From positions 1 to 42,158 of the IMG/VR virus record IMGVR_UViG_3300043539_002351: a DNA stretch of 42,158 bases, one strand, 5' to 3'. Below, one piece after another: positions 1-42,158 of the stretch. Source of the DNA: a virus. The notes beneath the pieces are model-generated. The model was not told where the DNA came from, ran no database searches, and saw nothing but the letters and a program-made list of their open reading frames with translations. Positions within the stretch are counted from its first letter, which is position 1. Every line of letters starts with the position of its first letter. A program made the translations under genes and the position numbers.

Positions 1-2
1 AA

Positions 3-668
3 GGAGCCCAAGGAGGTCAAGGAGCCCAAGGTTCATCTCAAGGAGCCCAAGGAGCACCAGGTAACACAGGAGCTCAAGGTTCACAAGGTGGAGGTGGTGC
101 GACAGGAGCTCAAGGAGCACAAGGAGGACCAGGACCAACAGGTGCTCAAGGAAATCCAAGTGGAACCGCAGGTGCAACAGGAGCTCAAGGAGCTCAAGGT
201 GGAGGTGGTGCGACAGGACATCAAGGAGGTACAGGAGGTGCAGGACCAACAGGTTCTCAAGGAGGTGCAGGACCAACAGGTTCTCAAGGAGCTCAAGGAG
301 CTACAGGTCCAACAGGACCTCCATCAGATAGAAGGTTAAAAGATAATATTACGCCACTAACAAATGTACTTGAGAAAACCAAGTTATTACAAGGTGTTAG
401 ATTTGAATGGGATAGTGAACATGAAAAAATCAAAAATAATAAAACTATTAGATTTCAATCGGCATTCTCAGGAGAATCTATTGGATTTATCGCTCAAGAA
501 TTAGAAAAAATTTTCCCCGAGTTTGTCTTCACAGATGAAGATGGATATAAGAGTGTTGAATATGGTCAATTAGTTAGTTTAGGTATTGGAGGTTTACAAG
601 AACAACAAAAAACAATTAATTCAATTAACGAAAGAATAAACAAATTAAAAGAAATAATAGGTGGCTGA
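3..668 (+). CDS. collagen-like tail fibre with C-terminal S74 peptidase/chaperone domain (5' partial)
   Basis: Open at the left edge in frame 3 and ending at TGA 666-668. About 107 visible residues are Gly-X-Y repeats rich in GAQ and GPT triplets, forming a collagen-like triple-helical shaft. A C-terminal domain of about 115 residues then begins SDRRLKDN (codon 324-326). This SDxRLKxN start, together with [17 protein letters not shown], marks the peptidase_S74 intramolecular chaperone, in which the Ser and the Lys five residues later form the self-cleaving dyad. The domain trimerises the fibre and is then released. The gene overlaps the next fibre gene by 8 bp, so the two are probably translationally coupled. 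The N-terminal attachment part lies outside the window. Confidence 0.9.
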
Positions 669-2712
669 CAATATAATTATTACCCCTGGTAGTGGAACAA
701 TTGATTTCTACGACACAGGTTCAACACTAACTACATTAGTAATTGAATCAGGTGCTTTGAAGTTTAAACGAGCGGGAACAACTTACTTTGAATTAAGTAA
801 TACATCTCCTCAATTTAAAGTTAATTCTTCGGATTTAAGACTTGGTTCTTACTTAAGTAACGCGTCAGGTCTTCTTATCAATGGTGGAGGATGGATGGGC
901 GCATTACAACCAACAGGACCAACAGGTGCTCAAGGTACAACAGGTAACCAAGGAGGTACTGGACCTTTTGGGCCACAAGGTGCTCAAGGAACAATAGGAC
1001 CAACAGGTGCAATTGGAGGACAAGGTGCGACAGGACCTCAAGGCAATATAGGGACTCAAGGTAATTCAGGTAATACAGGCGCTCAAGGTAATACAGGTGC
1101 ACAAGGAGGACAAGGTGCACAAGGAGGACAAGGTGCTCAAGGTTCACAAGGGCCAACAGGCGCACAAGGAGGACAAGGAGCTCAGGGAGCTCAAGGACCT
1201 AAAGGGGCTCAGGGTGCTCAAGGAACAACAGGTGGTCAAGGAGCCCAAGGTGCTCAAGGAGGACAAGGACCTCAAGGTAACCAAGGAAGTACTGGTGGTA
1301 CAGGTGCTCAAGGTGCTTCACCAACAGGTGCTCAAGGAGCGGTAGGACCAACAGGAGGTACAGGTGCTCAAGGAGCAATAGGACCTCAAGGTTCTCAAGG
1401 TGGAGCAGGAGTTACAGGAGCCCAAGGGGCGGTTGGAGCGTCACCGCAAGGTGCAACAGGAGCTCAAGGACCAACTGGAGGACAAGGTGCTCAAGGTGCT
1501 CAGGGACCTCAAGGTTCTCAAGGTGGAGCAGGTGTGACAGGGGCTCAAGGAGCCGTTGGAGCGTCACCACAAGGTGCAACAGGACCACAAGGGGCAACAG
1601 GAGCCCAAGGAGCCCAAGGACCAACGGGACCACAAGGAGCCCAAGGTGGAACAGGAGCCACAGGAGCCCAAGGTGCAACAAGTCCTTCACCGCAAGGTGC
1701 AACAGGAGCTCAAGGACCAACTGGAGGACAAGGTGCTCAAGGTGCACAAGGTGGACAAGGAGCTCAAGGACCAATTGGGGTTTCGGGAGCTCAAGGTGCA
1801 ACAAGTCCTTCACCACAAGGTGCAACAGGTAATATTGGGCCATCGGGAGGACAAGGTGCTCAAGGTGCACAAGGAGGACAAGGTGCACAAGGTGGACCAG
1901 GAGCCACAGGAGCTCAAGGTGCAACAAGTCCTTCACCACAAGGTGCAACAGGTAATATTGGGCCTACGGGAGGACAAGGTGCTCAAGGTGCACAAGGTGG
2001 ACAAGGAGCTCAAGGTGGTGGAGGAGCTACAGGAGCTCAAGGTGGAACAAGTCCTTCACCGCAAGGTGCAACAGGTAATATTGGGCCATCGGGAGGACAA
2101 GGTGCTCAAGGTGCACAAGGTGGACAAGGTTCACAAGGTGGCGGTGGAAGTACAGGAGCCCAAGGAGCTCAAGGACCTTCCATAGGAGGACCTCAAGGTG
2201 CTCAAGGACCTACAGGCCCACAAGGGTTCCAAGGTGCTCAAGGTGGTGGAGGAGCCACAGGAGCGCAGGGTTCTCAAGGTGCAGCAGGTAATAATGGGCC
2301 ACCAGGAGCCCCAGGTGGCGGTGGAAGTACAGGAGCTCAAGGAGCTCAAGGAGCTCAAGGAGCCACAGGACCAACAGGGCCTTCAGATAGTAGATTAAAG
2401 AAAAATATACGTGAAATTGAGACACCTCTTGAGAAAATACAAAAAATGAGAGGAGTATCGTTTATATGGAATTCAAACGATGTTAATACTAAACCAAATA
2501 AAGATATTGGATTTATTGCTCAAGAAATTGGTCACGTATTCCCTGAATTGGTATTTAAAGCTAATGACAGTGAAGATTCAATGTATATGGTTAAATACCA
2601 TGATGTTGTTGCGGTATGTTTAGAGGCAATTAAAGAACAATCGGGTATGTTAAATAATAGTCTAACCAAGTTAGAAAGACTTGAAGGATTAGTAACAGAA
2701 AAGGGGTATTAA
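661..2712 (+). CDS. collagen-like tail fibre with S74 domain, second copy
   Basis: 683 residues starting at GTG 661; this start gives [10 protein letters not shown] and overlaps the upstream stop. Residues 1-80 are non-repetitive and probably attach the fibre to the virion or the first fibre. Residues about 81-574 are Gly-X-Y repeats (GAQ, GPT, GGQ). Residues 575-683 are an S74 domain starting SDSRLKKN with Ser575 and Lys580 in the dyad positions and [15 protein letters not shown] further on. The repeat part contains a 41-residue super-repeat that interrupts the Gly-X-Y register. It is a receptor-binding or side-fibre candidate. The head and tail domains differ from the collagen part in base composition, as expected for repeat-driven expansion. 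Confidence 0.92.
1318..2178 (+). repeat. seven-copy 123-bp in-frame tandem repeat inside the fibre gene
   Basis: The word TCACC plus a downstream CAAGG recurs at 1318, 1441, 1564, 1687, 1810, 1933 and 2056, exactly 123 bp apart each time. Each unit encodes 41 residues. In most copies a (T/A)SP(S/P)xQG stretch replaces a normal triplet and breaks the Gly-X-Y register. The last unit ends near 2178. Copies 4-7 are nearly identical at the DNA level, which fits recent expansion. Confidence 0.85.
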
Positions 2713-2724
2713 CCCCTTTTTTTT
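2699..2724 (+). terminator. intrinsic terminator between convergent genes
   Basis: AAAAGGGGT (2699-2707) pairs with ACCCCTTTT (2712-2720) around a 4-nt loop that contains part of the TAA stop of the fibre gene. A run of eight T follows. The reverse strand also ends in TTTT, so it may stop the convergent minus-strand operon as well. Confidence 0.85.
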
Positions 2725-3562
2725 ATTTAATAACGTTAATAATATCGTCTTTTGTTTTGAATAACATTGTTAAGAACCTTGGCCAAATTTCAGGATTATG
2801 TTTCTTAATTAATTCAATGTAATCTAAGAAGTAAGGAATTTCTTTTGTGTCGGTAATTAAGTCACTAACGTTAGGGAACTTACTCTCAATGTCTGATACA
2901 AGTTTTGAAAGAACGTTGTCATCAACATGTTCATCGTTGATTCTACGTAGTATGTCTTTTGACTGATTAGTTAAAGGTTCATTCTTACCAAAGTAGTTAA
3001 GTATATTCTTTAAAGACTTTAAAAGGGCTTTCTTATCTGAAGGGTCTTGAATTAATTGAGACCTTCTTTCAAACTCAAGAACAAGACCTTCAAGGAATTC
3101 ATTTGTGATTGCGAAGAATTCAACAGGGTGTCCCCAATACATGTCATCCTTTTCAGAATCGTAAGTGTCCCAATACTTTTCATTATGTTTTGTTGTAAAG
3201 TTGGGGTCAATGGCGTGCATCATTTCATGATACAAAGTTAGATAGACATTCTTTTCTGAACCAAACTTCTTAGGGTTTAGTTGCATTACGAAGTCTTTAG
3301 GGTCGTATGAGTCTTCAGGGATTGAATCCATTTCAGCGAAGTTGGGATACTTTGGGTTAACAAATATTTTAACCAAACCATCAGTACCATCGGCAGTTTG
3401 AAAGTCCAATTGGTCAACCATGGTTTTTTTGGAAAACTTTTTGTTGCGCATCGACCAAAGACTACTTGCTAAATCCTTTAACTTAGAACGAGTCTCAGGA
3501 TTCATTTGATATCTTTTTTGTTCAGATATTACGTTTGATAATATGGGTAAAAATTTAATCAT
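2723..3562 (-). CDS. HExxH metallopeptidase-like protein
   Basis: 279 residues. HEMMH at residues 112-116 follows a hydrophobic stretch (YLTLY) and is followed by HPVEFFA at 145-151, which could supply the third zinc ligand as in gluzincin-like peptidases. The rest is not recognised. The N-terminus (MIKFLPILSNVISEQKRY) weakly resembles the tag seen on other proteins here. It is the second gene of a minus-strand pair: its ATG overlaps the end of the 3562-4560 gene, so it is probably translated from that mRNA. Role unknown; a virion or lysis-associated protease is possible. The zinc site is seen; activity is inferred. Confidence 0.6.
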   Translation of the reverse strand: MIKFLPILSNVISEQKRYQMNPETRSKLKDLASSLWSMRNKKFSKKTMVDQLDFQTADGTDGLVKIFVNPKYPNFAEMDSIPEDSYDPKDFVMQLNPKKFGSEKNVYLTLYHEMMHAIDPNFTTKHNEKYWDTYDSEKDDMYWGHPVEFFAITNEFLEGLVLEFERRSQLIQDPSDKKALLKSLKNILNYFGKNEPLTNQSKDILRRINDEHVDDNVLSKLVSDIESKFPNVSDLITDTKEIPYFLDYIELIKKHNPEIWPRFLTMLFKTKDDIINVIK

Positions 3563-4560
3563 TAAATATAATCTCTAAACATTTCATTTATATTTTTATC
3601 GACTTCTCTAAAGTCAGGATAGTCAGGTGAATGAACACTTAAACAATCGGACCAATCTTCCATCATACCTAAATAACTTCCCCAATATTCTAAAGTACCA
3701 GTATTACCATAACCTTTACCATCTTCTAAAAATCCAACAATATCTGATTCAAAATTGGCGATTGGTATTACGAAGTTTTGAACTTGAGTATCTTTCTTAT
3801 ATCTATGAGGTCTCATAACGAACTCACCATTACCTATAAAATAGGTTCCAATCTCACTCATAACACTTTTCCAAACTTCATTTTCGTATGCGGCATTATA
3901 AGAGTTACTATGAACTGAATAAAGTTCCGATTTAAGGTCTGCCAATTCATTCTCAAATAAATAATTCATTGTTTCCTCACTACCAATAACTTTACCAACG
4001 TTATCATATGTTATACGGGCTTGTGCAGGATTACCCTGTTCCTCGGCAATCTCAGATAGAATATCAGTTTCAGGTTCAATCCACAAACCTTCAAGATTCT
4101 CAACAATATATTCTTTAAGACGTTTTAAATTATCCTCATTTAGTTCTTCAACAACATCTCTATAAACATTGTCGGTTGTGTCCCAATAAGGTTCCCAATC
4201 ACTCTCTCCACTAAGAATACTTTCGATAGTATCTCGTGAGATATCATTCCTACCTCCATCACAAAATAATTTAGATAGTTCACTTCTATCATCAACATCT
4301 AAATAATAAACACCATCTTTATAAACAACATCATTCACCAAAGATAAAACCCATTTGGTGAACGCTTCGTTATCATTATGATATAACCATATTAGATATT
4401 CGTTTTGCCATTCCTCACCATCAGTTGCATTGTTGGGGTCAATCTCACTCATAAGACCTCGTTTCTTCAATATATTGAAAAATGTTTCGTAGTCGTTAAA
4501 GTATTGTTTAACGTCTAAATCTCCATTATTAAATTTTTCTACTAAATCATTGAAGTCCAT
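3562..4560 (-). CDS. hypothetical acidic protein
   Basis: Not recognised. The chosen start is ATG at 4558-4560 (MDFNDLVEKFNNG) rather than an upstream ATG, because a TATTTAT motif (4572-4566) lies 5 nt before it, the same arrangement as at many other genes here. This gives 332 residues, strongly acidic, with no clear transmembrane segment or catalytic motif. It is cotranscribed with the metallopeptidase-like gene downstream (1-base overlap at 3562). Confidence 0.7.
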   Translation of the reverse strand: MDFNDLVEKFNNGDLDVKQYFNDYETFFNILKKRGLMSEIDPNNATDGEEWQNEYLIWLYHNDNEAFTKWVLSLVNDVVYKDGVYYLDVDDRSELSKLFCDGGRNDISRDTIESILSGESDWEPYWDTTDNVYRDVVEELNEDNLKRLKEYIVENLEGLWIEPETDILSEIAEEQGNPAQARITYDNVGKVIGSEETMNYLFENELADLKSELYSVHSNSYNAAYENEVWKSVMSEIGTYFIGNGEFVMRPHRYKKDTQVQNFVIPIANFESDIVGFLEDGKGYGNTGTLEYWGSYLGMMEDWSDCLSVHSPDYPDFREVDKNINEMFRDYI

Positions 4561-4565
4561 ATGTA

Positions 4566-4572
4566 ATAAATA
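4566..4572 (-). promoter_or_regulatory. TATTTAT late-promoter-like motif
   Basis: TATTTAT on the minus strand, 5 nt before the ATG at 4560. It follows directly after the terminator of the small minus-strand gene, which separates the two transcription units. Confidence 0.6.
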
Positions 4573-4573
4573 C

Positions 4574-4602
4574 AAAAAAAGGGGCAATTTTCATCGCCCC
4601 TT
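4574..4602 (-). terminator. intrinsic terminator of the small MGCGC gene
   Basis: On the minus strand AAGGGGC pairs with GCCCCTT around an 11-nt loop, followed by seven T. It sits 22 bp after the stop of the 4624-4782 gene and just before the start of the next minus-strand gene. Confidence 0.8.
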
Positions 4603-4623
4603 ATTAATTTCGCCAATATTATA

Positions 4624-4782
4624 TTACTTAGTGGTTTTATTGACGTTGTAATACTTCTCAACCGTTTTCTTAATAGCTTGTTTAATGCTCTCAGATTGTT
4701 GTTGTTTAACAACTTGAGCAGCTTGAACCTGTTGTTGTGTTTGTGGCTGAGCTTGATTGTTGTTTTTACATCCGCATCCCAT
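4624..4782 (-). CDS. small Gln-rich protein with MGCGCK start
   Basis: 52 residues, MGCGCKNNNQ followed by a Gln/Ala/Val-rich stretch and a basic C-terminus. The start at 4782 is preferred over an ATG at 4833 because the MGCGCK beginning is characteristic and the added residues look like leader sequence. A TATTTAT motif (4819-4813) lies 30 nt upstream and a strong terminator follows, so it is a single-gene unit. The two N-terminal Cys could bind metal or be modified; there is no hydrophobic signal sequence, so a lipoprotein is unlikely. Function unknown. Confidence 0.65.
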   Translation of the reverse strand: MGCGCKNNNQAQPQTQQQVQAAQVVKQQQSESIKQAIKKTVEKYYNVNKTTK

Positions 4783-4812
4783 ATGATTATCGTTTTTAAA
4801 TTGTTTATTATT

Positions 4813-4819
4813 ATAAATA
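4813..4819 (-). promoter_or_regulatory. TATTTAT motif upstream of the MGCGC gene
   Basis: TATTTATAA on the minus strand, 30 nt before the ATG at 4782, giving a longer leader than at most other genes with this motif. Confidence 0.4.
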
Positions 4820-4850
4820 GTTCTTAGGAACAATAATAGTATACGAAAGA

Positions 4851-4857
4851 TATTTAT
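4851..4857 (+). promoter_or_regulatory. TATTTAT late-promoter-like motif
   Basis: TATTTATTAA, 14 nt before the ATG at 4872. The same ten bases precede the gene at 10085 with the same spacing. Confidence 0.6.
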
Positions 4858-4871
4858 TAAATAAAAGATTA

Positions 4872-6626
4872 ATGGATTTTTTAAAACTAATACAAGAAGG
4901 AAGGACTGACGACTTCAAAGCCAAGTACGGTCAGAAGTTTTCACCTGAAATTATAAATAGAATTATTTCCACAGTAACTCCTAAGTTTCTTCAGTGGACA
5001 GGAAAAGTGTTAGACTCAATTAACTTTGAAGATAACTTTTTTAAATTAACAGAAGCCCTTAAGAAATTTGAGAAAATTTCAAGTAACTTACCAAAGACAG
5101 ATATTAACCAATATCAAACTCTTGCCGAATTAACAAGTACAATTACGGACTACGAGAATAAATCAAGAAGGAATGTTAAAAAAGTTGAAGGTGGTAATGT
5201 AGTGTATGATGATGGAAGATTCTTTGTGGTTAATCCATTAAACCATGAGGCATCGTGTTACTACGGTAAAGGTACCAAATGGTGTACTGCGGCAGAAACC
5301 GATACTCACTTTAAAAAATACAATGACGACGGTAAATTATTTTACATTATTGATAGGAGTAAAGCAACTAACGATGCAAATTACAAAGTTGCGTTACTTA
5401 GAAAGTTTGATGGTGAGAAACTATATTATGATGCTAAAGACGAACAAATTAGGAGTGGATGGGAAATAGGTTCTGAAATTTTAGAAAAGATGTTATCCAA
5501 CATTACAGGATACCTTCAACAAGAATTTCCTGAACAAATTAAAATCTATGGTGATATTGAGGCTGCGAAGAAAGAAAAACAAAGACTTGAAAGGTTAAGA
5601 GAACAACAAAGAGTTCAACAATTAAGAAATGATGCTCAGGAAAGAAGAGACGATAATGAATGGGAATTAGATAATTATACTTCTCGAGAAGGACTAAGAG
5701 CACATGCCTTATTGAAGTATTTGGTTGAAAATGGTGACGTTAATGTTCTAAGTAATGAAGACTTAATTAATATTCAAAGAACCAAAGATGATATTGAAAG
5801 ACTCAATGCAGAATACGATGCAAGTGAAGACCCAAGAGTTGATTTACTAGACGAGATTGAGGTACTTGAGTCAGAATTAGAAGAATATTCAAATTATATT
5901 GATGTTTATAATATAATTCCAAGTGGTACCTATTACGACACTGTCGAATTTGAGGTAATTGATAGTCCTGTTGACGGTAATAGGTATGCAGTTGGTAACG
6001 AAAAAGAAATGCAAGATAGTGCATACGATTATGTTGATAATCTAATTGATGATATTGGATATGAAGGATTTAATAGTGGATTTGCCAAAGGTTTCATAGA
6101 CACTGATGCGGTTGTTGATTATGCTGAAGATTTATACAATAACGATGTTAGTGATAGTCCCGAATCTTATTTTGATGAAGACCAAAGGATGTTGTCTAAC
6201 GCTCAAGAAGAGAATATTGAAATTTTAAGAAGAAGAATTAGTAATATTGAAACTCAAGTAACCTACTTAGAGGGACTTATGGATGGTGAGAATGACGACC
6301 AACTCCAAGATAAAATTGACGAGTTAAATGAAGCTTCAACTGAATATGAATCAGAAATTGAAGAAATAGAAGAAAACCCTGATGGTGATTTTCCTGATGA
6401 ATTAATTGAAGAAAAGGTCGATTCGTTATTAAGTGATGTTAGATACGACCCAGAATCTTTTATATCTGAATTTGGATTAGAATGGAATAATTTTATTGAT
6501 AAAGATGAATTCATACAAGGAGTAATTGATGCTGATGGATATGGTCACACAATCAATAGTTATGATGGTAGCGCTGACGAAGTATATGTGAATGATGAGT
6601 TATTTTATGTAATGAGAATTGATTAA
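4872..6626 (+). CDS. large acidic phage protein with GKGTKWCTA motif
   Basis: 584 residues. Residues 1-75 are helical (MDFLKLIQEGRTDDF). Residues about 105-205 form a compact domain with YYGKGTKWCTAAET, HFKKY and GKLFYIIDRS, a pattern I have met in uncharacterised large-phage proteins but cannot name. Residues about 225-290 and 440-520 are charged, probable coiled coils. The C-terminal third is very acidic. It is a monocistronic or leading gene behind a TATTTAT motif. No enzyme motif is assured; a virion structural or scaffold role is possible. The motif is seen; the function is unknown. Confidence 0.75.
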   Translation: MDFLKLIQEGRTDDFKAKYGQKFSPEIINRIISTVTPKFLQWTGKVLDSINFEDNFFKLTEALKKFEKISSNLPKTDINQYQTLAELTSTITDYENKSRRNVKKVEGGNVVYDDGRFFVVNPLNHEASCYYGKGTKWCTAAETDTHFKKYNDDGKLFYIIDRSKATNDANYKVALLRKFDGEKLYYDAKDEQIRSGWEIGSEILEKMLSNITGYLQQEFPEQIKIYGDIEAAKKEKQRLERLREQQRVQQLRNDAQERRDDNEWELDNYTSREGLRAHALLKYLVENGDVNVLSNEDLINIQRTKDDIERLNAEYDASEDPRVDLLDEIEVLESELEEYSNYIDVYNIIPSGTYYDTVEFEVIDSPVDGNRYAVGNEKEMQDSAYDYVDNLIDDIGYEGFNSGFAKGFIDTDAVVDYAEDLYNNDVSDSPESYFDEDQRMLSNAQEENIEILRRRISNIETQVTYLEGLMDGENDDQLQDKIDELNEASTEYESEIEEIEENPDGDFPDELIEEKVDSLLSDVRYDPESFISEFGLEWNNFIDKDEFIQGVIDADGYGHTINSYDGSADEVYVNDELFYVMRID

Positions 6627-6653
6627 TTGTTTCATTAACTATATAATTGATAT

Positions 6654-7436
6654 ATGGGTAGAAAGAAAAAAATATCGTTTAAACTAAATCCTGAATGGAT
6701 GTTCAAGGAACCTTTGGATTTTGAGTACAACAAATATACATTGTTGGATTATTTACAAAAATGTGAAAAAGGTTTTGATAAGATGGAAGTATATCCTGAC
6801 TTTGTTGAACTATCTCTTCATTTGGCTAATCTACAATCGATAGTAAAAGAAAATACATTACTTTTAACAAATAAGAAATTTGAATCTTGTGACGACGAAA
6901 TCTTGGTTAAAGAATTAATTGCAAAAAAACCAAGAGAATTATCTAAAGAGGAGGAAAACGAACTAAGTGAGACTATTAAGTTCTCAGGTAGTAAGTTATT
7001 TGATGCATTCAATATGGCTAAAGCTATATGGAATATTGCCTATGATAGTGTTGATGTACAAATAAAGAAAAATAAAGCTGGATTAGTTTCAGGTTCAGGT
7101 TACATCTTCTACTATCAAAAAGATACCGAATCACTATTTGTGTGGGAGTATCAAATTAAAAAACCAAAAACCGATAATCAAAATAATAAAACTTATATTA
7201 ATTTGATATACAACGGACCAGTTGACAAACTTACAATGACAAACATTATAGATACGTTCTCAACTTGGAATACAACCGATTTCTATCACAACCTACCAAT
7301 CTTTGAGATGAAATGTTCTCAGAAATTACCTATGGAACAAACTATTATACCAATTATGAAAAGAAAAGTCATGGCGTATGTTTTCCAAGTGGTAAATTTT
7401 GAAAAGATTAATAATAACTTTGACTCTGAATTATAA
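6654..7436 (+). CDS. hypothetical protein
   Basis: 260 residues with a basic N-terminus (MGRKKKISFKLNPEWMF) and no motif I recognise. There are no membrane segments or Cys clusters. It precedes the nucleotide-metabolism operon by 18 bp. Both this gene and the next have ATTGTTTCAT close upstream (6627 and 7447), possibly a shared expression signal. It may belong to the same transcript as 7455-10025. Confidence 0.7.
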   Translation: MGRKKKISFKLNPEWMFKEPLDFEYNKYTLLDYLQKCEKGFDKMEVYPDFVELSLHLANLQSIVKENTLLLTNKKFESCDDEILVKELIAKKPRELSKEEENELSETIKFSGSKLFDAFNMAKAIWNIAYDSVDVQIKKNKAGLVSGSGYIFYYQKDTESLFVWEYQIKKPKTDNQNNKTYINLIYNGPVDKLTMTNIIDTFSTWNTTDFYHNLPIFEMKCSQKLPMEQTIIPIMKRKVMAYVFQVVNFEKINNNFDSEL

Positions 7437-7454
7437 GTTTCTTATAATTGTTTC

Positions 7455-7685
7455 ATGGGATTCAATAAAAGATGGGTCAAACTCGATAGATGTATCAACG
7501 CTCTTAAAGAGGGTAACCTAAAACAATATTACGGTAAAAGTGACATGCTTTATTTCGAAGACGAACTTAGTCCGCTAATCTATGATTTACACTGTAAAGG
7601 TAAATCTGATGAAGAAATCCTTATAATAATCAACCAAAATTTAAACACGGAGGAAACAACCAATGAAGTGCATCAAAACAATTAA
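7455..7685 (+). CDS. hypothetical small protein
   Basis: 76 residues (MGFNKRWVKLDRCINALKEGNLKQYYGKSDML), helical, no known motif. The start at 7455 follows ATAATTGTTTC. Its end overlaps the next gene by 23 bp, so the pair is translationally coupled. First gene of a compact operon running to 10025. Confidence 0.65.
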   Translation: MGFNKRWVKLDRCINALKEGNLKQYYGKSDMLYFEDELSPLIYDLHCKGKSDEEILIIINQNLNTEETTNEVHQNN

Positions 7686-7896
7686 GAAAACCAACTCAAG
7701 AGAGATTGGAGAAGTTATCAGAATCGAAGAAAACGAGGCTGAAAATAAAGTAAAAACGGGTTATTGGGCATATTGTCCAAAAAGTGAGTGGAAATCTCTT
7801 ACAAGAAGAGTTAAACCTGTTTCAAAAAAAGAAACTGAAGAAGTTTCAGAAGATAGACCATCAACTAAGAGAGGTAAGAAAAGTAATGAGAAATAA
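7663..7896 (+). CDS. hypothetical small basic protein
   Basis: 77 residues. The first 45 could form a small beta-barrel (EIGEVIRIEENEAENKVKTGYWAYCPKSEWK); the last 25 are Lys/Arg/Ser/Glu rich and probably disordered, ending KRGKKSNEK. The stop overlaps the start of the membrane protein at 7886. A nucleic-acid-binding role is possible from the charge; not recognised otherwise. Confidence 0.65.
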   Translation: MKCIKTIKKTNSREIGEVIRIEENEAENKVKTGYWAYCPKSEWKSLTRRVKPVSKKETEEVSEDRPSTKRGKKSNEK

Positions 7897-8104
7897 CACA
7901 TTTTTTGTATTAATGGGTTTAATGATGGTAGCGTTTGTTACATTGGTATTTTTGTTTACCGACAAACCATCTGTGAATAGAAGAATGGACCGCGATAGAG
8001 TTAAGTATCTCAGAGATAGTCTTGAGATGGAGTACTATAAAAAACAGTTGGAGTCGTACCCATACGACCACAGCGAAATAAAAGACACCACAGTAATAAA
8101 GTAA
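7886..8104 (+). CDS. small single-pass membrane protein
   Basis: 72 residues, from ATG 7886 inside the end of the previous gene; this start puts a hydrophobic segment (FFVLMGLMMVAFVTLVFLF) at residues 5-23 and removes an unlikely basic extension. The remainder is charged (RRMDRDRVKYLRDSLEMEYYKKQLE) and may form a coiled coil. The topology resembles phage spanins or inner-membrane accessory proteins, but no family is recognisable. It belongs to the operon, 2 bp before the DUF3310 gene. Confidence 0.6.
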   Translation: MRNNTFFVLMGLMMVAFVTLVFLFTDKPSVNRRMDRDRVKYLRDSLEMEYYKKQLESYPYDHSEIKDTTVIK

Positions 8105-8106
8105 CA

Positions 8107-8331
8107 ATGGTAAACGAAATGGTAAATCACCCCAACCATTATGGTGGGGAAAACAATCCATACGAAGTAATAAAAGTATGTGAAGCTTGGGGACTTGATA
8201 AAGACGCCTACATCTTCAACGTAGTTAAGTATGTTGCAAGAGCGGGGAAGAAAGACCAAGCAAAAGAATTAGAAGACCTTAAGAAGGCGGCTTTCTATTT
8301 GGACCGTAAGATTAAAAATTTAGAGTTATGA
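8107..8331 (+). CDS. DUF3310 family protein
   Basis: 74 residues. VNHPNHYGGENNPYEVIKVCEAWGL and YIFNVVKYVARAGKKD, then a helix ending YLDRKI, match the phage DUF3310 pattern (NHPxHY, then NxxKYxxRxxxK). Many databases label it a putative nucleotide kinase, but it has no P-loop and the biochemical function is unknown. It overlaps the APS-kinase-like gene by 4 bp (ATGA), which fits a role close to nucleotide metabolism. Confidence 0.85.
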   Translation: MVNEMVNHPNHYGGENNPYEVIKVCEAWGLDKDAYIFNVVKYVARAGKKDQAKELEDLKKAAFYLDRKIKNLEL

Positions 8332-8774
8332 TTTATTGGTTAACAGGACAACCTGGTGCTGGTAAGACTACCATTGCCAAAGAATTATGTAAACTTGGAG
8401 GAATGGTCACACCATCTCCATGGTTTAATGTTGACGGAGATGATATCAGAAACATCTTCGATAATAAAGATTACTCCGAACAAGGTAGAAGAAAGAATAT
8501 AGAACTTGCGCAACAACTATCTCAATACCTTCACAGTAAGGATAATAATGTTGTAGTGTCATTAGTATCACCATATAAAGACCAACGAGAAGCATTCAAA
8601 GAAAAGATGGGAGATGACTTAGTTGAGGTTTATGTACATACAAGTGAGACAAGAGGTAGAGAAAACTTCTTTGTAGAAAACTACGAACCACCGACAGAAG
8701 ATTTTATTAACATCTGTACGGATAATGTAAAAGTGGAAATCTGTGTTGACACAATAATAGCACACTCATTTTAA
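8328..8774 (+). CDS. adenylylsulfate (APS) kinase-like protein
   Basis: 148 residues. Walker A GQPGAGKTT is at residues 7-15. VDGDDIR (35-41) matches the LDGDxxR motif of APS kinases. RKNIELAQQLSQYL followed by VVVSLVSPYKDQRE matches the ENIRR...A and (S)xxSPYRxDR region. APS kinase transfers phosphate from ATP to adenylyl sulfate to make PAPS, the sulfate donor. The end is divergent (no CExRDxKGLY). It could use another nucleotide-linked substrate. It sits one base before a nucleotidyltransferase, and a sulfotransferase is encoded at 21253-21834, so a PAPS role is plausible. Confidence 0.75.
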   Translation: MIYWLTGQPGAGKTTIAKELCKLGGMVTPSPWFNVDGDDIRNIFDNKDYSEQGRRKNIELAQQLSQYLHSKDNNVVVSLVSPYKDQREAFKEKMGDDLVEVYVHTSETRGRENFFVENYEPPTEDFINICTDNVKVEICVDTIIAHSF

Positions 8775-8775
8775 T

Positions 8776-9177
8776 ATGGAAAAAATACACATAGAGGGAG
8801 ACCCTAAATTAAAGAATAATCCTGGTAAACAGTTCTCAATGTTTATCGGAAGATGGCAACCATGGCACGATGGACACAGGTGGTTGATTGACCAACGACT
8901 TGAACAAGGTAAGAATGTTCTAATTTGTATTAGAGACATTGAACCTAACGAACAGAATCCATTTACCGCACAAGAGGTACATGATAATATCACTATTAAA
9001 TTGTTTAACTTAATCCATGAGGGAAGAGTTATTGTAATGGTAATACCTGATGTTGAATCGGTAAACTTCGGAAGAGGAGTTGGATATGATATCATAGAAC
9101 ATTTACCACCACAAGAGGTAAGTGATATCTCAGCCACTAAAATAAGAGAACAATTAAAACAAGAAGGTAAATTATAA
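8776..9177 (+). CDS. small nucleotidyltransferase (HxGH family)
   Basis: 133 residues. GRWQPWHDGH (25-34) is the HxGH nucleotide-binding loop of the cytidylyltransferase/NMN adenylyltransferase superfamily. ISATKIREQL (118-127) is the second signature (ISxTxxR). The enzyme should transfer a nucleotidyl group from an NTP to a small phosphate-bearing or anionic acceptor. The acceptor is not evident: NMN, a sugar or polyol phosphate, or sulfate are all possible, the last because of the adjoining APS-kinase-like gene. The gene overlaps the methyltransferase start (ATGTTA after TAA), so it is in the same operon. Confidence 0.75.
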   Translation: MEKIHIEGDPKLKNNPGKQFSMFIGRWQPWHDGHRWLIDQRLEQGKNVLICIRDIEPNEQNPFTAQEVHDNITIKLFNLIHEGRVIVMVIPDVESVNFGRGVGYDIIEHLPPQEVSDISATKIREQLKQEGKL

Positions 9178-10025
9178 TGTTAGAAACAAATAGAATCATT
9201 CAAGGAGACTGTATTATTGAAATGGGGAAACTCCCTGAGTCTACTGTTGACTTGGTGGTTACTTCTCCACCGTACAATGTGGGTATCGATTATGATAGTC
9301 ATGACGATAGAATGACAATGGAAGACTATTGGAAGTTTACTGAACAATGGTTATCCAAGGCATATCGTCTATTAAAGGATGACGGTAGGATTGCGGTTAA
9401 CATTCCTTATGAAGTTAACGTTCAAGACAGAGGTGGTAGAATTCTATTTATGTCTGAGTTTTGGTCCATAATGAAAAAAGTCGGATTCCAATTCTACGGA
9501 CTTGTAGACCTTGACGAGAACTCACCACACAGAAGTAAGACTACAGCATGGGGTTCATGGATGTCACCAAGTAGTCCTTACATATACAACCCTAAGGAGT
9601 GTGTTATATTAGCCTACAAGAAAGACCGAATCAAAAAAGTTAAAGGTGAACCACAATGGAAGGGAGAGTTGGTTGATTTAGAACAAGAAGACGGTACTAT
9701 CAAACAGAAAATGATGTATCAGGAAGAAGATAAGAAAGAGTTCATGAGTTTGGTTTACGGACAGTGGGAGTACTTTGCAGATACAAGACAACAAACTAAA
9801 GCAACTTTCTCAATGGACATCCCAATGAAAGCAATTAAGATATTAACATATAGAAACGATGTGGTACTTGACCCGTTCGTTGGTAGTGGTACAAGTTTAT
9901 GTGCAGCTGAGATAAGTGGAAGGAGATGGTTAGGGATAGAATTGAGTGAAAACTATACTAATGTTGCAAAAGAAAGAGTTCAGCACTTTGTAGATAAGAA
10001 TCGACAAATTGAATTAGATTTATAA
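9177..10025 (+). CDS. DNA methyltransferase (N6-adenine or N4-cytosine, beta-type motif order)
   Basis: 282 residues. Catalytic motif IV TSPPYN is at residues 29-34 and the AdoMet-binding motif I DPFVGSGT at about 232-239, followed by GIELSENY. Motif IV before motif I is the beta-class order. TSPPY is typical of N4-cytosine methyltransferases but also occurs in some adenine enzymes, so the base is uncertain. No restriction endonuclease gene is adjacent, so it is probably an orphan enzyme protecting phage DNA or regulating expression. It is the last gene of the 7455-10025 operon and is followed by a strong terminator. Confidence 0.88.
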   Translation: MLETNRIIQGDCIIEMGKLPESTVDLVVTSPPYNVGIDYDSHDDRMTMEDYWKFTEQWLSKAYRLLKDDGRIAVNIPYEVNVQDRGGRILFMSEFWSIMKKVGFQFYGLVDLDENSPHRSKTTAWGSWMSPSSPYIYNPKECVILAYKKDRIKKVKGEPQWKGELVDLEQEDGTIKQKMMYQEEDKKEFMSLVYGQWEYFADTRQQTKATFSMDIPMKAIKILTYRNDVVLDPFVGSGTSLCAAEISGRRWLGIELSENYTNVAKERVQHFVDKNRQIELDL

Positions 10026-10027
10026 TA

Positions 10028-10052
10028 AAAGGGTCATATGACCCTTTTTTTT
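10028..10052 (+). terminator. intrinsic terminator of the nucleotide/methyltransferase operon
   Basis: A perfect 20-nt palindrome AAAGGGTCATATGACCCTTT (10028-10047) is followed by a run of T to 10052. It ends the operon 3 bp after the methyltransferase stop. Confidence 0.9.
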
Positions 10053-10063
10053 GTTTCTACGAA

Positions 10064-10070
10064 TATTTAT
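10064..10070 (+). promoter_or_regulatory. TATTTAT late-promoter-like motif
   Basis: TATTTATTAA, 14 nt before ATG 10085, directly after the operon terminator. Confidence 0.6.
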
Positions 10071-10084
10071 TAAGAAAACTATAA

Positions 10085-11152
10085 ATGGCTCAATTCGTAA
10101 TCACCGAAGACCAATTAATATTAATCAAACAAAACCTTGTTGCTGAGAAAAAACAGAACAAAGGTAAAGTGATTAATGAAGCTTGGTATAATAACGTGAT
10201 GGATATTGTTGGTATCGTTGACCCAACACCAATCACAGACACAATTAACGCAATTTCTTACTTTTCACAAGGAGACACACTATTTGGTGTTTTAAGTTTA
10301 GTTGCTGCAGTACCATTCTTTGTTGGAGATGCGGTGGCAAAACCTGTAATGGGTGCAATGAAAATTGGTTCAGCTGCGACAAAAGAATTAGATGTTGCGT
10401 TAAAACTTGCGAAGACAAATCCAAAGGCAGCTGCAGAAGCGATAAGTAGATTAGCTAAAGACCCAGGACCTGTTGGTAAATTCTTACAGAGCGCAGGAGG
10501 TTCAAGTGGATGGGCAAACAAGGTTAATGATTTTTTAAAAGAAATTCCTGTAGGGCCATTCAAAGGTATGAAGAACACTATTATGGATTACTTCACCTTA
10601 TTAGGTAGAGCGGGGACTAAAAGTAAAGGTGTTAGTGGTTTGGCGAAATCACTTGAGGCGGATTTAAAAATGGGTAAAGCGGGTGTTAAAGATATTCAAG
10701 CATTAAAAGATTTAATTAAGACTGAGAAAGTTTTTGACGTTGCAGCATTAAGTAAGCCAGGTTTCTTAAGTCAAACATTCTTTGGAGGAATTCCAAGAAT
10801 ATTTAGAAGTCCTGAAGGTAGAAGATTAAAAATTATGATGCAACAAACTAAATGGTGGTTAGGTTTCTTAGATTACATTGGTATTGGAAACTGGGTTGGA
10901 GCCGAGGAAGTTGTTAAAAGATTAGGAGGAGAACAAGCGATGAATCAGGCGATGGAGAATTACCAAAAAACACCTGAGGCTCAACAATATTACAAAGAAT
11001 CGTTTAAAGGTGAGGAGTCAATGGACCCAATATCATCAACAGCTGATAGTGTAAAACAAAGTATGTCGAGTGACAATGTTGCTGGTGACCCATTAGCAAA
11101 ATTCTTCAGAGGGTTATTCACAGGACAACTTAACCCAATCCCTGGAATGTAA
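10085..11152 (+). CDS. probable virion protein with hydrophobic VVGD-like segment and N-terminal ITEDQL tag
   Basis: 355 residues. The start MAQFVITEDQLILIKQNL matches the tag shared by several genes here. Residues about 38-85 (DPTPITDTINAISYF, then GVLSLVAAVPFFVGDAV) resemble the pre-toxin hydrophobic region seen upstream of polymorphic toxin domains and in some phage ejection proteins. The middle is Ala/Gly/Lys rich and helical. It has no signal peptide or recognised catalytic motif. It is the first gene of a set with the peptidoglycan-binding and DHH proteins. An ejected or membrane-interacting virion protein is my inference. Confidence 0.65.
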   Translation: MAQFVITEDQLILIKQNLVAEKKQNKGKVINEAWYNNVMDIVGIVDPTPITDTINAISYFSQGDTLFGVLSLVAAVPFFVGDAVAKPVMGAMKIGSAATKELDVALKLAKTNPKAAAEAISRLAKDPGPVGKFLQSAGGSSGWANKVNDFLKEIPVGPFKGMKNTIMDYFTLLGRAGTKSKGVSGLAKSLEADLKMGKAGVKDIQALKDLIKTEKVFDVAALSKPGFLSQTFFGGIPRIFRSPEGRRLKIMMQQTKWWLGFLDYIGIGNWVGAEEVVKRLGGEQAMNQAMENYQKTPEAQQYYKESFKGEESMDPISSTADSVKQSMSSDNVAGDPLAKFFRGLFTGQLNPIPGM

Positions 11153-11172
11153 ATTAATATAAAACAAATATA

Positions 11173-11514
11173 ATGGCAAAGAAAATAATTAGACTAACGG
11201 AAACCGATTTAACTAATATTGTTAAACGAGTTATCAAGGAACAAAATCAAATGAGTGGACAAGATGTTTTCGAACTTCAAACAGCACTTAACGATTATTT
11301 TGAAATGAAAAATGTGAAGGTTAATGGAAAACTATACCAAATACCTGTTGACTCTAAATGGGGTCCAGGTACAATTAACGCACTTAAGATGTTCCAAAAA
11401 GCAGAGAAAGTCAATCCTGATGGAATTGCTGGGCCAGACACTTACAAAGCATTACATAAATTAGGATTAAACCAAGATATATTTGATAAGGTAATCAGTT
11501 GGTTCACAAAATAA
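11173..11514 (+). CDS. peptidoglycan-binding domain protein with N-terminal tag
   Basis: 113 residues. Residues 1-24 are MAKKIIRLTETDL followed by a basic helix, the LTExDL tag form. Residues about 34-100 match the PG_binding_1 fold: ELQTALNDYF, DSKWGPGTINALKMFQ and DGIAGPDTYKAL. Such domains anchor enzymes to peptidoglycan. No catalytic domain is attached, so this is a free binding module, perhaps on the virion or paired with a lysin elsewhere. It ends 5 bp before the DHH gene. Confidence 0.82.
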   Translation: MAKKIIRLTETDLTNIVKRVIKEQNQMSGQDVFELQTALNDYFEMKNVKVNGKLYQIPVDSKWGPGTINALKMFQKAEKVNPDGIAGPDTYKALHKLGLNQDIFDKVISWFTK

Positions 11515-11519
11515 AATCA

Positions 11520-12932
11520 ATGAGAAGAATAATATCGGAAACAGGAATTAGAAATATCAACGCTTTAAAGAATAGATATCAAAAGGCGGAGATTTATTTT
11601 CACCAAGATTTAGATGGAGTAACAACCGCAATTGCAATGAAGAAATACCTTGAAGATAATGGTATTGATGTTGTAGGGGCTCACATTATTCAATATGGTG
11701 ATAAAGAGTTTTCCGTTAAGAAGAACGATGCTGAAGGTGATGTGATGCCAGTCCTTGTTGACTTTGCTCACGGTAAACCAATGTTCGTGATTCATACTGA
11801 CCACCACGACAAACAAGTTGGAGTTGAGAAAGGAACATCAAAACAATTTAGAGGGGCTCGTTCAAACGTAGAAACAATATCTCAAGTAGTCTCACCAAAA
11901 GATTTATTCCCATCATCTGATATATTATTAATTAATACTGTAGACTCCGCAGACTATGCGAAACATGACATTACACCACAAGAGGTTGTTAATTACATTT
12001 ATAGAGTCGACAAAGATAACTCACTTCAAAAGAATAAAATGTTATTGGGGTTAGTTATTAATAAATTACTTTTGGCGTTTAAAAACAAACCTGGATTTTT
12101 AGAAGGGTTAGTTATGGATTCTGAACCATCATTAATGTCTATACTTAATAACATTAAAACTTGGATGACAAGAACAAACGCTGCCAAACCTGAAGATTTA
12201 CAACAGAATGCACAAGATTATGCAGACAAAATGAAGGGGTACCCAACGGTATCTGACAATATTATTTTCCAATATGGTGGGGGTAGTATGTTTAAACCTG
12301 GGTCTTACGACAGATATACACCATTCAGAAATAATCCTGAAGCAGACTTTCTCATCATGGCGTGGCCGATGGGACTTGTTCAAGCTTCTTGTAATCCATT
12401 TAAAAAAGAAAGAGAACTTAAAGGTGTTAATCTTGGGGAAATAGCTCAAGAGGTTATCGGTAAGTGGAAAGACCAATTAAAGGAGAGAAAAATACCACTA
12501 TCAACTATGAAGTGGGTTAGTGAAACAAGTGCAGGACCCGAGAGTGTTGGATTTACATTCAAAGACTTCGACGCACTTTATGGTGGTAAATTTATGTTTA
12601 TGGATGGTGGTGAAGAAATCTTAGCCAAAATCGAGAACATGATGGAGAAACCATTTAAAGATTTAACTGAAGAAGAAATTTCTTTAATGGATAAAATCGG
12701 TATCAATGCTTGGGACCTTATCCAATCTAACTCAGGTGGACACAAATGTATTACTAATATCTCAGGACTTAATTATTTAGGTAGAGGTAAGAGACCACCA
12801 CAAGGACAGTATAGATATGATTCTGAAAAAGATGATTCACCATCCGTTAAGTTCACAAAGATGATTGCAAACGAATTCCAAAAAGTGTTAAAAGAAAAAA
12901 TTGAGGAATCTAAAAATTCAACCGAGGATTAA
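11520..12932 (+). CDS. DHH/DHHA1 family phosphoesterase
   Basis: 470 residues from ATG 11520 (MRRIISETGIRNI); an upstream ATG at 11499 lies inside the previous gene. Motif I HQDLDG is at 28-33, the DHH motif TDHHD at 93-97, and a DHHA1-type SGGHK at 405-409 followed by CITNISGL. These are the metal-binding and substrate-binding signatures of RecJ/NrnA-type enzymes, which cleave single-stranded DNA, nanoRNA or cyclic dinucleotides. The DHHA1 motif is slightly unusual (SGGHK for GGGH). The protein starts with an ISETG tag, so it may be packaged. Substrate unknown; cyclic dinucleotide or nanoRNA degradation are candidate anti-defence or recycling roles. Confidence 0.8.
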   Translation: MRRIISETGIRNINALKNRYQKAEIYFHQDLDGVTTAIAMKKYLEDNGIDVVGAHIIQYGDKEFSVKKNDAEGDVMPVLVDFAHGKPMFVIHTDHHDKQVGVEKGTSKQFRGARSNVETISQVVSPKDLFPSSDILLINTVDSADYAKHDITPQEVVNYIYRVDKDNSLQKNKMLLGLVINKLLLAFKNKPGFLEGLVMDSEPSLMSILNNIKTWMTRTNAAKPEDLQQNAQDYADKMKGYPTVSDNIIFQYGGGSMFKPGSYDRYTPFRNNPEADFLIMAWPMGLVQASCNPFKKERELKGVNLGEIAQEVIGKWKDQLKERKIPLSTMKWVSETSAGPESVGFTFKDFDALYGGKFMFMDGGEEILAKIENMMEKPFKDLTEEEISLMDKIGINAWDLIQSNSGGHKCITNISGLNYLGRGKRPPQGQYRYDSEKDDSPSVKFTKMIANEFQKVLKEKIEESKNSTED

Positions 12933-13282
12933 GAAAGGTCATAGGTAATACTATCACCAGCTTCGATATTAAGGATTTCACAAGAACCACCCTCAATTTC
13001 TAGTACGATATTACCATTCCCACAATAGGAAGGACAATCAAACTCATCATTACATGGAGGACAATTGTGATGTATATTAACAATCACATTGTTCTTTATG
13101 ATAATAATATCTAAAGGTATTAAACAATTTTTCATCCAAAAACATTGTTTCTCACCACCCATTAAAAACAACAACCCATCGAATGTGTTGTCAAATGTCT
13201 TACCCATCATACCTACCGATTGGGATTCTCTATCAATTAATGTTTTGACTTTAAAGATATTTTGATTAATTTTGACCTTCAT
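12929..13282 (-). CDS. DUF192 family protein
   Basis: 117 residues. VGMMGKTFDNTFDGLLFLM, CFWMKNCLIPLDIIII, a Cys-rich loop (HHNCPPCNDEFDCPSYCG) and VLEIEGGSCEILNIEAGDSI together match the DUF192 pattern (FWMKNTxIPLDxxFI, then VLExxAG, then GD). The family is a small beta-barrel of unknown function found in bacteria and phages. It is convergent with the DHH gene (4-bp overlap of the ends) and preceded by a TATTTAT motif 5 nt before its ATG. Confidence 0.85.
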   Translation of the reverse strand: MKVKINQNIFKVKTLIDRESQSVGMMGKTFDNTFDGLLFLMGGEKQCFWMKNCLIPLDIIIIKNNVIVNIHHNCPPCNDEFDCPSYCGNGNIVLEIEGGSCEILNIEAGDSITYDLS

Positions 13283-13287
13283 ACTTA

Positions 13288-13294
13288 ATAAATA
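13288..13294 (-). promoter_or_regulatory. TATTTAT late-promoter-like motif
   Basis: TATTTATTAAGTATG on the minus strand: the motif ends 5 nt before the start of the DUF192 gene. Confidence 0.6.
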
Positions 13295-13296
13295 CT

Positions 13297-13389
13297 ATGA
13301 AAAAGATTAAATCAATATTGAAAGAGATTTGGTTAGGGTTTAAATTTTCCGAAGAAAATAGACATAAATCTCAATGGGGGAAGTTTTAA
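13297..13389 (+). CDS. possible 30-residue basic peptide
   Basis: ATG 13297 to TAA 13389 encodes MKKIKSILKEIWLGFKFSEE and a short tail. It starts immediately beside the divergent DUF192 promoter region. The sequence before its ATG (CTTCATACTTAA) recurs before a second ATG at 13411, whose frame is only 13 codons. The amphipathic basic sequence is plausible as a small protein but coding is unproven. Confidence 0.35.
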   Translation: MKKIKSILKEIWLGFKFSEENRHKSQWGKF

Positions 13390-13441
13390 ACTTCATACTT
13401 AAAGAATATTATGGATAAAGTAAAAAATAGTTATATGATAT

Positions 13442-14035
13442 ATGGATTATAAAATTTTTGTTATTTCATTAAAAAGAAGACAGGATAGGAGGGAAAAAAT
13501 TTCGGAATTATTCGAAAAAAACAATCTAAAGTTTTCTTTTTATGACGCAATTGATGGACGTGATTTAATTGTTACGGATGAGATTGAAGAATTATTTTTA
13601 AATAATGAGTTTGAAGAGTGGGGTATAATAAAAGAATGTATCTATGGTAATACCTTAACTCATCTAAAGCTATTGAAAGAATGTTCTGAGCAGAATTTAC
13701 CGTATTTTATTTTTGAGGATGATGTTAAAATAAAGAAAGATATTAATTTTACGTTTGAGAGTATTGTTGAAAAAAAATTAGATGTTTTTTGGTTAATAGA
13801 TTTAGAACCTTCGTCGTTAGCATACGTTGTTTGGCCTGAGGGTGCTAAAAAAATACATGATTGGGTAATGAATGTTGGAAAGGCGGATAAAGGAATGGAT
13901 TGGAAATTATTAGAAATAAAAAACACTAATATCCTAAATTCTGATAAGATATGGGACGAATACTTTTATCAAGTACCTGGAGAAGATTCAGATATTGCCC
14001 CCAACGGTTATAATTTAATTCAAAATAAAATTTGA
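13442..14035 (+). CDS. glycosyltransferase family 25-like protein
   Basis: 197 residues. IFVISLKRRQDRREKI near the start, DAIDGRDL at 35-42, TLTHLKLLKEC at 71-81 and PYFIFEDDV at 87-95 are the family 25 (LPS biosynthesis) glycosyltransferase signatures; the EDD at 92-94 is the metal/nucleotide-sugar site. It is shorter than the usual 230-250 residues, with a reduced acceptor part. Base composition is more AT-rich than the neighbours. The stop lies immediately before the first promoter of the non-coding RNA block. It may modify virion or host-surface glycans. Confidence 0.82.
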   Translation: MDYKIFVISLKRRQDRREKISELFEKNNLKFSFYDAIDGRDLIVTDEIEELFLNNEFEEWGIIKECIYGNTLTHLKLLKECSEQNLPYFIFEDDVKIKKDINFTFESIVEKKLDVFWLIDLEPSSLAYVVWPEGAKKIHDWVMNVGKADKGMDWKLLEIKNTNILNSDKIWDEYFYQVPGEDSDIAPNGYNLIQNKI

Positions 14036-14061
14036 TTTTTTAAAAATATTTTTTATCTTTG
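14032..14061 (+). promoter_or_regulatory. sigma-A-type promoter P1
   Basis: TTGATT (14032-14037), 16 nt, TATCTTTG (14054-14061), the Bacteroidetes -33/-7 pattern (TTG, TAnnTTTG). It overlaps the stop of the glycosyltransferase gene and points into the hairpin RNA at 14066. Confidence 0.75.
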
Positions 14062-14065
14062 TAAA

Positions 14066-14125
14066 ACATTTGGGGAATAAGGATATATTTATATAACTCG
14101 ACCGAAAGGTCAACACCCCCAAAAC
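14066..14125 (+). ncRNA. small hairpin RNA A
   Basis: Starts about 5 nt after P1. TTTGGGG (14069-14075) can pair with CCCCAAA (14117-14123), enclosing a GACC-GAAA-GGTC hairpin (14100-14111). There is no open frame of note and no T-run after it, so the end is a guess and the RNA may run on toward the tRNA or be processed. Structure is read from complementarity only. Confidence 0.55.
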
Positions 14126-14142
14126 TCACAATAAAAAAAGAT

Positions 14143-14173
14143 TTGACAGAATGAGAATTCTTTCCTATCTTTG
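14143..14173 (+). promoter_or_regulatory. sigma-A-type promoter P2
   Basis: TTGACA (14143-14148), 17 nt, TATCTTTG (14166-14173). A near-ideal promoter in front of hairpin RNA B and the tRNA. Confidence 0.85.
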
Positions 14174-14177
14174 TGAA

Positions 14178-14232
14178 ACAAATCCCATGAGTGTGGAGTT
14201 TGAGAAAACTTCTTAATCTTGTGGGATTTTTT
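14178..14232 (+). ncRNA. small hairpin RNA B or attenuator before the tRNA
   Basis: AAATCCCA (14180-14187) pairs with TGGGATTT (14222-14229), enclosing GGAGTTT-GAGA-AAACTTC (14195-14212), a 7-bp stem with a GNRA loop. A run of six T at 14227-14232 follows the outer stem, so the unit could be a stand-alone small RNA with its own terminator, or an attenuator controlling read-through into the tRNA 28 nt downstream. Confidence 0.55.
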
Positions 14233-14260
14233 ATCAGACGTTCTTTAAAATAAAATATAC

Positions 14261-14332
14261 CGTGGGATAGAGCAGTGGTAGCTCGGAAGGCTCATAACCT
14301 TTAGGTCGGTGGTTCGAATCCATCTCCCGCAA
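14261..14332 (+). tRNA. initiator-like tRNA-fMet (CAU)
   Basis: 72-nt cloverleaf: acceptor CGTGGGA/TCCCGCA, D arm GAGC-AGTGGTA-GCTC, anticodon arm GAAGG-CTCATAA-CCTTT with anticodon CAT at 14293-14295, variable loop AGGTC, T arm GGTGG-TTCGAAT-CCATC. Three features mark an initiator rather than an elongator: a C1:A72 mismatch at the acceptor end, an A11:U24 pair in the D stem, and G30:C40 plus G31:C39 under the anticodon loop. The third G:C pair of the classical initiator (29:41) is A:U here. CCA is not encoded (CAA follows), so the host would add it. Transcribed from P2. Confidence 0.92.
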
Positions 14333-14374
14333 CAACGTGAATTAAATTTCACAAAAAAAAGTTTTACAAACTAT

Positions 14375-14405
14375 TTGATTAATTGAAAAGTTCTTCATAT
14401 CTTTG
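14375..14405 (+). promoter_or_regulatory. sigma-A-type promoter P3
   Basis: TTGATT (14375-14380), 17 nt, TATCTTTG (14398-14405), followed by TAAAACA as at P1. Drives structured RNA C. Confidence 0.8.
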
Positions 14406-14410
14406 TAAAA

Positions 14411-14590
14411 CAATTGAGAAAGGTTGACCATAGGTTCGTAAAATCGAGGTTCCCTACTCAATAAAAACTCTCAGGTAAAACTGATTGTTTCTTTGACAAA
14501 CAGACGAATTAGCCCGTCCTATTTAGAGTAGGGGGTCAACAAGATAGTTAGGTGATGCTATCAAGGAAGAATGAATTCGTTAAAATCATC
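14411..14590 (+). ncRNA. structured RNA C (about 180 nt)
   Basis: A long interrupted helix is visible: GTTGACC (14423-14429) with GGTCAAC (14534-14540), and CCCTACTC (14452-14459) with GAGTAGGG (14526-14533). The two right-hand strands are contiguous and the left-hand ones flank a 22-nt bulge. Inside are CTG...TTT/AAACAG (14481-14503) and GACG/CGTC (14503-14518). A separate hairpin GATAG/CTATC follows (14543-14562). No open frame is present and no known RNA family is recognised. The 3' end is not marked by a T-run. Confidence 0.65.
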
Positions 14591-14615
14591 AGTCAAAAAA
14601 AAGTTTCATAAAAAT

Positions 14616-14646
14616 TTGATAGTCTCAAAACTTTCATCTACCTTTG
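14616..14646 (+). promoter_or_regulatory. sigma-A-type promoter P4
   Basis: TTGATA (14616-14621), 17 nt, TACCTTTG (14639-14646), followed by TGAAACA as at P2. Drives the 1 kb RNA. Confidence 0.8.
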
Positions 14647-14651
14647 TGAAA

Positions 14652-15650
14652 CAAATGAAGGAGAGGGTTGAAATCCTACTTCGGTAAGGTCAACTACTCC
14701 TTCATTAATTTTGAATACGTTCTTTGAATATAAAGTATTTTCTTGAAATATGTTGATGATGAGACCCTCGGGTTGATTCTGAGATAGAGATAAAGAAATT
14801 GGGCGGTCTATAGTCCATAAAATAAACCATGAAAGTGGTATAAAGTGATTCACTCTCGATTAGGGTGGGTTGCGGTTTCCGAAAGGGAACTCGAGTAGAC
14901 AGGCAGGACATCATTGAGTCTTAAGTACCGAGGGTAACACTATAGGGAAAGTGATTTGATGACCGAGCGATGTGGGTCGTTTGGTTGAGGTGGGAACACC
15001 AACAAGAGTAACCTGTAGAACTGTTGTGAGAAGTATGGTCATCCAACTATACAATTGCGGAGTTCAATATTAAAGTTGACTTAAAACCGAAAGGTAAGAG
15101 TTCGTACAGGTGGTGCTGTTGTTCTCCTTACTTCTCATCTACCAAGGTAGAAGTTATGTAGTTGACTTGAAATATGGAGGTCGGGAGACTTCAAAGTGTA
15201 GTTCAGTATCGTCTCGTTCAAAAGATGGGATGGCTGGTTGACGGACCGCTACATTTATCATCCACTATCAACCCCTATTGTTAAAATATGGATTCTAACA
15301 AATCAATTAAGAAACAAAGGAAAAGTGTTCGTCAGTCGTGATAGACAGGTCACTACTTAGTCATGAGTTGTTCATGGCCGTAACGGGTCCCAAGCCCAAT
15401 ACGATTGTTTTAAAAGTTCTCTAGTCCCGCAAGGATTAATTGGGGTGGCAACCTCGAAGAGTGATGATTAGAAACAGAGTATATTACGACTCAAGGATTG
15501 GTTAATCTAATTGACCGTGACTGAGAGGTACTTCTCAAAAGGAAGTGGAAATCGGAGGAAATAAATAATCTCCTGTAAAGTCTCTCATTGAAAGGTGTAT
15601 TCTCAACCTGAATGCCACTAACCCTGACGTTTCTACGTCGGGGTTTTTTA
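14652..15650 (+). ncRNA. giant structured non-coding RNA D (about 1 kb), GOLLD/ROOL-like in character
   Basis: No plausible reading frame on either strand, visibly higher GC than the genes around it, its own promoter and a terminator. Strong local stems include AATGAAGGAG/CTCCTTCATT (14654-14663/14697-14706) enclosing a C-UUCG-G hairpin, CTCGA/TCGAG (14855-14859/14891-14895) enclosing GTTTCC-GAAA-GGGAAC, GGTG-GGAA-CACC (14989-15000), GAGAAGTA/TACTTCTC (15028-15035/15129-15136), ACC-GAAA-GGT (15086-15095), TCTAC-CAAG-GTAGA (15138-15151), GAGGTC-GGGA-GACTTC (15177-15192), TTGTTA/TAACAA (15278/15296), GGTTAA/TTGACC (15500/15511) and TGAGA/TCTCA (15522/15533). A possible long-range pair is TTGAGTC (14914-14920) with GACTCAA (15488-15494). 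Size, ornate structure, phage context and a neighbouring tRNA recall GOLLD and ROOL RNAs, which are known to be large, phage-borne and tRNA-linked. I cannot assign it to either by eye. Confidence 0.82.
15621..15650 (+). terminator. strong intrinsic terminator of the 1 kb RNA
   Basis: ACCCTGACGT (15621-15630) pairs with ACGTCGGGGT (15635-15644) around TTCT, followed by a T-run. Ten base pairs with one G:T. Confidence 0.92.
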
Positions 15651-15651
15651 T

Positions 15652-15682
15652 TTGGCCAAGTCCCGAAAAAGTCGTATCTTTG
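15652..15682 (+). promoter_or_regulatory. sigma-A-type promoter P5
   Basis: TTGGCC (15652-15657), 17 nt, TATCTTTG (15675-15682). It begins right after the RNA D terminator and serves the SPFH gene at 15702. Confidence 0.8.
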
Positions 15683-15701
15683 TATCCTAAAACGATATTA
15701 T

Positions 15702-16214
15702 ATGTTTGATAAATTAATTGATTTTCTATTAAATCTAAAAGACGAATTAATTCCTGTTCGAATTATCAATGAATGGGAAGGAGGAATCCAAATGAGAGGT
15801 GGTAAATTTTTAAGAAATGTTGAGCCAGGGATTAGATTTAAAGTCCCATTCATTGACCACATATGGGTTGCGTATACTGTGGCACAAACAGTAGACCTGT
15901 TACCTCAAACACTAACTACCAAAGATGGTAAGAGTATTGTTTTAAAAGGTATTATACGTTATAAGGTTATTGACTGTAAGAAATACCTAATGACTGTAAA
16001 CAGTGCGAAAGACGTGTTAGTAGATACTGTACAAGGAGTTATCCGAGAGATTATTGAGGACTATACTTGGGGTAGTGACATCGAGTTAAACGATTTGATT
16101 ACTGAGAAATCAGCATCTGTCGTTGATGTGTGGGGGATTAAAGTTGAATCTGTCACATTAACTGACTTCGGAATTATCAGAACCTATCGACTTATGTCTG
16201 ATTTAAAATTATAA
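15702..16214 (+). CDS. SPFH/band-7-like protein
   Basis: 170 residues from ATG 15702; an in-frame ATG at 15612 lies upstream of promoter P5 and inside the RNA terminator, so it is not used. GGIQMRGGKFLRNVEPGIRFKVPF near residue 30, a beta-rich middle (TTKDGKSIVLKGIIRYKV) and VQGVIREIIEDYTW then GIKVESVTLTDF match the SPFH (prohibitin/stomatin) fold. Typical members have an N-terminal membrane anchor and form membrane-associated rings; here only a short amphipathic N-terminus (FDKLIDFLLNLKD) is present, so membrane contact is uncertain. An early-type gene; role unknown. Confidence 0.75.
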   Translation: MFDKLIDFLLNLKDELIPVRIINEWEGGIQMRGGKFLRNVEPGIRFKVPFIDHIWVAYTVAQTVDLLPQTLTTKDGKSIVLKGIIRYKVIDCKKYLMTVNSAKDVLVDTVQGVIREIIEDYTWGSDIELNDLITEKSASVVDVWGIKVESVTLTDFGIIRTYRLMSDLKL

Positions 16215-16221
16215 TTACAAC

Positions 16222-17136
16222 ATGACTGTAATTTGGGTTGCTGAAGACATTAATAAGGACGGAACGTTCAAACAAACCAAGGCAGAAGTACTATGTACTC
16301 TGTCTTGTTTGTTATTTATCAAACACTACCATCCTGATTTTAAAACTGTTTTCTTTGTAGACCAATACACCAAAAAATATTACAAACCATTCGGGTTCCT
16401 ACATTTATTTGATGAAATAAATGATACATTATTAGACCAAGACTTAGGAGTTAATCGAACTGTCTATTGGGCTGCGGGTAAGATATTCGCTCAAAATTTA
16501 TTTGACGGACCAACCCTTATGTTAGACTTAGATTTTAGAATGTTTAATGACGTATCTAAATTAGGGGTATTTGATTCAGATATAACTTGTTTATGGTTGG
16601 AAGACATAAGAAATGAGTTCTATATGTCCCCACAACTTGCAATGTCATATACCTATTTAGATTGGAAACTACCATGGGATTCTAACGCGTTCAATACTTC
16701 ATTCTTATATCTAAAAAATGAGGAATTTAGAAAAAAATACTGTGAATTGGCGGTTCAGTATATGAAATCAAACTATAAAGTTATACCAAATAATTTAAGT
16801 AAGATTGAAAATAGTAAGTTTATGATGTTCGTTGAGCAATACATGTTAAGACAACTATCTAAAGAGTATAATCAAAAAGTCAACTTGTTGATTGATGACT
16901 TTTCTTATGATAACGACGGATTAACTAATTCAATTGGTGTGAATTTAAATAACTGCGGAGGTTATTTTTATCATTACGGTGACCATAAAAAACATATGGT
17001 AAATAAGAATCAGTTTTGTTTAGACGAAATTAATACTTGTGTTTACAAAACTAATGAAGTAATAAAAAATGAAGAAGGATTAAATATTTTCAACAAAATT
17101 AATAATATAGATATAAATGAAGGGTGTTTTTGTTAA
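16222..17136 (+). CDS. glycosyltransferase-like protein with DLD motif (copy 1)
   Basis: 304 residues. TVFFVDQYTKKYY, then a helix and GPTLMLDLDFRMF with DLD at about 102-104, and later NTSFLYLKNEEFRKKY, follow the layout of a GT-A type transferase (nucleotide-sugar binding, DxD, acceptor loop). The next gene has the same order of elements, so the two are diverged paralogues. Not assigned to a numbered GT family. It lies 7 bp after the SPFH gene and overlaps its paralogue by 20 bp, so the three are one transcript from P5. Confidence 0.6.
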   Translation: MTVIWVAEDINKDGTFKQTKAEVLCTLSCLLFIKHYHPDFKTVFFVDQYTKKYYKPFGFLHLFDEINDTLLDQDLGVNRTVYWAAGKIFAQNLFDGPTLMLDLDFRMFNDVSKLGVFDSDITCLWLEDIRNEFYMSPQLAMSYTYLDWKLPWDSNAFNTSFLYLKNEEFRKKYCELAVQYMKSNYKVIPNNLSKIENSKFMMFVEQYMLRQLSKEYNQKVNLLIDDFSYDNDGLTNSIGVNLNNCGGYFYHYGDHKKHMVNKNQFCLDEINTCVYKTNEVIKNEEGLNIFNKINNIDINEGCFC

Positions 17137-18070
17137 CTGGACTAAACCGTATCAAGAGAGAAGTCGATTAAGAGGTCATGCATTTAAAATGCAACGTGAA
17201 CAGAAGTCGGATGATTATACGACGACTGACGAAGAATTATTATTTACAATACTATCTGTTGGATACTGGAAAAGATACAATGGGGAAACCAAATTATACA
17301 CTGATAGAGAGGGGTTAAAATATTATGCAAAAAATAATATGGTGGACCTTTGGGATGAAATTGATACTCACACCTTGGAGAATTATAAGGATATAGATGC
17401 AGGACAATTTTGGACTTCGGGTAAGTCGTATTGTATTGGGGTACAACAGGGACCATTTTGTTTTATGGACTTGGACTTCATCATTAGGGAGAAGTTACCT
17501 GAATGGGTCTTTAAATCAGACGTAACAATACCTTATTGGGAAATACCAAGAGGATATTACTATCCAAACGAAGAACAATATTCAGAGGTCAAACATTGGT
17601 CACCTCCTTCAGACTATTCATATAAAATGATGATACCTAACACATCATTTTTATATATCAATAATCCTAAGGTACAAAAAGAATATCTTAAAGACCATAT
17701 GGAAGCAGTTGATACCAAAGATGAAATCCCTGAATGGTTTTGGTTGGTTACGGACCAGGGGTTATTTGGACAAGTATTAAGAAGATTCAATATGAATGTT
17801 CAAACATTAACTGATAAAGTATTTTTGGCGGACCATGAAGGATATGACCCTAAAGTCGGATTGGCTTGTGGTTACTATTATCAGATAGACCATGATAAGA
17901 CCAAAGATAACTTAAATTGGTGGCACGTGTGGACTAGAAAAGTTCTGTATAATTTGGATGAACAGGTTAGAGTTAATGACTGTAAGATGTTTTATCGAGA
18001 AATTGTTGAAAATCTACCGAAATACAAACACTTACTTAATAACCCTCGATTAGAAAAATATAAGAACTAA
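17117..18070 (+). CDS. glycosyltransferase-like protein with DLD motif (copy 2)
   Basis: 317 residues. VNWTKPY at the start, LLFTILSVGYWKRY, ETKLYTDREGLKYY, FWTSGKSYCIGVQQGPFCFMDLDFII with DLD at 118-120, then NTSFLYINNPKVQKEY and DQGLFGQVLRRFNM. The pattern resembles a DUF6734-type family often annotated near glycosyltransferases. Shared landmarks with the preceding gene (PxxxMDLDF, NTSFLYxxN) support paralogy. Substrate unknown. Last gene of the P5 unit. Confidence 0.6.
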   Translation: MKGVFVNWTKPYQERSRLRGHAFKMQREQKSDDYTTTDEELLFTILSVGYWKRYNGETKLYTDREGLKYYAKNNMVDLWDEIDTHTLENYKDIDAGQFWTSGKSYCIGVQQGPFCFMDLDFIIREKLPEWVFKSDVTIPYWEIPRGYYYPNEEQYSEVKHWSPPSDYSYKMMIPNTSFLYINNPKVQKEYLKDHMEAVDTKDEIPEWFWLVTDQGLFGQVLRRFNMNVQTLTDKVFLADHEGYDPKVGLACGYYYQIDHDKTKDNLNWWHVWTRKVLYNLDEQVRVNDCKMFYREIVENLPKYKHLLNNPRLEKYKN

Positions 18071-18093
18071 TTTTTTTATTCGAGATAATTCAC

Positions 18094-18122
18094 TATCTTT
18101 GTAATCACAAAACGATAAAGAT
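18094..18122 (+). promoter_or_regulatory. TATCTTTG promoter and conserved leader of the 18123 gene
   Basis: TATCTTTG at 18094-18101; the -33 position holds only T-rich sequence. The 21-nt leader reads TAATCACAAAACGATAAAGA, close to the leaders at 21867 and 23237. Confidence 0.7.
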
Positions 18123-18404
18123 ATGAACCTACCTCAGCACAACATCAAGATTCAACACGAGACTTTCGGAGTACTTTTGAATGAGACCTTCGTAAACGCA
18201 ACACAATTCAAATTGTTTTTGAAGATGGTTCAAGGATGTATCGAACTTAAGAATGACTTAACGTTTTTCAACGGAACTGATTTCCTTGTTCACGTACCAC
18301 ACAAACACTTGGTTAACTCAATCATCACCACTAGTGTTGATGCATATACCTTGGCAGAACACCTAATTAATAAATCTAAAATGGAGGCGTTAGAAACAAA
18401 ATGA
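18123..18404 (+). CDS. hypothetical early-type protein
   Basis: 93 residues (MNLPQHNIKIQHETFGVLLNE), mixed alpha/beta, no motif recognised. The codon choice uses more C-ending codons than the surrounding genes, suggesting high expression. It begins 21 nt after a host-type promoter with the conserved leader and overlaps the next gene by 4 bp. Confidence 0.65.
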   Translation: MNLPQHNIKIQHETFGVLLNETFVNATQFKLFLKMVQGCIELKNDLTFFNGTDFLVHVPHKHLVNSIITTSVDAYTLAEHLINKSKMEALETK

Positions 18405-18679
18405 GAAACGACGGATTATTCGGGAATCTCCTAAAGATAGCGGGAGCGGGAGCTCTTCTATATGGAGCGTACAAACTTGGTGAGTATCATGCTAATCAAA
18501 AAGTACAGGAAACTTTACCTAAGGTTAAAAAACCTGAGGTGATTGAAGAAAAATCTGAAGAGGCCCAAGTGGTTGACTTAATTAATGAATTAAGACGTAA
18601 ACCAAATAAGACAAGGTCAGATAAGTTTAATATAGATTTACTTGAGGTTAAGTTAAAACAAATAAGAAATAAAAAATGA
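18401..18679 (+). CDS. small protein with N-terminal hydrophobic segment
   Basis: 92 residues. Residues about 6-24 (LFGNLLKIAGAGALLYGAY) are a Gly/Ala-rich hydrophobic segment, followed by a charged helical tail ending KLKQIRNKK. Probably a single-pass or peripheral membrane protein. Four-base overlaps (ATGA) join it to both neighbours. No family recognised. Confidence 0.6.
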   Translation: MRNDGLFGNLLKIAGAGALLYGAYKLGEYHANQKVQETLPKVKKPEVIEEKSEEAQVVDLINELRRKPNKTRSDKFNIDLLEVKLKQIRNKK

Positions 18680-18975
18680 TTACCGTAAAAAATATCATCG
18701 ATTGGTCCAAACCACATGCTGCAGCTATAGGTGGGAGACATACTAATATTGGTAATGATAAGATTGAATTCTCAATAGTTGGAGGTGCAAGAGGTCTATA
18801 CGGTGATTTCGTGAATGATTTTGAGATTGCAATTAGAGATAAGGAAAACGGAGAATTCATTACTCGGTTCTTTTACCCTGATGCTAATGATGATGTAATT
18901 GGGTACATGAGTGGAGAAGACTTAGAAAGTTTACTTAATAAAGTCTTTAAAGAGAAGGATTTCCAAGTTAGATAA
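18676..18975 (+). CDS. hypothetical protein
   Basis: 99 residues (MITVKNIIDWSKPHAAAIGGRHTN). The middle is Gly-rich and beta-like (FSIVGGARGLYGDFVNDFEIAI) and the C-terminus acidic. Third and last gene of the 18123 operon, ending before a UUCG terminator. Not recognised. Confidence 0.6.
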   Translation: MITVKNIIDWSKPHAAAIGGRHTNIGNDKIEFSIVGGARGLYGDFVNDFEIAIRDKENGEFITRFFYPDANDDVIGYMSGEDLESLLNKVFKEKDFQVR

Positions 18976-19013
18976 AACTTGGTGGTGGAATCTGTACAAA
19001 CCAGTACGGCCCT

Positions 19014-19040
19014 AAGGGGAGACTTCGGTCTCTCCTTTTT
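19014..19040 (+). terminator. UUCG-capped terminator
   Basis: GGGGAGAC (19016-19023), TTCG loop, GTCTCTCC (19028-19035), then five T. It ends the 18123-18975 operon and abuts the stop of the convergent minus-strand gene. Confidence 0.9.
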
Positions 19041-19536
19041 ATTGTCCATCCCACCAAATACCAAACCCACAATTTCTATACATAAAGTCATTACAATTAC
19101 TTTTTATGTATTCAACAAGTTCGTCATATTCTGCCCAATCTCCCATGTCAGTCTCGTCAGATATTTGTTCCATGGTTTTGTAAGTTTCTTCACCATCCTC
19201 ACCTGTAGTTAATATCTTAGTGTCACCCCAACTCCATCTCGAAAGTACTGTTGTATCGTCATTCTCTAAAGAAACATGAGGGTTCTCAAGTTTGATGTAT
19301 GCGTATTCACCATAGTCTCCATCATTAACTGTAACTCTAATTCCTTTATCACCATTATATACTTTACTTATTGCTCTTTCAATAAAGTCATCAGCACCTT
19401 CTTCACCAACTTCTTCAACTAAATCAGGTAAAAAGTCCTCTAAGTTATAGTCTACCATTCTGATAATAGAATCTAAGTCAGGATTTGGGTAACCAACCTT
19501 ATTCAATACTTTTAAAAATCTATTTAAATTACTCAT
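19039..19536 (-). CDS. hypothetical acidic protein
   Basis: 165 residues, no recognised motif. N-terminal half helical and acidic (FLPDLVEEVGEEGADDFIE), C-terminal part contains YRNCGFGIWWDGQ. Third gene of a minus-strand operon with 20391-20783 and 19538-20389; gaps of one base between genes indicate coupling. Confidence 0.65.
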   Translation of the reverse strand: MSNLNRFLKVLNKVGYPNPDLDSIIRMVDYNLEDFLPDLVEEVGEEGADDFIERAISKVYNGDKGIRVTVNDGDYGEYAYIKLENPHVSLENDDTTVLSRWSWGDTKILTTGEDGEETYKTMEQISDETDMGDWAEYDELVEYIKSNCNDFMYRNCGFGIWWDGQ

Positions 19537-19537
19537 A

Positions 19538-20389
19538 TTACGTTGTGTAGTAATCAGGTTCGTAGCTGTCGGCTCTGTTATCCACTCTCATTTTTTCAGT
19601 TAAGTTTAATTTTGGTTCGTCGGAATAGAATGTACAATATACTTCATTGATTTTAACCCAGTCTTGAAACTCAGCGTGGCCATCGTCTTCATAGGTTAAT
19701 ACTATATATTCGTCTCTTAATCTGTCAAATTCATATTCGGATAATGCTGGATATTGACTATTTTCATTTAGTGAGAAGTCCCTGTTAATGTCTCTATTCC
19801 ATGTTGCAACTAAATATGCGTCGTATTTAAGTTGGGTTGTTTCAACATCACCGTTACCACTACATTCCCAACATTCATTTTTTCCATTATCACAGTTATC
19901 ACAACTTAAATGACCTTCTCCACCACAATCAGGACATTTACCGTTACCACTACCCTCACAAGCTGCACAATCTTCCCATTCTCCGTCACCCATTTCTCTA
20001 CCATCTCCATCACACCATTCACATGTAACCTCACCAGTACCATCACACGTCTCGCATGTAATTTCACCTCTATCACAGAATTCACAATCAAGTTCACCCT
20101 CACCATCACATGAATCACATGTTTTTACATATTCAGTACCTTCAGTTGTGAATACATTAGCGAATCCTAATGATGAAATCATAGTGTCACCAACATTAAA
20201 TTTACCTGTTGTTTTAAATGAAAATATGTATAAGGTTAACTTAACAATATTATCAGGACCCAAATACTTGAAGTAATCGGATTGTTTTTGCATTACAAGG
20301 ATTAATCCGTCATACACCTCTTGAGGTGTTTCTGACTTAGGTATTAATTCTGATAGTTTTGTTGCTAATTTTTTTAATTTATCATTCAT
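19538..20389 (-). CDS. DnaJ-type cysteine-rich zinc-finger protein
   Basis: 283 residues. Residues 91-176 contain eight CxxC motifs (91-94, 102-105, 112-115, 123-126, 141-144, 152-155, 163-166, 173-176), mostly CxxCxGxG, the zinc-binding pattern of the central domain of DnaJ/Hsp40. DnaJ has four such motifs binding two zincs; eight predicts four zincs, a duplicated domain. There is no J domain (no HPD), so it cannot act as a standard Hsp70 co-chaperone. The N-terminal 90 residues are alpha/beta of unknown type. A redox, chaperone or scaffold role is possible. Confidence 0.78.
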   Translation of the reverse strand: MNDKLKKLATKLSELIPKSETPQEVYDGLILVMQKQSDYFKYLGPDNIVKLTLYIFSFKTTGKFNVGDTMISSLGFANVFTTEGTEYVKTCDSCDGEGELDCEFCDRGEITCETCDGTGEVTCEWCDGDGREMGDGEWEDCAACEGSGNGKCPDCGGEGHLSCDNCDNGKNECWECSGNGDVETTQLKYDAYLVATWNRDINRDFSLNENSQYPALSEYEFDRLRDEYIVLTYEDDGHAEFQDWVKINEVYCTFYSDEPKLNLTEKMRVDNRADSYEPDYYTT

Positions 20390-20390
20390 A

Positions 20391-20783
20391 TTATTCTTCT
20401 TCGTAGTTGAATTTATAACCTAAATTGAAAACGTGTTTTGTGTCGACTTCATAACTAATGTTATAGACCATAGCTTCTGTTGTATAACAATTTGAATTTT
20501 CTCTACTAACTATTTTACCTTCTTGACTTATCACATATTCGTTTACTACATCTCTAAGTTTTTCAGACATCCTTTGTATATCATGCGCGAAATTATACAT
20601 ATCAAAATCTAAAATTCCTTCGTAATCAAACTCAACGTCTACGTCATAAGCACCTAATTTTTGACGATTTTGGTCAGCATATTCAAAGTCAATGAAGATA
20701 TTCATCACATCAAACTGTTTAAGTTTTGCATTTGTTGTAATCAAATACTTTAACTTCTCCGATAAAATTTGTTCATTAATCAT
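20391..20783 (-). CDS. hypothetical protein, first gene of the zinc-finger operon
   Basis: 130 residues from ATG 20783 (MINEQILSEKLKYLI); an in-frame ATG at 20825 lies upstream of the TATTTAT motif and is rejected. Acidic beta-rich protein with FIDFEYADQNRQKLGAYDV; no family recognised. The start peptide is a distant variant of the shared tag (ILSEKLKYLI). Confidence 0.65.
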   Translation of the reverse strand: MINEQILSEKLKYLITTNAKLKQFDVMNIFIDFEYADQNRQKLGAYDVDVEFDYEGILDFDMYNFAHDIQRMSEKLRDVVNEYVISQEGKIVSRENSNCYTTEAMVYNISYEVDTKHVFNLGYKFNYEEE

Positions 20784-20787
20784 ATTA

Positions 20788-20794
20788 ATAAATA
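20788..20794 (-). promoter_or_regulatory. TATTTAT late-promoter-like motif
   Basis: TATTTATTAATATG on the minus strand; the motif ends 4 nt before ATG 20783 and heads a three-gene operon. Confidence 0.65.
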
Positions 20795-20846
20795 CATTTA
20801 TTTTTATATTTCGGTCATTTATCATTTAAACATAAATAATAATACT

Positions 20847-21260
20847 ATGTCAATACAAATTACGATAACCGAAGAAGAAATATTATCAACGCCAAATTAC
20901 TACGATATGGGCAAGAAAGTTCATGATAGATTCTGGCAAGCTAGAAGGGACCAAGAAGGACCCCAATTAGGAGATGAACACTTTCATATGTCTATCGATG
21001 AAAACGGTTTGGTAACGTCTGTAAATAAACCTTGGACCTGTTCTATCTGTAAGGGAGACACTTCAGAGATTGATTATGATTATCTTGTTGGTTATGACCA
21101 TTTGAAATGTGTTCTTGAAGGTCAAACAAAATATGATAAGTGTGTTTTATGTGGGAAAGAAAGCCCTTACACTATATCAACGCATATTGACCTTAGGGAA
21201 GGATATGTTGAAGGTGGAGGACAAGGATGTTTCCAACCTAATACGTGTAAACATGATTGA
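20847..21260 (+). CDS. zinc-ribbon-like protein with ITITEEE start
   Basis: 137 residues from ATG 20847 (MSIQITITEEEILS); the upstream ATG at 20769 sits in the divergent promoter region. CSICKGD at about 68-74, a YDHLKC, and CVLCGKE at about 98-104 form a CxxC...HxxC...CxxC arrangement that could bind zinc; a later CFQPNTC may add ligands. The N-terminal half is helical with HDRFWQARRDQEGP. Its stop overlaps the sulfotransferase start. Function unknown. Confidence 0.65.
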   Translation: MSIQITITEEEILSTPNYYDMGKKVHDRFWQARRDQEGPQLGDEHFHMSIDENGLVTSVNKPWTCSICKGDTSEIDYDYLVGYDHLKCVLEGQTKYDKCVLCGKESPYTISTHIDLREGYVEGGGQGCFQPNTCKHD

Positions 21261-21834
21261 AGCGAAAAAAAGGGGTAACAATATTTCAAAAAAATATAAC
21301 TATCAGTGGATTGCCCCCGAAAGAACTGGTAGTAGGAAGGTTTCAGAAGTACTTGCGTATTATGATTTCAAATGTGACGGTAAGGTTCTTAACTCATTTG
21401 GTTATTACAATTATAATCATGATATTGAACCTAATAAAGAGGGAACCGATTACAAAGTTATATGTAATGCTAGAAATCCATACGGTAGAGTTTATTCACT
21501 TTTTAAAAATTTCTATCCTCCAATTGAAGACAAGAGTAAGGAAGGGTTTAGAAAATATCTAACCGAGGATTTACCGAAGGGGCAAATGATGAAGATGATA
21601 GTACAACCAAAATGGGACAAACCTTTTGATTATGTAATTCGATTGGAACATATGAAAGATGACTTAATGAAGTTACCTTTTATCTTAGATGTTCTAACGG
21701 AAGACCAAGTTGATATATTATCAAGTCATGGTAAAGAAATTGAGGATTGGGAACAATTCTACGATGATGATATGAAAGAGATTGTATATCGTTACACAGA
21801 ACACCAATTTAAATTATGGGGATATGAAAAATAA
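21253..21834 (+). CDS. sulfotransferase family protein
   Basis: 193 residues from ATG 21253, which overlaps the upstream stop; the longer frame from 21109 lies inside the previous gene. APERTGSRKVSEVL (21-34) corresponds to the 5'-phosphosulfate loop (PxxxGTT/S) of PAPS-dependent sulfotransferases. CNARNPYGRVYSLFKNFYPP (71-90) is the 3'-phosphate loop (RxPxxRxxS). Short for the family (usually 220-300) but both donor-site loops are present. It should transfer sulfate from PAPS to a hydroxyl or amine, often of a glycan. The APS-kinase-like gene at 8328 could supply PAPS. Confidence 0.78.
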   Translation: MIEAKKRGNNISKKYNYQWIAPERTGSRKVSEVLAYYDFKCDGKVLNSFGYYNYNHDIEPNKEGTDYKVICNARNPYGRVYSLFKNFYPPIEDKSKEGFRKYLTEDLPKGQMMKMIVQPKWDKPFDYVIRLEHMKDDLMKLPFILDVLTEDQVDILSSHGKEIEDWEQFYDDDMKEIVYRYTEHQFKLWGYEK

Positions 21835-21836
21835 TT

Positions 21837-21888
21837 TTGGTGGTTAAGAAATATTCATTATCTTTGTATTCACAAAAACGATAAGACT
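21837..21888 (+). promoter_or_regulatory. sigma-A-type promoter and conserved leader
   Basis: TTGGTG (21837-21842), 16 nt, TATCTTTG (21859-21866), then the leader TATTCACAAAAACGATAAGA ending at ATG 21889. Confidence 0.8.
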
Positions 21889-22347
21889 ATGACAACTACC
21901 AACACCCCATCAGTAATCAAAGTAACAACAGGTACATTAGCAGGAGACGTATTCTACGGTTCTTTTGACACCACAGTAAAGAACAAGAGAGTCTCTGTAA
22001 TGGTTTCCAACCACATCAAAGATGTAAATAAAGAGTACGAGTTCCGTATCGCAAACAAATGTCAAGCGGGATTCATTAACATCCACGACAGTAAAGGTAC
22101 TGCATCTGAAATGATGAAAGGATGGTCTAAAAATTCTCTTGTTAACATCCAAGTAAAAAACGAGTTCGGTCACTGGATGAACGTTTACACAACCAAAGGT
22201 GGTAAATGGTACTCAATCGACAAAGGGTTCTTGGAAGTGATGACTGTAGGAGATATGAGACAATCATTCCCTGACATGTGTGACATGAACATCTGGTCTC
22301 AATTCGGAGCTAAGACTTGGGCTGACAAAGCCTTCACTCAAAACTAA
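21889..22347 (+). CDS. hypothetical highly expressed early-type protein
   Basis: 152 residues (MTTTNTPSVIKVTTGTLAGDV), beta-rich with Trp-containing loops (GHWMNVYTTKGGKWYSIDKG). Codons are unusually C-ended compared with neighbours, a sign of strong expression. A monocistronic unit: own promoter with conserved leader and own terminator. No family recognised. Confidence 0.68.
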   Translation: MTTTNTPSVIKVTTGTLAGDVFYGSFDTTVKNKRVSVMVSNHIKDVNKEYEFRIANKCQAGFINIHDSKGTASEMMKGWSKNSLVNIQVKNEFGHWMNVYTTKGGKWYSIDKGFLEVMTVGDMRQSFPDMCDMNIWSQFGAKTWADKAFTQN

Positions 22348-22352
22348 AATAC

Positions 22353-22376
22353 AAATCCCCTCACGGGGATTTTTTT
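22353..22376 (+). terminator. intrinsic terminator
   Basis: AAATCCCC (22353-22360), TCAC loop, GGGGATTT (22365-22372), run of T to 22376. Confidence 0.92.
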
Positions 22377-22399
22377 AATAACCTATTCAATCAACAACT

Positions 22400-23005
22400 A
22401 TGGGATGCGATATTCATTTATTTACGGAAATTAAGAAGTCAATCAACTCACAAGATAAGTGGGTGAATGCTGACAATTGGAGATATAATCCTTATTACCA
22501 AGAAGGTAATGATGATGGAGAGAGAATGTTGAACATTGAGTCATTATACAGTGGACGAAACTACGAATTATTTGGGATTCTTGCGGGTGTTAGAGACCGT
22601 AATAATGATACTATTGATGACCCTCGCGGATTACCTGAGGATGTCAGTGAGGTGACTAAGAAAGAGTCTGATAGATGGGATGGAGACGGTCATAGTCACA
22701 GTTGGTTAACTCTTAAAGAGTTAAGAGAATACCAAGGGTTACACCCCGTAGTTAAGAGAGAAGGGTTTATCTCACCTGAGGCAGCGGAGTTACTTGATGA
22801 GGGGATTGAAACGCCTGATACATGGTGTGAGTTTACATCAGTAAGCACTTGGGTTAAACGTGAATGGGAAGAAGGATATGATGTCTTAAAACCTATCATA
22901 GATGAGATGGACAAGAGAGTTCGCGAAGAGTTTTGGGTTTGGGGTGATGAACCAAAACCTGAACTTGATGAGAAGATTAGAATAGTATTTTGGTTTGACA
23001 ATTAA
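22400..23005 (+). CDS. MGCDIH-type conserved phage/bacterial protein
   Basis: 201 residues. MGCDIHLFTEIKK, WRYNPYYQEGN, YSGRNYELFGILAGVRDR, DPRGLPEDVS and HSHSWLTLKELREY are hallmarks of a widespread uncharacterised phage family that starts MGCDIH and contains RNYxLFxxLAxVR. Its biochemical role is unknown; the conserved Cys, Asp and His at the N-terminus hint at a metal or nucleotide site. No promoter of its own is obvious between the terminator and the start, apart from an AT-rich gap. Confidence 0.75.
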   Translation: MGCDIHLFTEIKKSINSQDKWVNADNWRYNPYYQEGNDDGERMLNIESLYSGRNYELFGILAGVRDRNNDTIDDPRGLPEDVSEVTKKESDRWDGDGHSHSWLTLKELREYQGLHPVVKREGFISPEAAELLDEGIETPDTWCEFTSVSTWVKREWEEGYDVLKPIIDEMDKRVREEFWVWGDEPKPELDEKIRIVFWFDN

Positions 23006-23016
23006 AAGATAAGACA

Positions 23017-23205
23017 ATGTTTGAGAATAAGATATTTTGGAAAGACACCTTTGATGGTGAGAAAGCTCAAGGAGGTATCTTCTACAGAGCGGTAGACTTG
23101 AAGAAGTTTATGGAATTGGTGGAGGCCAATGAGAATGGAAACGGTGGGGAGATTGTCGGAATTCGTTTTGACGAAAATAATGTAGAATTTATTGTAAAAA
23201 AATAG
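23017..23205 (+). CDS. hypothetical small protein
   Basis: 62 residues (MFENKIFWKDTFDGEKAQGGIFY), predicted alpha/beta with VGIRFDENNVEFIVKK at the end. It follows the MGCDIH gene by 11 bp and is probably cotranscribed. The next promoter begins directly at its stop. Not recognised. Confidence 0.6.
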   Translation: MFENKIFWKDTFDGEKAQGGIFYRAVDLKKFMELVEANENGNGGEIVGIRFDENNVEFIVKK

Positions 23206-23259
23206 TTGGCAGTATTGTGGGAATTAGTTATCTTTGTATTCACAAAAACAATAAGACAT
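23206..23259 (+). promoter_or_regulatory. sigma-A-type promoter and conserved leader
   Basis: TTGGCA (23206-23211), 17 nt, TATCTTTG (23229-23236), then TATTCACAAAAACAATAAGA before ATG 23260. Confidence 0.82.
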
Positions 23260-24000
23260 ATGACTCCTACAATCTCCACAATCGAAAAAGTACGTAACTA
23301 CCAAGGTCAAAATTCTTTCGTCATCAAGATGAAAGACGCAGTATCAAGATACGGCAGTTTGACTCCAAATCAATTAGCTGCTGTTGAGAAATGTCTTAAC
23401 GCGGTTGCAACCGTTAAAACAGAAGAAATGACTGAAGACATGAAACGCATCGTCGAGTACAAAGGTGAGAACACGTTCGTTAAGGACATCGCATCTAAGT
23501 TCCAAAAGTACGGTACCCTAACTGAGAAACAAAAGTCAGCGGCTTTGGCTCAGATTCAAAAGGAGGAAGATAAAGAGAAAACCATCCGTATGAACTGGCC
23601 TACTCCAGGTGAGACAATCATCATAGGTCGTAACGTTGGTCAACAATTGAAAGAGACCTACGGTTTAGAGTTCAACCCTATGTTGATTGACATTACTCGT
23701 TTGTTGAGTGTTAGCCCAAAGGCGGTTAAGTTCTCAGGTAAAATGACCATCAAACGTGGTAAAATCTGTACCTCTTGTATGAGAGACTTAACAGATGAGT
23801 TCTCAATGTTAACAGGTATGGGTAAGATATGTGCAGGTCACATGAAGGTCCCTTATATCAAAGATGCATCTGAGGCGACTCGTTTCCGTGAGGACTACTT
23901 GAAGAGAGTTGAGGAGATTGGTGAGATGGAGTTTTGGATTCCAAGAAAACAAATCAAAAAGTGGACAGGGATGACTGAAACTATCTTGAGAACCATGTAA
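23260..24000 (+). CDS. early-type protein with duplicated helical motif and Cys site
   Basis: 246 residues from ATG 23260; the longer frame from 23206 would start inside the promoter. Two related segments, FVIKMKDAVSRYGSLTPNQL (about 21-40) and FVKDIASKFQKYGTLTEKQK (about 73-92), show an internal repeat that I have seen in phage proteins of unknown role. Residues about 160-205 contain GKICTSCMRDL and GKICAGHM, a likely zinc site. C-ended codons suggest high expression. It is followed by a terminator, so it is a one-gene unit. A nucleic-acid-binding role is a guess. Confidence 0.65.
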   Translation: MTPTISTIEKVRNYQGQNSFVIKMKDAVSRYGSLTPNQLAAVEKCLNAVATVKTEEMTEDMKRIVEYKGENTFVKDIASKFQKYGTLTEKQKSAALAQIQKEEDKEKTIRMNWPTPGETIIIGRNVGQQLKETYGLEFNPMLIDITRLLSVSPKAVKFSGKMTIKRGKICTSCMRDLTDEFSMLTGMGKICAGHMKVPYIKDASEATRFREDYLKRVEEIGEMEFWIPRKQIKKWTGMTETILRTM

Positions 24001-24009
24001 AATTAATTT

Positions 24010-24039
24010 AACCCACACCATCAAAAGTGTGGGTTTTTT
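24010..24039 (+). terminator. intrinsic terminator
   Basis: AACCCACAC (24010-24018) pairs with GTGTGGGTT (24027-24035) around an 8-nt loop, then T-run. Confidence 0.9.
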
Positions 24040-24083
24040 CTTAGTATAGTGATATATATCTATTAAAAAAGTACATATTTTTA

Positions 24084-24476
24084 ATGGAAAAATTTACACC
24101 TTACCATCAACATTTGCTAGTTAAGTGTTGGGTAACAAACCCTCCTAAGAAAGAGGACTTATTGAATAAATGGTTTACATATTTAGTTGAGACGGTAGGG
24201 ATGAAGGTAGTTGCAGGTCCGACAAGTATTTACGTGTCAGACCCTGGTAATGAAGGACTGACGGGAACAGTAACTCTTGCAACGTCACACGCATCAATCC
24301 ACATTTGGGACAACGCAGAACCACCTATGGTTCAGTTCGACATCTACAGTTGTAAGGAGTTCTCTCTTGAACAGGTAATGAAATGTTTTGACCCATGGGG
24401 ACTTATCAATGCAGAATGGGTAATGATTGACCGAAACGGTGCACCAACAATAACCTCACAAGGAATTTGGAACTAA
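24084..24476 (+). CDS. S-adenosylmethionine decarboxylase-like protein
   Basis: 130 residues, the size of the bacterial class 1B (SpeH/SpeD) proenzymes. LATSHASIHIWDN (65-77) matches the ESHxSIHT core in which the chain cleaves before Ser to form the pyruvoyl cofactor; here Thr replaces the usual Glu before Ser68. His73 and Cys90 (in FDIYSC) occupy the catalytic His and Cys positions. The enzyme makes decarboxylated AdoMet for spermidine synthesis. The Glu-to-Thr change may affect self-processing. Preceded by ATATTTTTAATG, a weak variant of the TATTTAT motif, and followed by a terminator. Confidence 0.75.
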   Translation: MEKFTPYHQHLLVKCWVTNPPKKEDLLNKWFTYLVETVGMKVVAGPTSIYVSDPGNEGLTGTVTLATSHASIHIWDNAEPPMVQFDIYSCKEFSLEQVMKCFDPWGLINAEWVMIDRNGAPTITSQGIWN

Positions 24477-24483
24477 GTTAACA

Positions 24484-24511
24484 AACCTCAACGAAAGTTG
24501 GGGTTTTTTTA
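24484..24511 (+). terminator. GAAA-capped intrinsic terminator
   Basis: AACCTCAAC (24484-24492), GAAA, GTTGGGGTT (24497-24505), then T-run. Confidence 0.9.
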
Positions 24512-24526
24512 TTTCATTTATTTTAT

Positions 24527-24534
24527 TATCTTTG
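24527..24534 (+). promoter_or_regulatory. sigma-A-type -7 element very close to the start codon
   Basis: TATCTTTG at 24527-24534, only 4 nt before ATG 24539, so transcription would start at or near the initiation codon. Confidence 0.65.
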
Positions 24535-24538
24535 CGAT

Positions 24539-24877
24539 ATGGAAAGATTGTCGCAACATATGATGGAAGAAAAAATGATTGACGACGTGTTAAGACATTT
24601 TGATTTTAGAAAATGTCGTAATGCGATGGAATCTCTTAATTGGGAATGGTTTAGTAGAGGTATTCCAACAGTTGAAATGTTAAAAGAATCGGCAATAGAA
24701 AGACTTCGTTCAGCAATGAAGGGAGTAAAAGATAAAGAGAATAGACTTTCTGTGAATGAGAGTTACTTTTGTTCAAGTGGAGGACTTAAAGGGACTGCAT
24801 GGAAGAACCGTTACGGTCATGTGGCGGGGATAAAGTTAGAGTTCGTTCTTACAGAATGGGACTCCGATGGAGATTAA
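24539..24877 (+). CDS. conserved phage protein of unknown function
   Basis: 112 residues. MESLNWEWFSRGIPTVEMLKESAIERL and SVNESYFCSSGGLKGTAWK are recognisable in many uncharacterised phage proteins (pattern xxLNWxWxxxxxPTxxxL, then GGLxxxA). Probably the first gene of the glycosylation operon, 3 bp before the GT2 gene. Leader of only a few bases. Confidence 0.65.
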   Translation: MERLSQHMMEEKMIDDVLRHFDFRKCRNAMESLNWEWFSRGIPTVEMLKESAIERLRSAMKGVKDKENRLSVNESYFCSSGGLKGTAWKNRYGHVAGIKLEFVLTEWDSDGD

Positions 24878-24880
24878 TAT

Positions 24881-26128
24881 ATGAAAACAAAAAAACCAAG
24901 TGCGATTGTCTACGGACTTGAAGTCAAAGGGGAATTAATATTAACTTCAGATGTTTATTTTGAAGAAAATTTACATGATGAAGTTGTTATCTATAGTTTA
25001 CCTTATAAAGATTCTGTTATTGAAGACTACACCAAATACACTCCTGACTTAATAATATCGATTGATGAGGTAATTAATATCCCTCACACTCAATTATCTC
25101 GTAAACATAAACACCTTGACGAAATGCCAGGGTACAATGTATTGGCAAACATCGTTGTTTGTCAAACAGTATTTAAGTCGTGCGAAGTCATTAGACCAAG
25201 ATTTTCAATATTCACACCAACGTATCAAACAGGTGAAAGGATTAAAAGAACTTATGAAGGGTTAAAGAACCAAGTATTAACTAATTGGGAATGGGTTGTT
25301 GTTGACGATTCTCCTGATGACGATACTTGGAACATACTTCAAGAAATCGCTTCTACAGATTATCGAGTAAAGTTAAATCGAATTTACCCACTTACAGGTG
25401 GTAATATTGGTTTAGCAAAACACAGAGCGGCGATGTTATGTGAGGGTGATTGGTTAGTGGAGTTAGACCACGACGACTATCTTACAAGTGAATGTCTCAG
25501 TACTTCAAACGATGCTATTCTAACATACCCTGACGCCAAATTTCTATATACAAATTGCTCCGAGATGTACGATGACGGAGAGATGAAGCACTATGACCAT
25601 AATTGGGATGGTGATTGGTATGCGAGACATGATAATTTCTTTGATTTTGGATATGCTGGACATACATGGGTTACCGTAGATGATAAAGAAGTGTTGGCTC
25701 ATCACTACCCTGATGTTAATCCATTAACTATCAGATACAACATATCAATGCCGAATCACGCAAGGATGTGGGAGAGAAAACTATACTATGAAATCGGTGG
25801 ACATAACAAAACTATGCCTGTTGCGGATGACTTAGAAATTATTATTAGGTCTTTTTTGAAAACACGGATGATTCATGTGAAAAAAGTGTTATACTTCCAA
25901 TATAACAACAGAAATAGTACTGTTGATAATAATGCAAACGATATAAACCGAAGAGCCCGATTAATTCGTGATTACTACGATACGGCAATTCATAATCGAA
26001 TACTTGAACTTGGTTTCCATGATTGGAATTGGAGTGACGAAGATGGTCACTCACAGAAATTCCAAAACAGATGTCCAATTAGAAAGTTTTACGAAGATGA
26101 ACAAGTAATGAATTACATTTATGAATAA
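24881..26128 (+). CDS. GT2 family glycosyltransferase with N-terminal extension
   Basis: 415 residues. An N-terminal part of about 105 residues is not recognised. RFSIFTPTYQTGERIKRTYEGL, WEWVVVDDSPDDDTW and GDWLVELDHDDYL (DHDD as the DxD motif) are the GT2 signatures; a later ADDLEIIIR resembles the catalytic-base (ED) region. The C-terminal part has NNRNSTVDNN. The enzyme should transfer a sugar from a nucleotide donor. It overlaps the next glycosyltransferase by 8 bp. Confidence 0.85.
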   Translation: MKTKKPSAIVYGLEVKGELILTSDVYFEENLHDEVVIYSLPYKDSVIEDYTKYTPDLIISIDEVINIPHTQLSRKHKHLDEMPGYNVLANIVVCQTVFKSCEVIRPRFSIFTPTYQTGERIKRTYEGLKNQVLTNWEWVVVDDSPDDDTWNILQEIASTDYRVKLNRIYPLTGGNIGLAKHRAAMLCEGDWLVELDHDDYLTSECLSTSNDAILTYPDAKFLYTNCSEMYDDGEMKHYDHNWDGDWYARHDNFFDFGYAGHTWVTVDDKEVLAHHYPDVNPLTIRYNISMPNHARMWERKLYYEIGGHNKTMPVADDLEIIIRSFLKTRMIHVKKVLYFQYNNRNSTVDNNANDINRRARLIRDYYDTAIHNRILELGFHDWNWSDEDGHSQKFQNRCPIRKFYEDEQVMNYIYE

Positions 26129-27272
26129 GAAAACAAAGATTTGTTTAAACGCAATGGTTGGTAACGAAGCTCCAACCATATTAAGAATGTTGGAGTCAGT
26201 TGCTCCACACATCGACTATTACGTCATTCAATGTAATGGAAAAGAAGATAATACCCAAGAAATTATCGATAACTTCTTTAAGGAGAAAAACATCCCTGGA
26301 TACACTTACCAAACAGATTGGAATTTCCCTGGGTTTAATAGAGACCATACACTTCAGGAATGTTTGAAGGCTGAACATGGATGTGATTGGATTCTTAGAA
26401 TGGATGCGGATGAAAGACTACAGGTTGATGAAAACTTTGATTGGTCTATTCTTGACGATACATCGGTTGACAGTTATAACATTACTGCCGAGGCGGGAGA
26501 TACAAGATATTTCAGAACTTGGTTTTGGAATACAAAATTACCATGGTTCTTCCAACACGATAAGAGACACGAAACAATTCACTTACCTGAGATTGGTGAA
26601 AACTTCCAAAGACTTGATATGCCATACGGGTTCAGACACTTAGTTGGACAGGATGGTGAAACTTGGAATGTACCGAGAAAATTCTTGAAAGATGCTCTTG
26701 AGTTAGAGATTGATAAAGTTGTTGGTAATACAGTATTGGAAGACCATTACCACTTATGGTACTTGGCTAAAAGTTATGCAGACTCTTACGGTAGTCCTCA
26801 CGAATTACCTTTTGGTAAAAAACATTCTGACGAATATGCTAGAAGGTCTATTTGGTATTTTGAAAGATTCTTTGAAGTTTCTCATAAATGGTATGGTGAA
26901 GGACAACCAACACGTGAAGACGAGATGGGGTATTACGCATTAATTATGATGGGACATGCCTATTATTTCATAGGTGACATCGCAAAATCTCACGAGTGTT
27001 TTAAAGATGCAGAACTGTTCTGTACAAGTAGAAACGAGCATTTAATGTACTTAGCATCTTATTTGGAAAAACAAGGAAGATATGAAGAAATATTACCACT
27101 CATTAGTGAGATGGTTAAAAAACCAAATCCATTCCCAAATAGAACATTCTTAATTGAGAATAGATGTTATTTAGACTCAAGTAATTTTTTAAATGAATAC
27201 CAAGAAATGATTGAGAGAAAACTTAACGAACCTACTATGGATTTAACGAGTGTAAATTTTGAGTTTGAATGA
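26121..27272 (+). CDS. GT2 family glycosyltransferase with C-terminal helical repeat region
   Basis: 383 residues. KICLNAMVGNEAPTILRMLESV and WILRMDADERL (DADE as the DxD) mark the SunS/TagD-like GT2 subgroup that starts with an (M)VxNE motif. Residues about 260-340 (YALIMMGHAYYFIGDIAKSHECF, then a second YLASYLEKQGRYEEIL) look like two or three TPR units, as in protein- or peptide-glycosylating members. Overlaps glf by 4 bp (ATGA). Confidence 0.82.
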   Translation: MNKKTKICLNAMVGNEAPTILRMLESVAPHIDYYVIQCNGKEDNTQEIIDNFFKEKNIPGYTYQTDWNFPGFNRDHTLQECLKAEHGCDWILRMDADERLQVDENFDWSILDDTSVDSYNITAEAGDTRYFRTWFWNTKLPWFFQHDKRHETIHLPEIGENFQRLDMPYGFRHLVGQDGETWNVPRKFLKDALELEIDKVVGNTVLEDHYHLWYLAKSYADSYGSPHELPFGKKHSDEYARRSIWYFERFFEVSHKWYGEGQPTREDEMGYYALIMMGHAYYFIGDIAKSHECFKDAELFCTSRNEHLMYLASYLEKQGRYEEILPLISEMVKKPNPFPNRTFLIENRCYLDSSNFLNEYQEMIERKLNEPTMDLTSVNFEFE

Positions 27273-28375
27273 TACTAATGAAGAAACCTAAGTATGATTA
27301 TTTAATAGTCGGAGCTGGGGTCTTCGGGTCTGTCTGTGCTCATGAACTTACTAAGAAAGGTAATAAGTGCTTGGTAATAGACAAACGAGATGTTATTGGT
27401 GGGAATTGTTATACTGAGAACGTAAATGGAATTCATGTCCACAAATACGGAGCTCACATATTCCACACCAATGACAAACATCTTTGGGATTATGTTAATC
27501 AGTTTGCTGAGTTTAGACAATACACACACAACGTGATTGCAAACTACAAAGGACAGATGTTTACTCTCCCATTTAATATGTGGACATTCAATCAACTATG
27601 GGGATGTACCACCGAAGATGAGGCCAAACATATTTTGGAGAGCCAAACATATTCGGGCGAAGTCACAAACCTTGAGGAACAAGCGAAGTCCATGGTTGGC
27701 GATGATGTTTATAATAAACTGATTAAAGGTTATACCGAGAAACAGTGGGGTAAACTATGTTCAGAGTTACCACCATCAATCATCAAAAGGTTACCTGTTC
27801 GATTTACGTGGGATAGTAACTACTTTAACGACAAATACACAGGAATGCCAATAGGTGGTTATACTCAAATATTCGAAAGAATGTTAGAAGGTTCCGAGGT
27901 TAGGTTAGGGGTCGATTATTTCAAAGAACGAGAGTATTTGGACTCATTGGCAGACAAAATTATATACACAGGGCCTATCGATAAATTCTTCGATTACAGG
28001 TTCGGTAAGTTAGACTATAGAAGTCTTACTTGGGATACAAAGATACTTGATTCTAATAACTTCCAAGGAGTTCCTGTGGTAAATTATACAGACGAAGATG
28101 TTCCTTATACAAGAATACTTGAACACAAATGGTTTGACCCTCACAATCAAAAAGGAACTGTAATTAGTTATGAATACCCTGCGGATTATAATGGTGAGAA
28201 TGAACCGTATTATCCTATTAGAGACGACAAAAACACCAAGACCTACGAGATGTACCACGAACTAACAAAGTCTCTTAAATCATACTATTTTGGGGGTAGA
28301 TTAGCAACCTATGTTTACTACGATATGCATCAGGTGATTGCTCAGGCACTAAAAATGTTGAAGGAAATAAATTAG
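27269..28375 (+). CDS. glf: UDP-galactopyranose mutase
   Basis: 368 residues, the normal length for the family. The FAD-binding GAGVFGSV (15-22), an E/D-bearing VIDKRDVIGGNCYTE, HKYGAHIFHTND, TLPFNMWTFNQLW, YTEKQWG and GGRLATYVYYDMHQ are hallmark sequences. The enzyme interconverts UDP-galactopyranose and UDP-galactofuranose using reduced FAD in the cytoplasm. With two GT2 genes directly upstream and overlapping, it should feed galactofuranose into a glycan. The start at 27269 (overlapping the upstream stop) or 27278 are both possible. Confidence 0.95.
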   Translation: MILMKKPKYDYLIVGAGVFGSVCAHELTKKGNKCLVIDKRDVIGGNCYTENVNGIHVHKYGAHIFHTNDKHLWDYVNQFAEFRQYTHNVIANYKGQMFTLPFNMWTFNQLWGCTTEDEAKHILESQTYSGEVTNLEEQAKSMVGDDVYNKLIKGYTEKQWGKLCSELPPSIIKRLPVRFTWDSNYFNDKYTGMPIGGYTQIFERMLEGSEVRLGVDYFKEREYLDSLADKIIYTGPIDKFFDYRFGKLDYRSLTWDTKILDSNNFQGVPVVNYTDEDVPYTRILEHKWFDPHNQKGTVISYEYPADYNGENEPYYPIRDDKNTKTYEMYHELTKSLKSYYFGGRLATYVYYDMHQVIAQALKMLKEIN

Positions 28376-28392
28376 AAACATTTTTACGCTGA

Positions 28393-28399
28393 TATTTAT
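28393..28399 (+). promoter_or_regulatory. TATTTAT late-promoter-like motif
   Basis: TATTTATTCGTAATG: the motif ends 5 nt before ATG 28405, separating this gene from glf. Confidence 0.65.
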
Positions 28400-28404
28400 T
28401 CGTA

Positions 28405-29397
28405 ATGAAAGTATGTTTAAAAAAATCGGGAGAGTTTCCACAGAAGAATGAAATCCTTGTTATCAAGAAGTTTCTTCAATTTTTACAATCCCAATTACCA
28501 TTAAATCAAGAAGTTCGTATTACGTTTACCGATTCCCGTGAGATTCCAATGACCACAGGTGTTAGAATGCCTGATAACGAAATTGTTGTATTAGCCAAAG
28601 GAAGATTATTAATTGATATCCTAAGAACCATATCGCATGAATGGGCTCACGAATTCCAATATCAAAAGATGGGAGTTGGAGATGATGTTAAGATTCAAGA
28701 CATTGGAGGACCTGAAGAAAATATGTGTAATATATTATCAGGGATATTCATCAAGAAGTTTGAAAAAAAATATCCTGAACTTAGTAGTGTCAATTACGGT
28801 GAGACAGTTAACGAAGAAATTATCTCAGAGATATCTCCTAAGTCGTCAGGTGTTAATGATTTTTTAGAGTTCATGAAACACAACCCTGAATACCTAAACC
28901 CAATGGGTTTCAGGAACTACAATAGATTAGAGGATTATATTTACACAGGTACTTATGATGAATTCTCAGAATTATTAGATGAGTTAGATGAACTAGTTAA
29001 GAAGAAGAGTGAATATATTGAAGGGGAAATGGATGAGATTCAAAGAGCCGTTCAAGACTTAAGTAGAGACGGTGACCTTGAAACAACTGTTAAAGATGTA
29101 ACCAACGCATTTAATAAGGCTAAAGAAGTTAGTTTTACTCCAGACCTTTGGTCAAAACTTGAGAATACTGAATCTACAGAAATTAAAAAGGGGGAATGGA
29201 AAAAGGCTGAAGAAGTTGCTAAAAAATATGACAAAACTCCACCTTCTGTATTAAAGAAATCCTTACTTAAAGGAGACTATGGTCGTCCTATGATATTGAA
29301 GTTTGGTGATAGATACCATTTGGTTGCTGGTAACACAAGACTTTGTACTGCGGCAGCAATGGGGATGACTCCTAAAGTATTAATTGCTGAGGTTTAA
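28405..29397 (+). CDS. metallopeptidase-like protein with C-terminal ParB-like domain
   Basis: 330 residues. HEWAH at 78-82 is an HExxH zinc motif preceded by LLIDILRTIS. A charged middle region follows. The last 75 residues (SVLKKSLLKGDYGRPMILKF, HLVAGNTRLCTAAAMGM, KVLIAEV) match the ParB/Srx-like fold, with GNTR in place of the usual GxHR. A protease joined to a ParB-like domain is unusual; ParB-like domains act as nucleases, NTPases or kinases. TATTTAT promoter motif and late-type context suggest a virion or assembly role. Both domains are seen as motifs only. Confidence 0.65.
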   Translation: MKVCLKKSGEFPQKNEILVIKKFLQFLQSQLPLNQEVRITFTDSREIPMTTGVRMPDNEIVVLAKGRLLIDILRTISHEWAHEFQYQKMGVGDDVKIQDIGGPEENMCNILSGIFIKKFEKKYPELSSVNYGETVNEEIISEISPKSSGVNDFLEFMKHNPEYLNPMGFRNYNRLEDYIYTGTYDEFSELLDELDELVKKKSEYIEGEMDEIQRAVQDLSRDGDLETTVKDVTNAFNKAKEVSFTPDLWSKLENTESTEIKKGEWKKAEEVAKKYDKTPPSVLKKSLLKGDYGRPMILKFGDRYHLVAGNTRLCTAAAMGMTPKVLIAEV

Positions 29398-29708
29398 CAA
29401 CTACTCTTAACTCTGTGGATTGCGACGCCCACACCGAACATGTTGTAGATACTTTCCCATGTTGAATCAACTAGTTCATCTGAATCATCTTGAGTGTGAG
29501 GTTCGTTTTGGTTCACCCAAATTCTAATCATATAATCACCCGATTTCTCAAGTCTATACACTATTGATTTACAAATAAGATTTGTCTCAGGTACAACAAC
29601 GTTATCCAAATATTTTTGGATTAACTTAATCATAGAACCATCCTCAAACGAAGTTTCCGATTCAACGATTCTATTAAATTGTTTTTCTGTTACAAGATAC
29701 GATTTCAT
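29394..29708 (-). CDS. tagged small protein (LVTEKQF)
   Basis: 104 residues. The first 15 residues MKSYLVTEKQFNRIVE are the shared N-terminal tag. The rest is a small beta-rich protein (SGDYMIRIWVNQNEPHTQDDS) that resembles nothing I know. Its end overlaps the ParB-like gene by 4 bp, convergent. TATTTAT motif 4 nt before the ATG. Confidence 0.65.
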   Translation of the reverse strand: MKSYLVTEKQFNRIVESETSFEDGSMIKLIQKYLDNVVVPETNLICKSIVYRLEKSGDYMIRIWVNQNEPHTQDDSDELVDSTWESIYNMFGVGVAIHRVKSSC

Positions 29709-29712
29709 ACTA

Positions 29713-29719
29713 ATAAATA
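29713..29719 (-). promoter_or_regulatory. TATTTAT late-promoter-like motif
   Basis: TATTTATTAGTATG on the minus strand; the motif ends 4 nt before ATG 29708. Confidence 0.65.
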
Positions 29720-29722
29720 TAA

Positions 29723-30001
29723 CTAATATACTTTAACCCTACATTCTTCATCTTCTAAAACAATTTTACTAATTTCTTCGTCTCTCATCATTATTCTTGA
29801 TAAAATGGTACCATTATCACTTAAGATACTTACAATCCAAAGACCAAGTCTATGTTCAGATATTTCAATTAATTCGCCTGAATACATTCCAAATTCCATA
29901 ATGCGTAATCGGACGCAACTTTCACAGTTCTCACATTGTTCTGGTTGAGGTACATCTTTTATTCTAAAAGTTTTACCAATTAAAGAATCATCAATTAACA
30001 T
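29723..30001 (-). CDS. small Cys-containing protein
   Basis: 92 residues. PEQCENCESCVRLRIMEFG near residue 17 gives a CxxCxxC cluster; the rest (GELIEISEHRLGLWIVSILS) is beta-rich and may be a small barrel similar to ferrous-iron transport FeoA/SH3-type folds (a weak guess). It is divergent from 30033 and shares an overlapping palindromic TATTTAT region, with the motif 15 nt before its ATG. Confidence 0.55.
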   Translation of the reverse strand: MLIDDSLIGKTFRIKDVPQPEQCENCESCVRLRIMEFGMYSGELIEISEHRLGLWIVSILSDNGTILSRIMMRDEEISKIVLEDEECRVKVY

Positions 30002-30015
30002 TGTAATGGTTTTTT

Positions 30016-30027
30016 ATAAATATTTAT
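30016..30027. promoter_or_regulatory. overlapping divergent TATTTAT motifs
   Basis: ATAAATATTTAT: the minus-strand motif (30022-30016) faces the 30001 gene, the plus-strand one (30021-30027) ends 5 nt before ATG 30033. A compact bidirectional promoter-like site. Confidence 0.6.
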
Positions 30028-30032
30028 TAATT

Positions 30033-30215
30033 ATGAGTAAAGAAAATAGAATAGATGGAATATATATTCCATTAAAGATTGGCGATATCATTTATACAGG
30101 GAGATTTAAGAATAAAAAAACAACTGTAAAAACTATCGGTAAAGATGAATACGGTATGCCAACTATTAATGGTAAACGTGTTGCAACTTTTAGAATTATT
30201 CCGAAAGAGAAGTAA
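30033..30215 (+). CDS. small SH3-like hypothetical protein
   Basis: 60 residues from ATG 30033 (MSKENRIDGIYIPLKIGDII); the upstream ATG at 30006 is before the motif. Predicted all-beta (IGDIIYTGRFKNKKTTVKTIG, then ATFRIIPKEK), typical of a small SH3-like barrel. It overlaps the convergent 30196-30558 gene by 20 bp. Function unknown. Confidence 0.6.
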   Translation: MSKENRIDGIYIPLKIGDIIYTGRFKNKKTTVKTIGKDEYGMPTINGKRVATFRIIPKEK

Positions 30216-30558
30216 GTTGATTTAGTATTGTTTGTTCGTTTATCTCGGGGAAGAATAATAACCTTAACTCATCACCCTTCCAATCAGTAAATACTGATTT
30301 AAGGAAAGTTGAGGTTAATAACTTCATTCTCTGATTCACCTTTTCTTCAATACGATAGTCCATTAGTTCACAGAAGTGAGTCGGACTAACATACATACAA
30401 ATGTCAAGAATTTTAAATTCTCGGTACCCTAAGATTTTACATTTCATTCTATTTGGAGTTATGTCACTTGGTGGACCCGCATCTGAGACCTCAAGAACAA
30501 AAGGAAAATGTTCTTTGAAATACTTATTCACTATTTTTAATTCGGGGGAGATATCCAT
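30196..30558 (-). CDS. hypothetical protein
   Basis: 120 residues from ATG 30558 (MDISPELKIVNKYFKEHFPF); a host-like TATATTTG (30572-30565) lies 6 nt upstream of the start, so the start at 30576 is rejected. No family recognised. The N-terminal phrase VNKYFKEHFPF recurs, changed, at the C-terminus of the 31873-32814 product (ERYFKEKFPDKFF), suggesting related modules. Confidence 0.6.
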   Translation of the reverse strand: MDISPELKIVNKYFKEHFPFVLEVSDAGPPSDITPNRMKCKILGYREFKILDICMYVSPTHFCELMDYRIEEKVNQRMKLLTSTFLKSVFTDWKGDELRLLFFPEINEQTILNQLTSLSE

Positions 30559-30582
30559 ACAAGACAAATATAACAAAAAGGT

Positions 30583-30611
30583 TTGACAGAAGAAAACGGA
30601 TTTGTTATAAT
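30583..30611 (+). promoter_or_regulatory. TTGACA-N17-TATAAT promoter
   Basis: TTGACA (30583-30588), 17 nt, TATAAT (30606-30611) extended to TATAATTG. A perfect sigma-70-type consensus 6 nt before ATG 30618, and divergent from the 30558 gene. Confidence 0.75.
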
Positions 30612-30617
30612 TGTGAT

Positions 30618-31016
30618 ATGAAAAAAGGATTTACATGTTCAACGTTTGACTTGCTACACGCAGGTCACATCCTTATGTTAAAGGAAGCCAAAGAAGTGTG
30701 CGATTATTTAATCGTGGGATTACAAGTGGACCCAACACTTGATAGACCAAACAAAAATAAACCTATTCAATCGTATTACGAGAGATGGGTACAACTATCT
30801 GCGGTTAAGTACGTGGATGAAATAATACCGTATAGTCATGAGAGTGAGTTATTAACTGTCTTACAGAACTACGATATTGATATTAGAATATTGGGGGATG
30901 AGTATACGACAAAATCGTTCACAGGTAATCACTTACAAATGGATTATCACTTCAACAAAAGAACTCACGATTATAGTTCAACTGAATTAAGAAAAAGAAT
31001 AAGAGAGAGTGAATAA
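30618..31016 (+). CDS. glycerol-3-phosphate cytidylyltransferase-like protein
   Basis: 132 residues, typical length. TFDLLHAGHILMLKEAKEVCDYLIVGL (HAGH at 14-17) is the HxGH active-site loop; YYERWVQLSAVKYVDEIIPY carries the RWxQLxxxKYVDEI signature and YSSTELRKRI the ISSTxxR-like motif. The family makes CDP-glycerol or related CDP-alcohols, precursors of teichoic-acid-like or capsule modifications. It is alone on its transcript (strong promoter, convergent neighbour), so the partner transferase is elsewhere. The exact alcohol cannot be read. Confidence 0.88.
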   Translation: MKKGFTCSTFDLLHAGHILMLKEAKEVCDYLIVGLQVDPTLDRPNKNKPIQSYYERWVQLSAVKYVDEIIPYSHESELLTVLQNYDIDIRILGDEYTTKSFTGNHLQMDYHFNKRTHDYSSTELRKRIRESE

Positions 31017-31017
31017 T

Positions 31018-31431
31018 CTACCACTCAAAGGACGTGTTGGTATTAGTTGATTCGTAATTTAATATGAACGGCATTCCTGTTGATATACGAATCATTCGCT
31101 CCAAGTCATAAGTTAAATCATCGGCATCCAAATCACCTCTTCTTATTGAAGAATAGTATATCATAATTTTTACACTCATATATTTTTCTTCTTGAGGTCT
31201 ATTACTGTGCTTAACGGTAACCCATCCTGCATCTGTAACCTTAACTTTATCAATCAATTCAATTTGGTTACAACTTTCCGCACCTGAATTACCTACATAA
31301 ACATCTGCACCGCCCTCACATTCTTTACGAAGAATATCTAATTTACTATCAATAATGTCTTGAAAAAGTTGTTCGTACTTTTGCGATTCTAATATAAGGT
31401 TGTATTGTGACTCTGTTAGGATATACTTCAT
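31018..31431 (-). CDS. tagged protein (ILTESQY)
   Basis: 137 residues. MKYILTESQYNLILESQKYEQLF is the clearest copy of the shared N-terminal tag, followed by an alpha/beta body (DSKLDILRKECEGGADVYVG, YMSVKIMIYY) and ending STNTNTSFEW. The body is not recognised. Preceded by TATTTAT 5 nt before the ATG. Inferred virion-associated. Confidence 0.65.
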   Translation of the reverse strand: MKYILTESQYNLILESQKYEQLFQDIIDSKLDILRKECEGGADVYVGNSGAESCNQIELIDKVKVTDAGWVTVKHSNRPQEEKYMSVKIMIYYSSIRRGDLDADDLTYDLERMIRISTGMPFILNYESTNTNTSFEW

Positions 31432-31436
31432 ATGAT

Positions 31437-31443
31437 ATAAATA
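31437..31443 (-). promoter_or_regulatory. TATTTAT late-promoter-like motif
   Basis: TATTTATATCATATG on the minus strand; the motif ends 5 nt before ATG 31431. Confidence 0.65.
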
Positions 31444-31476
31444 CTACGAATGAATTGTTATTAATGAATAAATAAC

Positions 31477-31484
31477 TATATTTG
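31477..31484 (+). promoter_or_regulatory. sigma-A-type -7 element TATATTTG
   Basis: TATATTTG, 4 nt before ATG 31489, so the transcript would have almost no leader. Confidence 0.55.
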
Positions 31485-31488
31485 CCGA

Positions 31489-31899
31489 ATGGGACATCAA
31501 TCATCAAATCAATCAAGGTCAAAGAACGGGAACGACTTCGAGAAAGTATTCACCGAGAGAACAGGTATTCAGAAAATGAAGAAGAAAGATAAGCCTCGTT
31601 TCACTAACTGTCATGGACAAGAACAACTAATTGATTTTGACTTTGCCACAGAAATTGGCGGGGTTAAAGTGTTCATCGATGTTACCACAACATATAGAAG
31701 TGATAGACAGAAACAAAAGGCTTACAATGCGGTAATGATGAAGACCAAGTTAGGTGTGGACTGTAAATTCTATATGGTTATTAAGTCTCTAATCGAGAAC
31801 GGTAAACCAAAGACTGTAAACTTAGTGGAAGGTATGGACGATGTAATAGAGATTGATACTTTCGTTAATATGTTAGGCGTCGAACTCCACAACGGATAA
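31489..31899 (+). CDS. possible PD-(D/E)xK-type nuclease-like protein
   Basis: 136 residues. GNDFEKVFTERTGI is an N-terminal helix typical of such folds; LIDFDFATEIGGVKVFIDVTTTYRSDRQKQKAYNAVMM could hold the catalytic core with Asp in place of the proximal acid and DVT in place of ExK. YRSDRQKQKA supplies basic residues. The assignment is weak: the classical ExK is missing. Start at 31489 behind a host-type promoter, apart from the late-type neighbours. Convergent overlap of 27 bp with the next gene. Confidence 0.45.
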   Translation: MGHQSSNQSRSKNGNDFEKVFTERTGIQKMKKKDKPRFTNCHGQEQLIDFDFATEIGGVKVFIDVTTTYRSDRQKQKAYNAVMMKTKLGVDCKFYMVIKSLIENGKPKTVNLVEGMDDVIEIDTFVNMLGVELHNG

Positions 31900-32814
31900 A
31901 AAGAATTTGTCAGGGAACTTCTCTTTAAAGTATCGTTCAAACATCATCTTTGTTGCGTTATTAGATATCGGGAGATAGTTCATTAAAGACCAAAAAAAGT
32001 CTCTTTTAACGAGAAATGCGTAGTCAAAGTATCTAAATACATCACCTTCAGAATCAGTCCAAGCAACATCATCTTCATGAGTTGACCAACGAGGAGATTC
32101 ATCATATGTTAATTCTGAAAACTTTTCATTAATTATTCTTTTGAACATCTTATAAAACTTTTTGGAGTCTTCAATAGATTCTTCCTCAGTACTCTCCTCT
32201 AAAAGTTTTTTATATTGAGATTCAGTCACAACATAAGTCTTTTTAGATTCACCGATTCTATTGGCACATCTAACTTTATATTTCTTGTCAAGGTAACTAC
32301 CAAAAGTGTCTACTAAATAAAAATATAATTCATCCTTCTCTTTCAAACTAACTTTAACACGAGTCGACGCAACAATGTCATCAAGAATTCTTTCATTCAA
32401 CATGTCACAAACTTCTCCGATAAATTCACCAACAGGTGAGTAGTCACAAACGTTTAATTCGTAATTTATTATATTATCTATCTCCTGTTTTAACATGTCA
32501 AAATCTAATCTTCTACGAACGTGAGGAGACATAGACTCAGTTATGGATTCATCTTCACACTTCTTAGCGGTGGAACCAACATAAACATCAAAACCAATCC
32601 ATTTTTCAATCTCTTGTTTCACACCTTGTCTAATCATTTTGGCAATAAACCTTGGCTTTGTATTAGCTTCTTTTATGTAATCAATGTCAAGGACAACAAT
32701 GACTTGGATTGGACCCTCACCATCAGGGTCAACAATATAACCACAAACACCATCAACCTGTTTTTCAGACAAAAATGATTCAAGTAATTTTACGGTCTTT
32801 TCACGATTCTCCAT
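31873..32814 (-). CDS. two-part protein with internal VVTESQYKKL tag
   Basis: 313 residues. Residues 1-190 have RFIAKMIRQGVKQEIEKWIGFDVYVG and a helical middle. At about 194-205 the sequence TYVVTESQYKKLLEES repeats the tag that elsewhere starts proteins, and the following 110 residues form a second unit ending ERYFKEKFPDKFFLSVVEFDA. It looks like a fusion of two genes, the second of which brought its own tag. No function recognised. TATTTAT motif 4 nt before the ATG. Confidence 0.65.
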   Translation of the reverse strand: MENREKTVKLLESFLSEKQVDGVCGYIVDPDGEGPIQVIVVLDIDYIKEANTKPRFIAKMIRQGVKQEIEKWIGFDVYVGSTAKKCEDESITESMSPHVRRRLDFDMLKQEIDNIINYELNVCDYSPVGEFIGEVCDMLNERILDDIVASTRVKVSLKEKDELYFYLVDTFGSYLDKKYKVRCANRIGESKKTYVVTESQYKKLLEESTEEESIEDSKKFYKMFKRIINEKFSELTYDESPRWSTHEDDVAWTDSEGDVFRYFDYAFLVKRDFFWSLMNYLPISNNATKMMFERYFKEKFPDKFFLSVVEFDA

Positions 32815-32818
32815 GATT

Positions 32819-32825
32819 ATAAATA
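32819..32825 (-). promoter_or_regulatory. TATTTAT late-promoter-like motif
   Basis: TATTTATAATCATG on the minus strand; the motif ends 4 nt before ATG 32814. Confidence 0.65.
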
Positions 32826-33089
32826 CTACTCAACAGAAATAACTTTCAACTTATATCCTTTTAGGAACCAATAGTTAATAACGGTCACGAACACTTGTTC
32901 CATATAACCTTTACCGAACTTCTTATTAAGAGTTTCTTTCACCTCATCACTAACGTACATAGTTCCCGTCTTAATATCAAACAGGAAGAATTCATTCGCC
33001 CAAGTCTGCTCCACCTTATCGTAATAAAGGTAGGGGAAACTAAACTTGTCGTCTATAAATTTAACTATTAACTTTTCTATACTTGTCAT
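32826..33089 (-). CDS. hypothetical small protein
   Basis: 87 residues from ATG 33089 (MTSIEKLIVKFIDDKFSFPY), alpha/beta, ending LKGYKLKVISVE. The longer frame to 33173 would run through the divergent promoter. No family recognised, but FGKGYMEQVFVTVINYWFLKG resembles the end of other short proteins here. Confidence 0.55.
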   Translation of the reverse strand: MTSIEKLIVKFIDDKFSFPYLYYDKVEQTWANEFFLFDIKTGTMYVSDEVKETLNKKFGKGYMEQVFVTVINYWFLKGYKLKVISVE

Positions 33090-33106
33090 ACTATTCAAGT
33101 ATAAGA

Positions 33107-33113
33107 TATTTAT
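33107..33113 (+). promoter_or_regulatory. TATTTAT late-promoter-like motif
   Basis: TATTTATAAACGTG: the motif ends 4 nt before the GTG start at 33118 and is close to palindromic, so it may also serve the divergent 33089 gene. Confidence 0.6.
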
Positions 33114-33117
33114 AAAC

Positions 33118-33588
33118 GTGAGACAACTTATTAAACGAATACTCAGAGAAGAGATTGAGAAATCACCCAACAAAAGATTAGAAAAGTTGGTAGGTGATTA
33201 TATTTCCATGACATATCCCACTGCAGAAAAAATAAGAGTTGCGGCAGATGGAGGAAATATAGTGTTAACCACTTTAACCTTACCTGAGCCTAAAGATGAA
33301 AGAGATAATTTGATTTTCAAGATGGATGCTTATGGGATGCCTGATTACAGAATAAATCCTGAGTTCCTTAATTCTGTTCGGTCCATGTTCGGCGGTAAAA
33401 ACAACATCAAAAAAATAATATTCAAGTGGTTTGATGAAAAAGAAGTGGATAATGATTTGTTAAGTTCTAAAAAAGAGGAACAAAATGAATCTGAATTAAC
33501 TGAAAGATGTTGGAAAGGTTATACTCAGAAAGGTATGAAAACCATGTTTGGTAAGAGATATCCTAACTGTGTAAAGAAAACGAAATAA
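33118..33588 (+). CDS. phage protein with basic N-terminal helix and CWKGY...FGKRYPNC tail
   Basis: 156 residues from GTG 33118 (MRQLIKRILREEIEK), chosen because of the motif 4 nt upstream and because this start gives the usual short basic helix. The C-terminus CWKGYTQKGMKTMFGKRYPNC is a short conserved tail I have seen at the end of diverse phage proteins, possibly a zinc-binding or targeting peptide. The middle is not recognised. Inferred virion-associated. Confidence 0.65.
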   Translation: MRQLIKRILREEIEKSPNKRLEKLVGDYISMTYPTAEKIRVAADGGNIVLTTLTLPEPKDERDNLIFKMDAYGMPDYRINPEFLNSVRSMFGGKNNIKKIIFKWFDEKEVDNDLLSSKKEEQNESELTERCWKGYTQKGMKTMFGKRYPNCVKKTK

Positions 33589-33592
33589 TATA

Positions 33593-34321
33593 TTAACCAA
33601 TCTCACTATTGCGGATAGACGCAATAAAATACTTAACATCCTCAGGGTTATAGTCATCACCTGATTTAAACGGAATAAACTCCGAATCACCATTCATTAC
33701 CCACACATTAGAATACTTTGGAAGTGTACTTGTCCAAACCCTTAGAGAGGTCGGATACAATGTTCCATCAGAAATTAAGTAATCGACATCATCAAGGATG
33801 GTTAGATACATCTTGGTACCATAACCCATTCCGATTAACGATTTATCCGCTGCGGTCATTTTAATTTTATAAGAATCTCCTGAAGTTATATCGCTGCGGT
33901 TGGTACCGATTCTACCTACGAACAATTTAGATGCGGGGTCGAAGAAATAATAGTTACGAGATTCTGTTTCATCAGTAAAATAAACAAGACCACGACCATT
34001 CTTTAACTTGGTGAATTTGGTGGCAAGATAGAAAGCAAACCCAGATAGTATTTTTTTAGATTTAAGTTTCTTGGGTAAAGCGGATGTCCCGAGTTCATCA
34101 AGTTCATCGTAGAACTCCAAGATATTATCATCAGATAAGTCATCAACATTAGCTCCAACAACTTTGGTATAATAGTTTCTAAATGCATTCACCCTTTTTC
34201 GCTCACTAAATCCATTAATGAATGTCCAAAAATATTTAACGGGGGAAATATTAAATGTTCCTTTACCTATACCCACTTCCTGTAGTGTTTTTAATTGTGA
34301 CTCTGTGATAATATACCTCAT
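33593..34321 (-). CDS. tagged protein (IITESQL)
   Basis: 242 residues from ATG 34321 (MRYIITESQLKTLQEVG), the start supported by TATTTAT 4 nt upstream. After the tag there are a helical part (NGFSERKRVNAFRNYYTKVVG), then a beta-rich body with GLVYFTDETESRNYYFFDP and GMGYGTKMYLTILDDVDYLI. Not recognised; inferred packaged protein. Confidence 0.65.
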   Translation of the reverse strand: MRYIITESQLKTLQEVGIGKGTFNISPVKYFWTFINGFSERKRVNAFRNYYTKVVGANVDDLSDDNILEFYDELDELGTSALPKKLKSKKILSGFAFYLATKFTKLKNGRGLVYFTDETESRNYYFFDPASKLFVGRIGTNRSDITSGDSYKIKMTAADKSLIGMGYGTKMYLTILDDVDYLISDGTLYPTSLRVWTSTLPKYSNVWVMNGDSEFIPFKSGDDYNPEDVKYFIASIRNSEIG

Positions 34322-34325
34322 ACTG

Positions 34326-34332
34326 ATAAATA
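34326..34332 (-). promoter_or_regulatory. TATTTAT late-promoter-like motif
   Basis: AGTATTTATCAGTATG on the minus strand; the motif ends 4 nt before ATG 34321. Nearly the same string precedes ATG 35536. Confidence 0.65.
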
Positions 34333-34360
34333 CTAATATACACAAATAATCTCAATATAC

Positions 34361-34405
34361 AAAAATTATAATAAGGTGTTGTGCAAAAATTATAATAAGG
34401 TGTTG
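34361..34405 (+). repeat. 24-bp tandem repeat (two copies), left element
   Basis: AAAAATTATAATAAGGTGTT occurs at 34361-34380 and again at 34385-34404, a 24-bp period. A related pair with the same period is at 38680-38713. Confidence 0.8.
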
Positions 34406-34425
34406 AAAAACATAAAAAAAATAAC

Positions 34426-34432
34426 TATTTAT
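34426..34432 (+). promoter_or_regulatory. TATTTAT motif in the leader region of the 34512 gene
   Basis: CTATTTATAA, 79 nt before ATG 34512; the first ATG after it (34441) is followed at once by TAA. Weaker case than the others because of the distance. Confidence 0.35.
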
Positions 34433-34511
34433 AACATATAATGTAACATTTTCGAACGTTAAAGTTACGGATAAAGTCAATTATGATAAAACAAAAAAAC
34501 AAATAATAATT

Positions 34512-34889
34512 ATGTGGAACGTAAATGTAACAATTAAGAATAATACCGATTATACAATTACTACGGTAAACAATTATTCACCTCAAGAGGTGATACAACC
34601 TGACGGTGGCGAATTTAGTTGGAATACAACTGAACCAAACAATTCAACATCAATTAGATTTTGGAAAATACCTAGTCAATGGTATATGCAGGGTGGAGTA
34701 AGTTTTGGGCCTGAAGCGGGTGTCTATGTTGACAGAGGATGGATGGAAAGTGATGACCAAACAATCTCTATGACGGCAGTTGCAAACGGAAAGTCGTGGA
34801 CTCAAACGGCAAATGGTGGAGAAACATTACTCGCATGGAATGAATTTGAATCAGGTGGTGATATAACACTAACTTTTGATAAACAATAA
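34512..34889 (+). CDS. small beta-sandwich-like protein
   Basis: 125 residues. Alternating hydrophobic strands (VNVTIKNNTDYTITTVNNYS, TSIRFWKIP, GGDITLTFDKQ) and Asn/Thr/Gly-rich loops suggest an all-beta sandwich such as a pore-forming or carbohydrate-binding protein, but no family is secure and there is no signal peptide. It has a long AT-rich leader with 24-bp repeats and its own terminator, so it is a separately controlled single gene. Confidence 0.6.
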   Translation: MWNVNVTIKNNTDYTITTVNNYSPQEVIQPDGGEFSWNTTEPNNSTSIRFWKIPSQWYMQGGVSFGPEAGVYVDRGWMESDDQTISMTAVANGKSWTQTANGGETLLAWNEFESGGDITLTFDKQ

Positions 34890-34896
34890 TTAAGAG

Positions 34897-34923
34897 ACCC
34901 TCACCATAACGGTGGGGGTTTTT
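34897..34923 (+). terminator. intrinsic terminator
   Basis: ACCCTCACC (34897-34905), ATAAC loop, GGTGGGGGT (34911-34919), five T. It lies between convergent genes. Confidence 0.9.
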
Positions 34924-35536
34924 AATTGTCCCTATTTAAATCATAGTAGAAACAATCAGTGTCTTCACTAACCCATCTATCTGTAACAGATTCAACCGAT
35001 GGTATTTCAGTATCAACCTTATAGTCCTTCAAATCATTAGGGAACTTCTTGGTTACCCAATTAGAGTCCTTCCAAAAGATTCTGTTGTTTGGCATGGCCA
35101 TAAGATAACCATCGTCAGACTTCAATACGTGGGCACACTTATAATCGGATGGTTCCTCAGAACTTGCGTTATCGTACCAATCGATAGTAAACATATAGGT
35201 CGCCCAAGACTTACTCTTATCTCTAAGAACAACTTCACATCTCAGACCTTCCAAGAACTCAAACCTATTAACGGTCGCGGTCTCTGAGAAACAATCCCAT
35301 AATTGTTTAAAGTGAAAGGGAATATCTTTCACGGGTTCCTTAATGAATATCTCAGATAGGGGAACACGAGAGCGAAGCATCCCGAAGTCAGTAAGAACGT
35401 GGAATGTAATAATCTTATTTGTAACAGATTGAATTCCGAATACATATACATCATCGAATGTATTGTGGTCTTCTTCATTCTTTGTAAACCAAGAGCGTCT
35501 ACATAAGGCTTTAAATTCGGGTATAGAATAGTTCAT
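34922..35536 (-). CDS. hypothetical protein
   Basis: 204 residues (MNYSIPEFKALCRRSWFTKNE), beta-rich, with FGIQSVTNKIITFHVLTDFG and KSWATYMFTIDWYD. No family recognised. Starts 4 nt after a TATTTAT motif, no tag in the exact form (SIPEFKALC is at the same place). Confidence 0.6.
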   Translation of the reverse strand: MNYSIPEFKALCRRSWFTKNEEDHNTFDDVYVFGIQSVTNKIITFHVLTDFGMLRSRVPLSEIFIKEPVKDIPFHFKQLWDCFSETATVNRFEFLEGLRCEVVLRDKSKSWATYMFTIDWYDNASSEEPSDYKCAHVLKSDDGYLMAMPNNRIFWKDSNWVTKKFPNDLKDYKVDTEIPSVESVTDRWVSEDTDCFYYDLNRDN

Positions 35537-35540
35537 ACTG

Positions 35541-35547
35541 ATAAATA
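35541..35547 (-). promoter_or_regulatory. TATTTAT late-promoter-like motif
   Basis: CTATTTATCAGTATG on the minus strand; the motif ends 4 nt before ATG 35536. Confidence 0.65.
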
Positions 35548-35608
35548 GTTATAAAGATTAGACTTTATTATTGATTAACACCTATCAATTTTTTATTTTT
35601 AAAAAAAC

Positions 35609-36574
35609 ATGAAAGATTTAATTTTAATAACTGCGCATTGCCCAACAACTGAACAAGTTGAGAGATTGGAAAAGTGTGTCGATTCAGTTTTAAAAACAGG
35701 ACATCACATCTTGTTAATATCTCATACTCATATCCCAATTCACATTCAAAAAAAATGTCAGTATTACTTTTATGATTATCTAAATGAAACGTCAGATGAT
35801 TGTGATTTATTAGGTTATAATAATTATGCCACAAGTGATTTCATTATTCAATCAAGGTTTTTCATGAAAAAGTTTTATGGATTCGCAATTTATAGAATGT
35901 TTTCAATGGCAAGCCAAATAGCAATAAACTTTGGATATGATAAACTACATCATATAGAGTATGATTGTGAACTATTGGACAAAACCATAATCGATGAACA
36001 TAGTTCACTTTTAGAAACATATAATTCAGTATTATATACTAATGACGGAACACCTGAAGGATTTCTTTTTGGTTCATTAAAATCTTTTAAAGTTAATTAT
36101 TTACCTGAAATGTTTAAAACATATAACAGAGATTATATAGAGGGTGAAATAAAAAAAATTGAACCTAATCATTTAGAGTATTTAACAAAAAAACTGTTTA
36201 TTGATTCAGGGAATGTCTTATTTAAAAGCGAAAAAGATTTATCTAAACAAAGATTCAGTAAGGGACCAAAGTTCTATGATATAGGTGTACACTATACTTT
36301 GTATTATAATTCAATTGACAATACAATAAACATTTTTTATCTCTCAAAAAAATCTTATAATGAGAATATTGTTGTGATAGTGAATGATAAAGTAGTTCGT
36401 TTTAAAGCGTTACCAAACCAATGGCGTATACAACCTTTAGGGTTATTAGATGATGTGAATTATGTTAGAATAGATAATTCCGATAAATGTTTATACGAGA
36501 AATCCTTTGATGATGAATTCAAAAGCGCATTCATAAATAAATCGTACATCACTTACTATGAAAAAAATAATTAA
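35609..36574 (+). CDS. glycosyltransferase-like protein
   Basis: 321 residues. KDLILITAHCPTTEQVERLEKCVDSVLKTGHHILLISHT is a GT2-like nucleotide-binding start; YDKLHHIEYDCELLDK (EYDCE as the DxD) follows. Family members occur in surface-polysaccharide loci of Bacteroidetes. The C-terminal third (NIVVIVNDKVVRFKALPNQW) may be a beta domain. It overlaps the BKACE gene by 17 bp, so it heads the operon. More AT-rich than other genes here, a hint of separate origin. Confidence 0.65.
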   Translation: MKDLILITAHCPTTEQVERLEKCVDSVLKTGHHILLISHTHIPIHIQKKCQYYFYDYLNETSDDCDLLGYNNYATSDFIIQSRFFMKKFYGFAIYRMFSMASQIAINFGYDKLHHIEYDCELLDKTIIDEHSSLLETYNSVLYTNDGTPEGFLFGSLKSFKVNYLPEMFKTYNRDYIEGEIKKIEPNHLEYLTKKLFIDSGNVLFKSEKDLSKQRFSKGPKFYDIGVHYTLYYNSIDNTINIFYLSKKSYNENIVVIVNDKVVRFKALPNQWRIQPLGLLDDVNYVRIDNSDKCLYEKSFDDEFKSAFINKSYITYYEKNN

Positions 36575-37406
36575 TTTCACACCTACGGGGACACAAACCA
36601 CAAGGGACAATTCGTTTGCTCCATTATTACCGAATGAAATAATAGAGGAGGTTCATCATGCAAATGAATTGGGGATTTCAATTGTGCATTTACATGCAAG
36701 AGATGAAGAAACATTAATGAATACTTACAAGAAAGAAGTATATCAAAAGATTATAGAGGGGATAAAGAAACATTGTCCTGACTTACTGATTTGTGTTTCG
36801 TTAACGGGTAGAAACTTTCCTGAGATAGAAAAAAGAACCGAGGTGTTACAGTTATATCCTGATATGGGTTCACTAACCATGTCATCATTAAACTTTCCAT
36901 CGGGGGCATCCATCAATCAACCTGATACTATATTAAGATTAATAGAAGAGATGGATAAGTACGGGGTACAACCTGAGATAGAATGTTTTGATACAGGGAT
37001 GTTAAACTATACAAATTACCTTATTTCAAAGAACGTATTAAGTTGCAAATGGGGTAAATTAATACCACCGCATCACATCAACATTATACTTGGAAACATG
37101 TATAATGGACAGTGTGATTTTGGAACTCTGGCAAGTATTAAATCTAATCTACCTGAACATTCTATGGTATGTTTAGGAGGGATAGGTTCTCAACAACTAA
37201 AAAGCACAATGTATGGACTGTTAGAGTTTGATGGTGTTAGAGTCGGGCTCGAGGATAATCTCTATTACAAAGATAAGGAAAAGACAACGAACATAAAATT
37301 ATTAAAACGAGTACATAGAATAATAGATGAATTAGATATGACTCACTATACACCAAACGAATTAAGAGAAAAAGGATATGGGAACAAAGTTACTAATTAT
37401 AGGTAA
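36558..37406 (+). CDS. BKACE (DUF849) family enzyme
   Basis: 282 residues. NFTPTGTQTTRD, HLHARDE (44-50), SLTGRNFPEIEKR, GSLTMSSLNFPSGASINQP, EIECFDTGM, GGIGSQQL and GVRVGLEDN reproduce the beta-keto acid cleavage enzyme pattern: a TIM barrel with zinc held by the HLHAR histidines and a conserved Glu. Known members condense or cleave beta-keto acids with acetyl-CoA. Such an enzyme is unexpected between glycosyltransferase and acyltransferase genes; it may act on a sugar-linked beta-keto or amino acid intermediate. Overlaps both neighbours (17 and 29 bp). Confidence 0.85.
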   Translation: MKKIINFTPTGTQTTRDNSFAPLLPNEIIEEVHHANELGISIVHLHARDEETLMNTYKKEVYQKIIEGIKKHCPDLLICVSLTGRNFPEIEKRTEVLQLYPDMGSLTMSSLNFPSGASINQPDTILRLIEEMDKYGVQPEIECFDTGMLNYTNYLISKNVLSCKWGKLIPPHHINIILGNMYNGQCDFGTLASIKSNLPEHSMVCLGGIGSQQLKSTMYGLLEFDGVRVGLEDNLYYKDKEKTTNIKLLKRVHRIIDELDMTHYTPNELREKGYGNKVTNYR

Positions 37407-38016
37407 GGGGGATAATATCATAACAATGATATTGGATAACTTATACTCCAATTACGTCAAACCAAAGGTTGTGGTTTATAATAATTTAAACCTACCAATA
37501 GTTAATTCATTTCATCATGATGAGTTCAAGACTGAAATATTATCTGAGGTGGATATGAATGAGTATGATATATACACGCTTGGGGTTTATCAACCTAAAT
37601 TAAAAAGTAAGATTATAAAAGAACTTGGACTCACAACAGACAAGTTCATTAATGTTATACATGATGGTTTAGATATTTCCGACATGAGTACAATCGGAAG
37701 TGGTATATTAATCAATTCCAAAGTATCAATTGCTGCACACACAAAGATAGGGGATTTTGTATCAATCAATAGGCATGTTTCTATAGGCCATCACACAACC
37801 ATAGGTGACTATTGTTCCATTAACCCTGGTACCAACATTGCAGGAAACGTAACAATAGGTGAAGGAACAACCATAGGTATGGGAGTGAATATATTAGATG
37901 GGATAAAAATAGGGAAGAATACAATCATCGGAGCAGGTTCGGTAGTAACAAAAGACATTCCTGATAATGTTGTTGCATACGGTTCACCTTGTAAAATCAT
38001 TAGAGATAATGGCTAA
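37378..38016 (+). CDS. NeuD/PglD-type sugar O/N-acyltransferase
   Basis: 212 residues. Residues 1-90 form a Rossmann-like N-terminal domain (KLLIIGKGDNIITMI). From about 100 a left-handed beta-helix follows, with hexapeptide repeats (IGSGILINSKVSIAAHTKIG, IGDYCSINPGTNIAGNVTIG, then TIIGAGSVVTKDIPDNVVAYGSP). The His of SIGHHTTIGD is the expected catalytic base. Members acetylate amino sugars or sialic-acid-type compounds using acetyl-CoA. Middle gene of the 35609-38641 operon. Confidence 0.88.
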   Translation: MGTKLLIIGKGDNIITMILDNLYSNYVKPKVVVYNNLNLPIVNSFHHDEFKTEILSEVDMNEYDIYTLGVYQPKLKSKIIKELGLTTDKFINVIHDGLDISDMSTIGSGILINSKVSIAAHTKIGDFVSINRHVSIGHHTTIGDYCSINPGTNIAGNVTIGEGTTIGMGVNILDGIKIGKNTIIGAGSVVTKDIPDNVVAYGSPCKIIRDNG

Positions 38017-38641
38017 CGGAGCATACAAGATAACGGAAGAGTTCGAGAGATTACTGTGTGATTATACAGGTGCACCATACGCGGTGGCGTTAGACAATCA
38101 ATCAAACGCTCTGTTCTTATCACTATACTATGAGAAGATACAAGGACAAGAGATAACCATACCATCAAGAACATATCCATCTGTACCATGTGAAATCATT
38201 CACGCGGGGGGAAAGGTTAAGTTTGAGCCAACAGAAGGTACAAAATTAAAAGGTGCTTACCAATTAAAACCAACAAAGGTGTGGGATAGTGCGTTAAGAT
38301 TTACAACAGATATGTATATCCCGAACACCCATATGTGTATATCCTTTACGGGTCCATACAAACACCTGAAACTATCAAAAGGTGGGGCGATACTAACAGA
38401 TGACTATGAAGCATATCTATGGTTCAAACGAGCAAGATACAGTGGAAGAAATGAATGTTCTTACCATGAAGATACATTTGATATGTTAGGGTGGAACTTC
38501 TATATGATACCTGAACTTGCCACGAGGGGAGTATTACTTATGTCTCAGTTCTATTCATACGATGGGACAAAGAAACATAACGAAGACTTAGAGTTACCAT
38601 ATCCTGACTTATCAACACATCCAATTTACAAAAAGGGGTAG
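38009..38641 (+). CDS. short DegT/DnrJ/EryC1-type aminotransferase
   Basis: 210 residues from ATG 38009, overlapping the upstream gene by 8 bp. FERLLCDYTGAPYAVALDNQSNAL, ITIPSRTYPSVPCEIIHAGG, WDSA (92-95) and SFTGPYKHLKLSKGGAIL match the family: the Asp for the PLP ring nitrogen and a Lys after SF for the Schiff base. Usual length is 360-400, so the C-terminal domain is missing. It may be a genuine short form or a gene shortened by deletion; the reading frame itself is intact. Makes an amino-sugar in its full-length relatives. Confidence 0.78.
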   Translation: MANGAYKITEEFERLLCDYTGAPYAVALDNQSNALFLSLYYEKIQGQEITIPSRTYPSVPCEIIHAGGKVKFEPTEGTKLKGAYQLKPTKVWDSALRFTTDMYIPNTHMCISFTGPYKHLKLSKGGAILTDDYEAYLWFKRARYSGRNECSYHEDTFDMLGWNFYMIPELATRGVLLMSQFYSYDGTKKHNEDLELPYPDLSTHPIYKKG

Positions 38642-38679
38642 GGGATTAAACGCCAGACACACAACGACAGATGTGCATA

Positions 38680-38713
38680 AATTATAATAAGTTGTTGTGT
38701 GAAAATTATAATA
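38680..38713 (+). repeat. 24-bp tandem repeat, right element
   Basis: AATTATAATA occurs at 38680-38689 and 38704-38713, again 24 bp apart. The first copy sits in GTGCATAAATTATAATAAG, matching the left element's GTGCAAAAATTATAATAAG with one change. Confidence 0.75.
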
Positions 38714-38718
38714 TAAAC

Positions 38719-38747
38719 CAAAAAACCCTCACATTTCTGTAAGGGTT
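38719..38747 (-). terminator. intrinsic terminator of the secreted-protein gene
   Basis: On the minus strand AACCCT and AGGGTT form the outer stem, with an inner ACA-GAAA-TGT, and six T follow. Confidence 0.8.
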
Positions 38748-38754
38748 CAAGATA

Positions 38755-39120
38755 TTAATCTCTCATTACTAAGGATGATTCGAGAGTTTTAATTCGATTT
38801 CTTAGTTGTAATATTTCTATTTCTTCTGATGTACGGACAATTCCATTTGTTTTAATCCAAACCAAATCATCATTTTCAAACTTGGCCTTAGAGATAACTT
38901 TATTTCCATTGTGGATTCTCCATATACCTTCTTTAACTAATTTGTTATCGGAGATTTTGTAATACCCTGTTTGGGTTACTGTTTCACTATCACTTGTGAA
39001 GGTTACTTCATAAAGACCGTCTTCGATTTCGGTAAGTTGTGGTGATGTGGACTTTTGGCTTTGAGCACTAACTGTGTAGGACATAAGGATGATACCTACA
39101 AATAATAAAATTCTTTTCAT
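38755..39120 (-). CDS. secreted protein with signal peptide
   Basis: 121 residues. Residues 1-20 are a signal peptide (MKRILLFVGIILMSYTVSAQ, cleavage likely before Gln20), of the type common in Bacteroidetes. The mature part has short beta-strands (YEVTFTSDSETVTQTGYYKI, GIWRIHNGNKVISKAKF) similar to repeated WxxY/MORN-like periplasmic domains and ends in a heptad helix (EEIEILQLRNRIKTLESSL). Unusual in a phage: it may be acquired from the host, or act in the periplasm during infection. No TATTTAT motif upstream; the 230-bp region before it has no identified promoter. Confidence 0.75.
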   Translation of the reverse strand: MKRILLFVGIILMSYTVSAQSQKSTSPQLTEIEDGLYEVTFTSDSETVTQTGYYKISDNKLVKEGIWRIHNGNKVISKAKFENDDLVWIKTNGIVRTSEEIEILQLRNRIKTLESSLVMRD

Positions 39121-39355
39121 ATTACGTTGTTTTAATGGTTTATTGGTTATTAATAACTATCCTAATATTAAGTTAAGGTTAAGACAAAGTTAAGTAAATA
39201 TATAATTATTTTAATATATGTCCTATAACGATATCTCTACACGTAATAACCATAGTGTTAAATTTATCATAACGGTCCATGATTAGGGGTGAGAATGTGG
39301 TAATGTAATTCACTCACTCCATGGGGTGAAATGAAAGTGAACTAGTCCTCTTTTT
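39121..39355. other. 235-bp gene-free interval
   Basis: AT-rich, with no convincing frame longer than 22 codons. It holds one copy of the 19-bp repeat TAATTCACTCACTCCATGG (39306-39324). Confidence 0.6.
39306..39324 (+). repeat. 19-bp direct repeat, copy 1
   Basis: TAATTCACTCACTCCATGG, identical at 39821-39839; a shortened copy ATTCACTCACT is at 40942-40952. The copies lie in the gaps on either side of two successive genes. Confidence 0.85.
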
Positions 39356-39796
39356 TTATTCGTATATGTATGTCAGACTACGAGCGTTAGTGTTAAAGGT
39401 TTTATTTATAATAGATAATAAAGGTTCTCTCCAAACATCAATATCATTAAATAAATCACTAATTCTTTCGTACATATCTTCACCTATCATAATGACATCA
39501 AACTCACTATCATTTAAATCAGGTGGATTATGACAAGGCTCAGGTAGTTCACCTTTAAGGTCTTCAGGGTAATCACCATCATCATCGTATAGTTTGACAT
39601 CAACTAACTTAAATAGATATTCATTGTATTCACTATCAGGTAGATTAAACCCTATGGCGTAGGGGTCACAACAAACACCCATACCACAATTAAATTCAGC
39701 CCAATCATGGTAACAGTTATCAAATCCTTCATAAGACATAGTAAGATATGTATGAAGAACTTTAGTGAGTTTAGATTCTGATATTATTACTTCCAT
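39356..39796 (-). CDS. tagged protein (IISESKL)
   Basis: 146 residues from ATG 39796 (MEVIISESKLTKVLHTYLT), the start supported by TATTTAT 5 nt upstream. The tag is followed by an acidic body with HDWAEFNCGMGVCCDPYAIG (Cys-rich) and a C-terminal helix. No family recognised. The gene is bracketed by the 19-bp direct repeats. Confidence 0.65.
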   Translation of the reverse strand: MEVIISESKLTKVLHTYLTMSYEGFDNCYHDWAEFNCGMGVCCDPYAIGFNLPDSEYNEYLFKLVDVKLYDDDGDYPEDLKGELPEPCHNPPDLNDSEFDVIMIGEDMYERISDLFNDIDVWREPLLSIINKTFNTNARSLTYIYE

Positions 39797-39801
39797 ATAG
39801 T

Positions 39802-39808
39802 ATAAATA
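39802..39808 (-). promoter_or_regulatory. TATTTAT late-promoter-like motif
   Basis: CTATTTATACTATATG on the minus strand; the motif ends 5 nt before ATG 39796. Confidence 0.65.
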
Positions 39809-39820
39809 GTAATGTGTTAT

Positions 39821-39839
39821 TAATTCACTCACTCCATGG
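39821..39839 (+). repeat. 19-bp direct repeat, copy 2
   Basis: TAATTCACTCACTCCATGG, overlapping the left edge of the hairpin at 39836. Confidence 0.85.
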
Positions 39840-39872
39840 TCGGACCAAGAACACATGCGTGTTCCCGACCAT
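39836..39872 (+). other. long inverted repeat (hairpin)
   Basis: ATGGTCGG (39836-39843) pairs with CCGACCAT (39865-39872), and AACAC (39850-39854) with GTGTT (39859-39863) around ATGC. There is no T-run, so it is not an obvious terminator; it lies between divergent promoters. Confidence 0.75.
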
Positions 39873-39931
39873 TTCATTCGTTCATTAATTCCACATTCCC
39901 ATTAATTGCAGGGGGTTTTTTATTATCCATA

Positions 39932-39938
39932 TATTTAT
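39932..39938 (+). promoter_or_regulatory. TATTTAT late-promoter-like motif
   Basis: ATATTTATCATTAATG: the motif ends 5 nt before ATG 39944. Confidence 0.65.
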
Positions 39939-39943
39939 CATTA

Positions 39944-40933
39944 ATGAAGACAATTAAAATAATATCGGAACAATCTAATGAGCCATCACTAAAAGTGGTA
40001 TCAAAGTTATTCAAGTTGTTAAACGAGGAGAAGAAAAAGAATAAAACAAGAGCATCATTATTAGAAGCCATTAAAAACTTCACACCATACTTGGGTATAC
40101 CTGAGGGATATAGTCAATATATCTTGGAGTTATATGTATTAAACTTCAGAAAAGACGGGGACTATTCAAATCTAACGAAGGAGAACTTTGTTGACCCGAG
40201 AAAACAAAAAGGTAAGGTTGTATCAAATCCAAAGGCGAAACTATATACAATAGCACAATTACCATTCAGAGCTTCAAACTTAGAGGGATATTGGACCACA
40301 GACCCAAACAGAGTTCCGTACTATAAAGTATCATCATACGGGTGGTACCCAATTTACATATTCAAAGACGATAAGTGGTATGAAGTAACACAAGGTTATT
40401 CTTCATCTACAGGTAGACAAATGACTAATGCCAATCCTGTATCATGGAGTAGTGATAATTTCGATAATCTATATACATTAACTTCTGATGAGATGAAACT
40501 TATAGAGAGGGGATATAGTCATGAAGCGGTGATGAAGAATAAGGTAGATAAACTTAAGACTATCGAACCTGATTTAACTAAGAGAAAGAAAACAGCAAAG
40601 ACATATGATTATCGAGTACAAGCCCCTGAACAAAGGCTTCCAAACACAAATATAAAGTTCCAAGTAAAGAATATAGATGTAGAGGGAGATAACGCCATTG
40701 TGAATATAGATATATATGATGTGGTTAATAGAAAGGGTAATAAACAAGTAGATACACCACAGAACTATTTAAGGGGGGAGATTCCAAATCTTAATCAGAG
40801 TAAGGTAGAAGACGCAATCAAAATCAAAATGAGAGGGGAACTTAAAGACTATATAGGTAAGAGATTTAGATATAAACCTGAAGACCCAAAAGGTGCCAAG
40901 ATAGAGTTTAGGTTTAATCATCTAAAACAATAA
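39944..40933 (+). CDS. hypothetical protein with IISEQ start
   Basis: 329 residues from ATG 39944 (MKTIKIISEQSNEPSLK), chosen for the motif 5 nt upstream over a frame start at 39836. Residues about 18-60 are a basic helix (KLFKLLNEEKKKNKTRASL). A middle region with YWTTDPNRVPYYKVSSYGWY and a C-terminal beta domain (FQVKNIDVEGDNAIVNIDIY) follow. Not recognised. Ends before a terminator and the third copy of the CACTCACT repeat. Basic overall, so nucleic-acid contact is possible. Confidence 0.65.
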   Translation: MKTIKIISEQSNEPSLKVVSKLFKLLNEEKKKNKTRASLLEAIKNFTPYLGIPEGYSQYILELYVLNFRKDGDYSNLTKENFVDPRKQKGKVVSNPKAKLYTIAQLPFRASNLEGYWTTDPNRVPYYKVSSYGWYPIYIFKDDKWYEVTQGYSSSTGRQMTNANPVSWSSDNFDNLYTLTSDEMKLIERGYSHEAVMKNKVDKLKTIEPDLTKRKKTAKTYDYRVQAPEQRLPNTNIKFQVKNIDVEGDNAIVNIDIYDVVNRKGNKQVDTPQNYLRGEIPNLNQSKVEDAIKIKMRGELKDYIGKRFRYKPEDPKGAKIEFRFNHLKQ

Positions 40934-40941
40934 TACAATTC

Positions 40942-40952
40942 ATTCACTCACT
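40942..40952 (+). repeat. partial third copy of the CACTCACT repeat
   Basis: ATTCACTCACT, 11 nt matching the two 19-bp copies, immediately after the stop of the 39944 gene. Confidence 0.6.
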
Positions 40953-40955
40953 ACA

Positions 40956-40984
40956 AAGGGAGACTCCATTCGGGTCTCCTTTTT
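40956..40984 (+). terminator. intrinsic terminator
   Basis: AAGGGAGAC (40956-40964) pairs with GTCTCCTTT (40974-40982) with one G:T, then T. Confidence 0.88.
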
Positions 40985-41036
40985 CGTTCACTCATGTATC
41001 GTATTATTTTCGAATATTATCGTATCAATACGGATA

Positions 41037-41303
41037 TTACCCAAGCTCGGGGTTATAAAAAACAATCCGTAAAGTTTCATCACCTTTTAAAACATAACGT
41101 GACACCTCTTCTACATAATCACGAACATCTGAATTTCTTAATGTTTCTAACTCATCAGGAATAACTCCCAAATATATGTTATACTTAATACTATTATCAT
41201 ATTCATATGAATCATTAATTACCTTAATACCTGAAACCATAGGATACTTCTCAGGTACCATTATATTAAGAATCTTTTTAAGAGCAATGTATGTGTTGTC
41301 CAT
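41037..41303 (-). CDS. hypothetical small protein
   Basis: 88 residues from ATG 41303 (MDNTYIALKKILNIMVPEKY); the longer frame to 41381 runs through an atypical upstream region. TATTTAC, a one-base variant of the motif, ends 4 nt before this ATG. Alpha/beta sequence (SIKYNIYLGVIPDELETLRN), no family recognised. Confidence 0.6.
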   Translation of the reverse strand: MDNTYIALKKILNIMVPEKYPMVSGIKVINDSYEYDNSIKYNIYLGVIPDELETLRNSDVRDYVEEVSRYVLKGDETLRIVFYNPELG

Positions 41304-41981
41304 AATAGTAAATATATTCCCCCACCATATATGTTGTCCCCACCTAACGAGGAGACAGTGAGATGTGATATAGTGTGTCAATCTATAACTTTACAAAACA
41401 ACACTGCGTGTAAACCTATAAGTTTACTTTTGACACATATAGTGTGGTTGTTTACATGATTAAACAGACAACACCTACGGTGAACATTTGTAATCATATC
41501 TCTACCACATTTCCCCACCATATGAGATGTCTCCACTACGAAGGGACTATAATGTCCACCTCGTTGGGGGTTATATAGTGTATCGGTTCCCTCGTTGAAG
41601 GGGGATAAAATCCCTCTATAACACTCACTACGTTCGTTTCCCCGCGTTCTACACTTAGTATTCCTTTTTTCGCTAGGAAATATACATAGTAAAAAACTGG
41701 TCCTGTAGACCCCTACAGAGGGGAAAAAGTGGTCTTTACACTATCCACATGACACTATCGGTGGTAAAAAGTGGGAAACTATGTACGTCTAAATGGGGGG
41801 AAAAGTGGACGAGGGGATTATCCCCACGCGAACCCTCGACCTGACATTCTGACAAATCCAAATTTTTACCCCTAAAGTTATCCACAATTAACATTATTTT
41901 TTCACACTGACATAGTGTCACGACCAATTCACAAATGTTAATAACTTTATTTTTTTATGTTCCTTAACTATACTTATCAAC
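41304..41981. other. 678-bp gene-free region with iteron-like repeats and DnaA-box-like sites (candidate origin)
   Basis: No convincing gene on either strand. ATAGTGT occurs at 41370, 41439, 41575 and 41912 on the plus strand and at 41738 and 41752 on the minus strand, often extended to TATAGTGT or ATAGTGTCA. TTATCCACA, the DnaA-box consensus, is at 41878-41886, with CTATCCACA at 41741, TTATCCCCA at 41818 and TTGTCCCCA at 41334. AT-rich stretches flank the box (41887-41905 and 41934-41960). Several G/C-run hairpins (such as CCCC/GGGG at 41710) are also present. An origin or a regulatory region is inferred. Confidence 0.55.
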
Positions 41982-42158
41982 ATGGAACACACAGTGGACA
42001 ACTTGTCATACTCGCTAACCCCGCTCGAGGAGGGGAAATTAAGAATCGTTATAAATAAGGGGGACCAAGAGTTAGGGTCTCTGTATTATGAGAAGGCCAA
42101 GAAGACCTTTCAGAGGAAACCAATAAGCATGGGGTCATGGGCATGTGTGGATGCCAAG
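41982..42158 (+). CDS. start of a protein-coding gene (3' partial)
   Basis: ATG 41982 opens a frame without stop to the window edge (59 codons): MEHTVDNLSYSLTPLEEGKL, then VINKGDQELGSLYYEKAKKT and ISMGSWACVDAK. Codon use is more G/C-ended than in most genes of the window. Not recognised. Reached directly after the gene-free region, so it is the first gene of the next unit. Confidence 0.6.
   Translation, partial: MEHTVDNLSYSLTPLEEGKLRIVINKGDQELGSLYYEKAKKTFQRKPISMGSWACVDAK

Follow-up and report, generated by a model that had tools for sequence, protein, structure and literature searches.

To our knowledge, GOLLD ranks among the largest natural RNAs whose structure has been solved, and it has no known function. 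Members of the family other than the one described here form 14-mer cages and rise in expression at lysis (PMC12286853), and pull-down evidence for ribosome binding is cited by Kretsch et al. (PMC12286853). The same authors remarked that the env-38 GOLLD lies downstream of a Met-tRNA, and suggested phage tRNAs as possible GOLLD cargo (Kretsch et al. 2025, PMC12286853). Phage ICP1, for its part, has an abundant GOLLD- or ROOL-sized RNA and no tRNA (PMC7567579). Initiator-type tRNAs are likewise found in phages: those of the crAss-like phage cr60_1, Cellulophaga phage phi4:1 and the Prevotella Lak phages share the core initiator determinants of the tRNA considered below, but they sit beside the terminase or within tRNA arrays, have no GOLLD in the stretch examined, and are annotated as tRNA-Met only or not at all. 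The 548-kb Prevotella phage Lak-B1 has two of them in its tRNA region (L311:2265-2338 and 8165-8238), and there, too, the stretch examined contains no GOLLD. Initiator-type tRNAs of phages and the occurrence of GOLLD near tRNAs have each been known, separately; beyond the env-38 remark, their repeated pairing was not found described in the literature searched, which did not extend to the 2009 discovery paper.

The DNA analysed here, the window, is the whole stretch of 42,158 nt (42 kb; 35% G+C) from position 1 to 42,158 of the IMG/VR virus record IMGVR_UViG_3300043539_002351. It bears phage genes, e.g. one for a collagen-repeat tail fibre with an S74 chaperone domain, and, at 24881-28375 and 36558-37403, sugar and metabolism genes encoding glycosyltransferases, UDP-galactopyranose mutase and a beta-keto acid cleavage enzyme. 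An SD-like sequence stands upstream of only 2 of its 38 genes, and this scarcity, together with the type of promoter, would place the host of the virus in a phylum of the Bacteroidota type. Ribosomes of Bacteroidia do not recognise the Shine-Dalgarno sequence (PMC9976891). The locus resembles known GOLLD loci (RF02032) such as env-38 (PMC12286853) in matching the whole 3' domain, in having a Met(CAU) tRNA upstream and in its phage setting. It departs from earlier descriptions of GOLLD, in which the RNA is ‘often near tRNA islands’, in that the single tRNA of the window is specifically an initiator, a relation tested below over many lineages, and in that every unit comes with a Bacteroidota promoter and a boxA-like leader to itself.

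What kind of tRNA is it? The only one in the window is, by ARAGORN, a tRNA-Met(CAU) at 14261-14333 on the plus strand; the stretch ending one base earlier scores 61 bits with Rfam RF00005 against a cut-off of 29, and its minimum-energy fold, left unconstrained, is a cloverleaf. Direct reading gives a C1:A72 mismatch, the D-stem pairs G10:C25, A11:U24, G12:C23 and C13:G22, an anticodon stem GAAGG/CCUUU (G27:U43, A28:U42, A29:U41, G30:C40, G31:C39), the anticodon loop CUCAUAA, A73 and no encoded CCA. The features by which bacterial initiators are recognised are present: no Watson-Crick pair at 1:72, the formylation determinant (C:A is also the main type in GOLLD-linked relatives), A11:U24, and the P-site pairs G:C at 30:40 and 31:39. 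The third consecutive pair of the stricter E. coli type, G29:C41, is replaced by A29:U41. Identity is 79.5% to the initiator of Prevotella nigrescens and 77.0% to that of E. coli, as against 59.2% to the elongator Met and 61.6% to the Ile2 of E. coli, the last two comparison sequences being 100% matches to an annotated tRNA-Met and tRNA-Ile, respectively. An elongator tRNA-Met is rejected on the unpaired 1:72 position and the low identity, and a lysidine-type tRNA-Ile2 (CAU) is rejected as the closest relative on identity as well. The tRNA is an initiator by identity, and there is very little room for doubt. The first-pass annotation, made from the sequence, had named it an initiator on the strength of C1:A72, A11:U24, the CAU anticodon and two of three G:C pairs, the third being A:U, and both the name and each of these features are borne out.

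The same annotation had recorded A:U in place of the third G:C pair, and the comparison with a host fMet tRNA that it had proposed bears on this point. The Bacteroidota initiator used for this purpose is a single sequence, from a Prevotella replicon in a plasmid collection; it has C1:A72, the stem CCAGG/CCUGG with A29:U41, and no encoded CCA. It agrees with the window tRNA in these respects and in A11:U24, G30:C40, G31:C39, CUCAUAA and A73, and differs in that the window tRNA is phage-encoded, 20% divergent and one base shorter in the D-loop. Because this one host sequence has A29:U41, the pair can be considered host-like for Bacteroidota rather than a flaw, and G29:C41 is not defining for the initiators of this phylum.

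Phage copies tell a similar story. Viral contigs were scanned for the initiator core without constraining the anticodon stem, and the result was pooled with that of an earlier scan to yield at least 78 distinct copies. Among the matches listed, pair 29:41, free in both scans, is A:U in 46 of the 78 and G:C in 20, so that A29:U41 is the commoner form; 30:40 is G:C in 76 and 31:39 in 69, both being upper estimates, as the earlier scan had fixed G30, G31, C39 and C40. In GOLLD-linked initiators 11:24 is A:U in 25 of 25 distinct copies, and compensatory changes occur at pairs such as 5:68, 7:66, 28:42 and 51:63. Recurrence in dozens of phages with compensatory stem changes excludes a chance origin of the element, and the pattern is that of an initiator tRNA under maintenance.

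Variants of the linked tRNA also occur. One clade (L005, L013, L022, L024, L028, L031, L036, L045 and others) carries an additional base where the D stem begins, TGGTAGC or TAGTAGC replacing TAGAGC, with A11:U24 retained; the few automatic counts of ‘G:C at 1:72’ are artefacts of the register shift that the extra base before the D stem causes, and direct reading gives C:A. In L041 (6523-6630) the initiator adjoining GOLLD has about 36 nt inserted, intron-like, between CTCA and TAA of its anticodon loop, and a second odd CAU tRNA lies beside it. In others (L008:9454-9525, L014, L023, L025, L049, L010, L015, L038 and L047) the same promoter-boxA slot upstream of GOLLD holds decayed or altered tRNA-like elements, with the anticodon loops ATTATAA or GGTCTCATAAGCC.

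The surroundings of the tRNA, a stable-RNA island with GOLLD that the first-pass annotation had overlooked, are the more informative context (Table 1). Five promoters of the Bacteroidota type (TTTG-N17..21-TAnnTTTG) lie between 14031 and 15682, i.e. in about 1.7 kb. The units that they serve begin with a small hairpin RNA, followed by the tRNA, an unnamed RNA and the GOLLD RNA, and end with a downstream gene. The five promoters are among nine plus-strand matches, where 0.92 would be expected on that strand over the whole 42 kb (Poisson ~6e-10). The GOLLD covariance model is matched above its gathering score across the entire 3' domain. In architecture the units are akin to rRNA-type units with boxA antitermination, since a strong A-tract/TTTG promoter, a leader hairpin and a boxA-like GTTCTTTRA precede each stable RNA; they differ in that the island elements, which we take to be boxA-like from their likeness to rrn boxA and their position, are known from these two properties, Nus-factor binding being putative. 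The two small RNAs that flank the tRNA (14070-14130 and 14413-14600), each with a promoter of its own, recur in L009, L013, L024 and L042; the second has a conserved CCTATT...AGTAGGGGGTC hairpin and matches no Rfam family at gathering threshold. Both are candidates for new RNA families.

Table 1. Positions of the RNA elements, promoters and elements lying closely before ATG codons in the window
Feature	Position	Strand	Basis
Bacteroidota-type promoter of first small RNA	14031..14061	+	pattern match
Small structured RNA or leader, GGGG..CCCC enclosing a GACC/GGTC hairpin	14070..14122	+	fold z -2.06; recurs upstream of tRNA in relatives
Bacteroidota-type promoter of tRNA unit, TTTG-N-TATCTTTG	14142..14173	+	pattern match; precedes tRNA in relatives too
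Leader hairpin between promoter and tRNA	14180..14229	+	fold -21.1 kcal/mol, z -4.25; equivalents in L024, L042, L047
boxA-like antitermination element GTTCTTTAA, 12 nt before tRNA	14240..14248	+	similarity; same position in relatives
Phage initiator-type tRNA (CAU), CCA not encoded	14261..14332	+	ARAGORN, Rfam RF00005, determinants in sequence, Prevotella identity
Bacteroidota-type promoter of unnamed RNA, tRNA-GOLLD interval	14374..14405	+	pattern match
Unnamed, probably structured RNA, tRNA-GOLLD interval; contains GTCCTATTTAGAGTAGGGGGTC	14413..14600	+	GTCCTATTTAGAGTAGGGGGTC recurs in relatives
Bacteroidota-type promoter of GOLLD unit	14615..14646	+	pattern match
Leader hairpin of GOLLD unit	14654..14706	+	fold -22.3 kcal/mol, z -4.45
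boxA-like element GTTCTTTGA before GOLLD	14719..14727	+	similarity
GOLLD 5' domain, start approximate	14740..15193	+	alignment of 420 bases upstream of 3' domain, 112 GOLLD loci
GOLLD RNA 3' domain	15194..15609	+	Rfam RF02032, 327.1 bits vs 150 gathering score, model 1-416 complete
GOLLD intrinsic terminator	15620..15650	+	11-bp hairpin then U tract, -17.7 kcal/mol, z -6.24
TATTTAT, 5 nt before ATG (330-aa frame), putative leaderless promoter	28393..28399	+	spacing
TATTTAT, 5 nt before ATG	30021..30027	+	spacing
TATTTAT, 5 nt before ATG	39932..39938	+	spacing
TATTTAT, 5 nt before ATG	39802..39808	-	spacing
TATTTAT, 4 nt before ATG	35541..35547	-	spacing
TATTTAT, 4 nt before ATG	34326..34332	-	spacing
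TATTTAT, 4 nt before ATG	32819..32825	-	spacing
TATTTAT, 5 nt before ATG	31437..31443	-	spacing
TATTTAT, 4 nt before ATG	29713..29719	-	spacing
TATTTAT, 6 nt before ATG	20832..20838	-	spacing
TATTTAT, 4 nt before ATG	20788..20794	-	spacing
TATTTAT, 5 nt before ATG	13288..13294	-	spacing
TATTTAT, 5 nt before ATG	4566..4572	-	spacing
Host-type -7 element TATCTTTG, 4 nt before ATG at 24539	24527..24534	+	spacing
Host-type -7 element TATATTTG, 4 nt before ATG at 31489	31477..31484	+	spacing

Is the proximity of an initiator tRNA to GOLLD peculiar to this phage? A first pattern built on GOLLD only retrieved 47 viral contigs, and the Rfam model confirmed every one of them. In 35, GOLLD is preceded on its own strand by a tRNA-CAU, which is in most cases the sole tRNA of the locus and almost always an initiator by sequence. 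A second, broader GOLLD-only pattern retrieved at least 120 contigs; among the matches listed from both sets, an initiator stands within 1.5 kb of GOLLD at 49 of the 104 loci that have at least 1.4 kb of upstream DNA. When the GOLLDs listed were clustered at 90% identity, the nearest same-strand upstream tRNA proved to be an initiator in 20 of 23 lineages, whereas the 92 other tRNAs found up to 1.5 kb from GOLLD include no initiator (Fisher p ~1.5e-19), and with the coarsest clustering, at 75%, the corresponding figures among the matches listed are 6 of 8 lineages and 0 of 28 other tRNAs. The initiator-GOLLD order recurs across lineages whose GOLLDs share less than 75-80% identity. Searching in the opposite direction, GOLLD scored above cut-off in 17 of 77 viral records picked by the initiator pattern, 12 of which have the initiator within 1.5 kb. 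That the initiator tRNA is linked to GOLLD can be regarded as practically certain.

The layout of individual phages agrees with these counts. Where a tRNA array exists, it is mostly located downstream of GOLLD and the initiator remains upstream; in a 317-kb phage the initiator (242.9 kb) adjoins GOLLD (241.7-242.1 kb), and the other 20 tRNAs are found at 131-160 kb, more than 80 kb away. The initiator is the only tRNA of two phages of 71 and 104 kb, the pair is also present in the 634-kb phage LR745206, and in L059, L083, L227, L230 and L294 GOLLD is followed by the initiator after 1-28 nt. The association has exceptions: no tRNA occurs within 1.5 kb in 24 of the 58 informative GOLLD lineages (90% identity, among the matches listed), and an initiator was found elsewhere in only 2 of about 39 GOLLD records that have none locally; two more records of that search proved to possess a local one just beyond the DNA retrieved. 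Among 50,697 phage records, no cultured phage with both a window-type GOLLD and an initiator was found, and the only uncultured huge phages with a window-type GOLLD are LR745206, with its initiator, and LR756502, with a different tRNA. In 84,980 bacterial and archaeal genomes the GOLLD pattern had only two matches (L186 and L187), which look like chance, since they do not align to GOLLD elsewhere. An alignment of 112 loci revealed no sequence difference between GOLLDs with and without a tRNA, the same positions being conserved in both, and a start-codon mimic or anticodon complement as a tRNA-binding site was rejected, because the AUG or UUAUG of some GOLLDs is not conserved. Taken as a whole, the recurrent pairing in many divergent phages points to a phage module acting on the start of translation.

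How do the mRNAs of these phages begin? Of the 29 copies of the heptamer TATTTAT in the window, 13 stop 4-6 nt short of an ATG that begins an open frame (~2e-13 relative to the background rate). Over 1165 sites in GOLLD loci the distance between it and the ATG has a sharp peak at 4-5 nt (92 and 63 sites, other positions having about 10 each); at 171 sites in these loci it ends 4-6 nt before a start codon, and T-rich blocks are seen about 7 and 14 nt further upstream. TAnnTTTG is the known -7 element of Bacteroidota. This host-type element has a spacing peak 4 nt before ATG as well and, with two promoter types at an equal short distance, the spacing suggests a transcription start on the AUG itself or directly beside it. 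TATTTAT is therefore probably a phage promoter yielding leaderless mRNAs, as far as spacing can place both promoter and start. A review reports that a larger supply of fMet-tRNA strongly enhances translation of leaderless mRNAs, the gain for canonical translation being only mild (PMC9031893). This effect and the 13 TATTTAT-ATG sites speak for the first-pass proposal that the tRNA favours leader-poor mRNAs. The proposal is weakened by a comparison within GOLLD phages, in which TATTTAT-ATG was counted at 87 of 700 sites without a nearby initiator and at 94 of 529 with one, and large records of the former kind usually lack any initiator. Since the element is about as common without the tRNA, leaderless genes do not require it.

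What, then, might the tRNA do? It is one of the units of a stable-RNA island, the last of them being GOLLD RNA, and its transcription would proceed from a strong host-type promoter of its own through a boxA-type leader; during infection host enzymes would charge it with Met and formylate it, and the initiator pool would grow. With host ribosomes that make no Shine-Dalgarno pairing and phage mRNAs poor in leaders, initiation would lean unusually on the initiator tRNA, and the phage's own mRNAs would benefit most from an extra supply. GOLLD would be made along with the tRNA and, as the pair is retained across divergent phages, may act on the same step of initiation. Expression, charging and formylation of the tRNA in infection are what we infer from its sequence, as is its joint action with GOLLD from their pairing. 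That the tRNA supplements the initiator pool during infection seems probable, a preference for leaderless mRNAs is somewhat less likely than not, and the best overall explanation, in which a functional Bacteroidota-type initiator encoded by the phage adds to the pool and favours the leader-poor mRNAs of the phage, stands evenly balanced between right and wrong. A bolder version would have GOLLD and the initiator form a single takeover device, in which the cages bind ribosomes or initiator tRNA and shift translation from the leadered mRNAs of the host to the leaderless mRNAs of the phage; it is improbable, and if true would give GOLLD a first role, its function having been unknown since discovery. 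Several GOLLD-bearing phages (G088, G139, G140, G146, G151, G155, G173, G027, G030 and LR745206) also encode bS21 (PF01165). Work cited in PMC9976891 describes bS21 as a factor of the late stage and proposes that it redirects translation.

The enlarged pool has to be weighed against other uses of the same gene. The phage copy could be a replacement that resists a host toxin or nuclease directed at the host initiator, by VapC-type cleavage or AtaT-type acetylation, so that initiation survives. VapC of enteric bacteria does cleave initiator tRNA (Winther and Gerdes 2011, as cited in PMC10264068), and evasion of tRNA-targeting defences has been published as a general hypothesis for phage tRNAs (PMC10264068). 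Nevertheless, a general avoidance of tRNA-fMet is reported for phages that infect a VapC host (PMC10264068), no escape mutation is visible in the standard CUCAUAA loop, and A29:U41, which might have been such a phage-specific mark, was discarded because the Prevotella initiator has the same pair; this explanation, which also leaves the linkage to GOLLD without an account, is unlikely. Linkage is what commends the idea that the initiator is a physical partner of the GOLLD cage, as cargo, scaffold or processing signal, and not mainly a translation factor, along with the cargo suggestion and env-38 remark of Kretsch et al. 2025 (PMC12286853). Where the initiator directly follows GOLLD, at 1-28 nt, an RNase P cut at the tRNA would fix the 3' end of GOLLD. 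In the window, however, the two have separate promoters, leaders and boxA sites, which makes a common transcript unnecessary; moreover, GOLLD does not differ in sequence between loci that have the tRNA and loci that lack it, no conserved anticodon complement was found in it, and a mere processing signal would not need conserved initiator determinants. A physical partnership of this sort has only a slim chance of being the explanation.

It is also conceivable that an island of strong promoters is simply a convenient site, from which a hitch-hiking initiator lifts initiation overall without any special tie to leaderless mRNAs or GOLLD. Leaderless-type elements do occur with or without the tRNA, and cr60_1, phi4:1 and the Lak phages have initiators with no GOLLD nearby; yet the initiator keeps apart from large tRNA arrays and adjoins GOLLD, and this order recurs in lineages whose GOLLDs have diverged as described above, so that mere convenience appears to be an unlikely account. 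Finally, decayed tRNA-like elements fill the same slot in some relatives, as would suit an attachment-site remnant or a functionless pseudogene. Such an origin is very hard to credit, given an intact cloverleaf with all determinants and a promoter of its own, a window in which no further partial copy of its 3' half was found, and no genomic-prophage copy of a window-type GOLLD among the 84,980 genomes apart from the two chance-like pattern matches.

The reading of the tRNA as a functional initiator that enlarges the pool carries implications beyond this one locus. An initiator cannot compensate for codons, so phage tRNAs are not necessarily about codon usage. For GOLLD, a recurrent partner that is specifically an initiator, and not any tRNA, offers a concrete functional lead. 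And Bacteroidota ribosomes blind to Shine-Dalgarno sequences, leader-poor phage mRNAs and phage-borne parts of the translation apparatus such as bS21 may come together in one testable picture of translation takeover.

Follow-up and report, generated by a model that had tools for sequence, protein, structure and literature searches.

The question raised by this locus is what a kilobase without an evident gene encodes in the genome of a virus. The window, that is, the whole stretch of DNA analysed, is a linear virus record of 42,158 bases whose genes elsewhere include a collagen/S74 tail-fibre gene, a DNA methyltransferase gene and glycosyltransferase genes. An earlier note had described about 1 kb with no reading frame, a promoter and a terminator at its edges and many capped hairpins, and had suggested that this is a GOLLD or ROOL RNA of a Bacteroidetes phage, or else a giant RNA of a new class. 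The observation of about 1 kb with promoter, terminator and many hairpins stands. A frame scan found no plus-strand ORF of at least 50 aa in 14652-15611, and no conserved frame was seen in homologues. Because two short minus-strand frames overlap the RNA region (14638-14853, 71 aa; 14705-14914, 69 aa), the absence of a reading frame has to be read as the absence of a plausible gene.

The covariance-model search that the note had suggested, with GOLLD, ROOL, OLE and HEARO, matched GOLLD over its full length, whereas the other three Rfam models gave no match in the window even at E up to 5. The two domains of the RNA are as follows.

14798-15193, plus strand: GOLLD 5' domain, outside the Rfam model, conserved in 74 of 76 clusters among the matches listed, with covarying helices.
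15194-15609, plus strand: GOLLD 3' domain, Rfam RF02032, 327.1 bits, model positions 1-416 of 416, cut-off 150.

The gene-free kilobase encodes a complete two-domain GOLLD RNA of about 810 nt. The full-length 327-bit covariance-model match and the covariation in 59 sequences described below are clearly beyond chance, and it is practically certain that the RNA belongs to GOLLD. The folding energy of 14791-15612 was -240 kcal/mol, against -210 +/- 9 for shuffled sequences (z -3.35; 0 of 20 shuffles as low). The GOLLD branch of the earlier proposal was thus right, and its new giant class has to be rejected because of the full-length match. A new class, or a ROOL, could still be argued from the roughly 600 nt upstream of the Rfam match that have no Rfam model, but this part travels with GOLLD in 74 of the 76 clusters among the matches listed, and together with the full-length GOLLD match and the lack of a ROOL, OLE or HEARO match this leaves such a reading next to no probability. 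A second GOLLD-like match at 14380-14546 (14.5 bits, E 0.49) was taken as chance.

As a member of GOLLD, an already known family, the window RNA is ordinary. According to the available text of Kretsch et al. 2025 (PMC12286853), it shares with the GOLLD env-38 (RF02032) a 3' domain that covers the whole model, a separate 5' domain, a length above 800 nt, the L20-J13/15 and L21a pairings and a location in a phage; env-38 also lies downstream of a Met-tRNA, as the window GOLLD lies near a tRNA-Met. There ROOL, too, is described as a cage-forming giant RNA of phages that often lies close to tRNAs; no ROOL match was obtained in the window. A GOLLD of a Lactobacillus prophage accumulates in lytic growth and yet is dispensable, as far as the available text of PMC7567579 reports. 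Few structured RNAs of bacteria and phages are as large as GOLLD.

Homologues were collected by BLAST and by motif scans. BLAST matched part of the 5' half to two huge phages, LR745206 and LR756502, which are 635 and 642 kb long and both have GOLLD. A first motif scan of IMG/VR, whose pattern fixed GCAA in the L21a loop, gave 45 contigs; all 47 of these contigs and huge phages carry GOLLD above the cut-off, with scores of 275-335 bits. The loci of a second IMG/VR scan align, among the matches listed, and of these Rfam was run on L081 and L183 only. There were at least 183 loci, all motif-bearing, of which 30 were re-fetched copies and one was the window; among the matches listed, 156 loci with enough flank were grouped at 95% identity into 76 clusters. 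The window region 14000-15750 has 100% matches in four more contigs (L019, L027, L028 and L029). Two candidates were rejected: a Flavobacterium glycines contig (L186, from a GTDB scan), which matched the pattern but had no GOLLD, and Cellulophaga phage phi14:2 (L271), with no GOLLD above the cut-off. In the latter, 50 nt at 2501-2550, amid tiny hypothetical genes, match the divergent L081 GOLLD in its 5' part.

The Rfam GOLLD has no model for the 5' domain, which in this work was aligned and found to covary. Over the stretch aligned to 14791-15193, identity to the window was 61-100% in 74 of 76 clusters among the matches listed, the 100% end being the window's own cluster, and its gaps were mostly fewer than 10 (49 in L099, 25 in L002). 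The two divergent clusters were L081 (50% identity, 104 gaps) and L183 (43%, 61 gaps). The consensus fold of the 74 clusters had 18 helices in 14806-15192, and in every one of them two or more pairs showed compensatory changes. For the covariation test, a new alignment of 59 sequences below 90% identity was used, with L081, L183 and L086 left out. The 147-pair structure was paired in 95.9% of cells, and 114 pairs had changed on both sides versus 74.6 in shuffles; the covariation score was 0.494 versus 0.205 shuffled, and none of 500 shuffles reached 0.494. This covariation, which the earlier note had asked for, is strong. When the structure was slid by 1-3 columns, 38-41% of cells paired, a control in which the unslid structure is favoured since it was derived from largely the same sequences. 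RNAalifold on the same alignment gave 131 pairs, 105 of them changed on both sides and by eye mostly in the same helices. The minus-strand frames of 69 and 71 aa might be taken for an unannotated gene, or the region for a decayed, non-functional RNA; the both-side changes, far above shuffles, refute this, the window copy scores 327 bits within its relatives' 275-335, and identical copies exist in the four contigs named above, so that we give this reading hardly any credence. The 5' domain is 396 nt long here versus 420 nt in env-38, to which it was likened by length and by a GAAA loop (available text of PMC12286853); assigned by order, the GAAA loop at 15089-15092 would sit where L11a of env-38 is expected. 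The 5'-domain alignment extends the GOLLD model beyond its 3' half.

In the published structure, as given in the available text of PMC12286853, fourteen copies of GOLLD form a hollow RNA cage with the 5' domains as caps and the 3' domains as rings; the L20-J13/15 kissing contact is a bridge between chains, and the L21a loop is bridge B8. In our alignment the columns 15320 and 15390 covary outside the nested fold (GC in 64 and CG in 10 of 74 clusters among the matches listed), and this pair probably corresponds to the L20-J13/15 contact, the loop name being assigned by order. In the loop that order would likewise make L21a, the window has the palindromic dinucleotide GC and the loci L002 and L003 have CG; the constancy of this loop is partly selection, because the first-scan pattern fixed GCAA in 45 contigs. 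The pairings that join subunits of the published 14-mer cage are retained and covary. By homology, fourteen copies of the window GOLLD very probably assemble into a hollow cage.

A further contact concerns the two domains themselves.

14972-14975, plus strand: GTGG hairpin loop of the 5' domain, covarying with 15262-15265.
15262-15265, plus strand: CCAC at the linker start, partner of the loop 14972-14975 by covariation.
15257-15316, plus strand: variable A/T-rich linker, of which 15257-15310 is 34-79% identical in the other clusters among the matches listed.

All four pairs of this contact have changed on both sides, and 99.6% of cells pair; loop and partner change together as GTGG/CCAC, ACCG/CGGT, CCGA/TCGG, ACGG/CCGT and GTAG/CTAC. 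The covariation indicates that the contact ties the 5' and 3' domains through the 5' loop and the linker start. Isolated covarying column pairs of similar rank probably reflect shared ancestry, and the cross-domain contact stands out from them because three adjacent pairs are involved. We found no mention of it in the available text of PMC12286853. It is a testable structural prediction. The linker has no internal tRNA, and the window holds one tRNA.

The signals at the two ends of the kilobase are the following.

14616-14646, plus strand: GOLLD promoter of Bacteroidota type, TTGATA at 14616-14621, N17 and TACCTTTG at 14639-14646.
14655-14705, plus strand: leader hairpin read from the sequence, stem ATGAAGGAG/CTCCTTCAT, with a UUCG-capped inner hairpin.
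15620-15649, plus strand: intrinsic terminator, an 11-bp hairpin at 15620-15645 and a T-run.

The TTGATA-N17 promoter is present at the left edge as had been described, and transcription would start near 14653. The pattern searched for, TTG, 16-22 nt and TAnnTTTG, which we take to be the Bacteroidota type, was present in 67 of 71 loci among the matches listed, no more than 600 nt ahead of GOLLD; shuffles gave an expectation of 5.2. The terminator hairpin and T-run lie at the right edge where they had been placed; the terminator scan alone is within chance (one found, shuffle mean 1.5). The capped hairpins were also read in the sequence, with GAAA loops at 14831-14834, 14881-14884 and 15089-15092, GGAA at 14993-14996, GCAA at 15429-15432 and UUCG at 14680-14683. 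The leader hairpin is outside the conserved fold, and in other loci it is absent or different.

Between the leader hairpin and the fold lies a short conserved site.

14719-14727, plus strand: GTTCTTTGA, putative boxA (antitermination site) in the leader of GOLLD, a conserved 9-mer also found before 16S rRNA.

The loci diverge upstream of the fold, and the 9-mer GTTCTTT[G/A]A recurs. It was found within 200 nt upstream of the fold in 65 of 73 loci among the matches listed, with 0.008 expected per window; the 73 loci are those with at least 250 nt of flank, and the background is 54 copies in 1.34 Mb of the same loci, strand-summed. The 9-mer was missing in the other eight (L003, L040, L081, L086, L099, L112, L164 and L183). 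Its distance to the approximate fold start varies, in most loci between about 6 and 113 nt, so that the 9-mer does not form a fixed element of the fold; a -7 box precedes it by 26-28 nt in 30 of 64 cases. Since the looser form GYTCTTTRA occurs ten times in the window, on both strands, one copy proves nothing, and it is the conservation that carries the argument. The loci contain 86 more copies of the 9-mer: 18 in other parts of the island, 14 no more than 120 nt upstream of a tRNA, and 54 at other places. Hairpins before the site are common, for example TCGGA/TCCGA, TCAGGA/TCCTGA and CTTGGT/ACCAAG. A boxB-like hairpin before it reached p <=0.05 in a shuffle test in 19 of 65 loci (mean score 6.1 versus 3.6 shuffled); in the window itself, the last 32 nt gave no significant result. 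A shared 18-mer that extends the 9-mer was found in 0 of 296 Bacteroidota genomes and was dropped.

The GOLLD leader 9-mer looks like boxA, the antitermination signal of rRNA. The gammaproteobacterial boxA consensus is GYTCTTTAANA, in a study that, by its available text, set non-coding RNAs aside (PMC5725501). We counted the 9-mer before 16S rRNA in leaders of 350 nt, with duplicates dropped; 16S was found in 16 of 41 genomes of a phylum-wide Bacteroidota sample and in 19 of 41 of a Flavobacteriaceae sample. GTTCTTT[G/A]A was present in 9 of 12 distinct leaders phylum-wide and in 1 of 18 Flavobacteriaceae leaders, 14 of which have GTTCATWRA; the common form GTTCWTWRR was present in 12 of 12 and 16 of 18, respectively. 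From these counts the phage 9-mer would fit Bacteroidota hosts outside most Flavobacteriaceae. The order of promoter and then 9-mer seen in GOLLD leaders also precedes 16S rRNA. The Bacteroidota-type promoters and the rRNA-leader 9-mer of that phylum agree with the earlier assignment to a Bacteroidetes phage.

Leaders of other GOLLD phages were read as well. In all four roseophages read, which are two close pairs (DSS3_MAL1/MD18 and V10/DSS3P8; L270, L272, L273 and L277), GCTCTTTGACAA heads a tRNA-GOLLD-tmRNA unit. The site GCTCTTTGACAATTTGGCTGTCC, presumably the alphaproteobacterial rRNA form of boxA, stands before the tRNAs, GOLLD and tmRNA, at 1.5 to 2.4 kb from the GOLLD 3' domain, and GYTCTTTRA occurs 3 to 5 times per roseophage genome. 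The roseophage GOLLDs scored 151-170 bits, with V10 and DSS3P8 barely above the cut-off of 150. The GOLLDs of DSS3_MAL1 and MD18 contain a tRNA-Arg. In Stenotrophomonas phage CM1, GTTCTTTAA stands some 800 nt ahead of the GOLLD 3' domain; it was counted as weak because the 320 kb of this phage hold 22 such sites. TTCTTT[GA]A was absent in the 1.2 kb before the 3' domain of three streptococcal GOLLDs; in a 3-kb search of streptococcal loci, L185 has GTTCTTTGA at -1502. No boxA-like site was found in the GOLLD leader of Sinorhizobium phage Phosso. With the streptococcal GOLLDs, Phosso and 8 of the 73 loci lacking the site, boxA as a GOLLD-wide rule was rejected.

One of the closest known arrangements is the rRNA operon leader with boxA, which resembles the GOLLD leader, to judge from the available texts of PMC10250234 and PMC5725501, in its promoter, in a hairpin in many loci followed by GTTCTTTGA, and in the long untranslated structured RNA that comes next with tRNAs beside it. 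The GOLLD 9-mer is the Bacteroidota 16S form; unlike the rRNA leader, the GOLLD leader stands in a phage. A second likeness is the boxA of CRISPR arrays (Stringer et al. 2020, as cited in PMC7862264), which also precedes a long untranslated non-rRNA transcript but a CRISPR precursor rather than a structured giant RNA. According to the available text of PMC7862264, a boxA before an artificial CRISPR array raised the precursor about 10-fold, so that an effect of boxA on GOLLD would have a precedent. The boxA-like leader outside the GOLLD fold is new in this work. The available text of Kretsch et al. 2025 (PMC12286853) gave no mention of the promoter, the boxA-like leader or the companion RNA described below, and no paper that treats boxA and GOLLD together was found in a search without most subscription papers, the GOLLD discovery and CRISPR boxA papers included.

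It is possible that the RNA is GOLLD and that GTTCTTTGA is not a boxA, being instead the site of another factor (a phage regulator, an RNase or a pairing partner) or a part of the mature RNA that is under constraint. In favour of this reading it can be said that boxA has been assigned from sequence only, that streptococcal GOLLDs manage without the 9-mer, and that the 16S match holds phylum-wide, yet in 1 of 18 Flavobacteriaceae leaders. It is countered by the varying distance to the fold, by the same 9-mer and promoter order before 16S rRNA, by the roseophage GOLLD unit, headed by a variant of the published boxA consensus, and by the 14 of 86 further copies close before a tRNA. We consider it a serious but rather doubtful alternative, and we lean, with some reserve, to GTTCTTTGA acting as a boxA.

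With GTTCTTTGA taken as boxA, GOLLD would be transcribed in infected cells by host RNA polymerase, starting from the promoter (14616-14646) and ending at the terminator (15645). In the leader, the boxA-like site would recruit NusB-S10 of the host, as happens on ribosomal RNA; in this way GOLLD could be finished without Rho-dependent termination, and the untranslated RNA of about 1 kb would fold while being made. This overall explanation, a complete GOLLD that forms a cage and is transcribed by the host with boxA antitermination, seems likely to us. By a slight inclination we also favour the wider idea that large phages make GOLLD as bacteria make rRNA, with boxA leaders matched to the host (GTTCTTTGA in Bacteroidota phages, GCTCTTTGACAA in roseophages) that may recruit NusB-S10; the giant RNA would then be transcribed to its end and fold under the same chaperoning complex, beside the phage tRNAs and, in roseophages, tmRNA. 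If true, an rRNA-type leader would explain how a phage synthesizes an untranslated RNA of about 1 kb and would link GOLLD to the ribosome-making machinery of the host, and GOLLD loci, as phage mimics of rRNA operons, would favour a role in taking over translation.

The neighbours of GOLLD in the island are a tRNA and a small RNA.

14240-14248, plus strand: GTTCTTTAA, a boxA-like site before the tRNA, from sequence.
14261-14333, plus strand: tRNA-Met (CAT) from the tRNA search, with an initiator-like C1.A72.
14398-14598, plus strand: companion small RNA unit, with a -7 box at 14398-14405, a boxA-like variant at 14487-14496 and a core at 14513-14536.

The C1.A72 mismatch marks initiator tRNAs. 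A tRNA lay within 600 nt of GOLLD in 27 of 76 clusters among the matches listed, and in 25 of these it was tRNA-Met. Among the same matches, tRNA-Met made up 26 of the 33 tRNAs within 600 nt versus 8 of 86 farther off, counts that are not independent because the loci share ancestry. By the ends that ARAGORN gave, 12 of the 26 near tRNA-Met had C1.A72 and 8 more had no standard 1-72 pair, versus 2 of the 8 far ones. In eight loci a tRNA starts about 9-22 nt past the GOLLD 3' end. The tRNA-Met neighbours and published ribosome pull-downs point to a translation-related role.

The companion RNA, which is also present in L189-L216, lies between the tRNA and GOLLD. Its core CCYGTCCYATTANGAGTRGGRGGT was found in 38 IMG/VR contigs; the GOLLD 5' domain followed 166-300 nt downstream of it in 36, and the other two contigs end within 282 and 153 nt. 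The window's core is slightly different from CCYGTCCYATTANGAGTRGGRGGT and was found by a looser pattern. Of 13 distinct copies, most have their own promoter, hairpin and boxA-like site, and the RNA had no Rfam match at the cut-off. The companion RNA, the host-matched boxA-like leader and the cross-domain contact are worth follow-up.

Before the tRNA, 14040-14235 holds two more stretches with hairpins, each led by a promoter (-7 boxes: 14054 and 14166); near relatives conserve them in part. An SPFH/Band-7 gene (stomatin/HflK-like) comes straight after the GOLLD terminator, at 15702-16214. Farther along the window, the relatives of 27269-28375 in other phages are annotated as UDP-galactopyranose mutase, and a glycosyltransferase gene at 24881-26128 lies near this mutase-like gene.
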